From NCBI GenBank assembly GCA_900696455.1, contig CAADGB010000246.1, positions 1 to 56,229 on the forward strand: a stretch of DNA of 56,229 nucleotides, written 5' to 3'. Position 1 is the stretch's first letter. Each line of letters starts with the position of its first letter. Below the pieces are notes generated by a model. It searched no databases. It was not told where the DNA came from and saw nothing but the letters and a program-made list of their open reading frames with translations. This document shows positions 1-56,229 of this stretch, piece by piece. Source of the DNA: an uncultured delta proteobacterium (GTDB lineage Bacteria > Myxococcota_A > Polyangia > Haliangiales > Haliangiaceae). The position numbers and the translations under genes were made by a program.

Positions 1-3000
1 ACCCCCGGCGGGGCGTCCGCCGCCGCCGCCGCCTCGAGCGCCGCCGGAGCGATCGCCAGGCCGAGGCGCCCCGCGGCCCACAGGGCGGCGCGCCAGGCGC
101 TGGCCTCGCGCGTGACCCGCCACGCCTGACGCTCGCCACCGGCCAGGACCTCGGCCTTCGCCGCGCGCCAGCCGGCCTCGGCGCGCTCGAGCGCGATCGC
201 CAGCGCGCGCGCCAGCTCGTCGGCGCCGTCCGCGGTGACGCCCGCGGCGCCGGCCAGCCAGGCCGCCTCGAGGCGGGCGCGCGCGTCGTCGGCGACCAGC
301 GCGCGCGCGAGCTCGGCGCGCGGGAAGGCGCGCCGGCGGACCAGCCCCTCGCGCAGCGGCGTGCGCACCTCGTCGTCGAGCTCGCCGAGCCGGGCGACGA
401 TCGTCGCCGGATCGCCGTGGCGCGCCAGGTAGGCGGCGGCCGGCCCGCTCACGTCGACCCACCCGCTGGGCAGGGCCAGCATGTGGGCCCGGGTCCGATC
501 GCCGGCGAAGATGGCGTGGGCCGCGGCGACCGCGGCCGAGCGCACCGCCGGGTGCCGCTCGTGCATGGCGAGGCCGAGGGCCGGCGCGCTCGCGGCGTCG
601 CCCAGCCGGCCCAGCTCCGCCGCCGCCGCCGCGCGCTCGTCGGCGGCCAGCTCGCGGTCGAGGAGGACGCGCTCGAGCAGCGCGCGGGCGCGGTCGTCGC
701 CGACGCGGCGGAGGGCGGCCAGCGCGCGGCGCCGCTCCTCGCCGACGCCGGCGGTCGCCGCCCGCTCGATGCGATCGCGCAGCGCGGCCAGCTCGTCGCC
801 GCGATCGGCGCCCGCGGTCCCGGCGTCGCCACCGGCGCCAGCGGCCCCGGCCTCGGCGCTCGCGCCCGACCGCGCCGCGAGCGCGCGCACCATCGCGCCC
901 AGGGCCTCGATCACCGCCGGCGCCACCGCCCGGTCGTGGATCGCCTCGGGCCCGGCGTCGAGCAGCGGCAGCAGGTGCTCCAGCGCGCGCCGATCGCCCA
1001 GCTCGCCGAGGGCCAGCGCGGCCCGCGCGCGCTCCGCCGGCTCGCCGGCCTTGAGCACGAGCAGGAGCGCGAAGAACGCCTCGGGCCGGCCGCGTCGGGC
1101 CAGGCCCTCGCCTGCCGGCAGGACCAGCTCGCGGCGACCACCGCGCAGCGCCGCCTCGAGCGGGGCCAGGGTCGCGCCGGCGACGTGAGCGACGCGCAGG
1201 GCCAGGGCCTCGCAGGCGGCGACCCGCACCGGCGCCTCGCGGTCGGCGAGCAGGCGTTCGAGCTGCTCCTCGGCCGCCGGCGCGTCGAGGTCTCCGAGCG
1301 CGCGCGCGATCGCGACCCGGAGGTCGGGATCGGTCGCGACCGCCGCCTGCGCCAGGAGCGGCAGGAGCGCCGCCTCCTGGTAGCGGACGCGCTCGCGCCC
1401 GTCGGGCAGCCGCTGCGGGCGCCGCGCGCGATCGCGGGCGATGCGCAGGAGCGCGTCCAGCGCGTCGTCGCGGTGGCCGTCGAAGCGGTCGTCCTCGCCG
1501 GCGGCGACCGGCCCGGCGATGATCTCGACCAGCGCCGGGGCCGCGGCCAGATCGCCGACCTCGCCCAGCGCCGGGACGAGCGACCACACCTCGGCCGTGC
1601 GATCGGGGTCGTCCAGCAGCCGCGCCGCCAGCGCCAGCGCGACCGCGCCCGCCACCGCCGGGGCACGACCGGCGGCGGCGACCAGCGCCGTCTGCGCGCG
1701 GTCGGCCCAGTCCTCGTCGCGGAGCAGGCGCCCGAGGACCTCGACCGCGCGCTCGTCGCCGCGTCGCGCCAGCCCGGCCGCGGCGCCGAAGCGGAGCTCG
1801 GGGTCGTCGCTCGACAGCGCCCCGGCCAGGGCCTCGAGCACCGGCCCCTCGGCGTCGCCGCCGCCGCTGCGCTCGACCAGGAGCGCCACCGCGCTGGCGC
1901 GGACGTCGGCGTGGCGGCTGCGCGCCCCGGCCAGCAGCGGCTCGACGCTGCCCGCCGGGTACAGCCGGGCCAGGCGCAGGAACGCGTGCTCGCGGACCTC
2001 GGCGTCGTCGGCGTCGAGCGCGGCGTGGACCAGCTCGGCGGCGCGCGGCGAGCCGGCGGCGAGCCCGACCAGCTCGTCGATCGCGGCCTTGCCGATGTCG
2101 GCGGCCGAGCGCAGCGCGGCGGCCAGCGGCGCCAGCTCGCCGCGGCCGTACTGCGCGCGCACCGCGGTCAGCGCCGCCTGGCGCACCAGGTGGTGCGGAT
2201 CGGCCAGCGCGTGCTCGAGCACCGGCAGGGCGGCGTCGCGCGCGATCCGGCCGTCGGCGGTGAGGGCGGCGATGCGCTCGACCGCGTCGCGCCGGACCCG
2301 CTGGGTCTCGTCGGCGGCGCCCCGGGCCGGCGCCTGCCGGATCAGGCCGGCGTGGACGCCGAACACGAGCTGGGCCGCCGCCGCGCGGTCGAGCCCGCCG
2401 GCGATCGCCGGTCGCGGCGGCACCTCGGTGGGCGCGGGGCCGCCGGCGTGGGTGAGCACCACGACCAGGCGCTCGAGCTCGCTCGGCGCGGCCGCCTGCT
2501 CCGCGGCGGCGGCGCCGCCGACCACCAGCCTCCGGATCCAGCCCGGGCGGCGGGCGCTGGCCGCCTCGGTCGAGCCGCCGGTGGTCGGCACCGTGGTCTG
2601 CGCCGGGCCGCTCAGGCGCTGGGCCTCGCGCCAGAACGCCAGGGGCTGGGGTCGCAGCGCCAGCACCTGGGCCGCGGCGTAGCGGCGCGCCGGCTCGTCG
2701 CTGGCCAGGGTGTCGACGACGACCCGCAGCGCCGCCGCCCGCCGCGGCTCCGGAGGCCACTCCGCCAGCTCGGCGGCCTTCTCGGGGCGTCGCGGGCCGA
2801 CCAGCTCGACGGCCACCGCGAGCGCGTCGGCGCCGGCCGCCCGCGCCTCGACCAGCCGCGCCGCCGCGAACCGGATCTCCGCGGTCGGGCTGGCCAGCGC
2901 GTCGAGCAACAGATCGGGGGCGAGGCCGGCGGCGGCCAGCGCCACGTCGCGGGCCACGATCACGGCGAACGCCAGATCCTGGACCTCGCGATCCGGATCC

Positions 3001-6000
3001 TCGAGCGCCTGGCGCAGGCCGCGCGCACCGTCGGCGCCGAGGGCGGTCAGGCCGACGATCGCGCCCAGGCGCAGCGGGCGGTGCTCGTGGCGCTGGGTGC
3101 CGGCCAGCACCGGCAGGGCGCGCAGGTCGCCGAGCCGGGCCAGCCCTTCGCCGGCCCACGACCGCACCGCGAGATCGGCGTGCCCCAGGGCGTCGAGCAG
3201 CGCCTGGCGCTGAGCCGGGCCGGCGGCGGTGGCGAGCCCCCGCGACGCCAGCTCGCGGACGATCGGATCGTCGTCGTCGAGGAGGCCGGACAGGAACGGC
3301 ACCGCGCCCGGGTCGCCGGCGTCGGCCAGGGCCTGCGCCGCCCGGCGCCGCAGCTCGTCGCTCGGCCGGTCGACGTCGGTGCGCGGGATCGACAGCAGGC
3401 GCTGCATGGGCGCGACCGCGCGCCGATCGCGGCGCCGCCCGCACAGCTCGCCGGCGCGCACCTGCAGGCCGTAGAAGATCGACGCGAACGCCAGGGCGAA
3501 GCCCTCGGCGTCGGTGGGCGCGACCCGATCCAGCGACTCGATGGCGGCGATGTGGACCACCGGCTGGTCGTCCTTCACCAGCTCCACCAGGCGCGCCCGC
3601 ACCGCGGCGGCCGGCGCGTGGCGCGCCCCGGCGGCGCCGGCGGCGCGGACCGCCGCCCGCGGCGAGGCCATCGCGGCGAGGTGAGCCTCGGCGCGCTCGC
3701 GGTCGCCGTGGTCGCGGGTCAGCTCCTGGTACGCGGCCAGCCCGACCTCGGCCACCGGATCCCGCACCCGTTCGAGCAAGAGCGCGTCGATGCCGCGGCT
3801 CACCGCGCCGGCGCCGGCCTGCCGCCGGCGGGCCAGCTCGGCCACCACCTGGCCGCGCAGATCGGCGTGCCGGCTGCGCCCGCCGCGCTCGAGCGGGACC
3901 AGGGGCGTGGCCGCGTGCCACGCCCACGAGGTCCTGTAGGCCTCGCCGCGCACCGCCGCCGCCTCGTCGTCGAGCGCGTCGCCCAGCAGGGCGTCGGCGC
4001 GGGCGGCCAGCGGCCCCGTCGGGCCGTGCTTGACCAGGAGCGCCAGCGCGCGGGTGCGCACGTCCTCCTGGCTGGTGCGCAGGAGGATCTCGGCCAGCTC
4101 GAGCTCGGCGCCGGCATCGCCGCCGGTGCGCGCCATCAGGGCGCCGACCGCCGCCGCCCGGACCTGGGCGTCGGCGTCGTCGCACAGCCAGCTCAGGCGC
4201 GCCAGCGCGCGGTCGTCGCCGGGGACGGTGGCCGCGGCCACCGCCAGCGCGTCGACGCTGGCCCGCCGCACGCCGGCGTCGGCCTCGCGCGACAGCCCGA
4301 GCAGCGCGCCGAGGGCGCGGCCGTCGCCGAGGTGGACGAGGCCCCGCGCGCCGCGCAGCGCGGTGTCCGGCGCGCGGCAGGCCATGGCCTGGAACAGCGG
4401 CGCCCGGTCGTCGTCGGAGAGCGGCGCGGCGTCGGCGCCGGCGGCCGCGGCCGGCAGCGCCGCCTGGTCGACGCCGACCCGGGCCGCGGCGTCGACCAGG
4501 TTGGCGGCCAGGGTGGGATCGAGCGCCCGCAGCCGGGCGGCGGTGGCCGGCCGCGCGCACAGGGCGACCGCGTACGCCGCCCACCGCACGTCGGGACTGT
4601 CGTCGTCGAGGGCGGCCGCCACCAGGCCGCGGGCCGCGGCGTCGTCGGCGCGGTCGACCAGGCCCAGGGTGAACAGCGCGCGGGCGCGCAGGTCGGGCGT
4701 GCCCCGGGCGAGCGCGGTCCGGATCGCCCATCGCGGCTCGCCGGCCGAGAGCCGGCGGGCCACCGCGAACGCGCGCTCGCGCACCGCCGCGCGATCGTCG
4801 GCGAAGCGCTCGGCGGCCAGGGCCGCCGCCGCCGGCGCCGGCGGCAGCTCGGCCAGGCGGTCGAGCGCCAGCAGCCGGACGTCCTCGGCCTCGGCCTCGA
4901 GACCCGTCCGGATCGCGGACACCACGGTCGCGGCCTCGAGCGCGCCCAGCGCGGCGAACGCGGCCGCCCGCACCTGGGGGTGGCCGTCGGCCAGCGCCGC
5001 GCGCAGCGCCGGCCGCGACAGCCGGCGCCCGCCGCGCTCGATGGCGCGGGCGGCGGCGGCCCGCAGCTCGAAGGCCGGGTCGCGGGCCAGGGCCCGATCG
5101 AGCAGCGCCCGGGCGTCGTCCTCGGGCAGCGCCGCCAGCGCCTCGATGGCGGCGGCGCGCACCGCCTGGGCGCGCGGCTTGGGATCGTCGAGGTCGGCGG
5201 CGAGGCGATCGAGCTCGCCGGCGGTCACCGCCACCGCGCCCACCGGCTCGCCGTCGGCGCCCAGGGTCTGGACCGCGAGCTTGCGCGCCGCGGTCACCGC
5301 CACCACCTGCGCCGTCGACCGCTCGACGCCCTTGACCGGCCCCGGCGCCACCACCAGGGCGGTGACCGGCCCGGCGGCGGGCTCGAGGGTGCGGGGGCGG
5401 CGGGCGCTGTCGAGCGGCCAGCTCCGCACCAGCCCGTCCTCGCCCGCCGACCACAGCCGGCGCGGCTGCTCGCGGCCGGCGTCGTCGATCACCAGCGGCC
5501 CGAGCGCCAGCCCGCGCACCGCGCCGCCGTGGGCGTGCTCCCCCGCGCGGTCGACGGCCTCGACCTCGCCCACCACGTACCCGACGCGCACCGTGCCGTC
5601 GCCGCAGCCGGCAGCGACCCGCCCGTCGCCGAGGCCGCACAGCGCGCGGACGCCGCCCTCGCCGCCCAGCGCCAGCGGCCGGATCGCGCCCCCGGCGAGC
5701 GCCCACGCGCCGTCGACGCCGCCGACCACGACCACGTCGCCCTCGACGGCGACCGCGTCGAGCGCGCGCTCGGCCACGGCGTGGCGCGCGGTCACCGCCA
5801 GCGCCGGTCGCGCGTCGCGGACGGCGAGCGCGATCAGGTGGAGCGCGCCGTCGGCGGTCACCGCCGCGACGCGCTCGCCGTCGACGACCAGGCCGCGCAT
5901 CGCGGCCCCGAGCTCGACCGCGCCGCACGCCCGCGCGTCGTCACCGGCCACGTCCCACGCGGTCAGCCGGCCGTCGGCGTCGCCCACCAGCAGCAGGTCG

Positions 6001-6191
6001 TCGCCGGCGGCGGCCAGCGCCCCACAGGCCGCGCCCGCGGCCAGCGCGCGCGGCTTGCCCTTGCCCCGGGCCAGGAGGTGGACGGTGGCCGGCGCGCCGT
6101 CGGCGTCGCGGCGGCCGCCGATCGCGATCCAGCGCGGCGCCACCGCGACCGCGAGCAGGCGCTCGAGCTGGGGACCGAAGGCCGCGCTCAC
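1..6191 (-). CDS. giant beta-propeller/HEAT-repeat protein, C-terminus beyond window
   Basis: The minus-strand frame stays open from a GTG at 6191 to the left edge, giving about 2063 residues without a stop. The first 300 or so residues form short beta-rich units ending in DG/GD turns (for example VVVGGVDGAWAL and LWSAGEDGLVRSWPL), which look like WD40/PQQ-type beta-propeller blades. The rest is almost uninterrupted HEAT repeats with the pattern DPxxxVRxAAxxALxxLG, such as DAQVRAAAVGALMARTGG. A Thr/Gly/Ala-rich linker near 2320-2620 separates two HEAT blocks. The GTG start overlaps the TGA of the upstream gene by four bases, so the two are almost certainly cotranslated. Such proteins are scaffolds; no catalytic motif was seen. 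Similar large propeller and HEAT proteins accompany MoxR/vWA ATPase systems in some bacteria, but that link is inference because the downstream operon lies outside the window. Confidence 0.82.
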   Translation of the reverse strand, partial: MSAAFGPQLERLLAVAVAPRWIAIGGRRDADGAPATVHLLARGKGKPRALAAGAACGALAAAGDDLLLVGDADGRLTAWDVAGDDARACGAVELGAAMRGLVVDGERVAAVTADGALHLIALAVRDARPALAVTARHAVAERALDAVAVEGDVVVVGGVDGAWALAGGAIRPLALGGEGGVRALCGLGDGRVAAGCGDGTVRVGYVVGEVEAVDRAGEHAHGGAVRGLALGPLVIDDAGREQPRRLWSAGEDGLVRSWPLDSARRPRTLEPAAGPVTALVVAPGPVKGVERSTAQVVAVTAARKLAVQTLGADGEPVGAVAVTAGELDRLAADLDDPKPRAQAVRAAAIEALAALPEDDARALLDRALARDPAFELRAAAARAIERGGRRLSRPALRAALADGHPQVRAAAFAALGALEAATVVSAIRTGLEAEAEDVRLLALDRLAELPPAPAAAALAAERFADDRAAVRERAFAVARRLSAGEPRWAIRTALARGTPDLRARALFTLGLVDRADDAAARGLVAAALDDDSPDVRWAAYAVALCARPATAARLRALDPTLAANLVDAAARVGVDQAALPAAAAGADAAPLSDDDRAPLFQAMACRAPDTALRGARGLVHLGDGRALGALLGLSREADAGVRRASVDALAVAAATVPGDDRALARLSWLCDDADAQVRAAAVGALMARTGGDAGAELELAEILLRTSQEDVRTRALALLVKHGPTGPLAARADALLGDALDDEAAAVRGEAYRTSWAWHAATPLVPLERGGRSRHADLRGQVVAELARRRQAGAGAVSRGIDALLLERVRDPVAEVGLAAYQELTRDHGDRERAEAHLAAMASPRAAVRAAGAAGARHAPAAAVRARLVELVKDDQPVVHIAAIESLDRVAPTDAEGFALAFASIFYGLQVRAGELCGRRRDRRAVAPMQRLLSIPRTDVDRPSDELRRRAAQALADAGDPGAVPFLSGLLDDDDPIVRELASRGLATAAGPAQRQALLDALGHADLAVRSWAGEGLARLGDLRALPVLAGTQRHEHRPLRLGAIVGLTALGADGARGLRQALEDPDREVQDLAFAVIVARDVALAAAGLAPDLLLDALASPTAEIRFAAARLVEARAAGADALAVAVELVGPRRPEKAAELAEWPPEPRRAAALRVVVDTLASDEPARRYAAAQVLALRPQPLAFWREAQRLSGPAQTTVPTTGGSTEAASARRPGWIRRLVVGGAAAAEQAAAPSELERLVVVLTHAGGPAPTEVPPRPAIAGGLDRAAAAQLVFGVHAGLIRQAPARGAADETQRVRRDAVERIAALTADGRIARDAALPVLEHALADPHHLVRQAALTAVRAQYGRGELAPLAAALRSAADIGKAAIDELVGLAAGSPRAAELVHAALDADDAEVREHAFLRLARLYPAGSVEPLLAGARSRHADVRASAVALLVERSGGGDAEGPVLEALAGALSSDDPELRFGAAAGLARRGDERAVEVLGRLLRDEDWADRAQTALVAAAGRAPAVAGAVALALAARLLDDPDRTAEVWSLVPALGEVGDLAAAPALVEIIAGPVAAGEDDRFDGHRDDALDALLRIARDRARRPQRLPDGRERVRYQEAALLPLLAQAAVATDPDLRVAIARALGDLDAPAAEEQLERLLADREAPVRVAACEALALRVAHVAGATLAPLEAALRGGRRELVLPAGEGLARRGRPEAFFALLLVLKAGEPAERARAALALGELGDRRALEHLLPLLDAGPEAIHDRAVAPAVIEALGAMVRALAARSGASAEAGAAGAGGDAGTAGADRGDELAALRDRIERAATAGVGEERRRALAALRRVGDDRARALLERVLLDRELAADERAAAAAELGRLGDAASAPALGLAMHERHPAVRSAAVAAAHAIFAGDRTRAHMLALPSGWVDVSGPAAAYLARHGDPATIVARLGELDDEVRTPLREGLVRRRAFPRAELARALVADDARARLEAAWLAGAAGVTADGADELARALAIALERAEAGWRAAKAEVLAGGERQAWRVTREASAWRAALWAAGRLGLAIAPAALEAAAAADAPPG

Positions 6192-9037
6192 GGCGACCTC
6201 GGCGGGGTCCGGGCCGGCCGCTCGCGCGCCGCCGGCAGCCCGAGGGAGCCGAGCCCGGGGTGGGCCTGCCGGAGCGCGGCCAGCGCCGCCACCGCCGCCT
6301 GCCACTCGCCCCGCGCCACCGACGCCGCCAGCTCGCCCAGCACCGGCGCCACCATCGCCGCGAAGCCGGCGTCGTCGCGCCCCAGCTCGCGCATCGCCTC
6401 GATCAGCCGGCGCTTGGCGACCGACGACGCCAGCGGCCGCTCGGGCTCGGCGCCGGCCACCGCGTCTCGCTTCTCGAGCCGCCCCGGCGGCAGGCCGAAC
6501 AGCACCGTGCGCACGAACTGGCGCAGGGCCACGACCTCGGCGTCGCCGGTGGGCAGCGGATCGGCGACGGTCACCACGCCGACGGCGCGCGGCGGCGTCC
6601 ACCCCGGCGGCGTCGCCCGCGGGCGGTGGCGATCCCAGAACAGCCGCACCGCGAACAGGCGGACGTCGCGCTCGGCGCTCTCCATCAGCCAGGCCAGGCG
6701 CTCGCGCCCGCCCACCCGCTCGTAGGCGCGGCGGATGATCGTGAGCGCGGCCTCGCGCGTGCCCTTGTGCGGGCTCTCGGCGAGGGCGAACAGGCGCGCC
6801 CCGTCCAGCCAGTCGGCCGGCAGCTTGCCGTCGCCGCGGGCGGCGCCCAGCAGGAGCTCGTTGCCGAGGGCCCGGGGCTCGCGGAAGTGGCTGGCCGCCA
6901 GCTCGTAGGGCAACCCGCGGTCGCCCCAGCGCACGACCTCCTCGCCGGCGATCGCGCACGCCAGGCGGCGGACGTCGGCCCGGGCGTCGTCGAGGAGCGG
7001 CCGCACCCGCGGCGCCGGGTAGTCGCCCGGCCCCAGCCGCGGCGTCACGCCCAGGGCGCGCGCCTCGGCCAGCGTCGGCCCGAGCTCGGGGTGGTGCGCG
7101 CGCAGGTACGTCGAGGCGAAGGCGCGCACCGGCTCGGCGACCCGCGGCCCGCTCGCCAGCTCCCACAGCCGCGCGAGGCCAGCCGCGCGATCGCCGTCGG
7201 CGAAGTCCTCGGGGGTGAAGTGCTCCAGCAGGAGGCGGTGGGCGAAGCCGTGCAGCTCGGGCTCGCCGGAGCGGGCCAGCTCGAGCAGCCAGGTCAGGCC
7301 GATCGACGACGGCGCGACCAGGTCGCGGCGGGCGAGCAGCTCCAGGGCCAGCGCGCGCAGCCGCGGCCGCGCCACCAGGCCCTTGACCCACGCGACGTCG
7401 AGCGCCGGCCCGGCGAGCTTGCCGGCGCGCAGCCAGCCGGCGACGTGGGCCGTCAGCGCCGGATCCTCGAGCGCCTCCTGCAGCCAGCGCGCGCCCAGCT
7501 CCTCGCCCGATCGCCGCCCCAGCTCGTCGAGGGCCTGGCGCCGGAGCTGCCAGTCGCAGCGCGGATCGGCGAGCGCGGCGATCCAGTGCCCGGCCGGGAT
7601 GACCGCGCCGGCGCCGGTGAACCACTCGACGACGAACCGGCGCTGCTCGGCGGTGCCGGCGGCCAGGGTGACGAACAGCGCGGCGTCGAGGTCGGTCGGG
7701 CGCGCGCCCTCCTTGAGCCGGGCGATCGCGAGCGCGCGGCTGGCGCCGTGGCCGACCAGGCGCACCAGCGCCGGCAGGCCGAGCTCGGCCGTGGCCAGGG
7801 CGCCGAGGCGATCGACGGCGAACGCGATCACGTCCGCATGCGGGCTCGCGGTCACCAGCGCCACCAGCTCGTCCACGGTCAGGGACGCGCCCTGCCCGCG
7901 CGCGTACTCGATCGCGAACGCCGCGGCCGCGGCCGACGGCGAGCGCAGCCAGCCCACCACGACCTCGTGGAGCCCGACCTCGCGGTAGCGCGTGGCGTGG
8001 AGCTCGGCGCGGGCGCGCAGGAGCCGGACCACCAGCTCCTGCACCGCCGCCAGGGGGCGCCGGCCCAGGCTGGCCAGGGTCGCGGGCGGCAGCGCGTGGA
8101 GCGCGGGCCCGTGCTCGGCCTCGAGCGAGCGCGCCGCCCACCCGCACACCAGCTCGTTCCCGGCGTCGAGGAGCAGGCGCACCAGCGGCGCCGGCGAGAG
8201 CTTCCAGGTGGCGGCGAAGGCCCGATCGTCCAGCGGCGCCGGCTCGAACGGCACCGGCCGCTTGGCGCCGCGCAGGCGCCGCCGCCCCCAGATGTAGGGC
8301 GCGATCCACGCCCGGCGGTAGCCGGGGCGCGGCCCGTAGTGCCGCAGCACCTCGGCGGCGAACACCGGGTAGGCGTCGGGGACGGCCTGGCCGAGGTGGC
8401 GCAGCCAGCGCCACGCCCGCCGCTTGAGGTAGAGGACCGTGCCCACGCCGATCTCGTCCCTGTGATGCTGACCGGTGTCGTGCATCACGTCGAAGCGGTG
8501 GGCGAGCGCGCCGAACAGGAGGGCGTCGTGGCGCTCCTCGGCCCGCTTGTAGATCGTCTTGGCCGCCTGCCACGAGCCCCAGCCCAGGCGGCCGTCGGTG
8601 AAGACGCGCACCAGCGCGGCGCGCCCGTGCTCGTCGTCGCGCTCGTAGAGCTCGACCAGGAGCTGCCCGAGGCGGAGCCGCGGCGGCGTCCACGGCGACG
8701 CCAGCGCCGCCTGCCAGGCGTCGCGGCGCGCCAGCTTGCGCTCGGTCGCGGTGCGGCCGCGCAGGGCCTGGGGGGACACCGCGTGGCGCAAGCGCGCCAG
8801 CGTCATCGCGCCGGCCGGCGGCTCCGGGGCGTCGTCCTCGCCCGCGTCGTCCGTGCCGGCGCCGTCGGCGTCGGGCGCGGCGCCGTCGGCGCCGACGGTG
8901 CCGACGGGATCGCCGGCCTCGGGCCGACCGGGGAGCGGATCGTCCTGGGCCAGGTAGCGGACGAGGAGGTCGCCGAGCTGCGGATCGCGATCCTCGACCG
9001 CGCGCTCGATGTCTCCGTACGTCACCTGGTCGGCCAC
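6188..9037 (-). CDS. 949-residue helical-repeat protein coupled to the giant HEAT protein
   Basis: This starts at GTG 9037 (MADQVTYGDIERAVEDRD) and ends in TGA 6188-6190, overlapping the next GTG. The N-terminus is followed by an acidic Asp/Ala/Pro-rich linker (about residues 45-75). Then comes a Trp- and Arg-rich helical region (WRWLRHLGQAVPDAYPVFA and a WIAPYIWGRRRLRG segment), and then long alpha-helical repeats related to HEAT. There is no signal peptide and no membrane segment, so it is probably cytoplasmic. I do not recognise a named family with certainty. The arrangement resembles the large partner proteins that accompany AAA+/vWA conflict or maintenance systems, such as the yeh-type clusters of enterobacteria, but that is a weak inference. 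It is the first gene of its operon and divergent from the glutathione transferase. Confidence 0.8.
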   Translation of the reverse strand: MADQVTYGDIERAVEDRDPQLGDLLVRYLAQDDPLPGRPEAGDPVGTVGADGAAPDADGAGTDDAGEDDAPEPPAGAMTLARLRHAVSPQALRGRTATERKLARRDAWQAALASPWTPPRLRLGQLLVELYERDDEHGRAALVRVFTDGRLGWGSWQAAKTIYKRAEERHDALLFGALAHRFDVMHDTGQHHRDEIGVGTVLYLKRRAWRWLRHLGQAVPDAYPVFAAEVLRHYGPRPGYRRAWIAPYIWGRRRLRGAKRPVPFEPAPLDDRAFAATWKLSPAPLVRLLLDAGNELVCGWAARSLEAEHGPALHALPPATLASLGRRPLAAVQELVVRLLRARAELHATRYREVGLHEVVVGWLRSPSAAAAAFAIEYARGQGASLTVDELVALVTASPHADVIAFAVDRLGALATAELGLPALVRLVGHGASRALAIARLKEGARPTDLDAALFVTLAAGTAEQRRFVVEWFTGAGAVIPAGHWIAALADPRCDWQLRRQALDELGRRSGEELGARWLQEALEDPALTAHVAGWLRAGKLAGPALDVAWVKGLVARPRLRALALELLARRDLVAPSSIGLTWLLELARSGEPELHGFAHRLLLEHFTPEDFADGDRAAGLARLWELASGPRVAEPVRAFASTYLRAHHPELGPTLAEARALGVTPRLGPGDYPAPRVRPLLDDARADVRRLACAIAGEEVVRWGDRGLPYELAASHFREPRALGNELLLGAARGDGKLPADWLDGARLFALAESPHKGTREAALTIIRRAYERVGGRERLAWLMESAERDVRLFAVRLFWDRHRPRATPPGWTPPRAVGVVTVADPLPTGDAEVVALRQFVRTVLFGLPPGRLEKRDAVAGAEPERPLASSVAKRRLIEAMRELGRDDAGFAAMVAPVLGELAASVARGEWQAAVAALAALRQAHPGLGSLGLPAARERPARTPPRSP

Positions 9038-9154
9038 GGTGCGATGCCCCTGCGCGCGACGCTACCACGCGGCCGCGGGCCGTCGTCACGGCCGCGCGGC
9101 ACAACCCGCACTCCCGCGGCACGACCGACCCGCGCCGGTGCTAGATCCCCGGTC
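9038..9154. promoter_or_regulatory. divergent intergenic region between HEAT operon and GST
   Basis: These 117 bases separate two divergent start codons, so both promoters must lie here or in the flanking coding ends. It is slightly less GC-rich near the GST start (CTAGATCCCCGGTC). I could not identify convincing -35/-10 boxes. Confidence 0.4.
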
Positions 9155-9763
9155 ATGAAGCTCTACGTCACGCCCGGGTTCTGCTCGCCCGCCCCCCACA
9201 TCGTCCTGCGCGAGCTCGACCTGCCCTTCGAGCTGGAGCGGGTGTCCAACCGCACCAAGCAGACCGCGAGCGGCGCCGACTATCGCGCCATCAACCCGCT
9301 CGGCTACGTGCCGGCGCTGGTCACCGACGACGGCGCGGTGCTGCTCGAGGTCGCCGCCATCCTCCCCTACCTCGGCGACCGCCGGCCCGAGGCCGGCCTG
9401 GTGCCGGCCCACGGCACGATCGCGCGCTACCAGCTCCACGCCACGCTCAACTTCCTGGCCAGCGAGCTGCACAAGCCGTTCTCCTACCTCCTCAACCCGG
9501 CGACCCCCGAGCCCATGCGCGACACCCTGCGCGCCCGCCTCGGCGCCTGCCTCGCCCACCTCGCCCCGCGCCTCGCCGGCGACGGCCACGTCGCCGGCCC
9601 CGGCTACTCGGTGGCCGACCCCTACCTCTTCACGATCCTGGGCTGGGCCGGCCTCGGCAAGCTCGACGTCGCCACCTGGCCCGACCTCGCCGCCTACCGC
9701 GCCCGCGTGGCCGCGCGCCCGGCGGTCACCGCCGCCCTCGCCGCCGAGAGCCGCCGCGACTGA
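9155..9763 (+). CDS. gstA: glutathione S-transferase, beta class (GstA-like)
   Basis: A cytosolic GST of 202 residues, the usual length. The N-terminal thioredoxin fold begins MKLYVTPGFCSPAPHIVLRE and has the beta-class Cys at position 10 followed by Ser11. NPLGYVPAL supplies the cis-Pro loop that binds glutathione, and LLEVAAILPYLGD matches the family's (T/E)xxAIxxYL segment. The C-terminal helical domain contains NFLASELHKPFSYL and the SVADPYLFTILGW signature with the conserved Asp. ATG 9155 is chosen because family homology begins exactly there, although the frame is open for several kilobases upstream as an antisense shadow. It conjugates glutathione to electrophiles or acts as a peroxidase; the substrate is unknown. 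It appears monocistronic. Confidence 0.9.
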   Translation: MKLYVTPGFCSPAPHIVLRELDLPFELERVSNRTKQTASGADYRAINPLGYVPALVTDDGAVLLEVAAILPYLGDRRPEAGLVPAHGTIARYQLHATLNFLASELHKPFSYLLNPATPEPMRDTLRARLGACLAHLAPRLAGDGHVAGPGYSVADPYLFTILGWAGLGKLDVATWPDLAAYRARVAARPAVTAALAAESRRD

Positions 9764-9778
9764 CCGCCCGCGGCCGCG

Positions 9779-9802
9779 CCACGCGCACGATTTTGCGCGC
9801 GG
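9779..9802 (+). terminator. possible hairpin after GST gene
   Basis: Arms 9779-9787 and 9794-9802 (CCACGCGCA / TGCGCGCGG) pair with one mismatch around a CGATTT loop, 16 bases after the GST stop. There is no T-run after the stem, so terminator activity is uncertain. Confidence 0.3.
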
Positions 9803-9843
9803 CGGCGGTCACATCCGGGCCGCGGCTGCTCCATCCTCCACCC

Positions 9844-11970
9844 ATGGGGGACCGCACCGATCCGACACCCGAGCAAGACGCCGCGCTCGCTCGCCAGGCC
9901 CTGGCCCAGGGCGACCTCAAGCACGCGCTGCACCACGTGGGCTGCGCGCTGGCGTCGAACCCGATGCACCCGGAGCACATGCAGCTCCTCAACAGCATCG
10001 TCGGCGCCGCGCCCGATCCGCTGGCGCTGGTGGAGCTGCAGGGCGACACCAGCTTCGTCGACGCCGCCAACCGCGCCTACGTCCTGGCCTGGGTGCGGCG
10101 CTGGGACGAGGCCCTCGATCTGGTCACCGACGTCGCCGAGATCCGGCCCGACATCCCCTACATGCTGTGGTGCGAGTGGTGGCTGTCGCAGCCCGGCGTG
10201 CTGGCGAGCATGTCCCTCGACTCGGTGATGCGCGGCATCGTCGTCGACATCCTCAAGATCGCGTCGTCGTGCCCGGTGCCGACCCCCGACGACGATCCTC
10301 GCCTGCCCACGCTGCAGTCGTCGGCGCGCATCATGACCGCGGTCCGCGCCCAGCACCCGCGCGAGGGCATGGCCTGGTTCGGCAGCTCGATGCTGGCCCG
10401 CCGCCTCGCCCAGCCGGCGGAGGCCCTGGGGTTCGCGCGCGAGGCCTACAAGATCGATCCGTCGTGGAAGTCGGCGATCGGCATCGCCAACGCGCTGCGC
10501 GACGGCAAGCAGCTCGACGAGGCCGCGCAGTGGTTCCGCAAGGCGCTCGAGCACGACCGCGACGACGTCAGCGCCCACCTCGACATGGGCGACATGTTCC
10601 TCGACGCCGGGCGCCTCGACGAGGCCCTGCGCGAGTACGAGCACGCCGAGCGCAAGCAGCCCGACCACCCGTGGGCGACGGCGTCGATGTGCTACGTGCG
10701 CTGGAAGCAGACCGGCGATCCCAACCACAAGCTGGCGCTCCTGCGCCTGACCGAGGGCGAGCGCCGCAACGACCGCGCCCGCCACCTCGCCGACCTCATC
10801 GATCCGCCCGCGCTCTACGTCAACCGCCTGCCCCACCCCGCCGACGCGTCGGCCAACGCCCTCGACGACATCTTCCATCAGATGTTCAAGAACCCGGCCC
10901 AGCACCACGGCTCGACGGTCAAGCTCGAGGTGTCCCACGTCGAGTCGCCGAGCGTGGTGGCGTCGTTCTGGCTGCAGATGGAGATGTGGGGCCCGCAGGT
11001 CGGCTTCGACTACCAGGTCCGCACGATCCAGCGCCCCGACCCGCGGCAGCCCAAGGCCCAGGTGCCGTTCGCGATCTGGACCTGGGACGGCACCCAGCCC
11101 CGCCCCAACGTCCCACGGCCCGCCGGGGCCGTGGTCCTGGCGGTGCACGAGCTGGCCAGCGAGCCGTTCAACCTCGACACCTGGCTGCCCCTCGCCCAGC
11201 GCGCCGCGCAGCGCCTCGGCCCGGGCGCGGTGCGCGACCTGCTCGCCACGATGGTCTACCCGCCGCGGCCGCCGGGCTCGAACTGGCGGGTGCTGCCGTG
11301 GGTGCAGCGGGCGCAGATCGCCAGCGCGCTCCTCATCGCCCACCTCGACAGCGGGTGGGCGGGCAGCACCCGGCAGCAAGCGCTGATGTCGCTGCTCTAC
11401 GGCCCCACCGACTGGTCGACCGGCGCCGCCATCGTCGCCCTCGGCGTGCTGGCCCGCCAGGACGCGGCGATCCGCGCCGAGGTCGCCCAGGCCTTCGGCT
11501 GGATGCTGGGCCAGATCCCGAAGGAGGGCTTCTGCTGCTGGGAGCTGCCGCTGGTGCAGACCTGGCTGACCTTCCCCGATCTCGACGACGTCACCCGCAA
11601 GCGCCTCGAGCAGCACAAGGAGCGCATCTTCGCCAACGAGGTCGGCGTCTCGACCGTGCACATGTGCCAGCTCGAGGCCAAGACGTTCGACCAGGCCGAG
11701 GAGATGGCCCGGGCCCAGGCCGCGCAGCAGGCCGTCGCCAGCGGCGGCGGCGGCGATCCCGATCCGGTGGTCTTCCCCGGCCAGCGCGTGGCCCGGCTGT
11801 CCGACTACGTCGGCCTGACGAAGGGCATGCAGACCGGCAACATGATGGGCGCCCTCGGCCAGTACGGCCTCGACATGATGGGCTACGCCTCGGTGGCCCA
11901 GGCCTGGGGCCAGAAGCTCGCCAGCGACCCCACGCTCAACGCCAGGTTCTCGGCGATGATGCAGCGCTGA
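9844..11970 (+). CDS. TPR-repeat protein of unknown function
   Basis: A soluble 708-residue protein starting MGDRTDPTPEQDAALARQAL. The N-terminal third is tetratricopeptide-like. The clearest units are at about residues 195-285, with EAAQWFRKALEHDRDDVSAH and DMGDMFLDAGRLDEALREYE. The middle section (about 330-430) has a beta-rich segment around STVKLEVSHVESPSVVASFW that I cannot assign. The C-terminal part is helical and ends in a Gly/Met-rich tail (GLTKGMQTGNMMGALGQYG). No signal peptide or membrane helix is visible. ATG 9844 is preferred over an in-frame TTG at 9793, because the extra residues would be low-complexity and follow the GST gene closely. Probably a protein-interaction scaffold; no partner is apparent from the neighbours. 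Confidence 0.82.
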   Translation: MGDRTDPTPEQDAALARQALAQGDLKHALHHVGCALASNPMHPEHMQLLNSIVGAAPDPLALVELQGDTSFVDAANRAYVLAWVRRWDEALDLVTDVAEIRPDIPYMLWCEWWLSQPGVLASMSLDSVMRGIVVDILKIASSCPVPTPDDDPRLPTLQSSARIMTAVRAQHPREGMAWFGSSMLARRLAQPAEALGFAREAYKIDPSWKSAIGIANALRDGKQLDEAAQWFRKALEHDRDDVSAHLDMGDMFLDAGRLDEALREYEHAERKQPDHPWATASMCYVRWKQTGDPNHKLALLRLTEGERRNDRARHLADLIDPPALYVNRLPHPADASANALDDIFHQMFKNPAQHHGSTVKLEVSHVESPSVVASFWLQMEMWGPQVGFDYQVRTIQRPDPRQPKAQVPFAIWTWDGTQPRPNVPRPAGAVVLAVHELASEPFNLDTWLPLAQRAAQRLGPGAVRDLLATMVYPPRPPGSNWRVLPWVQRAQIASALLIAHLDSGWAGSTRQQALMSLLYGPTDWSTGAAIVALGVLARQDAAIRAEVAQAFGWMLGQIPKEGFCCWELPLVQTWLTFPDLDDVTRKRLEQHKERIFANEVGVSTVHMCQLEAKTFDQAEEMARAQAAQQAVASGGGGDPDPVVFPGQRVARLSDYVGLTKGMQTGNMMGALGQYGLDMMGYASVAQAWGQKLASDPTLNARFSAMMQR

Positions 11971-12010
11971 CCCGCGCCCTCGCAGACGACCTGCGGGCCT
12001 CGCCGCCGAT

Positions 12011-12030
12011 GCGAGCGCGATCACGCTCGC
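12011..12030. repeat. inverted repeat downstream of TPR gene
   Basis: GCGAGCG and CGCTCGC form a perfect 7-base stem around the loop CGATCA, 41 bases after the TPR stop. It could slow or terminate transcription, but no T-run follows. The same 230-base intergenic region (11971-12200) also holds the perfect 14-base palindrome CGCGCGATCGCGCG at 12147-12160, forty bases before the protease start. Confidence 0.35.
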
Positions 12031-12200
12031 GCGATCGGGCGACGCGATCGCGACGTGCGTCGGCGCACTCTCGCCACGCGCCGAGCGTGAGCGCGCAGAC
12101 CGGTTGCCACTCGCTGCCACGATCCACCGCGTGTCCTCGTCGAGGTCGCGCGATCGCGCGTGCTACCGAGGTGACCGTGCCGTCCGCGCACGGAGAAGAC

Positions 12201-13733
12201 ATGCGACCTCCCATCCAACCTTCCTCCTCCCTCCTCCCCTCCACCCCTCACACCACCACCCGCCCCCGCCGCCGCGCGCTCGGCGTCGCCGGCCGCGTCG
12301 CCGGCCTCGCGGTCGGCCTCGCCGCCGCGGCCGCCTGCGGTGACGCCGCCCCGCCCGACACCTCCGCCGAGGACATCATCGGCGGCGTGCCGGCGCGCAG
12401 CGCCCGCCTCAACGCGGTCGGCGCGCTCGGCTACGACGACTTCGGCACCGGCAACTTCCGCCCGGTGTGCACCGGCACCCTGATCAGCCCGACCATGGTG
12501 CTGACCGCCGAGCACTGCGTCGACTTCGTCTGGGATCCGGCGACCCAGCTCCGCTTCCTCATCGGCTTCGACGCCTACAACCCGATCCGCTCGGTGCCGG
12601 TGGCCGGCGTGGCGATGGAGCAGTCGTTCTGGGGCGGCGTGGTCGGCCTCGGCAGCGACGTCGCCGTCATGCACCTCGCGGAGCCGGTGACCAACGTGCA
12701 GCCGTTCCCGGTCGCGGTCCCGTCCGACGGCCAGCTCGACCTGCGCTTCGCCGGCATCGGCTACGGCCTGCAGAACTCGGCCGGCGGCCACGGCACCCGC
12801 ATGACCGGCTCGATGACCTTCCAGGCCAGCGGCGGCCGGGTCTTCGAGGCCATCTACGGCACCTTCGAGGCCTTCGCGGCCGACGCCGCCCGCTTCGGCG
12901 TCGACGCCGGCACGCCGGAGGGCCTCGCCATCCTGCAGCAGGCGTGGGACGAGACCCTGCTCCAGGACGGCGTCGAGGGTTGGTTCGGCAACGGCCGCCA
13001 CGACGCCCAGGCCTGCTTCGGCGACTCGGGCGGCCCCATCACCCGCGCCGTCGCCGGGCAGCCGACGGTCTACGGCGTCGCCTCGTGGGTGGCCTACGCC
13101 GACGCCAGCGACCTGTGCGACCTGGGCGCCGCCTACGCGACGATCAACGCCACCTTCCTCGACTTCCTCGCCTACGAGACCGCGTGCCCGATGATCCCGC
13201 GCGCCGGCACCTGCCTCGACGCCACCACCGTCCAGCGCTGCGCCACGCCCGAGGAGGGCGGCTACCGCGAGCTGCGCACCGACTGCGACGTGCTCGGCCT
13301 CATCTGCGGCATCGACCCGGCCGGCGAGCTCGGCTGCATCGAGGACCCGTGCGAGGGCATCCCGAGCGAGGGCCTCTGCGACGGCGACGTCGCGATCCGC
13401 TGCACCCGCCCCGACGAGGGCCCGCGGCGCCTCGTCGACATCGACTGCGCGCTCCTCGGCGGCACCTGCGCCATCGAGGACGGCGAGGTCGCGTGCGTCG
13501 GCACCGAGTGCGGCCACGACACCTGCACCACCGGCGGCCCGCTCGACGCCGGCTGCGACACCTGCGTCGCCGACATCTGCGCGGTCGACCCGTTCTGCTG
13601 CGAGGTGGCGTGGGACGACATCTGCGTGGCCGAGGTCGAGAGCGTCTGCGGCCAGAGCACCTGCGCGGGTGCGCCCGGCGTGAGCGGCATCGGCGGCACC
13701 GTCCGCCGCCCGCGGCTCCCGGCCAGCCCGTGA
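12201..13733 (+). CDS. secreted trypsin-like serine protease lipoprotein with Cys-rich C-terminal modules
   Basis: This 510-residue protein has a strong ribosome site (GGAGAAG) seven bases before ATG 12201. A long Arg-containing n-region leads to a hydrophobic stretch and a lipobox-like AAAAC at Cys46. The S1 protease domain begins near IIGG (59-62). Its triad is His105 in LTAEHC, Asp153 in SDVAVMHL and Ser276 in ACFGDSGGP. After the protease come two Cys-rich modules of the form CxxxxxxQRC...DC...GxxC and CDGDVAIRC. A final module, HDTCTTGGPLDAGCDTC followed by DPFCCEVAWDDIC, is a repeat type common on secreted proteins of deltaproteobacterial lineages. Activation probably requires removal of the segment before IIGG. 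The substrate is unknown. Confidence 0.88.
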   Translation: MRPPIQPSSSLLPSTPHTTTRPRRRALGVAGRVAGLAVGLAAAAACGDAAPPDTSAEDIIGGVPARSARLNAVGALGYDDFGTGNFRPVCTGTLISPTMVLTAEHCVDFVWDPATQLRFLIGFDAYNPIRSVPVAGVAMEQSFWGGVVGLGSDVAVMHLAEPVTNVQPFPVAVPSDGQLDLRFAGIGYGLQNSAGGHGTRMTGSMTFQASGGRVFEAIYGTFEAFAADAARFGVDAGTPEGLAILQQAWDETLLQDGVEGWFGNGRHDAQACFGDSGGPITRAVAGQPTVYGVASWVAYADASDLCDLGAAYATINATFLDFLAYETACPMIPRAGTCLDATTVQRCATPEEGGYRELRTDCDVLGLICGIDPAGELGCIEDPCEGIPSEGLCDGDVAIRCTRPDEGPRRLVDIDCALLGGTCAIEDGEVACVGTECGHDTCTTGGPLDAGCDTCVADICAVDPFCCEVAWDDICVAEVESVCGQSTCAGAPGVSGIGGTVRRPRLPASP

Positions 13734-13788
13734 CCGCCTGGCGCGGCGCCCTCGACCCTCCCCGGCGGTCAGCGTATGGTCGCCGGCG

Positions 13789-14751
13789 ATGTCACCGCGC
13801 CGCGCCACCCGCCTGCGCGCCGCGCCCCTGTGGGGCGCGGCCGTCGCCCTCGCCGCGTGCGGCGCCGACCCCGCCGCCCTCGGTGACGCCGGCGTCGACG
13901 CGCCGGTCGACGCGGCCACCGACGCGCCCGATCTCGCGAGCTGCGCGACCTCCGACGCCTGCGACTGGCTGGCGCCGTACCTGACCGAGGTCCTGGGCAC
14001 GCTCACCGGCGAGCAGCCGGCCGCGCCCGGGGTGACCATCACCCGTCGCGCCAGCTCCGGCGAGCGCGCGATCGCGCGCCAGTACCTGGTGGACGAGCTG
14101 ACCCGGCGCGGCCTGGCGCCGACCCTCCACGACTACGGCAGCGGCCAGAACGTCGTCGTCCAGCTCCCGTCGACCACCGGCGCCGACCTGCCCCGGATCG
14201 TGATCGGCGCCCACTTCGACGGCGTGCCCGCCGGGCCGGCCGCCGCCGACAACGGCACCGGCACCGCGATCGTCGTCGCCGCCGCGCGCTACCTGGCGGC
14301 CCGGCCGCGTCGCGATCACCCCATCGACCTCGTCCTCTTCGATCAGGAGGAGGTCGGGCTGGTCGGCTCCACCGCCTACGCCCTCGCTCTCCGCGACGCC
14401 GCGGTCGCGGTCGACAGCGTCCACTCGTTCGACATGATCAGCTTCGACGGCGACGGCGACGGCGCCATCGAGCTGTGGTCGCCGGCGCCCGAGCTCGAGG
14501 CCCTGTACCGGGCCCACGCCGGCCCGCGCGGCATCCCGGTGGGCGCCGTCGCCTTCGCCTCCAGCGACCACCAGGCGTTCGTCGATCGCGGCTTCACCAC
14601 GGTCGGCGTGTGCGAGGAGTTCGTCGCCGGCGACGCCAACCCGCACTACCACCGCGCCACCGACACCTTCGCCAACGTCGACCTCGCCTACATGACCCGG
14701 GTGACGCGGCTGCTCCTCGCCGTGCTCGAGGACCGGGCCACCACCGACTGA
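13789..14751 (+). CDS. M28-family zinc aminopeptidase lipoprotein
   Basis: This 320-residue protein has a signal peptide ending in the lipobox LAAC (Cys24), followed by an Asp/Ala linker. The catalytic domain carries the di-zinc ligands expected for M28 peptidases: His142 in GAHFDG, Asp154 in AADNGTGTA, the catalytic Glu pair in FDQEEVGL (187-188), Asp in HSFDMISFD, and His288 in NPHYHRATDT. It should remove N-terminal residues from peptides at the outer membrane or in the periplasm. It starts 55 bases after the protease gene on the same strand, so the two may form a secreted proteolysis unit in which the endopeptidase makes ends for the exopeptidase. That pairing is inference. Confidence 0.9.
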   Translation: MSPRRATRLRAAPLWGAAVALAACGADPAALGDAGVDAPVDAATDAPDLASCATSDACDWLAPYLTEVLGTLTGEQPAAPGVTITRRASSGERAIARQYLVDELTRRGLAPTLHDYGSGQNVVVQLPSTTGADLPRIVIGAHFDGVPAGPAAADNGTGTAIVVAAARYLAARPRRDHPIDLVLFDQEEVGLVGSTAYALALRDAAVAVDSVHSFDMISFDGDGDGAIELWSPAPELEALYRAHAGPRGIPVGAVAFASSDHQAFVDRGFTTVGVCEEFVAGDANPHYHRATDTFANVDLAYMTRVTRLLLAVLEDRATTD

Positions 14752-14767
14752 TCACCCGGGCGGCGGG

Positions 14768-15637
14768 TCACAGCGGGGTCGGGCGGCCGATCTCCAGCGG
14801 CAGCACCTTCGCGGTCACGCCCTTCTTCGTCAGCGCGTCGCGGAGCTGGTCGACGGTGCCGGTCAGCACCGGGAAGGTGCCGAAGTGCATGGGGACGATG
14901 TGGAGCGGCTTGACCAGGCGCGCGGCCTCGGCGGCGCCGGCCGGCCCCATCGTGAAGTGACCGCCGATGCACGCCAGCATGTGCGTGATCTGGACGTCGG
15001 CGCCGATGTACGCCATGTCGCCGAACACGTCGGTGTCGCCGGTGTGGTAGAGGACCGGCCCGCCGCGCACCGCGACCACGAAGCCGCCGGGCGAGCCCGC
15101 CGCCGCCACCGAGGTGTCGTCCTTGGACACCGTCGAGCTGTGCACCGCCGGGACGAAGCGGACCGTGACCTCGCCGCCGAGCAGGGTGACCTCGCCGCCG
15201 AAGTTGCCCTGGGTGTCGAGGCCGAGGCGATCGCCGGGGAAGCCGAGCTCGGCGACCAGGCCCTTGCCGAGGTCGAAGGTGGTGACCAGGCGCGCCCCGG
15301 TCTTCTTCGCGATGGCGACCGCGTCGCCGACGTGATCGCCGTGGCCGTGGGTGACCAGGATCAGATCGACCTGGCGCAGCGCGGCCAGGTCGGCCTTGCC
15401 GCGCGGGTTCTTCGGGTTGGTGATCCACGGGTCGATGAGGATGGTCTTGCCCGACGGGGTGTCGACGCGGAACGCGGCGTGCCCGTACCAGGTGAGCTGG
15501 GTCGGCTTGGGCCGGGGCGCCGGCTTGGTCCTGGGCGGTGGCGGCCGGCCCGGCCCCGGTCCGCGCCCGGGCTGGGCCTCGGCGACGAGGGGACAGAGCA
15601 CGAAGGCGGCGAGCGCGAGCAGGTGCAGGTTCCTCAT
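14768..15637 (-). CDS. exported UPF0173-type metal-dependent hydrolase (metallo-beta-lactamase fold)
   Basis: A 289-residue protein with a Sec signal peptide (LLALAAFVLCPLVAEAQ) and a Pro/Arg-rich spacer to residue 45. The metallo-beta-lactamase domain starts QLTWYGHAAFRVDTPSG. It has the metal motif THGHGDH (His97, His99, Asp101, His102), a downstream metal-binding YHTGDTDVFGDM and the family signature IVPMHFGTFPVLTG. Cytoplasmic UPF0173 members lack a signal, so export is a variation. The sequence around 70-80 (LIDPWITNP) is typical. The reaction is unknown. It is convergent with the M28 gene, with only 16 bases between the two stops. Confidence 0.88.
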   Translation of the reverse strand: MRNLHLLALAAFVLCPLVAEAQPGRGPGPGRPPPPRTKPAPRPKPTQLTWYGHAAFRVDTPSGKTILIDPWITNPKNPRGKADLAALRQVDLILVTHGHGDHVGDAVAIAKKTGARLVTTFDLGKGLVAELGFPGDRLGLDTQGNFGGEVTLLGGEVTVRFVPAVHSSTVSKDDTSVAAAGSPGGFVVAVRGGPVLYHTGDTDVFGDMAYIGADVQITHMLACIGGHFTMGPAGAAEAARLVKPLHIVPMHFGTFPVLTGTVDQLRDALTKKGVTAKVLPLEIGRPTPL

Positions 15638-15791
15638 CGCCCCGAGCCTACTCCGCGGCGCGCGTCGGGTCCGCGCGCGCCGCCTCGATCCGGAGCGCGG
15701 GGGACGCGGTGGTCCGACCCGGGCGCGGACCGCGGACGCTTCGCGACCGCGCCGGCTTCTCCCGCGCGGCGCGGCGGGTGATGCTCGGGTC

Positions 15792-16520
15792 GTGGAACGA
15801 GCCGCCCGCTCTCGCCCCGCTCACCTTCGCCCGGGCCGCGACCGCGACCGCGTCTTCGTCCGCGTCCTCGGTGCGACCGCCGCGCTCGCCGCCGCGGCCG
15901 GCGCCTGCGGCGGAGGCCGGCCCCCGCCCCCGCCGGCCGGCCCGCCGGTCCTTGCGCCCGCCGCCGCCGGCGCCCTGCGCAGCCCCGACGACTTCCTGGC
16001 CATCGCCGATCCGGCCGCGCGCTCGCGCGCGCTCTTCCTCGAGATCAGCCGCGTCCTCACCCACCCGCGCTGCGTGAACTGCCACCCCGCCGACGACTCC
16101 CCGCGCCAGGGCGACGACGCGCTCCGCCACGATCCGCCGGTGGCCCGCGGCCCCGACGGCCGCGGCGTGCCCGGCCTCCACTGCGGCTCGTGCCATCAGG
16201 ATCGCAACCTCGACCACGCCCGCGTCCCCGGCGCCCCCGACTGGCACCTGGCCCCCGCCACGATGGCCTGGCTCGGCGTCGAGCCGGCGGCGATCTGCCT
16301 CCAGCTCAAGGATCCCGCGCGCACCGGCGGCAAGGGTCTGCCGGCGATCGCGCACCACCTCGAGCACGACCCGCTGGTGGCGTGGGGCTTCGCGCCCGGC
16401 GCCGATCGCGCCGCGCCGCCGGGCTCGCCGGCCGCGGTGGCGGCGCTCGCCCGCGCCTGGATCGAGACCGGCGCCCACTGTCCTCCCCCGACCGCGACCC
16501 CCGCCGGAGGCGCCCCGTGA
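15792..16520 (+). CDS. di-haem cytochrome c lipoprotein of an isoquinoline-oxidoreductase operon
   Basis: A 242-residue protein with two CxxCH haem sites, C94VNCH and C131GSCH, preceded by a signal peptide with the lipobox-like AAGAC (Cys39). GTG 15792 is selected because it gives a compact Arg-rich n-region before the hydrophobic stretch [15 protein letters not shown]; the frame is open further upstream without signal-like features. The TGA (16518-16520) overlaps the GTG of the next gene, so it is cotranslated with the 2Fe-2S subunit. It is the likely electron acceptor that passes electrons from the molybdenum enzyme to the respiratory chain. Small cytochrome-like proteins next to iorAB genes are often annotated simply as an isoquinoline 1-oxidoreductase subunit. 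Confidence 0.83.
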
Positions 16521-16977
16521 CCATCTCGCTCCACGTCAACGGCCAGGCCCACGACCTCGACGCCGATCCCGACATGCCGCTCCTGTGGGCGCTGCGCGAT
16601 CTGCTCGGCCTCACCGGCACCCGGTACGGCTGCGGCGAGGCCCACTGCGGCGCCTGCACCGTACACCTCGACGGTCGCGCCGTGCGCGCGTGCGTGACGC
16701 CGCTCGGCCGCGCCGCGGGTCGCCGCGTGCTCACGATCGAGGGCCTGTCGCCCGACGGTCGCCACCCGCTGCAGGCGGCCTGGGTCGAGCTCGCGGTGCC
16801 GCAGTGCGGGTTCTGCCAGGCCGGCCAGATCATGTGCGCGGCCGCGCTCCTCGCCGCCAACCCGCGGCCGAGCGACGCCGAGATCGATCGTTCGCTCGCC
16901 GGCAACCTGTGCCGCTGCGGCACGTACACCCGCATCCGCGCCGCCGTGAAGAAGGCCGCCGGCACCGGCGGTGGACC

Positions 16978-16981
<4 letters not shown>
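16517..16981 (+). CDS. iorA: isoquinoline 1-oxidoreductase-type alpha subunit, 2Fe-2S protein
   Basis: A 154-residue protein starting at GTG 16517 ([20 protein letters not shown]). The N-terminal plant-ferredoxin-like domain binds the first cluster through [17 protein letters not shown] and the following Cys in RAVRACVTP. The C-terminal helical domain binds the second cluster through [15 protein letters not shown] and [12 protein letters not shown]. Length and motifs match the small subunits of xanthine-oxidase-family enzymes, such as IorA and CoxS. It overlaps its upstream and downstream genes by four bases each, fixing the operon order cytochrome, FeS subunit, Mo subunit. It carries electrons from the molybdopterin site of the large subunit to the cytochrome. 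The natural substrate, an N-heterocycle or aldehyde, cannot be read from sequence. Confidence 0.92.
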
Positions 16982-19272
<2,291 letters not shown>

Positions 19273-19354
19273 GACACCTCGGCACACCTGGATTGTCGTC
19301 GATTCTGGACCGCGATCCCGTGGCGCGGTGGGTGGCGGGGAGTAGCATCGTGCC

Positions 19355-20431
19355 GTGGCAGTCGTCGGCTCCTGCGCGCGTTGCGCCACCCCGGTGGCGT
19401 TGCATGCCGCGCGGCCCGTGGTCGGCGACGACGGCAAGGTCGGGCTCCTGTGCGCGCCGTGCCAGACCGGCGCGCCGCGCCGGCGGCCGCGGCCGGTGAC
19501 CGCGATCGAGCTCGAGGCGGTGAGCGCGCCGCCGCCCGATCCGCGGAGCTCCCGCCGCCGCCTCGGCGCCGCGGTGGGCGTGGCAGTGGCCGCCGTCGCC
19601 CTCGTCGGCAGCATCGCGATCGTGTCACCCGCCGGCTCCGTCGTCGAGCCGCGGGCGGCCGCCGCCGGGCGGGCGGTCGCCCAGGTGGCGCACGAGCGGG
19701 GAGCCGGAGCCGCGACCGAGTCCGGAACCGTGACCGGAGCCGAGCCCGAGTCCGGAGCCGAGTCCGAGTCCGGATCCGAGCCCGAGTCCGGAGCCGAGCC
19801 CGAGTCCGGAGCCGAGCCCGAGTCCGGACCCGGATCCGACACCGACCCGGCCGCCGCCGAGGCCGCCGCCGAGCTCGCCCGCCTCGACGAGGAGCGGCCC
19901 AGCCTCCGCGACTGGGTCCACCCCGTCAGCGGCAGCGACGAGCTGACCCCGGTCCGCGGCACCCGCAAGTTCGGCGCCCACCGCGCCGGCGTCTCCGATC
20001 CGGCCCGCTGCGGCCGCGGCCACTGCGGCGTCGACCTCGCCGGCCCTCGCGGCCGCCCGGTGGTGGCCGTCGCCTGGGGCACCGTGGTCCGCGTCGAGCA
20101 CAGCCGGGACGGCCGCGACGGCCGCAGCGGCCGCTACGTCCGCGTCGAGCACCCCGAGGGCGTCTTCACCTCGTACATGCACCTCGACGCGATCTCCGCC
20201 GAGCTGGCGGTGGGCGACGAGGTCCAGCCCGGGCAGGTCCTCGGCACCCTCGGCAAGTCGGGCATCCGCAGCGGCGAGCAGCACCTGCACTTCGCGCTCG
20301 AGCTCCGCGAGCGCGACGGCCTCGTCTTCGTCGATCCCACGCCCTACCTCGCCCGCGCCGAGGTCGTGCCCGTCCCCCAGCTCGCCGACGACGAGCTCCG
20401 CCTCGCCCCCGAGGACCGCTCGAGCTGGTAG
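19355..20431 (+). CDS. membrane-anchored M23 (LytM-like) peptidase with N-terminal zinc ribbon
   Basis: A 358-residue protein starting at GTG 19355. Residues 7-36 contain two CxxC pairs (CARC and CAPC), a small cytoplasmic zinc-ribbon-like knuckle. A single membrane helix follows at about 70-90 (AAVGVAVAAVALVGSIAIV), so the C-terminal part is periplasmic. Next is an acidic linker made of five GAEPES-type hexapeptides. The M23 domain at about 200-345 has GHCGVDLAG, with the zinc His and Asp, the GxVxxV...YVxVEHP...TSYMHLD core, and the final HLHFAL motif. M23 enzymes cut peptidoglycan cross-bridges or activate amidases; all three zinc-site motifs are present, so it is probably active. It stands alone between the Ior operon and a small AhpD-like gene. 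Confidence 0.87.
   Translation: MAVVGSCARCATPVALHAARPVVGDDGKVGLLCAPCQTGAPRRRPRPVTAIELEAVSAPPPDPRSSRRRLGAAVGVAVAAVALVGSIAIVSPAGSVVEPRAAAAGRAVAQVAHERGAGAATESGTVTGAEPESGAESESGSEPESGAEPESGAEPESGPGSDTDPAAAEAAAELARLDEERPSLRDWVHPVSGSDELTPVRGTRKFGAHRAGVSDPARCGRGHCGVDLAGPRGRPVVAVAWGTVVRVEHSRDGRDGRSGRYVRVEHPEGVFTSYMHLDAISAELAVGDEVQPGQVLGTLGKSGIRSGEQHLHFALELRERDGLVFVDPTPYLARAEVVPVPQLADDELRLAPEDRSSW
19736..19825 (+). repeat. 18-bp minisatellite inside the M23 gene
   Basis: Five tandem near-identical 18-base units, GGAGCCGAGCCCGAGTCC and variants, encode the hexapeptide repeat GAEPES. Copy number is likely to vary between strains and would change the length of the acidic periplasmic linker without shifting frame. 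Confidence 0.85.
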
Positions 20432-20583
20432 CCGGCTCGCCCCGGCGCCACCGCGGTGCCGCGACGGACGCGACCGCGGCCCGCCGTGGCCACGTCGGGG
20501 CCCGGTCGGCCGTGCGCGACGCCGTCGCGCGCGATGATCGTCACGAAGGACCTCGCCGCGTCGTCTTCCGTGCAGGAGGACCG

Positions 20584-21165
20584 ATGCTCACCTGGTACAT
20601 CCGCCGCCGCCTCGCCGCCTTCGAGCGCACCCACGGCTACGACCTCGGCTACGCCCGCGAGCTGCTCGCCACCGATCTGCGCGCGTTCCTCGCCTTCGCC
20701 CGCGCCAGCGGGATCGGCGCCTACCGCCGCGACGTGGCCCTCGCACCGCACGTCGCCGCCACGCTGGTGGCGGCGATGGCCGAGGACTGCGGCCCGTGCA
20801 CCCAGCTCGTGGTCACCCGGGCCCTCGCCGACGGCGTCGAGCCCGCCGTCCTCGCCGCCGTCCTCGCCGGCGACGTCGGCGCGCTGCCCGCCGACGTCGC
20901 GCTCGCCGTCCGCTTCGCCCGCGCGACCCTGGCGCGAGCCCCCGAGGCCGACCTGCACCGCGAGGAGATCCTCGCGCGCTGGGGCGCGCGCGGCCTGGTG
21001 TCGCTGGCGTTCGCCGTGGTCGCCGGCCGCTTCTACCCGACGCTCAAGTACGCCCTCGGCCACGGTCGCACCTGCCAGCGGGTCCGCGTGGCCGAGCGGG
21101 AGGTGGAGGTCGCACGCGGCGCGCCGCCGGCGCCCGCCGCCACCGTCCACGCGCACCGGCCGTGA
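20584..21165 (+). CDS. AhpD/carboxymuconolactone-decarboxylase-like protein
   Basis: A 193-residue protein with an excellent ribosome site (AGGAGG) before ATG 20584. It begins LTWYIRRRLAAFERTHGYDL. The core contains AMAEDCGPCTQLVV with a CxxC pair, then ALADGVEPAVLAAVLAGD, which matches the helical hairpin of AhpD-like domains in which the CxxC gives thiol-disulfide or peroxidase chemistry. A conserved second His/Glu partner is less clear, so the reaction is not assigned. No signal peptide or membrane helix is visible. It sits alone, convergent with the next lipoprotein gene 46 bases away. Confidence 0.7.
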   Translation: MLTWYIRRRLAAFERTHGYDLGYARELLATDLRAFLAFARASGIGAYRRDVALAPHVAATLVAAMAEDCGPCTQLVVTRALADGVEPAVLAAVLAGDVGALPADVALAVRFARATLARAPEADLHREEILARWGARGLVSLAFAVVAGRFYPTLKYALGHGRTCQRVRVAEREVEVARGAPPAPAATVHAHRP

Positions 21166-21211
21166 CGCCGGTGGCGCCGACGCGCGCCGGAGCCGCGGGC
21201 GTCCGCGCGGG

Positions 21212-21925
21212 TCAGCGCAGCGTCCGGGCCGGCCGGCCCTCGAGGTAGACCAGCCCGGCCTTCTGGCGCAGGACGCGGACGCCGTGCAGCGTGGCGTTCA
21301 CGTAGGTCGCGCCGTCGTACGTCGCCGACTCGCCGAGCTCCATCAGGTACTGGGTGATCAGGGGATCGTCGTCGTCGGCGGCGACGAAGGCGGCGGCCGC
21401 CGCCGCGTCGAGGCGCATGGTCAGCGGGAGGTCCGAGACCCGCAGGGTCACGCTGCCGCCGCCGGGCAGCGAGCCGACCGTGATCCAGGGCTCGGCCAGG
21501 AACGACACCGGCGGATCGAGATCCATCCCCTCGAGGCCGTGGGCCTGGAACGTCAGCACGCCGGTCGCCGTGTCGTAGGGATCGAAGCGCCCGTGCTTGA
21601 ACGCGACGACGAACGTCCCCAGCCCGGCCCGCGCGCTCGCCAGCGCCTCGTCGCCGTCCTCGATCGCGCCCTCGAGCTGCATGCGCGAGACCACGGGTCG
21701 ATCCCAGTCGAGGGTCGCCGGCGCGAGCTCGGCGCTCGTGAAGGAGATCGGCGCGGCGCGCAGGGCGGGCGGCGCCGCGACGGACCGACCGTCGTGACCC
21801 GGCGGCGGCGGGGCGGCGCCTCGCGGCGACTCCTTGGGGCAGCCCGCCAGGACCGCCAGGGACAGGGCCGCCAGGGCCACCAGGAGACAGGGAGCTCGGG
21901 AGCCAGGCGCCATCCGCCCGATCAT
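21212..21925 (-). CDS. lipoprotein of unknown function
   Basis: A 237-residue protein with a clear signal peptide and lipobox (LAVLAGC) and a Pro-rich linker, followed by a beta-rich domain. Recognisable stretches are QLEGAIEDGDEALA, FDPYDTATGVLTFQAHGLEG and TYVNATLHGVRVLRQKAG. I do not recognise the family. ATG 21925 is used; ATG 21913 (MAPGSRAP) is an equally good start and gives a more typical signal length. It is divergent from the P-domain lipoprotein gene, with a 153-base intergenic region. Confidence 0.72.
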   Translation of the reverse strand: MIGRMAPGSRAPCLLVALAALSLAVLAGCPKESPRGAAPPPPGHDGRSVAAPPALRAAPISFTSAELAPATLDWDRPVVSRMQLEGAIEDGDEALASARAGLGTFVVAFKHGRFDPYDTATGVLTFQAHGLEGMDLDPPVSFLAEPWITVGSLPGGGSVTLRVSDLPLTMRLDAAAAAAFVAADDDDPLITQYLMELGESATYDGATYVNATLHGVRVLRQKAGLVYLEGRPARTLR

Positions 21926-22078
21926 ACGCCGGTTCGCGCCGGTTCGCGCCGACCGGCCGGACCAGTGGCCCGGTTGCGACCGGGGTGCATCAGCCCTGGA
22001 TCGCCCCTGTCATCGACATCGGGGTAGCCCCGGCCGCCGCCTCCGTGCTTCCATCCGCGCTCCATTTCGCCTCCGAGG

Positions 22079-22891
22079 ATGCACGTGAAGCCCAAGCTGT
22101 CCTGGTCGCTGTCCCTGGCCCTCCTCCTCCCGCTCGCCGCGTGCGGCCCGAGCCTGTCCGGAGGCGACGACGATGACGACGGTCAAGGTGGGGCCGACGC
22201 CCGCACGGACCAGACCTGCGTGCCCACGGGCCCCGAGACCTGCGACAACCTGATCGACGACGACTGCGACGGCCGCGTCGACTGCGACGACTCCGACTGC
22301 GCCGCGGTGCCGGGCTGCAACGCGGTCGACGACAACTGCGGCACGCTGCAGAGCCCCGAGGCCTCGCTGGCGCTGCCCGACGACGGCTCGACCGCGTTCA
22401 CCTCGCCGCTCAACTTCACCGGGTTCACCCCCGGCCAGGTGCTCACCGACATCAGCAAGCTGCAGGGCGTGTGCGTGACCATGGAGCACTCCTGGATCCG
22501 CGACCTGCAGATCGAGATGAGCTGCCCCACCGGCCAGAACGTCATCCTCAGCATGTTCCTCGGCCGCACCGGCGGCGAGGTCCACCTCGGCATCCCCAAC
22601 GACTCGGACGGCGTCAACCCGGTGCCGGGCACCGGCTACGACTACTGCTGGACGCCGACGGCGACCAACCCGCCGATGCTCGAGTATGCCAACCAGACCG
22701 GGGTCCGGACGCTGCCGGCCGGCGACTACCGGTCGTCGACCCCGATGGACGCCCTCGAGGGCTGCCTGCTCAACGGCAACTGGACCCTCCGGGTCTTCGA
22801 CATGTGGCCCATCGACAACGGCTTCATCTTCAAGTGGTGGATCCGCTTCGACGCCAGCCTGGTCGAGGACTGCGCGAGCTGGCCGGGCTGA
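22079..22891 (+). CDS. lipoprotein with Asp/Cys-rich motif and proprotein-convertase-type P domain
   Basis: A 270-residue protein. The signal peptide ends in the lipobox LAAC and is followed by a poly-Asp linker. Residues about 50-75 hold ETCDNLIDDDCDGRVDCDD, the Asp/Cys-rich putative metal-binding motif abundant in secreted Myxococcota proteins. The remainder (about 120-265) resembles the P/homo-B domain of kexin-like convertases, with LQGVCVTMEHSWIRDLQIEM, then CPTGQNVILSMF, and the closing LLNGNWTLRVFDMWPIDNG. In proteases that domain is a stabilising beta jelly-roll after the catalytic unit, but no protease domain is present here, so it is more likely a binding module. It may act with the secreted proteases encoded nearby; that is speculation. 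Confidence 0.78.
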   Translation: MHVKPKLSWSLSLALLLPLAACGPSLSGGDDDDDGQGGADARTDQTCVPTGPETCDNLIDDDCDGRVDCDDSDCAAVPGCNAVDDNCGTLQSPEASLALPDDGSTAFTSPLNFTGFTPGQVLTDISKLQGVCVTMEHSWIRDLQIEMSCPTGQNVILSMFLGRTGGEVHLGIPNDSDGVNPVPGTGYDYCWTPTATNPPMLEYANQTGVRTLPAGDYRSSTPMDALEGCLLNGNWTLRVFDMWPIDNGFIFKWWIRFDASLVEDCASWPG

Positions 22892-23041
22892 GCCCCGCCC
22901 GCGCTCGCGAAGCCTCTGCGACCTGGCTCCGCCAGCGCGCACGCCGTGCGCGTCCGGGCGGCGTACCTCGCGCGGCGCCCGGCGCCCGGGCGCGCACGGC
23001 GCTTGCTTGGATCTTCGACCGTCCCCGAGAGGTCGTGATCC

Positions 23042-23656
23042 ATGGCCAGCTACCCGGTCCATTTCCAGGTCGTCCGTCCCGAGCGCTTCACCCGCCTCCA
23101 GCTCGCGATCCGCGTGCTGGCGTTCGTGGCCCTCGGCGTGCTCGGGATCTCGTTCGGTGCGCTCTTCCTCGCCGCGTACCTGGGGCTCCCCGCGTTCGTG
23201 GCCAGCCGGCTGGCCGGCCAGCGCGCCGCCCCGGCCGAGCCCGGCGACGCGCCCCGGCTGACGAGGCTCCTGCACTGGATGGCCGCGGTGTCGGCGTGGA
23301 CCGGCCTGACCGCGGAGCACCTGCCGGCGCGCTCGCCCGAGGAGACCGTCCGGTTCGAGATCGAGGGGCAGACTCACCCCACGCCGGCCTCGGCCCTGTG
23401 GCGCGTGCTCACCGGGCTGCCCAGCGCGCTGGTCCTCGCGCTGCTGGGCTGCCTCGGCGGTCTGGTCTGGCTGTGGGCGGCGCTCTCCGTCCTCCTCACC
23501 GAGCGGGTCGGGGACGGCGCCCACCACTACCTCGAAGGGCTCCAGCGCTGGAGCGTCCGGCTGCTCGCCTACCAGGCGTCGCTGGTCGACGAGTACCCGC
23601 CGTTCTCCTTCGCGGACGCGCCGCCGCACCTGCCGCCGGCGCGGGTCGCGCCCTGA
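23042..23656 (+). CDS. DUF4389 membrane protein
   Basis: A 204-residue protein beginning ASYPVHFQVVRPERFTRL, the typical DUF4389 opening. It has a membrane helix at about 22-48 (LAIRVLAFVALGVLGISFG) and a second pair around 117-155. The family end motif is GLQRWSVRLLAYQASLVDEYPPF. DUF4389 proteins are integral membrane proteins of unknown role. The ribosome site (GAGAGG) is weak but correctly placed. A 150-base gap separates it from the upstream lipoprotein gene. That gap contains an 8-base inverted repeat at 22936-22952 with no T-run. Confidence 0.83.
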   Translation: MASYPVHFQVVRPERFTRLQLAIRVLAFVALGVLGISFGALFLAAYLGLPAFVASRLAGQRAAPAEPGDAPRLTRLLHWMAAVSAWTGLTAEHLPARSPEETVRFEIEGQTHPTPASALWRVLTGLPSALVLALLGCLGGLVWLWAALSVLLTERVGDGAHHYLEGLQRWSVRLLAYQASLVDEYPPFSFADAPPHLPPARVAP

Positions 23657-23731
23657 TCCGTCGCGCAGGTCGCACCGCCGCGCGGCGGCGCCCGGCGCGG
23701 GCCGGGCGTGACTCGTGGCGCGCCTCGTGCA

Positions 23732-24139
23732 ATGACCGACCGCATGGACGCGACCACCATGCCCGGGATGAAGAAGGCGCTGACCACCGACTACGACACC
23801 GCGCTGGCGCGGGTCGCCGAGGCCCTGGCCGGCGAGGGGTTCGGCGTGCTCACCGAGATCGACGTGCGCGAGACCCTGCGCAAGAAGCTCGGCGTCGAGT
23901 TCCGCCGCTACAAGATCCTGGGCGCGTGCAACCCGCCGTTCGCCCACCGCGCGCTCAGCGCCGAGCTCGACGCCGGCATCATGCTGCCCTGCAACGTGCT
24001 GGTGTACGAGGGCGACGACGGGCACGCGGTGGTGGTCGCGGTCGACCCCATGGCCACCTTCGCCGCCCACCACGAGGCGCTGCGCCCGATCGCCGCCGAG
24101 GTCCGCGAGCGCCTGGAGCGCGTGATCGCCCGGCTGTGA
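23732..24139 (+). CDS. DUF302 domain protein
   Basis: A small cytoplasmic protein of about 135 residues. The DUF302 signature is clear: TDYDTALARVAEALAGEGFG, then GVLTEIDVRETLRKKLGVEF, GACNPPFAHRALSAELDAGI, and LLPCNVLVYE in the form MLPCNVLVYE with an invariant Cys. The family begins near MKKALTTDYD, so the true start may be ATG 23759 or 23768 rather than 23732; no ribosome site decides. DUF302 proteins are often encoded near redox, metal or sulfur genes, but none adjoins this one. Function is unknown. Confidence 0.85.
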   Translation: MTDRMDATTMPGMKKALTTDYDTALARVAEALAGEGFGVLTEIDVRETLRKKLGVEFRRYKILGACNPPFAHRALSAELDAGIMLPCNVLVYEGDDGHAVVVAVDPMATFAAHHEALRPIAAEVRERLERVIARL

Positions 24140-24181
24140 CCCCGCGACCCTGGGACCCGTGCGCGCGCGGACCGCGTCGCC

Positions 24182-24205
24182 GGTCCACCGTCAGGTCCAC
24201 CGTCA
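24182..24205. repeat. 12-bp tandem duplication at the end of the carotenoid oxygenase gene
   Basis: GGTCCACCGTCA occurs twice in direct succession. On the minus strand it places a second in-frame TGA twelve bases after the first, giving a double stop. Confidence 0.8.
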
Positions 24206-25654
24206 GGCCGGCACCCACGCGCCGTGGAAGGTGATCGGCACCGGGTGATCCAGCCAGCACCGCGCCACCGGCCCGTCGGCCGGACGCGCGCCGTCGAGGA
24301 TCGCGAGGTACGAGAGGTCCTGGGCGCGGTCGTGGCACAGGGTCAGCACCCAGCCCGCCGCCTCGTCGCCGCCCCCGGCGCGCGGCACGAAGACCGGCTC
24401 GGACACCGTGGCCGCGGCGCCGAGGTCGGCGACCTCGGCCCGCCCCTCGCCGTCGATCCGCGCGATCGTCCGCAGGTCGTCGCCGGCCAGCCAGGTGTGG
24501 TCGTGGGCCGCGCCCTCGCGCGCGGGGTGGACGCGGGGGAACTCGCACGGCCGGTCCCAGCGCGGCTCCGACACCAGCCGCCGCGCGGTGAGCTCGATGC
24601 GGGCGCGGTGGAGCTGGCCGTCGAGCTCCTCGCCGACCGGCCCCGCCCCGTCGCCGGTCCCGGTCAGGGCCCCGAAGCTCGCGAAGTCGGGGTACTGCAC
24701 CAGGTCGACGACGACCTCGGACGCGCTCGGGCTCCACGCGTTGGCGAAGTGCCACTGGTAGAACGCCGGCACGGTGAAGCGCGTCGGCCGCGACGGCTCG
24801 TCGAGCGGCACGACGATGACCTCGGTGCCGCGCCGCGGCTGCCACCGCCACAGGCTGGCGAAGTCGCCGAGCTGCAGCATCATGCGCGGCACGCTCAGCA
24901 CCACCGGCGCCACGAAGAAGACGAGGTGGCGCTCGGTGGCGATGAAGTCGTGGAGCATGGGGTTCCACCCCAGCTCGACCTCGCCGAGGCGGCGCGCCGG
25001 CCCCGCGTCGGGCAGCGCGTAGAGCACGATCGCCGGCCGCTTGCCGTAGCGCAGGCCGAAGTTGTACGTGGTGCGGTGCGCCGCCACCCGGTGGGGGTGC
25101 GCCGAGAACATCGCGCCCACCACCCCGAGGTCGGTCTCGCCGACGGTCTCGACGTCGCCGTCGGTCAGGCGCAGCTCGGTCGGCCGCGCCCCCTCCATCA
25201 GCGCCAGGAGCCGCCCCTGCCAGGCCAGGACGCTGGTGTTGGCCGTGTTCTTGTAGCGGCCCTGGACCAGGTTGCGCACGCGGCGCGGCCACGACACCGC
25301 GTCGCCGAAGAGGGCGCGCCCCGCCGCGCGCTCGGCGCGCAGCCCCGCGCTCGCGGTGACGCGGCAGGCGGCGGCGGCGGCGCCGCCGCCGAGCCGGATC
25401 GCCGTGATCCCGCCGTCGGCCATGAACGCGTGGCGGACGCGGGTGCCGAAGAGCTCGAACAGGCCGGGCCCGTTGCGGACCAGCGTGCCGCGCAGGTCGT
25501 CGGGCAGCCGGCCCTCGATCCGCAGCGGCAGGAAGCCGTGCTCGGCCACCAGGTTGCGGCGCAGGAGCCGGGGATCGATGGCCCGCCGCGGCGAGGCCGG
25601 CGGGGGCGTGGCGGGCGCGGCGGCGGCGGCCGGTGCGGGCGCGGAAGTAATCAT
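24203..25654 (-). CDS. carotenoid oxygenase (RPE65/CCD family)
   Basis: A 483-residue protein with a Pro/Ala-rich N-terminus and then the family core. The typical opening is LPDDLRGTLVRNGPGLFEL followed by HAFMADGGITAIRL. The four iron-binding His residues are expected at H186 (SAHPHR), H235 (MLHDFIAT), H302 (YQWHFANAW) and H477 (TFHGAWVPA), and all four are visible. LVQYPDFASF and VSEPVFVPR also match. It should cleave a carbon-carbon double bond of a carotenoid or a related stilbenoid with O2. It has no membrane helix. An operator-like repeat overlaps its start codon and a TetR gene diverges from it, so it is probably TetR-controlled. No carotenoid biosynthetic gene is in the window. Confidence 0.92.
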   Translation of the reverse strand: MITSAPAPAAAAAPATPPPASPRRAIDPRLLRRNLVAEHGFLPLRIEGRLPDDLRGTLVRNGPGLFELFGTRVRHAFMADGGITAIRLGGGAAAAACRVTASAGLRAERAAGRALFGDAVSWPRRVRNLVQGRYKNTANTSVLAWQGRLLALMEGARPTELRLTDGDVETVGETDLGVVGAMFSAHPHRVAAHRTTYNFGLRYGKRPAIVLYALPDAGPARRLGEVELGWNPMLHDFIATERHLVFFVAPVVLSVPRMMLQLGDFASLWRWQPRRGTEVIVVPLDEPSRPTRFTVPAFYQWHFANAWSPSASEVVVDLVQYPDFASFGALTGTGDGAGPVGEELDGQLHRARIELTARRLVSEPRWDRPCEFPRVHPAREGAAHDHTWLAGDDLRTIARIDGEGRAEVADLGAAATVSEPVFVPRAGGGDEAAGWVLTLCHDRAQDLSYLAILDGARPADGPVARCWLDHPVPITFHGAWVPA

Positions 25655-25661
25655 CGCTCAC
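25647..25661. promoter_or_regulatory. operator-like repeat copy 1, over the carotenoid oxygenase start
   Basis: GTAATCATCGCTCAC matches copy 2 at 13 of 15 positions and is an imperfect palindrome. It covers the ATG (25652-25654, minus strand) of the oxygenase gene. It is a candidate binding site for the divergent TetR protein. Confidence 0.55.
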
Positions 25662-25700
25662 ATGCATACCCCCGGCCCGGGCTTGCCCGCAAGCCCCTTT

Positions 25701-25715
25701 GTAAGCATCGTTCAC
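25701..25715. promoter_or_regulatory. operator-like repeat copy 2, before the TetR start
   Basis: GTAAGCATCGTTCAC is an imperfect palindrome ending four bases before the GTG of the TetR gene and centred 54 bases from copy 1, about five helical turns. The placement suggests autoregulation by TetR. Confidence 0.55.
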
Positions 25716-25718
25716 ATC

Positions 25719-26432
25719 GTGCCCGCTCCGCGCCCGCGGCCGGCCCGCCCCGCCGGCCCCCGCCGTTCACCTCCTCGCGCCCGCCGCAAGGCCCCCGACC
25801 GCTACCACCACGGCGATCTGCGGCGGGCCCTGGTCACCGCCGCGCTCGAGGCCGTGGCCGCCGGCGGCGTCGACGCCCTCAACCTGCGCGACCTGGCCCG
25901 CCACCTCGGCGTGTCGCCGGGCGCGCCCTACCGCCACTTCGCCGACAAGGACGCGCTCCTGGCGGCGGTCGCCGACGACATCGCCGCCCGCTTCACCGCC
26001 GAGCTCGACGCCGCGCAGCGCGCCGCGCCGCCCGATCCGCTGTCCCAGTACCGGGCGGTCGGCATCGCCTACGTCACGTTCGCGTGCGAGCACCCGGCGC
26101 ACTTCCGGGTCATGAGCCGGCCGGGGCTGGGCGAGCGCCTGGTCGCCGGCGCCCTGGGCGGGAATCACGAGGCCTTCCGCGCCGCGCTGACCACGGCCCA
26201 GGCCCGCGGCGAGGTCGCGGCGCTCCCGGTCGACCACCTCATGCTGGCCGCGGTCACCCTCACCCACGGCCTGGCCCACATGATCGTCGAGGGCCACCCG
26301 CCGGTGGCCGGCGTCGATCGCGCCGCCGCCATCCGGCTGGCGACCGCCGTGACCGCGGTGCTGGGCCACGGCCTCCTGCCCCGCCCCGGGGCACCCCGGC
26401 GCCCCGCTCGCCCGCGGCGGCCGCGCCGCTGA
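25719..26432 (+). CDS. TetR/AcrR-family regulator with WHG-type C-terminal domain
   Basis: A protein of about 237 residues starting at GTG 25719, after a basic Pro/Arg-rich leader. The DNA-binding domain runs from YHHGDLRRALVTAALEAV to the helix-turn-helix NLRDLARHLGVSPGAPYRHF and ADKDALLAAVADD. The ligand domain contains AYVTFACEHPAHFRVM, typical of the TetR WHG class. ATG 25662 is an alternative start but would place the operator-like repeat inside the gene. It probably represses the divergent carotenoid oxygenase and itself, relieved by a hydrophobic ligand such as an apocarotenoid. The regulatory link is inference from the two shared repeats. Confidence 0.88.
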   Translation: MPAPRPRPARPAGPRRSPPRARRKAPDRYHHGDLRRALVTAALEAVAAGGVDALNLRDLARHLGVSPGAPYRHFADKDALLAAVADDIAARFTAELDAAQRAAPPDPLSQYRAVGIAYVTFACEHPAHFRVMSRPGLGERLVAGALGGNHEAFRAALTTAQARGEVAALPVDHLMLAAVTLTHGLAHMIVEGHPPVAGVDRAAAIRLATAVTAVLGHGLLPRPGAPRRPARPRRPRR

Positions 26433-26457
26433 CCGCCGGGCTCCCGCGGCCTGTGCG

Positions 26458-28002
26458 CTAGATCTCGCGGGTCTTGCCGCCCTCGCGCCAGCGCACGGCG
26501 TAGACGTCGGTGCGCCGATCGAGCCAGGTCCGCACCGTGCCGGTACGGCGGCTGCGGCGCAGGACCTCGAGGTCGAGCTCGTGCACCAGCATGGTCTCGA
26601 CGTTGGGGGTGGCCTCCTCGGCCACGCCGTCGCGCGCGAACGCCAGGTCCGACGGCGTGAGGATGCAGGCCTGGCCGTAGTGGATGTCGGCGCCCTCGAC
26701 GAACGGCAGGTTGCCGACCGGGCCCGCCAGCACCGCGTAGACGCCGTTCTCGATGCAGCGGGCCTGGGCGCAGGCCCGCACCCGCAGGTAGCCCGAGCGC
26801 AGGTCGGTGTTGAACGGGACGAACAGGAGGTTGGCGCCCTTGCCGGCGGCGATGCGCGCCAGCTCCGGGAACTCGACGTCGTAGCAGACGAGGATCGCGA
26901 TCTTGCCCCGGTCGGTGTCGAAGACCTGCACGGTGTCGCCGGCGCTCACCCCCCACCAGCGCGCCTCCGACGGCGTGATGTGGAGCTTGTACTGCTTCTC
27001 GATCGAGCCGTCGCGCCGGAACAGGTAGGCGATGTTGTAGAGGCGGTCCCGCTCGACCGACAGGTGGCTGCCGCCGATGATGTTGACGTCGTACGTGATG
27101 GCCAGGCGGCCGAACAGCTCGAGGTAGCGCGGGGTGAACTCGTCGAGCCGGCGCGCCGCCAGCCCCGGCCGCTCGGCCGGCACCAGGCCGAGGAGCTGGT
27201 TGGTGACCATCTCCGGGAACAGGAGGAAGTCCATCCGGTACTCGCCGGCGGTGTCGACGAAGAACTCGACCTGCTGCGCGAACTCCTCGAAGCTGCGGAT
27301 GGCGCGCATCTCGTACTGCACGGCGCCGACCCGGACGTGGCGCACGGCGCCGGGGCCACCGTCGGGGTGGTGGCCGGGGTTGAGCCACTCCATGAACACC
27401 GCGTGGCCCCGCGACTCGGCGTCGCCCGGCAGGTAGCCGTCGAGGACGGCCCGGATCGCGAAGCCGTTGGCGAGCTGGGTGGTCAGGACCGGATCCTTCA
27501 GCTCCTTGCGCACGACCTTGCGCACGTACTCGTCGGCCGTCATCTGGTCGGCGTGCCGGGCGAAGCCCGGGATGCGGCCCGCGATCAGGATCGCGCGCAG
27601 GTTCTTGCGCTCGCACAGCTCCTTGCGCGCCTCGTACAGGCGCCGGGCCAGCCGCATGCCGCGGGTCGACGGGTCGACGGCGATGTCGATGCCGTACAGG
27701 GTGTCGCCGTCGGGATCGTGGTTGCGGATGAAGCCGTCGTCGCTGACCTGCTTGAACGTGTGCCAGGCGCCGAAGTCCTCCTCGTCGACGATCAGCGAGC
27801 TCGAGGTCGCCACCAGCGTGCCGTCGAGCTCGATGCCGAGCTGGCCCTCGGGGAAGATCGCGAGCTGGCTCTCGAGCTGGGCCCGCGGCCACGGCTCGAT
27901 GCCGCCGAAGCAGCGGCGCTGCAGGTCCTGGATCGCCGGGATGTCGCCGCGCCGCAGCCGGCGCACCTCGAGGCGGGGGCGGGTTCCTCGCGAGAGTGCC
28001 AT
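26458..28002 (-). CDS. bifunctional GNAT acetyltransferase/nitrilase-fold amidohydrolase
   Basis: A 514-residue fusion. The N-terminal 200 residues form a GNAT fold (LEVRRLRRGDIPAIQDLQRR, then DIAVDPSTRGMRLARRLYEA as the acetyl-CoA loop). The C-terminal 290 residues are a carbon-nitrogen hydrolase. Its Glu-Lys-Cys triad sits in FLLFPEMVTNQLL, YKLHITPSEARWW and ILVCYDVEFPELAR. This two-domain architecture is known from many bacteria, usually annotated as bifunctional GNAT/carbon-nitrogen hydrolase, with the reaction unsettled. ATG 28002 is preferred to GTG 28008 two codons upstream. It is convergent with the TetR gene, with 25 bases between stops. Confidence 0.92.
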   Translation of the reverse strand: MALSRGTRPRLEVRRLRRGDIPAIQDLQRRCFGGIEPWPRAQLESQLAIFPEGQLGIELDGTLVATSSSLIVDEEDFGAWHTFKQVSDDGFIRNHDPDGDTLYGIDIAVDPSTRGMRLARRLYEARKELCERKNLRAILIAGRIPGFARHADQMTADEYVRKVVRKELKDPVLTTQLANGFAIRAVLDGYLPGDAESRGHAVFMEWLNPGHHPDGGPGAVRHVRVGAVQYEMRAIRSFEEFAQQVEFFVDTAGEYRMDFLLFPEMVTNQLLGLVPAERPGLAARRLDEFTPRYLELFGRLAITYDVNIIGGSHLSVERDRLYNIAYLFRRDGSIEKQYKLHITPSEARWWGVSAGDTVQVFDTDRGKIAILVCYDVEFPELARIAAGKGANLLFVPFNTDLRSGYLRVRACAQARCIENGVYAVLAGPVGNLPFVEGADIHYGQACILTPSDLAFARDGVAEEATPNVETMLVHELDLEVLRRSRRTGTVRTWLDRRTDVYAVRWREGGKTREI

Positions 28003-28063
28003 CGCCACCCAGGATACCCGGCCTCGGCGTGCGGCCAGAGGACCTCGGCTCGGTTGACGCGCC

Positions 28064-28963
28064 TCAGCGCGCGATCGGCCCGGGCAGGAGGAACGGGTAC
28101 GGCCGGCGGCGCACCCGGAGCTGCCAGGCGCGGTCGAGGCGACGCAGGCGCTGCAGGAGCGCCCAGGAGCGGGCGTCGGCGCGGTAGTAGCGATCGACCT
28201 CGGCGGCGGTGATGGCCGGGCGGACGTGGCGGGCGGCGACCGCGAGCCCGACCGGCAGGTGGCGGGCCAGCCGCTCCTTGTGCAGGTTGCCGAGCAGGTC
28301 GAGCACCGCGCCGCGCGGATCGTAGTACGTGGCCAGGATGTCGCGCAGGAGGAAGCGCGACACCACCGGCCGCAGCGCCCACGGCAGGGACGCCAGGAAG
28401 ACCTCGCCGTCGAGCCGCTCGCCGCCGGCGTCGTCGCGCAGCATCGGCGTCGACACGTCGAGGTAGACCAGGCGCTCGCCGTCGATCGCCCAGTTCGAGA
28501 GCTGGGCGTCGAGGCCGCGCCGGCCGTCGACGACGGCGACCGCCCGCTCGACGATCGCGGCCAGCACGTGCTCGACCTCGTCGCCGCCGGCGACCGCCAG
28601 CCGGCGCGGCCCCAGGGTGGCGGCGGGCAGGATCGGCTGCACCAGGTACGCCACCACGGCCCCGCCCGGCGCCGCGGCCGACGCCAGCTCCGTCGTCACC
28701 GGCGTGACGCCGCCGGCGGCCAGGGCGGCCAGGTAGTCGGCGACGGTCGCGGCGTAGGCGTCGAAGCGTGGCCGATCGGGGAACGGCGGCAGGCGCTTGA
28801 CCGCGACCGGTCCGCGCGCGGTGTCCCAGGCCAGCACGCTCGAGATCTCGCCGTAGCCGAGCACCCGCAGGTGGCGGTCGTCGCCGCCGGCGAAGGCGCG
28901 ACCGACCGCGGCCTCGAGCTCGGCCAGCTCGGCGGCGGTGATGAGCGGCCCGGCCGCGGTCAC
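28064..28963 (-). CDS. kinase-fold protein, DUF6206-like
   Basis: A 299-residue protein starting at GTG 28963, which overlaps the TGA of the aminotransferase by four bases. The N-terminal lobe has LRVLGYGEISSVLAWD, then GPVAVKRLPPF, resembling the Gly-loop and Lys of aminoglycoside-phosphotransferase-like kinases. The C-terminal lobe has GRRGLDAQLSNWAIDGERLV and VYLDVSTPMLRDD at the positions of the catalytic and metal-binding loops (DxxxxN and D). It looks like a small-molecule kinase or a degenerate relative; DUF6206 is my best family guess. Translational coupling with the aminotransferase implies a shared pathway, perhaps phosphorylating the amino acceptor or its product. Confidence 0.7.
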   Translation of the reverse strand: MTAAGPLITAAELAELEAAVGRAFAGGDDRHLRVLGYGEISSVLAWDTARGPVAVKRLPPFPDRPRFDAYAATVADYLAALAAGGVTPVTTELASAAAPGGAVVAYLVQPILPAATLGPRRLAVAGGDEVEHVLAAIVERAVAVVDGRRGLDAQLSNWAIDGERLVYLDVSTPMLRDDAGGERLDGEVFLASLPWALRPVVSRFLLRDILATYYDPRGAVLDLLGNLHKERLARHLPVGLAVAARHVRPAITAAEVDRYYRADARSWALLQRLRRLDRAWQLRVRRRPYPFLLPGPIAR

Positions 28964-30168
28964 GGCAGCACGCGGTTGACCGTCGCCACCAGCTCGTCGG
29001 CCTCGGCGTCCGACAGCACCAGCGGGGGCAGGAACTGCAGCACGCGCGGATCGTTGTTGGCCCACACCGCGAACACGCCGGCGTCGTACAGCGCGCGCGC
29101 CGCGAACATGCCGCCGCGCTCCATGGCGAAGGCCAGGCCCATGAACATGCCGCGGCGGCGCAGCGTGTACGAGCGCCCGGTGAGCCCCGCCGCCAGGCGC
29201 TCGCCGAGGGCGCCGACCCGCTCGAGGAAGCCCGGCGCCTCGATCACGTCGAGCACGGCCAGGGCGGCGGCGCAGCCGGGCTCGGCGCCGCCGAAGGTCG
29301 AGATGTGCACGAACGGGTGGGTGTCGAAGACCCCGTGCAGGGCCCGGGTCATGAGCGTGGCGGCGATCGGGTAGACGCCGCCCGACAGGCCCTTGCCGGT
29401 GATCACCACGTCGGGGGCCACGCCCTCGTGCTGGTAGCACCACACCCGCCCGGTGCGGCCGAGGCCGGTCTGCACCTCGTCGAGCACGAGCATGGCGCCG
29501 CGCGCGCGGCAGAGGGCGGCGACGGCGGCGAGGTAGCCGTCGCGGGCGATGGGCATGCCCAGGGTCGCCGGGATCGGCTCGAGCAGCACCGCGGCGGTGT
29601 CGTCGCCGACCGCGGCGTCGAGCGCGGCCAGATCGTCGAACGGCACCTGCACGAAGCCCGGGGGCTGCGGACCGAAGACGTCGCGGTACGCCGGATCGCC
29701 GGCGGCCATCGCCAGCCCGGTGTGCCCGTGGTAGCCGCCGCGTGCCGAGACGATCGTGGACCGCCCGGTGCCGGCGCGCACGACCTTGATCGCCAGGTCG
29801 GCGGCCTCGCCGCCCGACACGCCGAACACCACGCCCGGCAGGTCCCCGCCGGTGGTGCGCACCAGCCGCTCGGCCAGCGCCGCGCGGTGCCCCGACACCA
29901 GGTGGTGGTTGCCGAGGTCGACGTCGTCGAGGGCGGCCCGCACCGCGGCGATCACCGCCGGGTGGCGGTGGCCGAGGTTGAAGACGCCGCCGTTGCAGTG
30001 ACAGTTGAGCCAGCGCCGGTCGGAGTAGGCGTCGCCGAACCACACGCCGGCGCGCGGGCCCATGACCACGTCGAGGCCGGCCTGATCGAAGGTCGCGACC
30101 TTGCCGCGGTTGACGTGCGCGGCGAACGCCGCCTTGACCGCCGCGCGGTCCGCGTAGGGTTGCTTCAC
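28960..30168 (-). CDS. class III PLP-dependent aminotransferase
   Basis: A 402-residue protein beginning VKQPYADRAAVKAAFAAHVN with GTG 30168; GTG 30201 is an alternative start but adds Arg/Gly-rich residues. Family features are NLGHRHPAVIAAV, FGVSGGEAADLAIKVVRAGT for phosphate binding, ARGGYHGHTGLAMA, MLVLDEVQTGLGRTG with the PLP-ring Asp, and VVITGKGLSGGVYP with the Schiff-base Lys. The STFGGAEPGCAAALAVLDVI segment is also typical. Substrate cannot be assigned; ornithine, diaminobutyrate or acetylornithine types are all possible. It is the first gene of a two-gene unit with the kinase-fold protein, overlapping by four bases. Confidence 0.9.
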   Translation of the reverse strand: MKQPYADRAAVKAAFAAHVNRGKVATFDQAGLDVVMGPRAGVWFGDAYSDRRWLNCHCNGGVFNLGHRHPAVIAAVRAALDDVDLGNHHLVSGHRAALAERLVRTTGGDLPGVVFGVSGGEAADLAIKVVRAGTGRSTIVSARGGYHGHTGLAMAAGDPAYRDVFGPQPPGFVQVPFDDLAALDAAVGDDTAAVLLEPIPATLGMPIARDGYLAAVAALCRARGAMLVLDEVQTGLGRTGRVWCYQHEGVAPDVVITGKGLSGGVYPIAATLMTRALHGVFDTHPFVHISTFGGAEPGCAAALAVLDVIEAPGFLERVGALGERLAAGLTGRSYTLRRRGMFMGLAFAMERGGMFAARALYDAGVFAVWANNDPRVLQFLPPLVLSDAEADELVATVNRVLP

Positions 30169-30275
30169 GGCGCGAGCATACCCGCCGCGCCGCCCGGGCA
30201 CCGCGCCGCGCTCGCGCCCGTCGCCCCCGCCGCCCGGGGCATCGCGCCGGGCTCCCGCGCCCGCGCCCGCGCCCG

Positions 30276-30311
30276 AAAACGGCGACGGGCGCGGCCGGCG
30301 CCGCGCCCGTC
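30276..30311 (-). terminator. Rho-independent-like terminator of the TPGYWK lipoprotein gene
   Basis: A perfect 11-base stem (arms 30284-30294 and 30301-30311, GACGGGCGCGG and its complement) with a 6-base loop lies about 50 bases downstream of the lipoprotein stop. On the minus strand it is followed, after four bases, by TTTT (30276-30279). The T-run is short, so efficiency is uncertain. Confidence 0.5.
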
Positions 30312-30362
30312 GTCAGGAGGAGAGATCACCACGGCGCGGCCGGCCGGGGCCGGCGCGCCCGC

Positions 30363-31850
30363 TCACTCGTCGCAGTGACCGGGGCCGATGAGGCCGTTGT
30401 TGTAGCGATCCAGCGTCTCCGCCAGGGCGATCGCCTGGCTCCGCGCGAAGCCCTTCTTGCCCAGCGCTGCCGACGACGGGCCGTAGGCCTGGAACAGCGC
30501 GGTCGCGGCGTCGAAGGCGTCCTGGGCGGCGGCGAAGTCGGCGCCGTTCAGCCGGTTGAGCGCGGCCGCGATGTAGGCGTGGGCCAGGATGTAGTAGGCG
30601 TTGCCGGCCGGCGCCGTGTGCAGCGCGGTGTAGTAGCTGCCGCCGCTGGTGAAGAACGGGGTGTCGGCGCCCTGCGGGAGCTGCGCCCAGGTGTCGTCAT
30701 ACGGCGCCGGGCCGTACTCGCTGTGGGTCTTCCAGTAGCCCGGGGTCAGGCTGCAGCCGGTCGCGCACGGCACCTCGCCGCCCACGGTCCAGGTCGCGGC
30801 CTCGCTGGCGCCGGTGGACTTGCCCACGTACCAGGCGGTGTTCACGACCTCGAACGGGCCGCAGACCGCGAACGGGCCGACCTCGGCGCTGTACGAGAAC
30901 GTCCGCGGCCCGTCGCTGGCGCAGGTGGTGCCGAGCAGCTCGCCGGCGACGTGGTCGTCGAACACGTCGACGCAGGTGTCGACCAGCACGCTCTGGGTGG
31001 TGTGCTTGGCGAAGCTGGCGATCTCGAGGCTACGGTCGACCGCGACCGAGCCGTCGGAGACCACGTCGACGTAGACCAGCCGGTCGGCGGTGTCGGGCAC
31101 GTCGACGCGCCAGTTGCAGGTCAGCGTGCGGAACGCCGGCATCACGTACGGGAACGTGACCGGGCAGGTCACGGTCGCGGCCAGCTCGCCGACCATCACC
31201 GTCACCGCGTCGATCGTCGGGGTGTACGGGGTCGGGTTGTTGATGAAGACCGGGCCGTCGATGTACTGGTGGACGGTGGTGACGGTCGAGGGCGCCACGG
31301 TCACGGTGTAGTCGGCGACGTAGGTCTGGCCCTCGGCGAGGGTGAGCGCGACGTCGAGGCCGGTCTTGGCGATGTCCCACTCCTGCTGGCCGCGGTACTT
31401 GGCGTAGGCGTTGGGGTTGAGGAAGAGCTCGTAGTCCCAGCAGAACGAGACCGCGTCGGTCGGCGCGTAGCCGCCGTTCACCTGATCGAGCGCGCCCAGG
31501 CTGGGCCAGCCGTTGGCCTCGTTCAGCTCCCAGACCGTGGTGTCGGTCCCCGCGTGGACCAGCACGCCGTCGAGACGGAGGCTCGACTGGGTGTAGAAGA
31601 AGACGGTGTGGGTGTCGTTGTAGTAGCGGAAGAGGAGGCGGTTGCCGGCGTCGAGCTGGTACCAGCCGTCCACCGGCGACTCGATGCGAAACTCGTGCGT
31701 GCCGATCCCGAGGCTGGCGCAATCGGCGCCGCCGGGGACGACCCGGACCGAGAGTCCGTGGGTGCCGAGGTCGGGGCCCGAGGGGTCCTCGGCGCAGCCG
31801 GTGAGCGCCAGGGCGCCCATCGCGGCAAGAGCAGGAATGGTGGTTCGCAT
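30363..31850 (-). CDS. secreted lipoprotein with TPGYWK motif
   Basis: A 495-residue protein with a strong ribosome site (AGGAGG) before ATG 31850, a signal peptide and the lipobox LALTGC. The middle is a long beta-rich region of repeated domains (TYVADYTVTVAPSTVTTVHQ, LTCNWRVDVPDTADRLVYVD) that resemble Ig-like folds. Near residue 370 it carries CSLTPGYWKTHSEYGPAPYD, the TPGYWKxH motif found in many secreted bacterial proteins. It is followed by a helical C-terminal domain with HAYIAAALNRLNGADFAAAQ. Function is unknown. Its upstream region is the least GC-rich part of the window and holds repeated CTGTCAG motifs, so it is likely regulated. Confidence 0.82.
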   Translation of the reverse strand: MRTTIPALAAMGALALTGCAEDPSGPDLGTHGLSVRVVPGGADCASLGIGTHEFRIESPVDGWYQLDAGNRLLFRYYNDTHTVFFYTQSSLRLDGVLVHAGTDTTVWELNEANGWPSLGALDQVNGGYAPTDAVSFCWDYELFLNPNAYAKYRGQQEWDIAKTGLDVALTLAEGQTYVADYTVTVAPSTVTTVHQYIDGPVFINNPTPYTPTIDAVTVMVGELAATVTCPVTFPYVMPAFRTLTCNWRVDVPDTADRLVYVDVVSDGSVAVDRSLEIASFAKHTTQSVLVDTCVDVFDDHVAGELLGTTCASDGPRTFSYSAEVGPFAVCGPFEVVNTAWYVGKSTGASEAATWTVGGEVPCATGCSLTPGYWKTHSEYGPAPYDDTWAQLPQGADTPFFTSGGSYYTALHTAPAGNAYYILAHAYIAAALNRLNGADFAAAQDAFDAATALFQAYGPSSAALGKKGFARSQAIALAETLDRYNNGLIGPGHCDE

Positions 31851-32143
31851 GGTCGTGTCCTCCTGCCTGACAGACCCTTACACATTCCGTGCCTGCTGTC
31901 AGCAGTACGCTATCTTACTCTCTGAAGCGCAAGAGCAACCGTGACTGCGACAATTCCGCATTCTGCTGGCTGGTCGAGTGGCCAGTGCCGTGACCGGATG
32001 TCTCACCAGGGGCGACTCCTGCCCCGGCGCTGTCAGATCTGTCAGGACGGGTAGCGGTCGGGTAGCTGACGGCCCACCACGGCCAGCGTCAGCCCGGTCG
32101 GGCTACCGCGCCTCGGCGGACCACCGCGAGAGCGTCACCGCGG
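31851..32143. promoter_or_regulatory. intergenic region with four CTGTCAG motifs and a palindrome
   Basis: This region is markedly less GC-rich than its surroundings. CTGTCAG occurs at 31896-31902, 32030-32036 and 32039-32045, and in reverse at 31867-31873. The second lies within a perfect 13-base palindrome, CTGCTGTCAGCAG (31893-31905). On the minus strand TAAGAT near 31911-31916 could serve as a -10 box, with TTGCTC 15 bases upstream. It is the probable control region of the TPGYWK lipoprotein gene; the end of the PhnD-like gene lies on its other side. Confidence 0.5.
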
Positions 32144-33076
32144 TCAGAGCGGACCGAGCTCGCTCGCCGGCACCCGGCGCCACTCGATCAGATGTCGACC
32201 GCCGGGCACGAGGTCGGCCACCGAGCGATCGGTCTCGCGCAGGAGGTCGTGGACGGCGCGGTACGCCTCGTCGTCGATGGGCGCGAAGCCGGTGATGCCG
32301 GCGATCCGCCCCAGCAGCGCCTGGCCCTCGGCCGTCGCGGCCAGCTCGACGAGCGCGGCCTCGACGCGAGCGCGCGCCGCCGGCTGCACGCGGGCGGCGA
32401 AGAACACCGGCTCGTTGGGCACCGTGCCGGTCGGCGCCAGCGCGCGCAGGCCGGGGCGCGGCGCGGCGAAGGTCGCGGCGGCGTCGACCGTGCCGTCGCG
32501 GAGGGCGGCCACCGCCGCGTCGTGGCTGCCGGCGAGGTGCGCCGCGACCTCGACCCCGGCGCGGGCGAGCGCGCTGGCCGGCAGCAGGTATCCGGTGGTC
32601 GACGTGCCGTCGACGTAGGCCACCTTGCGGCCGCGCAGGTCGGCGAGGGTCTGGAACGGCGCGTCCTCGCGCACCAGCAGCACGCCGGCGAACTCGCGCC
32701 CACTCTGGCGGACGAGCTGCAGGCCCGCCCGCACGCCCAGCTCCTGATGAGCCAGGAGGTACTCGAACAGCGGCAGGATGCCGGCGTCGGTCGTGGTCAT
32801 GCCCGCGGCCTTGACCGCGGCGGCGCCGGTCGGATGCACCCGGACGCGGACCGTCAACCCCGAGCGCCGGGCGAGCTCCTGCTCCAGCGCCTGGGCGTCG
32901 GCAGCAGTGGCGTGGGCCGCCGACACGATCAGCCCGAACGGGTTGTCGGCGCTGCCGGTGGTGCCTCGATCGCGGCGGCAGGCCACGGCGGTCGCGGCCA
33001 GCGCGACGATGGCGACCAGCGCGACGCTGCGCGCGACCGCGCCCCCGACGATCCTCGCTGCGCGTCCCCCGGACAT
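32144..33076 (-). CDS. PhnD-family phosphate/phosphonate-type substrate-binding lipoprotein
   Basis: A 310-residue protein with a signal peptide and a lipobox-like TAVAC at Cys33. The mature part shows the PhnD-like fold: NPFGLIVSAAHATAADAQAL opening, TTTDAGILPLFEYLLAH, ALADLRGRKVAYVDGTSTTG hinge strand, GVEVAAHLAGSHDAAVAALR and GTVDAAATFAAPRPGLRAL. Such proteins bind phosphate, phosphite or phosphonate for an ABC importer. No permease or ATPase gene adjoins it, so it is an orphan that either serves a distant transporter or acts as a sensor. It is divergent from the VTT protein gene, with 118 bases between. Confidence 0.87.
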   Translation of the reverse strand: MSGGRAARIVGGAVARSVALVAIVALAATAVACRRDRGTTGSADNPFGLIVSAAHATAADAQALEQELARRSGLTVRVRVHPTGAAAVKAAGMTTTDAGILPLFEYLLAHQELGVRAGLQLVRQSGREFAGVLLVREDAPFQTLADLRGRKVAYVDGTSTTGYLLPASALARAGVEVAAHLAGSHDAAVAALRDGTVDAAATFAAPRPGLRALAPTGTVPNEPVFFAARVQPAARARVEAALVELAATAEGQALLGRIAGITGFAPIDDEAYRAVHDLLRETDRSVADLVPGGRHLIEWRRVPASELGPL

Positions 33077-33194
33077 GTCCCCTGGTAGCCCCGGCGCCCC
33101 GGGAAGTCAACGCCCGCGGGTCCCGTGCGCCCGCGCACCCCGCGCCCGCCCCGAACCTTGCCTCCCCTGCCGGCGTGTGGAACGTTGGCGGCCC

Positions 33195-34076
33195 ATGGCC
33201 CGCCGCTTCGGCATCAGGCGCCTGCGCCGCGTCGAGCTGAGCCGGTACTGGCGCATGTTCGTGGTCGCGCTCGGCGCGCTGGCGGTCGCCGGCGCCGCCA
33301 TCCTCGTCCTGGCGCCGGCCTTCGCCGGCGTCTTCCTGCTCGCGCTCTACTGCATCCCCACCAACTCGGTCTTCCCCTTCCCCCACGAGCCCGGCGTCCT
33401 CTACGTCGCGCGCTTCTACGACCCGCTGTGGATCACGCTCGCCGCGACCGCCGGCAGCGTCGTGGTCAGCTTCTCCGACTACGCCCTCGTCGACTGGGCG
33501 ATGCGGCACCCGCGCAGCCAGGGCGCGCGCGAGGCGCGGATGTTCCGGTGGGCGGTGCGATGGATCGCCCGCGCGCCGTTCGCGATCATCGTCCTGTTCA
33601 CGTTCGTGCCGCTGCTGCCGCTGTCGCTGGTGCGCGGCCTGGCCCCGGCGGCGGGCTACCCGGTTGGTCGCTACATCCTGGCCCAGATCGTCGGCCGCCT
33701 GCCGCGCTTCTACGGCCTGGCGTGGCTGGGCGCGGTGCTCGAGCCTCCGGGCTGGCTCCTGCTCGCGCTGTTCGCGATGCTGCTGGTGTCCCTGTGGCTG
33801 GGCGCGCGCACCCGCACCGAGGGCGAGGTCGACGTCGCCGAGGTCACCGAGCCGCTGGTCGCGCCGTCGCCCGAGCTCGAGGTCGTGGTCGTCCCCGATC
33901 TGAGCGACCCCGAGCACCCGGTCGCCGTCGATCCGGACGCCCCCGCCGGGCCCGTGGCGACGTCGCCGCCGCCCTCCCCGCCCGGCGACGCGCCCGCGGC
34001 CGCGCCCGAGGACAGCACGCCGGCGTCGAGCCAGCGCAGGAGCAGCGACACCGCCCGCTCGTCGGCCGCCGGCTGA
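33195..34076 (+). CDS. VTT-domain (SNARE-associated/DedA-like) membrane protein
   Basis: A 293-residue protein, MARRFGIRRLRRVELSRYWR, with five or so membrane helices between residues 20 and 207. Family features are ALYCIPTNSVFPFPHEPGVL and FTFVPLLPLSLVRGLAPAAG, followed by GRYILAQIVGRLPRFYGLA, which match the VTT core. These proteins are scramblase- or transporter-like in the inner membrane. The last 87 residues are an acidic, Pro-rich tail not needed for the core. That tail overlaps the convergent bufC gene by 367 bases. ATG 33195 fits the start of the homologous region. Confidence 0.82.
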   Translation: MARRFGIRRLRRVELSRYWRMFVVALGALAVAGAAILVLAPAFAGVFLLALYCIPTNSVFPFPHEPGVLYVARFYDPLWITLAATAGSVVVSFSDYALVDWAMRHPRSQGAREARMFRWAVRWIARAPFAIIVLFTFVPLLPLSLVRGLAPAAGYPVGRYILAQIVGRLPRFYGLAWLGAVLEPPGWLLLALFAMLLVSLWLGARTRTEGEVDVAEVTEPLVAPSPELEVVVVPDLSDPEHPVAVDPDAPAGPVATSPPPSPPGDAPAAAPEDSTPASSQRRSSDTARSSAAG

Positions 34077-34747
34077 GCGGCCAGCGGCTCGCACGCCGCG
34101 GCGAAGCTGGCGCCGGCGGCGAGCGCGGTCAGCACCGGGGCCTCGTCGGCCTCGAGCGTGCGGTGGACGACCGTGACCTCGCGCCGCCACACCAGCACCG
34201 CGCGGGCGAGCGGCCGGGGCGTGGGCGGCGGCCGGTCTTCCTCGAGCGCGTCCCACAGCTCGTCGGCGTTCCAGGCCAGCGCCACGAGCTGCGCCGACGG
34301 CACCAGCGCCAGCCGCAGCCCCGGGAAGTCCTCGGGGGCGAGCCGGGCGAGGTCGTCGCGCCCCAGCGGGGTCACGTCGCGGCCCCCGTCGAAGGCCTCG
34401 AGCCGCGCCCGCTCGAGGCGCGCCAGCTCGACCAGGTGCGGCGGCTCCCCGCGGGCGGCGAGGAAGCCGGCCAGGTCGCGCCCGACCTCGCGCAGCGACG
34501 GGTGGGCCGGCGGATGCGCGCGCAGGTAGTCGGGGGTCAGCGCGCGCACCCGGCCGGTCAGCGCCTCGAGCTTGGGGTAGTCGGCGACCAGCACGCCGGC
34601 GATGCGCGCGGTGTACGCGTGGGCGTAGACGCGCAGGCGGGCGAGGCCGTCGCCGTCGTCCTCGATCAGCGCGCGCGCGTCCGCGAGCGGCGCGGCGCCG
34701 GTCACCGCGGCATGGAACCCGGCCAGCACGCGCGCGAGCTCGCTCAT
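33710..34747 (-). CDS. bufC: BufC/HvfC-type partner of an MNIO RiPP enzyme (DUF2063)
   Basis: A 345-residue protein starting at ATG 34747, overlapping the bufB TGA by four bases. The N-terminal domain is the HvfC/BufC (DUF2063) type: ELARVLAGFHAAVTGAAPLA, RLRVYAHAYTARIAGVLVAD, YPKLEALTGRVRALTPDYLR, AHPPAHPSLREVGRDLAGFL. The C-terminal domain ends in the conserved-looking VSLLLRWLDAGVLS near residue 245. About 99 low-complexity Ser/Thr/Gly residues follow because no stop occurs until 33710. In characterised systems this protein recruits the precursor peptide to the DUF692 enzyme. The tail is antisense to the VTT protein gene and may be unimportant, or the frame may contain a sequencing error. 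Confidence 0.85.
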   Translation of the reverse strand: MSELARVLAGFHAAVTGAAPLADARALIEDDGDGLARLRVYAHAYTARIAGVLVADYPKLEALTGRVRALTPDYLRAHPPAHPSLREVGRDLAGFLAARGEPPHLVELARLERARLEAFDGGRDVTPLGRDDLARLAPEDFPGLRLALVPSAQLVALAWNADELWDALEEDRPPPTPRPLARAVLVWRREVTVVHRTLEADEAPVLTALAAGASFAAACEPLAAQPAADERAVSLLLRWLDAGVLSSGAAAGASPGGEGGGDVATGPAGASGSTATGCSGSLRSGTTTTSSSGDGATSGSVTSATSTSPSVRVRAPSHRDTSSIANSASRSQPGGSSTAPSHARP

Positions 34748-35637
34748 GACGGCCCCGCCGGTCCGCCACCGTCCGCCGCGCCGCCGCGTCGCGCCGCGCC
34801 GGCGATCGCGCGCGCCCGCCCCAGCTCGGCCACCAGCTCGGCCAGGGGCGGGAGGTGGTCGTCGCGCTCGAGGCAGGTGGCCGCGGCCGGGAAGCGGCGG
34901 GCGGCGCGGGCGTAGAGCGCCCACACCTCGTCGCGGACCGGCGCGTCGTGGGTGTCGATGAGCAGGGCGCCGCCGTGGCTGTGCCCGGCGAGGTGCAGGT
35001 AGCCGACGCGCTCGACCGGGATCGCGGCGAGGTAGGCGGCGGCGTCCCAGCCGTGGTTCCGGCACGACACGAAGACGTTGTTGACGTCGAGCAGGAGCCC
35101 GCAGTCGGCGCGGCGCGCGACCTCGGCCAGGAACGTCGCCTCGTCGAGCTCGGCGCCGCGCAGGACGACGTAGGTCGACGGGTTCTCGAGCAGGATGCGC
35201 CGCCCCAGCCGCTCCTGCACCGCGGCGACCCGGGCCGCGACGTGGGCCAGCGCCTCCTCGGTGTACGGCAGCGGCAGGAGGTCGTGGGTGTTGTGGCCGC
35301 CCAGCGAGGTCCAGCACAGGTGATCGGAGACCACGGCCGGCTCGACCTCGGCGCACAGCGCCGCCACCCGATCGAGGTAGGCGTGATCGAGCGGATCGGT
35401 CGAGCCGATCGACAGCGAGACGCCGTGCAGCGCGAGCGGGGTGTGGGCGCGCACCGCGCGCAGCACGCGGCGCGGGTTGCCGCCGTCGACCAGGAAGTTC
35501 TCGGTGATGACCTCGAACCAGTCGACGCCGGCGACCGGGCCGCTCATCGCCTCGCGGTGGTGATCGCGGCGGAGCCCGAGGCCGAACCCGAGCCCGCCCC
35601 CGGGCGAGGGGCCCGGGGTGACGGCGAGGTCGCCCAT
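34744..35637 (-). CDS. bufB: BufB-type multinuclear non-heme iron oxidase (MNIO, DUF692)
   Basis: A 297-residue TIM-barrel enzyme related to MbnB. Family motifs appear in order: GLGLRRDHHREA, DWFEVITENF, LHGVSLSIGSTDPLD with a metal His, VSDHLCWTSLGGHNTHDLLP with a metal His, RRILLENPSTYV with a metal Glu, LLLDVNNVFVS with Asp and Asn ligands, YLHLAGHSHGG, LIDTHDAPV and a final CLERDDHLP Glu. All expected iron ligands are therefore present. It should oxidise Cys residues of the adjacent BufA core, giving thiooxazole-type heterocycles in characterised bufferins. ATG 35637 is chosen, 19 bases after the bufA stop; in-frame GTGs at 35646, 35652 and 35682 are alternatives. It is translationally coupled to bufC. 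Confidence 0.92.
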   Translation of the reverse strand: MGDLAVTPGPSPGGGLGFGLGLRRDHHREAMSGPVAGVDWFEVITENFLVDGGNPRRVLRAVRAHTPLALHGVSLSIGSTDPLDHAYLDRVAALCAEVEPAVVSDHLCWTSLGGHNTHDLLPLPYTEEALAHVAARVAAVQERLGRRILLENPSTYVVLRGAELDEATFLAEVARRADCGLLLDVNNVFVSCRNHGWDAAAYLAAIPVERVGYLHLAGHSHGGALLIDTHDAPVRDEVWALYARAARRFPAAATCLERDDHLPPLAELVAELGRARAIAGAARRGGAADGGGPAGPS

Positions 35638-35656
35638 GCCGCCCACGCCCACCGGC

Positions 35657-36016
35657 TCAGGGCCGGTTGGTGACCTTGCCACCCTTCTGGTTGCACTCGT
35701 CCTCGGTCATCGGCAGGACGCCCTGCCCCTTGCACTCGTTCTGGCCGCCGCAGCCGTGCTTCTCGGTCTTGCACGTGCTCTGGCCCTTGCACTCGTTGAC
35801 GCCGTAGCAGTCGACCTTGGCCACCTTCTCGGCGGCCGGATCGGGCTTGGCCGCCGGATCGGGCTTGGCCGCCGGATCGGGCTTGGCCGCCGGGTCGGGC
35901 TTGGCCGCCGGGCCGGCCGACGGCTGCGCCTCGGTCTTGTCTTCCTTCTTGCACGCCGTGGCGAACAGCGTGCCGGCGGTGAACGCGATCAGGGCACCAG
36001 TCTTCGCGAGCTTCAC
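35657..36016 (-). CDS. bufA: bufferin-type (BufA2-like) Cys-rich RiPP metallophore precursor
   Basis: A 119-residue precursor starting at GTG 36016 with a good ribosome site (GGAGGA). Residues 1-21 form a Sec signal peptide (LAKTGALIAFTAGTLFATA). The signal ends A-T-A just before Cys22, which fits either signal peptidase I or a weak lipobox. Residues 35-62 are a linker of four AKPDPA-type repeats. The Cys-rich core (70-108) has six Cys with spacing C-x5-C-x5-C-x6-C-x5-C-x12-C and the repeated NECKGQ motif (CYGVNECKGQSTC and CGGQNECKGQG). This matches the BufA2 pattern, and the next two genes encode its MNIO enzyme and partner. The modified product should bind copper in the periplasm. Confidence 0.9.
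   Translation of the reverse strand: MKLAKTGALIAFTAGTLFATACKKEDKTEAQPSAGPAAKPDPAAKPDPAAKPDPAAKPDPAAEKVAKVDCYGVNECKGQSTCKTEKHGCGGQNECKGQGVLPMTEDECNQKGGKVTNRP
35832..35909 (-). repeat. 18-bp repeats encoding the AKPDPA linker of BufA
   Basis: Four near-perfect tandem 18-base units (GCCGCCGGATCGGGCTTG on the plus strand) encode the hexapeptide AKPDPA on the minus strand. Copy number changes would vary the distance between the signal peptide and the Cys-rich core in steps of six residues. Confidence 0.85.
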
Positions 36017-36063
36017 GTGGGGTCCTCCAGGAGCCGGTGAGCTGGTTACGGTAGCATGGAAGC
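36017..36063. promoter_or_regulatory. 47-bp divergent region between bufA and di-haem peroxidase
   Basis: Only 47 bases separate the two GTG starts. It contains the bufA ribosome site (GGAGGA on the minus strand). At least one promoter must therefore lie inside the opposite gene's 5' end. I could not place promoter boxes. Confidence 0.4.
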
Positions 36064-37419
36064 GTGCGACGAACGCCCCGAGGATCTGCCGCGCGCGCCG
36101 CCGTGGCCGCGCTCGCGCTCGCCACCGCCCCGGCCGGGCTCGCCGCCTGCGGGTCGGGCAAGCGCGACCAGCGCGACCAGCGCGACCCCGCGCCCACCGA
36201 CCCCGGCGCGCTCACCGCCGAGGAGCGGCTCCAGCTCGCGAAGCACTCGCCGCTGCCGCCGCTGCCGCCGGATCCGACCAACGCCGTGGCCGACGACCCG
36301 CGGGCGGCGGCGCTCGGCCAGATGCTGTTCTTCGACCCCGACCTCGCCGGTCCGCTGCGGGTCGCCAGCCCGCTCGGCGCGGTCGGCGAGCGCGCCAGGC
36401 TGACGTGCCACACCTGCCACGGCGGGCCGGCGCTCGACGACCAGCACTCGCGGCCCAACCACGTCTCGATCGGCACCGGCATCGGCCACCGCAACTCGCC
36501 GCCGGTCCTCAACTCGGCGTACTACCTGTGGAGCAACTGGGGCGGCCGCTTCGACTCGGCGTGGTCGCTGGTGATCGGGGCGATGGAGAACCCGGACGTG
36601 ATGAACGGCTCGCGGCTGGCGCTGGCCCACACCCTGTTCGCGACGTATCGCGCCGAGTACGACGCCCTCTTCCCGGTCCCGCTCGACCCCGCGCTCGATC
36701 CGGCGGCGGCCGACGCCGCCCGCTTCCCGCCCGACGGCAAGCCGGCGCCGGCCGGGGCCGCACCCGGGCCGTGGGAGGCGATGACCGCGGCCGATCGGGC
36801 GATCGTCGATCGCATCGCCGCCAACGCCGGCAAGGCCGTGGCGGCGTACATGCGCACCCTGGTCGCGCGCGACGCCCCCTTCGATCGCTTCGCCGCCGGC
36901 GACGTGCGCGCGATCTCGCCGGCGGCGCGGCGCGGCTTCCAGCTCTTCGTCGCCCACTGCCAGTCCTGCCACAGCGGCCCCCACTTCGCCGACGACCGCT
37001 TCCACGCCCTGGCCATGCACCAGTTCGGCGAGCACGTCCCCGAGACCGATCTCGGCCGGTTCACCGACGTGGTCCCGCTCCTCGCCAGCCCGTTCTCGAC
37101 CGCGGGCCCGCACAGCGACGGCCCGAGCCGCCTCGACGGCCTCGCCCAGCGCGACGAGCTGCGCGGCCAGTTCCGCACCCCGACCCTGCGCAACGTCGCG
37201 GTGACCGCCCCCTACATGCATGCCGGCCAGCTCGCCACCCTGGCCGCCGTCGTCAACTTCTACAACGTCGGCGGCGGCTCGGTGCCGGGCGTGGTCAAGT
37301 CGCCGGAGATGAGGCCGCTCGGGCTCACCGCCGAGCAGAAGGCCGACCTGGTCGCGTTCATGGAGTCGCTCACCGACACCCGCCTGCCGCCGGAGCGCCT
37401 GCGCGACACCTCGCGCTGA
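36064..37419 (+). CDS. di-haem cytochrome c peroxidase (CcpA/MauG family) lipoprotein
   Basis: A 451-residue protein starting at GTG 36064, with a signal peptide and the lipobox LAAC (Cys29). It has two haem sites, C115HTCH in RLTCHTCHGGPALDD and C299QSCH in AHCQSCHSGPHF, as in bacterial cytochrome c peroxidases and MauG. Further family features are LGQMLFFDPDLAG, NSPPVLNSAYY, and GQFRTPTLRNVAVTAPYMHAGQ with the distal-site region. It would reduce peroxide or catalyse a MauG-like protein oxidation in the periplasm. It diverges from bufA. Di-haem MauG relatives (MbnH) occur in some methanobactin/MbnP copper loci, so a functional link with the bufferin is plausible but unproven; no MbnP-like gene is seen. 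Confidence 0.9.
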   Translation: MRRTPRGSAARAAVAALALATAPAGLAACGSGKRDQRDQRDPAPTDPGALTAEERLQLAKHSPLPPLPPDPTNAVADDPRAAALGQMLFFDPDLAGPLRVASPLGAVGERARLTCHTCHGGPALDDQHSRPNHVSIGTGIGHRNSPPVLNSAYYLWSNWGGRFDSAWSLVIGAMENPDVMNGSRLALAHTLFATYRAEYDALFPVPLDPALDPAAADAARFPPDGKPAPAGAAPGPWEAMTAADRAIVDRIAANAGKAVAAYMRTLVARDAPFDRFAAGDVRAISPAARRGFQLFVAHCQSCHSGPHFADDRFHALAMHQFGEHVPETDLGRFTDVVPLLASPFSTAGPHSDGPSRLDGLAQRDELRGQFRTPTLRNVAVTAPYMHAGQLATLAAVVNFYNVGGGSVPGVVKSPEMRPLGLTAEQKADLVAFMESLTDTRLPPERLRDTSR

Positions 37420-37476
37420 GCGGCGTGGCGGCGGCGGGCTGGAGGCGCGCGGGCCGCGCTGGTATCCTGGCGGGTG

Positions 37477-39174
37477 ATGGACGAGCGGGGCGCACGTGCC
37501 GGACGCGGGTTCGCGCTGGAGGAGACCCTCGCCGGCGACTCGTCGGGCGCGTCCCCCGGCGACGCCACGCCGACCGGCGACGGCGCGACCGAGCCGGGAG
37601 GCCGTGGCGCCGCCGCCGGCGCGACCACGACCGGGGCCGGGCGCGTCGCCGTCGCCACGCCGCTGCCCGGCAGCGCCAGCGAGGAGCGCCTGGCCGCGGA
37701 GCGCCAGGCCGAGCTCGACCGGCTGGAGCAAGTCGGGCACGTCCTGCGCTTCCGCGGCTTCATGCCGTTCGTGCTCCTCGTCTGGATCGGGTTCGGCGTG
37801 GTGGACTGGACCGTCGTCACCTACATCGCCCCGGGCCCCTTCCTGCCCTTCCTGCTCCTGCGCGGCGGGATGGCCGTCCTGATCGCCGCCGCCGTGTGGT
37901 GGACGCGACGGTCGCCGCTCGTGGACGCGCGGGCCTTCCGACCGTTCGAGCTCGGGCTCTTCGTCGCGGCCAGCGCCACGATCAGCGGCATGGAGTTCGT
38001 GTACGGCGGCATCACCTCGCCCTACTTCGCCGGGGTCATGATGACCCTGCTGGTGCGCAGCATCATCGTGGCCCGGCCGTGGCGCCAGGGCGTCGCCGAG
38101 TTCGGGCTCATCGCCCTGACCTCACCGGCGGTGCTGCTCGCCGGCGGGCTCTTCTCGGCGGAGCTCCGCGCCCAGCTCGGCGACGCGGCGGCGCGGGCCG
38201 CCTTCCTCCACAACCTGGCGTTCATCGGCGGCGCCGTCGTCTTCATCGTCATCGGCGGTCACGTCACCTGGAGCCTGCGCCGCCAGATCTTCGAGACCCG
38301 CAGCATCGGCCGCTACCGCCTGCGCCGCTGCATCGGCAAGGGCGGCATGGGCGAGGTCTGGGCCGCCCACGATCAGACCCTCAAGCGCGACGTCGCCCTC
38401 AAGATCCTGCGGCCGGAGCGCGTCACCGCCGAGTGGCTGCAGCGCTTCGAGCGCGAGGCGCGCGCCACCGCCGAGCTCTCCCACCTCCACACCGTGCGCG
38501 TCTTCGACTACGGCGCCAGCGACGACGGCATCTGGTACCTGGCGATGGAGCTGCTCGAGGGCGAGACCCTGCGCGCCCGGATCGAGCGCGAGGGTCCGCT
38601 GCCGTCGCCCCTGGTCCGCCGCATCGCCGTCGACGTCGCCGGCGCGCTCGCCGAGGCCCACGGCCGCGGCATCGTGCACCGCGACGTCAAGCCCGAGAAC
38701 CTGTTCGTGGCCACCATCGGCGGCGAGCACGACGTGATCAAGCTCCTCGACTTCGGCCTGGCCAAGACCGAGGCCGCCGACGACGGGCTGACCCGGTCGG
38801 GGTGGGTCGGCGGCACGCCCGCGTACATGTCGCCGGAGGCCGCCACCGGCAAGCCCGCCGACCCCCGCGCCGACGTGTACTCGCTGGGCGCCACGCTCTA
38901 CTTCGCGCTCACCGGCCGCCCGCCCTTCGCCGCGACCTCGCTCGGCGGCCTCATCAACGCCCACCTGGGCCAGGCCGTCGAGGCGCCGTCGCGGCGGGTG
39001 GCCGGCGTCCCGCCCGATCTCGAGGCCGTGGTCCTCGACTGCCTGGCGAAGGACCCGGCGGCCCGCCCCCGCGACGGCGCCGAGGTGCTGGCGCGGCTCA
39101 CCGGCGCGAGCGGCCGCGGCCGCCCGCCCGGCCGCCCTCAGGTGACCGCGCCGAAGAGCGCGCCGGCGCCGTAG
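37477..39174 (+). CDS. Ser/Thr protein kinase with N-terminal six-helix membrane domain
   Basis: A 565-residue protein. Residues 1-90 are Gly/Ala/Thr-rich. Six membrane helices follow at about 95-115, 121-142, 153-174, 181-198, 205-226 and 245-266. The kinase domain (about 278-545) has all key motifs: GKGGMGEV, VALKIL with Lys309, HRDVKPEN (401-408), DFGLAK (425-430), GTPAYMSPEA and DVYSLGATLY, so it should be active in the cytoplasm. In PASTA-type kinases the membrane segment lies after the kinase; here it precedes it, forming a sensor-like module without an obvious extracellular domain. ATG 37477 is preferred to GTG 37474. The end overlaps the convergent VIT1 gene by 37 bases. Confidence 0.92.
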   Translation: MDERGARAGRGFALEETLAGDSSGASPGDATPTGDGATEPGGRGAAAGATTTGAGRVAVATPLPGSASEERLAAERQAELDRLEQVGHVLRFRGFMPFVLLVWIGFGVVDWTVVTYIAPGPFLPFLLLRGGMAVLIAAAVWWTRRSPLVDARAFRPFELGLFVAASATISGMEFVYGGITSPYFAGVMMTLLVRSIIVARPWRQGVAEFGLIALTSPAVLLAGGLFSAELRAQLGDAAARAAFLHNLAFIGGAVVFIVIGGHVTWSLRRQIFETRSIGRYRLRRCIGKGGMGEVWAAHDQTLKRDVALKILRPERVTAEWLQRFEREARATAELSHLHTVRVFDYGASDDGIWYLAMELLEGETLRARIEREGPLPSPLVRRIAVDVAGALAEAHGRGIVHRDVKPENLFVATIGGEHDVIKLLDFGLAKTEAADDGLTRSGWVGGTPAYMSPEAATGKPADPRADVYSLGATLYFALTGRPPFAATSLGGLINAHLGQAVEAPSRRVAGVPPDLEAVVLDCLAKDPAARPRDGAEVLARLTGASGRGRPPGRPQVTAPKSAPAP

Positions 39175-39827
39175 GTCAAGGCCATCGCGATCGCGCCCCA
39201 GACGGTCACGCGGGCCGCCCCGCGCAGGAGCGCCGCGCCGCCGGCGCGCGCGGCCAGGGCGCCGAGCACGGTCAGGCACGCGAGCGAGGTGAGGACCACC
39301 GCCGGGTAGAGCGCGCCGTCCGGGACCAGGATCGCGATGAGGAGCGGGAGGATGGCGCCGGCGGCGAAGGTCGCCGCCGAGGCCAGCGCCGCCACGATCG
39401 GGCGGGCGCGGTGCATGTCGACGATGCCCAGCTCGTCGCGGGCGTGGGCGCCGAGCGCGTCGCGGGTCATGAGCTGGGCCGCGACCTGACGGGCCAGCTC
39501 GCGATCGAGGCCGCGCGCGACGTAGATGTCCTCGAGCTCGTGCGCCTCGGCGTCGGCGTTGGCGGCGAGGTGGCGCTCCTCGAGCGCGAGGTCGGCCTGC
39601 TCGGTGTCGGCCTGCGAGCTCACCGACACGTACTCGCCGGCCGCCATCGAGATCGCCCCCGCGACCAGACCGGCGACGCCGGCGGCGGCGATCGCCGCCG
39701 ACGACGCGCTGGCGGCGGCCACGCCCAGGATCAGGCTCGCGGTGGACACGATGCCGTCGTTGGCGCCCAGCACCGCGGCCCGCAGCCAGCCGATGCGCAT
39801 CGAGCGGTGCTGTTCGAGCGGCGGCAC
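39138..39827 (-). CDS. VIT1/CCC1-family iron/manganese transporter
   Basis: A 229-residue membrane protein. The family N-terminal signature is RIGWLRAAVLGANDGIVSTA, then SLILGVAAASASSAA and ISMAAGEYVSVSSQADTEQA. A central cytosolic helical domain (about 75-140) contains Glu-rich LALEERHLAANADAEAHELE, which binds metal in this family. Three more membrane helices follow. It should export Fe2+ or Mn2+ from the cytoplasm. GTG 39827 (MPPLEQHRSMRIGWL) is selected; GTG 39845 and ATG 39800 are alternatives. It is convergent with the kinase gene, overlapping by 37 bases. Confidence 0.88.
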   Translation of the reverse strand: MPPLEQHRSMRIGWLRAAVLGANDGIVSTASLILGVAAASASSAAIAAAGVAGLVAGAISMAAGEYVSVSSQADTEQADLALEERHLAANADAEAHELEDIYVARGLDRELARQVAAQLMTRDALGAHARDELGIVDMHRARPIVAALASAATFAAGAILPLLIAILVPDGALYPAVVLTSLACLTVLGALAARAGGAALLRGAARVTVWGAIAMALTYGAGALFGAVT

Positions 39828-39876
39828 GCGGGGAGCATGACACACCGCCGCGTCGGGGCGACGCGCGCGGCCGATC

Positions 39877-40437
39877 TCACGACCGGCGCTGGAGCGCGGT
39901 GAACAGGCAGCGCGGGCAGGCCACGCTCTCGAACAGGTTGTCGGCGCTCGCCTTCACGAACCGCCCGAGGCGCCGCATCAGCTCGACCTCCTGACCCGCG
40001 GCGCGGCAGGTCGGGCACCACACCCCGGCGGGCTCGCCGCGGCGCAGCGCCGGCTGGGCGCGGTTGTGCTCCCACACCGTCGGCCGCTTCGTGGCGGCCG
40101 CGACCGGCGGCGGCGCGGGGGCGACCGGCGTCGCGGACCGGGTCGGCGGCGCGGGCGCGGGGGCGGGCTCCGCGCGGCGGGTCTGCAGCACCCGCACCCG
40201 CTCGACCAGGCGGTTGCGCTCGTCGCGGAGCTGCTCGAGCTCCTTGAGGCGGAGCTGGTCGGTGGCCAGGAGCGTGCGCAGGCGCTGGTTCTCGTCGAGC
40301 AGGCGCTGGTTCTCCTGGCGGAGGCGCGCCAGCTCGGCGGTCGCGGCCTGCCCGGTCGGATCGCCCGCGCTGCGGAGCTGCGCCTCGAGCGCGGCGATGC
40401 GCGCGTGCGCGGCGGCGAGATCGTCGCGGTAGCTCAT
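39877..40437 (-). CDS. coiled-coil protein with C-terminal zinc ribbon
   Basis: A 186-residue protein. Residues 5-85 form a long coiled coil (AELARLRQENQRLLDENQRL and ERNRLVERVRVLQ). A Pro/Ala linker follows at about 90-115. The C-terminus has two CxxC pairs, VWCPTCRAAGQ and VACPRCLF, spaced as a zinc ribbon. No catalytic motif. I do not recognise a named family; a DNA- or protein-binding adaptor is possible. ATG 40437 starts the coiled coil cleanly. It is divergent from a small lipoprotein gene by 129 bases and runs in the same direction as the VIT1 gene. Confidence 0.8.
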   Translation of the reverse strand: MSYRDDLAAAHARIAALEAQLRSAGDPTGQAATAELARLRQENQRLLDENQRLRTLLATDQLRLKELEQLRDERNRLVERVRVLQTRRAEPAPAPAPPTRSATPVAPAPPPVAAATKRPTVWEHNRAQPALRRGEPAGVWCPTCRAAGQEVELMRRLGRFVKASADNLFESVACPRCLFTALQRRS

Positions 40438-40566
40438 CGACCGGCGATGATAGCCCCACCGCCACCGGCAGGGACCGGCGGCGATCGCGGCCCGGCCGGC
40501 ACGACCCGGCGTCACGGCGGGCGCGGGCGTGCGCGATCGCGGCCCGGCCGCGGTAGGCTGCCCGCC

Positions 40567-41007
40567 GTGAAGCTCCCGACGTCCGCCCGCACCGCCCTCG
40601 GCCTCGCCCTGGCCGGCCTCGCCGCCCTCCCCCTCCTCGCCGGCTGCCCGGCCCGGTCGGTGGCCCCGCCGCCGACGGCCCCCGAGGCCGGCCCGCCGCC
40701 GTCGCCGGCCCCGCCCACCTCGACCGCTCCGCTGCTCACCGCCGACGGCCGTCGCTTCGCCGCCGAGCGCACGTACCAGGGCGAGTGCGCGCCGCCCGGC
40801 AGCCGCGGCGGCTGCTACTCGATCACCCTCGATCCCGACGGCCGCTTCCGCCACATGCTCCTCGACGCGGCGATGACCGGCAGCTACGAGGTCGTCGGCG
40901 ACGAGGTCCACCTCACCCACGACGGCGAGGCGCCGCCCGCGACGCTCCGCCTGTCCGCCGACCGGACGCGTCTCGGCGACTACGTGTACCTGCCGGCCCA
41001 GCCGTGA
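40567..41007 (+). CDS. small lipoprotein of unknown function
   Basis: A 146-residue protein starting at GTG 40567, with a signal peptide and a strong lipobox (LPLLAGC), then a Pro/Ala linker to residue 55. The mature domain is a small beta-barrel-like fold: YQGECAPPGSRGGCYSITLD, GRFRHMLLDAAMTGSYEVVG, DEVHLTHDGE. The pattern resembles META/lipocalin-like domains that display a GxYxxxG core. Two Cys near 75-85 may pair. Function is unknown. Convergent with the histidine kinase gene. Confidence 0.75.
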   Translation: MKLPTSARTALGLALAGLAALPLLAGCPARSVAPPPTAPEAGPPPSPAPPTSTAPLLTADGRRFAAERTYQGECAPPGSRGGCYSITLDPDGRFRHMLLDAAMTGSYEVVGDEVHLTHDGEAPPATLRLSADRTRLGDYVYLPAQP

Positions 41008-41055
41008 GATCGGCGGGCTCGCCGGGCGCGCCCCTCGCCGGGACCGCCGCGGCGG

Positions 41056-42981
41056 TCACGGCTCGTCGAGGACCCGGCGCACGGTGGCCAGGAGGGCGGC
41101 GGTCGACACCGGCTTGGCGAGCTGGGCCCGCGCCCCGGCCAGCGGGCGATCGAGCCCGCTGAACGAGATCGCCCGGAAGGTCGGCGCGATCGCGAGCATG
41201 CGATCGAGCAGCGCCTGGCCGCTCAGGCCCGGCATCGAGTGATCGACGATCGCCACCGCGAACCCGCCGGGCTCGGCGGCGAAGGCCGCCAGGGCCTGCC
41301 GTGGATCGCCGATCCCGCGCACCTGGTAGCCCTCGAGCTCGAGGACCGTCCCGATGGCGCGGCGCACGGTCTCGTCGTCGTCGACGAGGAGCACGACCTC
41401 GCCGCGACCGCCGCCGGGGTCCGGTCCGGCGGTGGCCGCGACCCGGGGCGCCGCCGTCGCCGCCGGCACCACCAGCTCGATCGTCGTCCCGCCGCCGGGC
41501 TGCGACTCGATCTCGAGCGCGCCGTCGCGGGCGGTGACCAGGGCGTAGACGCTCGACAGCCCGAGCCCGGTGCCGCGGCCGGGGGCCTTGGTGGTGAAGA
41601 ACGGCTCGATCGCGCGGCGGCGGACCTCGTCGGTCATCCCGGCGCCGGTGTCCGCCACCCGGATCCGGACCCGCGCCTCGCCCGCGGCGGCGACCTCGAT
41701 CCGGATCCGCGCCGGCTGGCCGAGGGCGATCGCCGTCTCGAGCGCGTCGCGCGCGTTCAGCACCAGGTTCAGGAGCGCCTGCTCGAGCTCGCCGCCGTCG
41801 AGCTGGACCAGCGCCGGCGCCGGCGGCACCACGACCTCGAGGACGATCGCGCGGTCGAGGACGGCGCGCGACAGCTCGGCGACCCGCCGGGCCAGCGCGG
41901 CCGCGTCGGCCACGCCGGTCGCCGCGCCGGCGCCGCGCGCCGTGCCGCGGGCGAACGCCGTGAGCTGGCGGACCACGTCGGCCGCCTGCTGCGAGGCGCC
42001 GAGGACGTCCTCGAGCAGGGGCGCGGTGGCCGGCGAGCGCCGGGCGGTGAGCTCGAGCGCCGGCATCAGCGCCGCCAGGAGGTTGTTGAAGTTGTGGGCG
42101 ACCCCGGCGGCGAGCTGACCGACCGCCTCCAGCCGCTGCGACTGCAGGACCTGCTCCTCCAGGCGCCGGCGCTCGGTGATGTCGAGGAGGCAGCCCACCA
42201 GGCCGCTGACCTGGCCGCCGGCGTCGCGCTCGACCCGGCCCGCGGTCATCAGCCAGCGGAGCTCGCCGCCGGGCGTGGTCACCCGGAACTGCAGCCCGGC
42301 GTAGCGGCCGGACGCCACCGACGCGTCGACCTCCTGCCGGATCCGCGCGCGGTCCGCCGGGTGGACGCGGTCCAGGAAGCCCTGGTAGGTCGAGCGGCCT
42401 TCCGCCACCGGGACCCCGAGGTGGGCGCACGAGGTCGCGTCCCACAGCACCACGTCCCGGCGGGCGTCCCAGTGCCAGTAGCCGATGCGGGCCGCCTCCG
42501 CCGCCAGCTCCAGCCGGTCGCGGTGCTCGGCGAGCCGGCGCGACGCCTCCTTGATCTCGGTGATGTCGGTGGCGACGATCGTCATCGCGACCACGCGCCC
42601 GTCCACGACGATCGGGGTGATGCGGCTGAGGTAGGGCGTGTCCTGGCCGCCGGCCCCGATCCCGGACGCCTCGTACGACGCCGGGGCGCAGGTCGCCCGG
42701 ACCCGCGCCATCGCGGCTCGCATCTGATCGTGGCTCTCGGGCTGGGTGAAGTCGAAGATCGTCCGGCCCAGCACCTGCGCGCGCGTCAGGCCGGGCGCCA
42801 GCCGGTTGACGTACTCGAACGTACCGTCGCACGACACCCGGACCACGAAGTCGGGCACGCTCTCGACCAGGGTCTCGAAGGCGGCGTGCGACGCCCGCAC
42901 CGCGGCCAGCTCGGCCTCCAGCGCCGCGACCCGCTGCGCCAGCGCCACCGGATCGCCCGGACCGGACGGATCGCTCCCCAT
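41056..42981 (-). CDS. hybrid sensor histidine kinase with two PAS domains and a receiver
   Basis: A 641-residue soluble protein. Domains in order: a short coiled coil (15-35), PAS1 (about 35-145), PAS2 (about 160-272, including GYWHWDARRDVVLWDATS), a HisKA domain with the phospho-acceptor His296 in GVAHNFNN, a HATPase with NLVLNARDAL, VADTGAGM and GRGTGLGLSSVYALV, and a C-terminal receiver with Asp580 (AIVDHSMPG) and Lys623 (LAKPVS). There is no membrane helix, so it senses a cytoplasmic signal, perhaps redox or a small ligand. ATG 42981 is preferred to GTG 42987. No output regulator is encoded nearby, so it is an orphan. It diverges from the helicase gene. Confidence 0.92.
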   Translation of the reverse strand: MGSDPSGPGDPVALAQRVAALEAELAAVRASHAAFETLVESVPDFVVRVSCDGTFEYVNRLAPGLTRAQVLGRTIFDFTQPESHDQMRAAMARVRATCAPASYEASGIGAGGQDTPYLSRITPIVVDGRVVAMTIVATDITEIKEASRRLAEHRDRLELAAEAARIGYWHWDARRDVVLWDATSCAHLGVPVAEGRSTYQGFLDRVHPADRARIRQEVDASVASGRYAGLQFRVTTPGGELRWLMTAGRVERDAGGQVSGLVGCLLDITERRRLEEQVLQSQRLEAVGQLAAGVAHNFNNLLAALMPALELTARRSPATAPLLEDVLGASQQAADVVRQLTAFARGTARGAGAATGVADAAALARRVAELSRAVLDRAIVLEVVVPPAPALVQLDGGELEQALLNLVLNARDALETAIALGQPARIRIEVAAAGEARVRIRVADTGAGMTDEVRRRAIEPFFTTKAPGRGTGLGLSSVYALVTARDGALEIESQPGGGTTIELVVPAATAAPRVAATAGPDPGGGRGEVVLLVDDDETVRRAIGTVLELEGYQVRGIGDPRQALAAFAAEPGGFAVAIVDHSMPGLSGQALLDRMLAIAPTFRAISFSGLDRPLAGARAQLAKPVSTAALLATVRRVLDEP

Positions 42982-43005
42982 CGCCACCAGCGTACCATCG
43001 GGTCG

Positions 43006-43032
43006 AGGGCGCCCGGGCGGCGCGGGCGCCCT
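43006..43032. repeat. 9-bp inverted repeat in the divergent kinase/helicase region
   Basis: AGGGCGCCC and GGGCGCCCT pair perfectly around a 9-base spacer in the 164-base region between the histidine kinase and the helicase starts. It could be an operator or a hairpin in the 5' leader of either transcript. Confidence 0.4.
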
Positions 43033-43145
43033 GACGGACCGGCCTCCGGCCGGTCGCGCTCCACGACACCTCGGCCGGCCTCGCCGGCGCCACGTCGCGC
43101 GGGCGCCGTCCGCCCGGGGCGACCGCCGGCGGGATACGATGGGGC

Positions 43146-46100
43146 GTGACGAGGACCGGGAGCCGGGGCCGTCCGCTCGCCGAGGGCGTCTACGCGCACC
43201 TCGTCACCGAGCAGCTCGCCCACGACCTCGCCGCCACCCCCGCGCTCGAGGCCGAGGTCGAGCCGCTCGACGACGACGCCGCCCCCGCCGCCCTGGCCCG
43301 GCACGTCGGCCGCGAGCTCGAGCGCGCCCTCGCCGCCCTGCCCGCCGACGACCGCGCCGAGCAGGCGCGCGCGGTCACCGCCCAGCTCCTCGACCACCTC
43401 GCGACGCTGGTGCGGCGCGAGGCCGCGGACCTCCTCCCCGATCAGCGCCTGGCGCCGCCGGCGCGCCGCCTCCTCGCGCTCCATCGCGGCGCGGTCCCCG
43501 AGCGACCGGAGACGCCGCTCGACACCTCCACCTTGCTCACCCGCAACCCGCGCGAACCCGCCTTCGGCCACGAGCTCGCGCGCGAGCTCGCCACCGCCGA
43601 CCGCGTCGACGCGATCGTCGCCTTCGTCACTCTCGGCGGCGTGCGCGTGCTCCTCGACGCGCTCCACCGCTTCGCCCGCCGCGACGGCGCCCGCCTGCGC
43701 CTGCTCACCACCACCTTCACGCAGACCACCGAGGTCGCGGCGCTCGACGCGATCGCCGGCCTGCCGGGGGCGCAGGTGAAGGTCTCGTACGACACCCGCC
43801 GCACCCGCCTCCACGCCAAGGCCTGGCTCTTCCACCGCCGCAGCGGCCTGTCGACCGCGTACATCGGCTCGGCCAACTGGACCCACACCGCGCTCGGCCC
43901 CGGCCAGGAGTGGATGGTCAAGGTGTGCGCCGCCGATCTGCCCCACGTCCTCGACAAGTTCCAGGGTACGTTCGACACGCTGTGGGCCGACGACGAGTTC
44001 GAGCCCTACGCCCCCGACGACGCCGCGCAGCGCGCCCGCCTCGAGCGCGCCCTCGCCGCCCCGCCGCCCGCGGCCGACACCTTCCTCGTCGGCCTCCACC
44101 CGCTGCCGTTCCAGCAGGAGATCCTCGACCGCCTCGCCACCGAGCGCGCCGTCCACGGCCGCCGCCGCAACCTCGTGGTCGCCGCCACCGGCACCGGCAA
44201 GACCGTGATCGCCGCGCTCGACTACGCCCGCCACGCCGCCGCCGCCGGCACCCCGCCCCGCCTGCTCTTCCTCGCCCACCGCGCCGAGCTCCTCGAGCAG
44301 GCGCGCCGCACCTTCCGCCACGCGCTGCAGGACGCCGCCTTCGGCGAGCTCTACGTCGACGGTCACCGCCCGGCGCGCTGGGAGCACGTCTTCGCCAGCA
44401 TCCAGCGCGCCGCCGCCGGCGACCTCGTCGCCCGCCTCGGCCCGACCCACTTCCGCCACGTCGTCGTCGACGAGTGCCACCACGTCCCGGCCCGTTCCTA
44501 CCAGGCCGTGGTCCCGCGGCTCGCGCCCGAGCTCCTGGTCGGCCTCACCGCCACCCCCGAGCGCAGCGACGGCCAGTCGCTGCTGCCCGACTTCGACGGC
44601 CACGTCGCCGCCGAGCTGCGGCTGTGGCACGCGCTCGACGATCAGCTCCTGGTGCCGTTCGAGTACTACGGCATCTCCGACGGCGTCGACCTGCGCGCCG
44701 TGCGCTGGACCCGGACCGGCTACGAGGCCGGCGCCCTCGCCGACGTCTACACCGGCAACGACGCCCGCGCCGACCTCATCCGCCACCAGCTCGCGCGGCG
44801 GGTCGGCGATCCGCGCCGCGTCCGCGCGCTCGGCTTCTGCGTCAGCGTCGCCCACGCCGAGTTCATGGCCGCGCGCTTCACCGCCGCCGGCGTCCCGGCC
44901 CTCGCCGTCCACGGCGACAGCCCCGGGCGCGCCGATGCGCCGGCGCGTCTGCGCGAGCGCGCGGTCAACGTGATCTTCACCTGCGACCTCTACAACGAGG
45001 GCGTCGACCTGCCGTTCGTCGACACCCTCCTGCTGCTGCGCCCGACCCAGAGCGCGACCCTGTTCCTCCAGCAGCTCGGCCGCGGCCTCCGCCACCACCC
45101 CGGCAAGGCGTCGTGCCTGGTCCTCGACTTCATCGGCCAGCACCGCGACGAGTTCCGCTTCGACGCGGTCCTGCCGGCGTGCACCGGCGTGCCGCGCGGC
45201 CACCTGCGGGAGGCCGTCGAGCACGGCTTCCCGTACCTGCCCGCCGGCTGCGCGCTCCAGCTCGACGCCGTCGCCCGCGACCAGATCCTCGCCTCGCTGC
45301 GCGCCGCGGTCGGCGGCGCCCGGCGCCTGACCGCCGAGCTGCGCGAGCTCGCGGCCGCCGGCGACCGCCCGCGCCTCGCCCGCTTCCTCGAGCTCACCGG
45401 GCGCGACCTCGCCGACGTCTACGACGCCGGCGGCTGGACCACGCTCCAGCGCGCCGCCGGGCTGCTGGCCGCCAGCGACCTCGGCGGCACCGACGGCGAG
45501 GCCCTCGACCGGGACAGCAAGCTCCTCGGCCGCCTCCAGCACGTCGACGAGCCGGCGCGCCTGCGCACCTACCGCGACGTCCTGCGCGACGCCACCCGGC
45601 CGCTCTCCGACCTCGAGCGCCGCCGGGTGATGATGCTCGAGTCGCAGCTCACCCACCGCGGCACCCTGCGCGCCGCCGAGACCGTGGTCGGCCACCTCGC
45701 GGCGCGCCCACCCCTGGTCGCCGAGCTCGAGGAGCTGCGCGAGGTGCTGGAGGATCGCGTCGCGCTGCCCGGCGAGGTCCTCCCGGTCGCCGGCTGGTCG
45801 CTCGCCCTCCACCGCCACTACACCCGCCGCGAGATCCTCGCCGGCGTGGGCCACCTCGCCGCCGGCGACCGCATGGTCAACCTCCAGGCCGGCGTCTTCA
45901 AGCTCGAGGACGCCCGCCGCGAGCTCCTGTTCGTCACCCTCGACAAGACCGGCAAGGGCTTCTCGCCGACCACCCGCTACCGCGACTACGCGCTCGGCCC
46001 GACCCACTTCCACTGGGAGACCCAGGCCATCGCCAGCGTCACCCGCCCGTCGGGCCGCCGCTACCTCGACAGCCCCGCCAACGGCTGGAGCTTCTACCTC

Positions 46101-46256
46101 TTCGTCCGCACCGCCCCCCGCGAGCCCTTCGCCTTCCTCGGCCCGGTCACCTACGAGCGCCACGAGGGCGACCGCCCGATCGCCATCACCTGGCGCCTGA
46201 CCCACCCGCTGCCGGCGCTGCTCCTCGACCGCTACGCGACCCTGCGGCCGACGTAG
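43146..46256 (+). CDS. PLD-nuclease / superfamily 2 helicase / DUF3427 fusion protein
   Basis: A 1036-residue protein starting at GTG 43146. Domain order: an N-terminal region (about 1-120); a phospholipase D-type nuclease domain with H223AKAWLFHR and GSANWTHT (HxK then GSxN); an SF2 helicase core with AATGTGKT (Lys352), DECHH (442-446), LVGLTATPER, FTCDLYNEGVDLPFVDTLLL and LQQLGRGLRHH; and a C-terminal DUF3427 region to the end (with FSPTTRYRDYALGPTHFHWE). This architecture occurs widely in bacteria and is suspected of roles in restriction-like defence or DNA repair, because an HKD nuclease is coupled to a DNA translocase. No methylase or other defence gene adjoins it. Confidence 0.92.
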   Translation: MTRTGSRGRPLAEGVYAHLVTEQLAHDLAATPALEAEVEPLDDDAAPAALARHVGRELERALAALPADDRAEQARAVTAQLLDHLATLVRREAADLLPDQRLAPPARRLLALHRGAVPERPETPLDTSTLLTRNPREPAFGHELARELATADRVDAIVAFVTLGGVRVLLDALHRFARRDGARLRLLTTTFTQTTEVAALDAIAGLPGAQVKVSYDTRRTRLHAKAWLFHRRSGLSTAYIGSANWTHTALGPGQEWMVKVCAADLPHVLDKFQGTFDTLWADDEFEPYAPDDAAQRARLERALAAPPPAADTFLVGLHPLPFQQEILDRLATERAVHGRRRNLVVAATGTGKTVIAALDYARHAAAAGTPPRLLFLAHRAELLEQARRTFRHALQDAAFGELYVDGHRPARWEHVFASIQRAAAGDLVARLGPTHFRHVVVDECHHVPARSYQAVVPRLAPELLVGLTATPERSDGQSLLPDFDGHVAAELRLWHALDDQLLVPFEYYGISDGVDLRAVRWTRTGYEAGALADVYTGNDARADLIRHQLARRVGDPRRVRALGFCVSVAHAEFMAARFTAAGVPALAVHGDSPGRADAPARLRERAVNVIFTCDLYNEGVDLPFVDTLLLLRPTQSATLFLQQLGRGLRHHPGKASCLVLDFIGQHRDEFRFDAVLPACTGVPRGHLREAVEHGFPYLPAGCALQLDAVARDQILASLRAAVGGARRLTAELRELAAAGDRPRLARFLELTGRDLADVYDAGGWTTLQRAAGLLAASDLGGTDGEALDRDSKLLGRLQHVDEPARLRTYRDVLRDATRPLSDLERRRVMMLESQLTHRGTLRAAETVVGHLAARPPLVAELEELREVLEDRVALPGEVLPVAGWSLALHRHYTRREILAGVGHLAAGDRMVNLQAGVFKLEDARRELLFVTLDKTGKGFSPTTRYRDYALGPTHFHWETQAIASVTRPSGRRYLDSPANGWSFYLFVRTAPREPFAFLGPVTYERHEGDRPIAITWRLTHPLPALLLDRYATLRPT

Positions 46257-46388
46257 GCGCGCGCGCCGGTCGCCGGCGCCGCCTCGGCCCGCCCGACCGT
46301 GGCCCCGCGCACGTCCTGCGCGCCGCCGAATCCCCTGGCGGTCGGGGCGCGATCGACTACCATCCCCGCGACCTTGCCGGGGGTACGC

Positions 46389-49300
46389 GTGTCCACATCC
46401 GTCCTGCGCGCCGCGCTCGTCTTCCTCTCGATCGCGGTCCCCGTGGTGGCCCACGCCGCCGCACCGACGACCACCACCAGCCCGGCCACGGGCATCACGA
46501 CCTCGTCGGCGCAGCTCAACGGCGCCGGCGATCCCAACGACGAGCAGACCACCGGCTGGTTCCGCTACAGCGCGAACAACCCGGTCACCTGCGACGACGC
46601 CTTCGGGACCCGCGTGCCGGCGACCCGCGGCACCGATCTCGGCATGGGCACGGTCGCGGTGCCGTACTCGATCACCGCCACCGGGCTGACCCCCGGGGTC
46701 ACCTACTACTTCTGCTCGATCGTGCAGAACGCCTCGGGGACGGCGTTCGGCGCGGTCCTGTCCTTCACGATCCCGGCGCCGCCGGTCACGCTCACGACCG
46801 GCGCCAGCTCGGTCACCTCGAGCACGGCGACGCTGCAGGGCTCGGCCAACCCGGTCGCCAGCGCCACCACCGGCTGGTTCCGCTACGCCACCGTCGATCC
46901 GGGCACGTGCAGCGACGGCTTCGGCACCCGCGCGCCCGCCAGCGGTGGCTCGGCGCTGGGCTCGGGCACGGCGTCGGTCGACTTCACCCGCGGCATCACC
47001 GGGCTCCTGCCCGGCACCACGTACTACTACTGCGCGATCGCCTCCAACGCCCACGGCACGACCTTCGGCGCGGTGCTGTTCTTCACCACCGCGGCGACCG
47101 CGCCCACGGTGACCACCGGCTCGGCCACCGGCGTCACCACCAGCGCGGCCGTGCTCAACGCCACCGGCGTACCTCGCGGCGACACCACGGTCGGCTGGTT
47201 CCGCTACGCCACCACCAACCCCGGGAGCTGCAACGACAGCTTCGGCACCCGCCTGCCCGCCAGCGGCGGCACCGCGCTCGGCGCCGACAACTCGACCGTG
47301 CCGTTCTCGCAGCCGGTCAGCGGCCTGGCCCTGGCCACCACGTACTACTACTGCGCGATCGCGGCCAACGGCGTCGGCACCACCTTCGGCAGCGTGCTGT
47401 CGTTCACGACCTCGGCGACGCCGCCGACCGTGGTCACCGTGGCCGCGACCGCGGTCACCGGCACCACGGCCACGCTCAACGGCACCGGCACGCCCAACGG
47501 CTCGTCGACCACGGCGTGGTTCCGCTACGCGACGTCCAACCCCGGCGTCTGCAACGACAGCTTCGGCACCCGCGCGCCCACCAGCAGCGGCTCGCTGCTC
47601 GGCTCGGGCACCGCGCCGGTCGACTTCTCCCGCGGCCTCACCGGGCTGACCCCGACCACGACCTACTACTACTGCGCGATCGCCAGCAACGGGCTGGGCA
47701 CCTCGTTCGGCGAGCTCCTGTCGTTCACGACGCCGGCGATGTCCCCGGTCGTCACGACCCTCACCCCCACGATCACCTCGGGCACCGCGGTCACGCTCAA
47801 CGGCCAGGCCAACCCCAACGGCGACGCCGCCACCGGCTGGTTCCGGTACGCCACCGTCAACCCCGGGACCTGCAACGACAGCTTCGGCACCCGCGCCCCC
47901 GCCAGCGGCGGCAGCGCGCTCGGCGGCGGCCTGGCCGTGGTGATGTTCTCGGAGCCGCTCACCGGGCTCACGCCGCTCACCACGTACTACGTGTGCGCGA
48001 TCGCGTCGAACACGCTCGGGACCGGGTTCGGCGCGGTCCAGACCTTCACCACGCCGGCGGCGCCGACGGTGACCACCAGCGCCGTCACCAGCCTCGCCAG
48101 CGTGTCGGCCACGCTCAACGGCTCGGCCAACCCCAACCGCACCACCACCACCGGCTGGTTCCGCTACGCGACCACGAACCCCGGCACCTGCAACGACAGC
48201 TTCGGCTCGCGCGCCCCGGTGAGCGGCGGCAGCAACCTCGGCGCCGGCAGCTCGGCCCAGGCCTTCGCCCAGTCGGTCGGCAGCCTGTCGCCGGACACGA
48301 CCTACTACTACTGCGCGATCGCCTCGAACAGCGAGGGCACGGCGTTCGGCGCCGTGCTGTCGTTCACGACCCTGGCCGCCCCGGTCGTCGTGAGCAACCC
48401 GGCCACCCTGGTCACCGCGACCTCCGCGACCCTCAACGGCGCGGCCGACCCCAACGGCGCCAGCTCCACCGGCTGGTACCGGTACTCGACCGCCAACCCC
48501 GGCACCTGCAACGACGCCTTCGGCACCCGCGCACCGTCGAGCAGCGCCTCGGACACCGCCCTGGGCGCGGGGACGTCGCCGGTCGCGTACAGCCGGGCCA
48601 TCAGCGGGCTGACCCCGAACACGACCTACTACTTCTGCGCGCTCGCCGGCAACACCTACGGCACCGGGTTCGGCGCGGTCCTCTCGTTCACCACGCTGGC
48701 CACGGCGCCGGTGGTCACGACCAACAGCCCCACGCTCCTGACCGGCGCCACCGCCCAGCTCAACGGCGCGGCCAACCCGGGCGGCGCCGACACCACCGCG
48801 TGGTTCCGCTACGCGACCGCGAGCCCCGGCACCTGCAACGACAGCTTCGGCACCCGCGCCCCGGGCGCCGGCGGCGCCGCGCTGGGCAGCGGCACCACCA
48901 GCCAGGTCTTCTCCCAGGCGATCGCCGGCCTGACCCCGGCGACGACCTACTACGTCTGCGCCATCGCCCAGAACGCGGTCGGCACCAGCGTCGGCGCGGT
49001 GGTGAGCTTCACCACGCCGGCGCCGCCGACCGTGACCACCACCGCGGCCACCAGCATCGGCAACACCACGGCCACGCTCAACGGCAGCGCCAACCCCAAC
49101 CGCGCGACCACCACCGGCTGGTTCCGCTACAGCTCGACCGACCCCGGGACCTGCAACGACAGCTTCGGCTCGCGGGCCCCCACCAGCGGCGGCTCCAACC
49201 TGGGCGCGGGCTCGACCGCGCAGCCCTTCGGCCAGCCGCTGAGCGCGCTGTCGGCGGGCACCACGTACTACTACTGCGCCGTCGCCTCCAACAGCGAGGG

Positions 49301-52300
49301 CCTGGCGTTCGGCGACGTCCTGTCCTTCACCACCGCCGGCCCGCCGACGGTGACCACGAGCGCGGCGACGCTGGTCACCGCCAGCTCCGCGACGCTGAAC
49401 GGCAGCGCCAACCCCAACGGCGCGACCTCGACCGGCTGGTTCCGCTACGCGACCAGCGACCCCGGCACCTGCAACGACAGCTTCGGCACCCGCGCCCCGC
49501 CGAGCAGCACCTCGGACACCGCCCTGGGCGCGGGCTCGTCCCCGGTCGCCTACAGCCGCGCGATCAGCGGCCTCACCCCGGCCACGACCTACTACTACTG
49601 CGCGATCGCGGGCAACGCCTACGGCACGCGCTTCGGGGCGGTGCAGTCGTTCACGACCCCGGCCCTGCCGCCGTCGGTGACCACCTCCGCGGTGACGCCG
49701 TTCACCGGCACCACCGCCCAGCTCAACGGCTCGGCCAACCCCAACGGCGACGCCACCACCGCCTGGTTCCGCTACGGCACGGTCAGCCCCGGCACCTGCA
49801 ACGACAGCTTCGGCACCCGGGCCCCGGTCGCCGGCGGCTCGTCCCTCGGCGGCGGCATCGCCGCGGTCGCGTTCAACCAGTCGATCTCGGGGCTGACCCC
49901 GGCCACCACCTACTACGTCTGCGCCATCGCCCAGAACGGCCTGGGCACGTCCTTCGGCGCGGTGCTCACGTTCACCACCGCCGATCTGCCGCTGGTGACG
50001 ACGGCGGCGGCCACCGGCCTCAGCAACGTGGCGGCCACCCTCAACGGCAGCGCCAACCCCAACCGCGCGACCACCACCGGCTGGTTCCGCTACGCGACCA
50101 CCAACCCCGGCACCTGCAACGACAGCTTCGGCACCCGCGCCCCCACCAGCGGCGGCAGCAACCTGGGCGCCGGCTCGAGCGCCCAGGCCTACAGCAACGG
50201 CGTGACCGGGCTGTCGCCGGGCACCACCTACTACTACTGCGCGCTGGCCTCGAACAGCGAGGGCACCAGCGTCGGCGCGGTCCTGTCGTTCACCACCCGC
50301 GACGCGCCGACGGTGCTCACCACCGCGGCGACCCTGGTCGCCGCGACCTCGGCCCAGCTCAACGGCTCGGCCAACCCCAACGGCGCCACCGCCACCGGCT
50401 GGTACCGCTACGCGACGACGAACCCCGGCACCTGCAGCGACAGCTTCGGCACCCGCGCCCCATCGAGCAGCGGCTCCGACACCCCCCTGGGCGCCGGCAC
50501 GTCGGCGGTCGTGTACGGCCGCGCGATCAGCGGCCTCACCCCGGCCACCACCTACTACTTCTGCGCCATCGCGAACAACATCCACGGCACCCGGTTCGGC
50601 GAGGTGCTGTCGTTCACCACCCCGGCCCTGCCGCCGGCGGTCACGACCACGGCCGTGACGCCGTTCACCGGCACCACCGCGACCTTCAACGGCACCGCCA
50701 ACCCCAACGGCGACGCCGCCACCGGCTGGTTCCGCTACGCGACCGCCAGCCCCGGCACCTGCAACGACAGCTTCGGCACCCGGGCGCCCGCGGCCGGCGG
50801 CGCGGCGCTCGGCGCCGGCATCACCGGCGTGCCGTACTCGCAGGCGGTCACCGGCCTGTCGCCGGGCACCACGTACTACGTGTGCGCGATCGCGTCGAAC
50901 GCGCTGGGCACGTCGTTCGGCGCCGTGGCCACGTTCACCACCGCCGCGCCGCCGACGATGACGACCACGGCGGCCGCGAGCGTCGCCAGCACCACCGCGA
51001 CGCTCACCGGCACCGGCAACCCCAACCGCGCGGCGACCACCGGCTGGTTCCGCTACGCGACCACCAACCCCGGCGCCTGCGACGACAGCTTCGGCACCCG
51101 CGCCCCCGCCGCCGGCGGCACCAGCCTGGGCGCGGGCAGCGCCGCCCAGGCGTACTCGGTCGGGATCACCGGGCTCGCGCCGGCGACCACCTACTACTAC
51201 TGCGCGATCGGGTCGAACGGCGAGGGCCTGGGCGTGGGCGGCGTGCTGTCGTTCACCACCCTGGCCACGCCCACGGTCACGACCAGCGCCGCGACCCTGG
51301 TGACGACGACCAGCGCCACGCTCAACGGCTCGGCCAACCCCAACGGCGCGACCACGACCGGCTGGTTCCGCTACTCGCTCACCAACCCCGGCACCTGCAA
51401 CGACAGCTTCGGCACCCGGGCGCCCGCGGCCGGCGGCGCCGCGCTCGGCGCCGGCACCGCGCCGGTCGCGTACAGCCAGGCCCTCGGCGGGCTCCTGCCG
51501 GGCCAGACCTACTTCTACTGCGCGATCGCCAGCAACAGCGTCGGCCCCGCCTTCGGCGCGGTCCTGCAGCTCACCACCGCCGCCGCCGCACCCAGCGTGA
51601 CCACCGCGGTGCCGACCGGCATCACCACCACCACCGCGACGCTGAACGGCAGCGCGAACCCCAACGGCGCGGCCACCACCGCCTGGTTCCGCATCGACAC
51701 CACCAACCCGGTCACCTGCAACGACAGCTTCGGCACCCGGGTCCCGGGCACCGCCGGCGCGGCGCTCGGCGCCGGCAACAGCGCGGTGACGTTCTCGGAG
51801 GCGCTGACCACGCTCACGCCCGGCACCACGTACTACTACTGCGCGATCGCGTCGAACAGCGCCGGCACCGGCTTCGGCATCGTGCGCACGTTCGCGACCC
51901 CGGCGCCGCCGACGGTGGCGACCCTGGCGGCGACGCCCGTGACCGCGACCACCGCCACGCTCAACGCGTCGGGCAACCCCCACGGCTTCGCCACCACCGG
52001 CTGGTTCCGCTACACCACGACCGATCCGGGCGCGTGCAGCGACAGCTTCGGCGTCCGGGCGCCGGCCAGCGGCGGCGCCGGTCTCGGCGCGGGCACGGCG
52101 CCGGTCGCGTTCGGGCAGGCGCTCACCGGCCTGACCCCGGCCACCACCTACTACTTCTGCGCGATCGCGTCGAGCTCGATCGGGACGACGCTCGGCGAGG
52201 TGCTGTCGTTCACCACGCCGCCGACCCAGCCGGCGGTGACCACCCTGGCCGCGACCGCGGTCGACGTCACCTCGGCGACCCTCGAGGGCAGCGCCAACCC

Positions 52301-55300
52301 CAACGGCGATCCGACCACGGCCTGGTTCCGCTACGCCACCACCCACCCCGGCACCTGCAACGACAGCTTCGGCACCCGCGCCCCGGCCAGCGGCGGCACC
52401 AGCGTCGGTGCCGGCACCACACCGGTCACGTTCTCGCAGCCGCTGACCGGGCTCACCACCGCCACCACCTACTACTACTGCGCGATCGCCAGCAACGGCA
52501 TCGGCACCTCGCTGGGCGTCGTCATGCAGCTCACGACCGCCGCCGCGCCGACCGTGACCACGACCGCGGCCAGCGGCGTCGGCAGCTCGACCGCGACGCT
52601 CAACGGCTCGGCCAACCCCAACTTCGCGGCGACCACCGGCTGGTTCCGCTACGCCACCACCCACCCCGGCACCTGCGACGACAGCTTCGGCGTCCGCGCG
52701 CCGGCGGCGGGCGGCGCGGCGCTGGGCGCCGGCGCGACCCCGGTGGCGTTCAGCCAGGCCCTGACCGGCCTCGGCCCGAGCACGACCTACTACTACTGCG
52801 CGATCGCCCAGAACGTCGGCGGGATCCGCTTCGGCGCGGTCATGAGCTTCGCGACCTCGTCGGCGCCGACCGTGGTGACCGACGCCGCGACCTCGATCAC
52901 CAGCACCGGGGCCACGCTCAACGGCACCGCCAACCCCAACGGCCTCACCGCCACCGGCTGGTACCGCTACGCCACCACCCGCCCCGGCACCTGCAGCGAC
53001 AGCTTCGGCACCCGGGCCCCGTCGTCGGGCGGCACCGCGCTCGGCGCCGGCACCGCGCCGGCGTCGTTCCCGCGCGCGATCACCGGCCTGACCGCGTCGA
53101 CCACGTACTACTACTGCGCGATCGCGTCGAACGCGGTGGGCACCGGCCTCGGCGAGGTCCTGTCGTTCACCACCGCCGGGCCGCCCACGGTCACCACCGA
53201 GGCCGCCACCGGCGTCACCAGCACCGGGGCGACGCTCCACGGCAGCGCCAACCCCAACCAGACCGCAACCACCGGCTGGTTCCGCTACGCCACCACCAGC
53301 CCCGGCACCTGCAACGACAGCTTCGGCACCCGGGCCCCGTCGTCGGGCGGCACCGCGCTGGGCGCCGGCGCCGCCGCCGTCCCGTACCAGCAGGCCCTGG
53401 CGACGCTGTCGCCGGGGACGACGTACTTCTACTGCGCGATCGCCTCGAGCACGCTGGGCACCCGCTTCGGCGCGGTGATGTCGTTCACGACCCCGGCGGT
53501 GCCGCCGCAGGTGACGACCAGCGCCGCGACCGCGGTCGGCGCCTCGACCGCGACCCTGAACGGCTCGGGCAACCCCGGCGGCGCGGCCACCACCGGCCAC
53601 TTCCGCTACAGCGCGACCCACCCCGGCGCCTGCGACGACAGCTTCGGCACCCGCGCCCCCGCCTCGGGCGGCAGCGCGCTGGGCGCCGGCAACGCGAACG
53701 TGGCCTTCACCCAGGGCCTGGCCGGGCTGACCTCGGCCACGACCTACTACTACTGCGCGATCGCGTCGAGCTCGGCGGGCACCGCCTTCGGCGCGGTCCT
53801 GTCGTTCACCACCCTGGCGGCGCCGACGGTGACCACGGTGACGGCCTCGGCCATCACCAGCACCGGCGCGACCCTCGAGGGCTCGGCCAACCCCAACGGG
53901 GCGACGGCGACCGGCTGGTTCCGCTACAGCGCGACCGACCCCGGCACCTGCAACGACAGCTTCGGCACCCGCGCGCCCACCAGCGGCGGCTCCGCGCTCG
54001 GCGCCGGCACCACGGCGGTGCCGTACACCCGCGCGATCACCGGCCTCGCCGCCGGCACCACGTACTACTACTGCGCGCTGGCCTCGAGCACGGTGGGCAC
54101 CGGCGTGGGCGCGGTGCGGTCGTTCACGACCCCGGGCGCGCCGACCGTGACCACCAGCGCGGCGACCGCGGTGGGCGCGACCACGGCGACGCTCAACGGC
54201 GCGGCCAGCCCCAACGCCGCCGCCGCCACCGGCTGGTTCCGGTACGCGACCACCAACCCGGTCACCTGCAACGACAGCTTCGGCACCCGCGCCCCCAGCA
54301 GCGGCGGCACCGCGCTCGGCGCCGGCACGTCCGCGGTGCCCTACGCCGAGGCCGTGAGCGGCCTGAGCCCGAGCACCACGTACTACGTCTGCGCGATCGC
54401 CTCGAACGTCAGCGGCACCCGCTTCGGCGCGGTGGTGTCGTTCACGACCTCGTCGACGGCGCCGACCGTGACCACCGCGGCCGCGACCGCGGTGACCGGG
54501 ACCGGCGCGACCCTCAACGGCGCCGCCAACCCCAACGGCGCCGCGACCACCGGTCACTTCCGCTACAGCGACACCGATCCGGGCACGTGCGACGACAGCT
54601 TCGGCACGCGGGCCCCGGCCAGCGGCGGCGCCGCGCTCGGCGCCGGCACCGCGGCGGTCCCGTACCAGCAGGCGGTCACCGGGCTCGCCACCGGCACCAC
54701 GTACTACTACTGCGCGATCGCGACCAGCGCGCTCGGCACCAGCGTCGGCGCGGTGCTGACCTTCACCACCCCGGCGGCGCCCGAGGTGACCAGCGACGCG
54801 GCGACGGCGGTGGGCGGCACCACCGCGACGCTCAACGGCACCGCCGTGCCCCGCGGCGCGGCGGCCACCGGCTGGTTCCGCTACAGCACGACCGATCCCG
54901 GCACCTGCGACGACGCCTTCGGCACCCGCGCGCCCGCGACCGGCGGCACCAGCCTGGGCGCCGGCGCGGTCGGCGTGCCCTACGCCCAGGCCCTCACCGG
55001 CCTGGCCCCCGCGACCACGTACTACTACTGCGCGATCGCGGGCAACGCGGTCGGGACCGGCCTCGGCGCGGTGCGCTCGGTGACCACGACCGCGGCCGCG
55101 CCGACCGTGACCACCGACGCGCCCACCGCCGTGCTGGTGGACACCGCCGTCCTCAACGGCTCGGTCGTCGCCAACGGCGCCGCCACCACCGGCTGGTTCC
55201 GCTACGGCACCACCGACCCCGGCACCTGCAACGACACCTTCGGCGTCCGGGTGCCGGCGACGGGCGGCACCGCGCTGGGCGCCGGCGTGACGGCGGTGGC

Positions 55301-56177
55301 CTACGCCGAGGCGCTCTCGGGGCTCACCACCAACACCACGTACTACGCGTGCGCGATCGCCTCGAACGGCCTCGGCACCTCGGTCGGCGCCGTCGTGAGC
55401 TTCCGGCCGGGCGCCGAGCCGCCGGTGGTCACCACCGAGGCCGCGACCGACGTCACCGCCGTCGCCGCGACGCTGGCCGGCACCGCCAACCCCGACGGCC
55501 TGGCGTCGATCGGCTGGTTCCGCTACGGCACGGCCGACCCCGGCACCTGCAGCGACGGCTTCGGCACCCGGGCTCCGGCCAGCGGCGACCTCGACCTCGG
55601 CGCCGGCTCGGTGGCGGCGCCCTTCACCACGCCGCTCGCCGGGCTCCTGCCCAACCAGCGCTACTACTACTGCGCCGCCGCCAGCAACGTGGGCGGCGCC
55701 AGCTTCGGCGCGGTGCGCTCCGTCACGACCGCCGCGGTGCCGCCCACGGTGACGACGCTGTCGGCGGTCGCCGGCGGCGACGGCCTGGCCACGCTGACCG
55801 GGTCGGCCAGCCCCAACGGCTCGATCACGCTCGGCTGGTTCCGCTACAGCACCGTGGACCCGGGGCAGTGCGACGACAGCTTCGGGACCCGCACGCCGGC
55901 CGGCGGCGACGCCGCGCTGGGCGCCGGCCACGCCGTGATCCGCTACGAGCACGAGCTGACCGGCCTGGCGCCCGGCACGTACCACGTGTGCGCGATCGCC
56001 GGCAGCGACGCCGGCACCGCGTACGGCGAGCTGATCACGATGGTGGTGAGCGGCGCGCCGATCGACGACGGCGGCTGCTGCCGCGTCGCCGGTCAGGAGC
56101 GCAGCCCGTGGCCGTCGCTCCTGCCGCTGGCGGTGGTGCTCGGGCTGCTGGTCCGCCGGCGGCGCCGGCGCGGCTAG
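46389..56177 (+). CDS. giant surface protein of 30 tandem fibronectin-like repeats with MYXO-CTERM-like tail
   Basis: A 3262-residue protein. GTG 46389 starts a Sec signal peptide (STSVLRAALVFLSIAVPVVA) ending near residue 24. From residue 26 on it is 30 repeats of about 106 residues. Each is beta-rich and fibronectin-III-like: a TATLNGSANPNG strand, TGWFRYATTNPGTCNDSFGT, ALGAGT, then GLTPATTYYYCAIASN and FGAVLSFTT. Almost every repeat has one Cys in PGTCNDSFG and one in YYYCAIAS, suggesting a disulfide per repeat. The C-terminus has Gly-Cys-Cys, a hydrophobic stretch (LLPLAVVLGLLV) and RRRRRRG, matching MYXO-CTERM surface-sorting tails processed by a myxosortase. It is probably a long cell-surface adhesin or fibre. 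Confidence 0.93.
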   Translation: MSTSVLRAALVFLSIAVPVVAHAAAPTTTTSPATGITTSSAQLNGAGDPNDEQTTGWFRYSANNPVTCDDAFGTRVPATRGTDLGMGTVAVPYSITATGLTPGVTYYFCSIVQNASGTAFGAVLSFTIPAPPVTLTTGASSVTSSTATLQGSANPVASATTGWFRYATVDPGTCSDGFGTRAPASGGSALGSGTASVDFTRGITGLLPGTTYYYCAIASNAHGTTFGAVLFFTTAATAPTVTTGSATGVTTSAAVLNATGVPRGDTTVGWFRYATTNPGSCNDSFGTRLPASGGTALGADNSTVPFSQPVSGLALATTYYYCAIAANGVGTTFGSVLSFTTSATPPTVVTVAATAVTGTTATLNGTGTPNGSSTTAWFRYATSNPGVCNDSFGTRAPTSSGSLLGSGTAPVDFSRGLTGLTPTTTYYYCAIASNGLGTSFGELLSFTTPAMSPVVTTLTPTITSGTAVTLNGQANPNGDAATGWFRYATVNPGTCNDSFGTRAPASGGSALGGGLAVVMFSEPLTGLTPLTTYYVCAIASNTLGTGFGAVQTFTTPAAPTVTTSAVTSLASVSATLNGSANPNRTTTTGWFRYATTNPGTCNDSFGSRAPVSGGSNLGAGSSAQAFAQSVGSLSPDTTYYYCAIASNSEGTAFGAVLSFTTLAAPVVVSNPATLVTATSATLNGAADPNGASSTGWYRYSTANPGTCNDAFGTRAPSSSASDTALGAGTSPVAYSRAISGLTPNTTYYFCALAGNTYGTGFGAVLSFTTLATAPVVTTNSPTLLTGATAQLNGAANPGGADTTAWFRYATASPGTCNDSFGTRAPGAGGAALGSGTTSQVFSQAIAGLTPATTYYVCAIAQNAVGTSVGAVVSFTTPAPPTVTTTAATSIGNTTATLNGSANPNRATTTGWFRYSSTDPGTCNDSFGSRAPTSGGSNLGAGSTAQPFGQPLSALSAGTTYYYCAVASNSEGLAFGDVLSFTTAGPPTVTTSAATLVTASSATLNGSANPNGATSTGWFRYATSDPGTCNDSFGTRAPPSSTSDTALGAGSSPVAYSRAISGLTPATTYYYCAIAGNAYGTRFGAVQSFTTPALPPSVTTSAVTPFTGTTAQLNGSANPNGDATTAWFRYGTVSPGTCNDSFGTRAPVAGGSSLGGGIAAVAFNQSISGLTPATTYYVCAIAQNGLGTSFGAVLTFTTADLPLVTTAAATGLSNVAATLNGSANPNRATTTGWFRYATTNPGTCNDSFGTRAPTSGGSNLGAGSSAQAYSNGVTGLSPGTTYYYCALASNSEGTSVGAVLSFTTRDAPTVLTTAATLVAATSAQLNGSANPNGATATGWYRYATTNPGTCSDSFGTRAPSSSGSDTPLGAGTSAVVYGRAISGLTPATTYYFCAIANNIHGTRFGEVLSFTTPALPPAVTTTAVTPFTGTTATFNGTANPNGDAATGWFRYATASPGTCNDSFGTRAPAAGGAALGAGITGVPYSQAVTGLSPGTTYYVCAIASNALGTSFGAVATFTTAAPPTMTTTAAASVASTTATLTGTGNPNRAATTGWFRYATTNPGACDDSFGTRAPAAGGTSLGAGSAAQAYSVGITGLAPATTYYYCAIGSNGEGLGVGGVLSFTTLATPTVTTSAATLVTTTSATLNGSANPNGATTTGWFRYSLTNPGTCNDSFGTRAPAAGGAALGAGTAPVAYSQALGGLLPGQTYFYCAIASNSVGPAFGAVLQLTTAAAAPSVTTAVPTGITTTTATLNGSANPNGAATTAWFRIDTTNPVTCNDSFGTRVPGTAGAALGAGNSAVTFSEALTTLTPGTTYYYCAIASNSAGTGFGIVRTFATPAPPTVATLAATPVTATTATLNASGNPHGFATTGWFRYTTTDPGACSDSFGVRAPASGGAGLGAGTAPVAFGQALTGLTPATTYYFCAIASSSIGTTLGEVLSFTTPPTQPAVTTLAATAVDVTSATLEGSANPNGDPTTAWFRYATTHPGTCNDSFGTRAPASGGTSVGAGTTPVTFSQPLTGLTTATTYYYCAIASNGIGTSLGVVMQLTTAAAPTVTTTAASGVGSSTATLNGSANPNFAATTGWFRYATTHPGTCDDSFGVRAPAAGGAALGAGATPVAFSQALTGLGPSTTYYYCAIAQNVGGIRFGAVMSFATSSAPTVVTDAATSITSTGATLNGTANPNGLTATGWYRYATTRPGTCSDSFGTRAPSSGGTALGAGTAPASFPRAITGLTASTTYYYCAIASNAVGTGLGEVLSFTTAGPPTVTTEAATGVTSTGATLHGSANPNQTATTGWFRYATTSPGTCNDSFGTRAPSSGGTALGAGAAAVPYQQALATLSPGTTYFYCAIASSTLGTRFGAVMSFTTPAVPPQVTTSAATAVGASTATLNGSGNPGGAATTGHFRYSATHPGACDDSFGTRAPASGGSALGAGNANVAFTQGLAGLTSATTYYYCAIASSSAGTAFGAVLSFTTLAAPTVTTVTASAITSTGATLEGSANPNGATATGWFRYSATDPGTCNDSFGTRAPTSGGSALGAGTTAVPYTRAITGLAAGTTYYYCALASSTVGTGVGAVRSFTTPGAPTVTTSAATAVGATTATLNGAASPNAAAATGWFRYATTNPVTCNDSFGTRAPSSGGTALGAGTSAVPYAEAVSGLSPSTTYYVCAIASNVSGTRFGAVVSFTTSSTAPTVTTAAATAVTGTGATLNGAANPNGAATTGHFRYSDTDPGTCDDSFGTRAPASGGAALGAGTAAVPYQQAVTGLATGTTYYYCAIATSALGTSVGAVLTFTTPAAPEVTSDAATAVGGTTATLNGTAVPRGAAATGWFRYSTTDPGTCDDAFGTRAPATGGTSLGAGAVGVPYAQALTGLAPATTYYYCAIAGNAVGTGLGAVRSVTTTAAAPTVTTDAPTAVLVDTAVLNGSVVANGAATTGWFRYGTTDPGTCNDTFGVRVPATGGTALGAGVTAVAYAEALSGLTTNTTYYACAIASNGLGTSVGAVVSFRPGAEPPVVTTEAATDVTAVAATLAGTANPDGLASIGWFRYGTADPGTCSDGFGTRAPASGDLDLGAGSVAAPFTTPLAGLLPNQRYYYCAAASNVGGASFGAVRSVTTAAVPPTVTTLSAVAGGDGLATLTGSASPNGSITLGWFRYSTVDPGQCDDSFGTRTPAGGDAALGAGHAVIRYEHELTGLAPGTYHVCAIAGSDAGTAYGELITMVVSGAPIDDGGCCRVAGQERSPWPSLLPLAVVLGLLVRRRRRRG
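46464..56054 (+). repeat. 30 tandem repeats of about 320 bp
   Basis: The coding repeat array comprises 30 units by manual alignment of the protein, most 105-108 residues (315-324 bases). The units are least similar at both ends of the array and most similar in the middle. Conserved anchors are WFRY, CNDSFGTRAP, LGAG and YYYCAIAS. Confidence 0.9.
47745..51590 (+). repeat. higher-order three-unit period (repeats 5-16)
   Basis: Within the array, repeats 5, 8, 11 and 14 share TTYYVCAIA and an AWFRY or NPNGDA type. Repeats 6, 9, 12 and 15 share SNLGAGSSAQ-like loops and SNSEG. Repeats 7, 10 and 13 share the unique SDTALGAG-type two-residue insertion, and 16 shares their AATLVT opening. The period is about 960 bases, so a three-repeat block was amplified as a unit. 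Confidence 0.8.
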
Positions 56178-56229
56178 CGGCGCGGGGCGCCGCGGCGACG
56201 GGCCGCGCCCGCGCCCGCGCCGCGGGCTC
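56178..56229. other. short GC-rich end of window
   Basis: The 52 bases after the giant gene are composed almost only of G and C, with overlapping GCGCC/GGCGC stretches that could fold, but no T-run and no start of a recognisable gene. Confidence 0.5.

Follow-up and report, generated by a model that had tools for sequence, protein, structure and literature searches.

A putative lipid-anchored BufA2-type bufferin with a long spacer, encoded beside a diheme MauG-like lipoprotein gene in the Haliangiaceae

The bufABC operon and its limits

The 56,229-nucleotide stretch of DNA analysed here (the window) comes from an uncultured delta proteobacterium of the Haliangiaceae and carries the genes bufA, bufB and bufC in tight order at positions 33710–36016 of the reverse strand, so that the operon is read leftward. 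The first gene, bufA (35657–36016, reverse strand), begins with a GTG start codon preceded by a GGAGG Shine-Dalgarno sequence and encodes a BufA2-type bufferin precursor of 119 amino acids, which scores 76.2 bits against the curated BufA2 model NF050166 (cut-off 60). The precursor can be divided into a signal (residues 1–21), Cys22, a linker (residues 23–69) and a six-cysteine core (residues 70–108). Next comes bufB (about 34744–35637, reverse strand), starting 19 bp past the bufA stop and encoding an MNIO bufferin maturase (359 bits against the bufferin maturase model NF050167, cut-off 310, and 358 bits against PF05114), followed by bufC, whose start at 34747 on the reverse strand overlaps the bufB stop as ATGA and whose product contains a DUF2063 domain (PF09836, 46.4 bits, cut-off 27.2) and remains below the cut-off of the HvfC model NF050145 (37.6 of 142). 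The coordinates and the family models, with curated cut-offs passed by BufA and BufB and that of Pfam by BufC, confirm the original prediction from the sequence of a BufA2-like bufferin operon with tightly coupled genes in the order bufABC. Weak matches of BufA to TonB, ClfB and similar proteins were rejected as low-complexity similarity to the linker. In the 7.98-Mb assembly the window's bufA is the sole BufA2 gene, and its bufB the sole MNIO gene, that was found.

The cysteines of BufA lie at positions 22, 70, 76, 82, 89, 95 and 108. The six in the core, which had been recognized at the outset, are invariant across 27 aligned sequences and conform to the pattern C-x-G-x-N-x-C ... C-K-G. The assertion that BufB has every iron ligand was likewise upheld: the iron ligands of TglH are His71, His107, Glu151, Asp184, His216, Glu258, Asn187, Asp229 and His231 (PMC10880893), and with the motif register set against 3bww the counterparts of all nine were located in BufB as H72, H107, E152, D185, N188, H216, D229, H231 and E258.

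The left end of the operon needs a correction. The in-frame stop codon of bufC does lie at position 33710, originally given as the limit, yet the extent homologous to relatives is 34028–34747 (reverse strand), and the last ~100 residues of the frame are antisense to a convergent membrane-protein gene (about 33227–34076, forward strand), the two genes overlapping by ~367 bp (33710–34076) with both frames open. In the related locus L079, bufC stops directly after the homologous RWLDA motif and the tail of the window's bufC has no counterpart, so the domain really ends near 34028. Neither a copper regulator nor a copper exporter was identified next to the operon within the window.

Cys22 and the signal peptide

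The Sec signal and lipobox of BufA are encoded at 35951–36016 (reverse strand), with the codon for Cys22 at 35951–35953. As in lipoprotein signals, a charged n-region is followed by a hydrophobic stretch and a lipobox ending in cysteine; the seventh cysteine that had been noted at the signal end completes this lipobox, L-F-A-T-A-C. The hydrophobic stretch passes directly into C-K-K without a polar c-region, giving lysine at both +2 and +3.

The BufA2 sample used for comparison was not random, being drawn from 56 relatives, 379 genomes of the phylum, a public genome collection and directly retrieved sequences, and yielded 141 distinct BufA2 precursors with a plausible signal. Conservation of Cys22 in relatives was the test set for its role in the original prediction, and close family relatives do carry a cysteine at the aligned position, with (L/M)-F-A-x-A-C as the common signal ending (LFATAC in the window and in L021, MFAAAC in L003, LFAAAC in L010, LFASAC in L011 and L019, and LFANAC in L008). 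Within this family the residue at -2 varies and the linker cannot be aligned while the cysteine is constant; even L008, which with asparagine at -2 narrowly misses the lipobox pattern, retains it. Lysine flanking the cysteine also recurs, as CKK in L003, L008, L010 and L019 and as CEKK in L011. The sister soluble-type bufferins L005, L015 and L016, in contrast, have no cysteine at this point, an additional c-region leading to an AxA-type site (for example LFATA-APVIASA) and a short spacer. A lipid attachment site would be expected to show just such conservation, set against the soluble sisters, and at the level of sequence this supports lipidation of Cys22.

Two other readings of this residue have to be weighed. 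Signal peptidase I might cut A-T-A/C, so that the product would be a soluble bufferin of the ordinary kind whose N-terminal cysteine is free, since A-T-A fits the AxA rule and is a valid site for that enzyme at the very same bond; the -3 residue is alanine instead of the usual lipobox leucine, and most of the sampled BufA2 precursors lack a lipobox, the PROSITE-type pattern being present in 38 of the 141 and absent in 103. We nevertheless consider this reading unlikely, as the conserved Cys22 stands at the very position where soluble relatives lack a cysteine, those relatives carry an added c-region that BufA lacks, and there is no evident reason for a free reactive N-terminal thiol to be conserved. 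That Cys22 lies within an MNIO substrate would also allow it to be a seventh modified or metal-binding cysteine of the RiPP with no role in lipid attachment, but this is highly improbable: such a cysteine occurs only at the lipobox position, which in the closest relatives is 46–60 residues away from the core, and soluble family members keep all six core cysteines without an equivalent of Cys22.

Lipidation thus being the preferred reading, the flanking lysine bears on where the protein would reside. Eight of 12 inner-membrane lipoproteins of Myxococcus xanthus have lysine at +2, and mCherry bearing a signal with +2 lysine was located in the inner membrane (PMC3222651). By this rule, taken from M. 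xanthus, a member of another class, the +2 lysine predicts retention of BufA in the inner membrane. The lipobox state itself changes 8 times on the best BufB tree, with at least 3 changes forced by well-supported branches and the exact number unsure on account of long branches, so that switching between soluble and anchored forms looks repeated. Two genomes, G024 and G025, each encode bufferins of both types.

The linker and a model of the tethered bufferin

Between signal and core, four AKPDPA repeats had been reported, and an 18-bp tandem repeat encoding these four units was found by Tandem Repeats Finder at 35831–35911 (reverse strand; 4.5 copies, 96% match). The distance from the cysteine to the core in the long-linker members of the family is 46 residues in L003, 48 in the window, 54 in L019, 57 in L011 and 60 in L010, and is shorter in L008 (23) and L021 (22). 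Within the long-linker group the sequence of the linker, repeats included, is unconserved, and only its approximate length and its A/P/K/D/E/T composition are kept; that length rather than the repeat seems to be maintained suggests, from these comparisons, a spacer. The linker had been envisaged as a rigid proline-rich stalk. An AlphaFold model of BufA, itself weak (mean pLDDT 63), has no secondary structure before residue 68, which leaves the rigidity unproven and makes a flexible spacer the safer reading.

Across the sample, precursors with a lipobox have a longer segment between the hydrophobic stretch and the core (median 26.5 versus 17 residues; Mann-Whitney p 1e-14, uncorrected), a difference that is partly definitional and for which the BufB and core trees give only 2–3 well-supported independent pairs. 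With so few pairs, and a direction that is not demonstrable on the trees, the correlation of lipobox with long linker was dropped as an evolutionary rule, and the contrast in linkers is stated, from the sequences compared, only between the clade of the window and its sister clade.

We propose, with a probability of a little under 80%, that the bufABC operon makes a lipidated, tethered BufA2-type bufferin. The operon, the family membership of its products, the iron-ligand positions, the lipobox, the conservation of Cys22 and the approximate conservation of linker length are observed at this locus, and relatives and the literature provide the probable modification chemistry, lipidation, choice of membrane and copper binding. 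In bufferins an MNIO–partner pair oxidises cysteines to thiooxazoles and the product chelates excess periplasmic copper (PMC12452194), the Sec signal doubling as leader (PMC12452194, PMC13419390); for DybA and NedA it has been found that a precursor can enter the Lgt–LspA–Lnt route after modification, both being lipidated experimentally (PMC12636315). On this model BufB and BufC would recognise the precursor in the cytoplasm, with the signal peptide as leader, and would convert core cysteines into thiooxazole-type ligands, after which the modified precursor would be exported by Sec. Lgt would then place diacylglycerol on Cys22, LspA would cleave on its N-terminal side, and N-acylation by Lnt may follow. 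The lipidated BufA would be retained in the inner membrane by its +2 lysine, and the disordered linker of 47 residues would extend the six-cysteine core into the periplasm, where the core would buffer excess copper. A copper context is seen in the relative L079, where genes for MbnP (PF20243, 88 bits) and for an MbnH-like protein lie nearby; in the genome G009 an MbnP (PF20243) gene and an MbnH-like gene follow, tying that locus to copper.

Bufferins are widespread copper-buffering peptides whose lipidated subset is known almost solely by prediction. The idea that a tethered arrangement had not been described does not hold, as ~16% of Buf2 bufferins were already predicted to be lipoproteins (PMC12452194), and bufferins with SPII signals have been noted, as a subset, alongside the triacylated oxazolin NedA (PMC12636315). 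The window shares gene order, six-cysteine core, Sec signal and MNIO and DUF2063 partners with the BufA2 (Buf2, Buf_6/12Cys) bufferins encoded with bufBC (NF050166, NF050167; PMC12452194), but differs from them in its long low-complexity linker with near-perfect 18-bp repeats, in that no DoxX gene was identified adjoining the operon, and in its divergent gene for a MauG-like lipoprotein. NedA, from Neisseria dentiae, resembles BufA as an MNIO-modified copper RiPP with a lipobox, its triacylation having been established by mass spectrometry in E. coli, but has a core of EGKCG repeats and belongs to another precursor family; DybA, a chryseobasin lipoprotein of ChrA type, is likewise a RiPP–lipoprotein hybrid made through an MNIO, but with a CPACGMG-type core, a ChrH-like enzyme and a macrocycle as product (PMC12636315). 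To this known, predicted subtype the window adds a well-supported lipo-bufferin that has a long spacer and possibly a diheme partner. It offers a clean test case, in that a single cysteine decides between anchored and soluble forms, each kind is represented among the close relatives, and G024 and G025 carry the two side by side.

The divergent diheme gene and related loci

Head-to-head with bufA, across a shared intergenic region of 47 bp (36017–36063), lies a gene of the diheme CCP/MauG superfamily (36064–37419, forward strand) whose product has a lipobox of its own (AGLAAC). Only the superfamily model PF03150 is passed by this protein (90.6 bits); it shares the CCP_MauG domain with the MbnH and MauG diheme enzymes, but its scores against their models fall far below the cut-offs (124.3 of 362.9 bits for TIGR04039 and 132.3 of 443.9 bits for TIGR03791, respectively). 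The intergenic region, which putatively controls both directions, contains the Shine-Dalgarno sequence of bufA together with a TAnCAT element 6–8 nt before the GTG start of the diheme gene, the latter common to the window, G005 and G009; this spacing is compatible with a leaderless diheme message, and a scan for sigma-70 promoters found none. Past the diheme gene lie a Ser/Thr kinase gene (37474–39174, forward strand) and a VIT-family transporter gene (39138–39845, reverse strand; PF01988, 218 bits).

The locus points to a diheme peroxidase as partner of the bufferin. Among 30 family genomes, the clade of diheme proteins with 72% identity is encoded head-to-head with a lipo-bufA in all three of its genomes (the window, G005 and G009), all three orthologs have a lipobox, and the retrieved flanks of 15 homologs of lower identity contain no buf gene. 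As an extension of the tethered-bufferin model, and not an alternative to it, the operon and the diheme lipoprotein could form one membrane-anchored redox/metal stress module in which peroxide or copper chemistry taking place at the tethered bufferin is either exploited by the peroxidase or guarded against by it; taken as a whole this is possible, though we would not call it probable. The pairing is known from three genomes, where adjacency may reflect shared inheritance; in G006, G024 and G025 no such diheme gene was found next to the lipo-bufferin loci; and the BufA core contains no conserved Trp or Tyr for oxidation of the MauG type, which we judge unlikely for BufA because of this missing aromatic target. 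With three genomes, the link between diheme protein and bufferin is suggestive only. A limited literature search of partial coverage yielded no earlier report of a bufferin–MauG link, and the MNIO survey paper makes no mention of MauG or peroxidases. Whether part of the host's family possesses an undescribed copper/redox module of the membrane surface, with a lipid-anchored bufferin on a spacer of ~50 residues and a lipid-anchored diheme peroxidase under one divergent control region, we regard as rather doubtful.

Several related loci show further arrangements. In G006, a genome of the same genus (L179:7985–8269), a lipo-bufA is followed by DoxX and by another small exported precursor, in which CGGKDGCGGK motifs are repeated and which matches no NCBIfam family above cut-off; the locus continues with bufBC and a gene of the AhpC/TSA type, after which comes a further bufBC pair in divergent orientation. 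G025 encodes four bufferins, three of the anchored type and one of the soluble type; in this genome the soluble-type bufferin L018 has a long C-terminal tail of KPADKP/KPAT repeats. Elsewhere in the phylum, L174, L175, L177 and L178 combine a lipobox and linkers of 37–105 residues with a repeated core of the CKGQNxCKGxGGC type, do not have the last BufA2 segment, and possibly represent a separate bufferin-like subtype.
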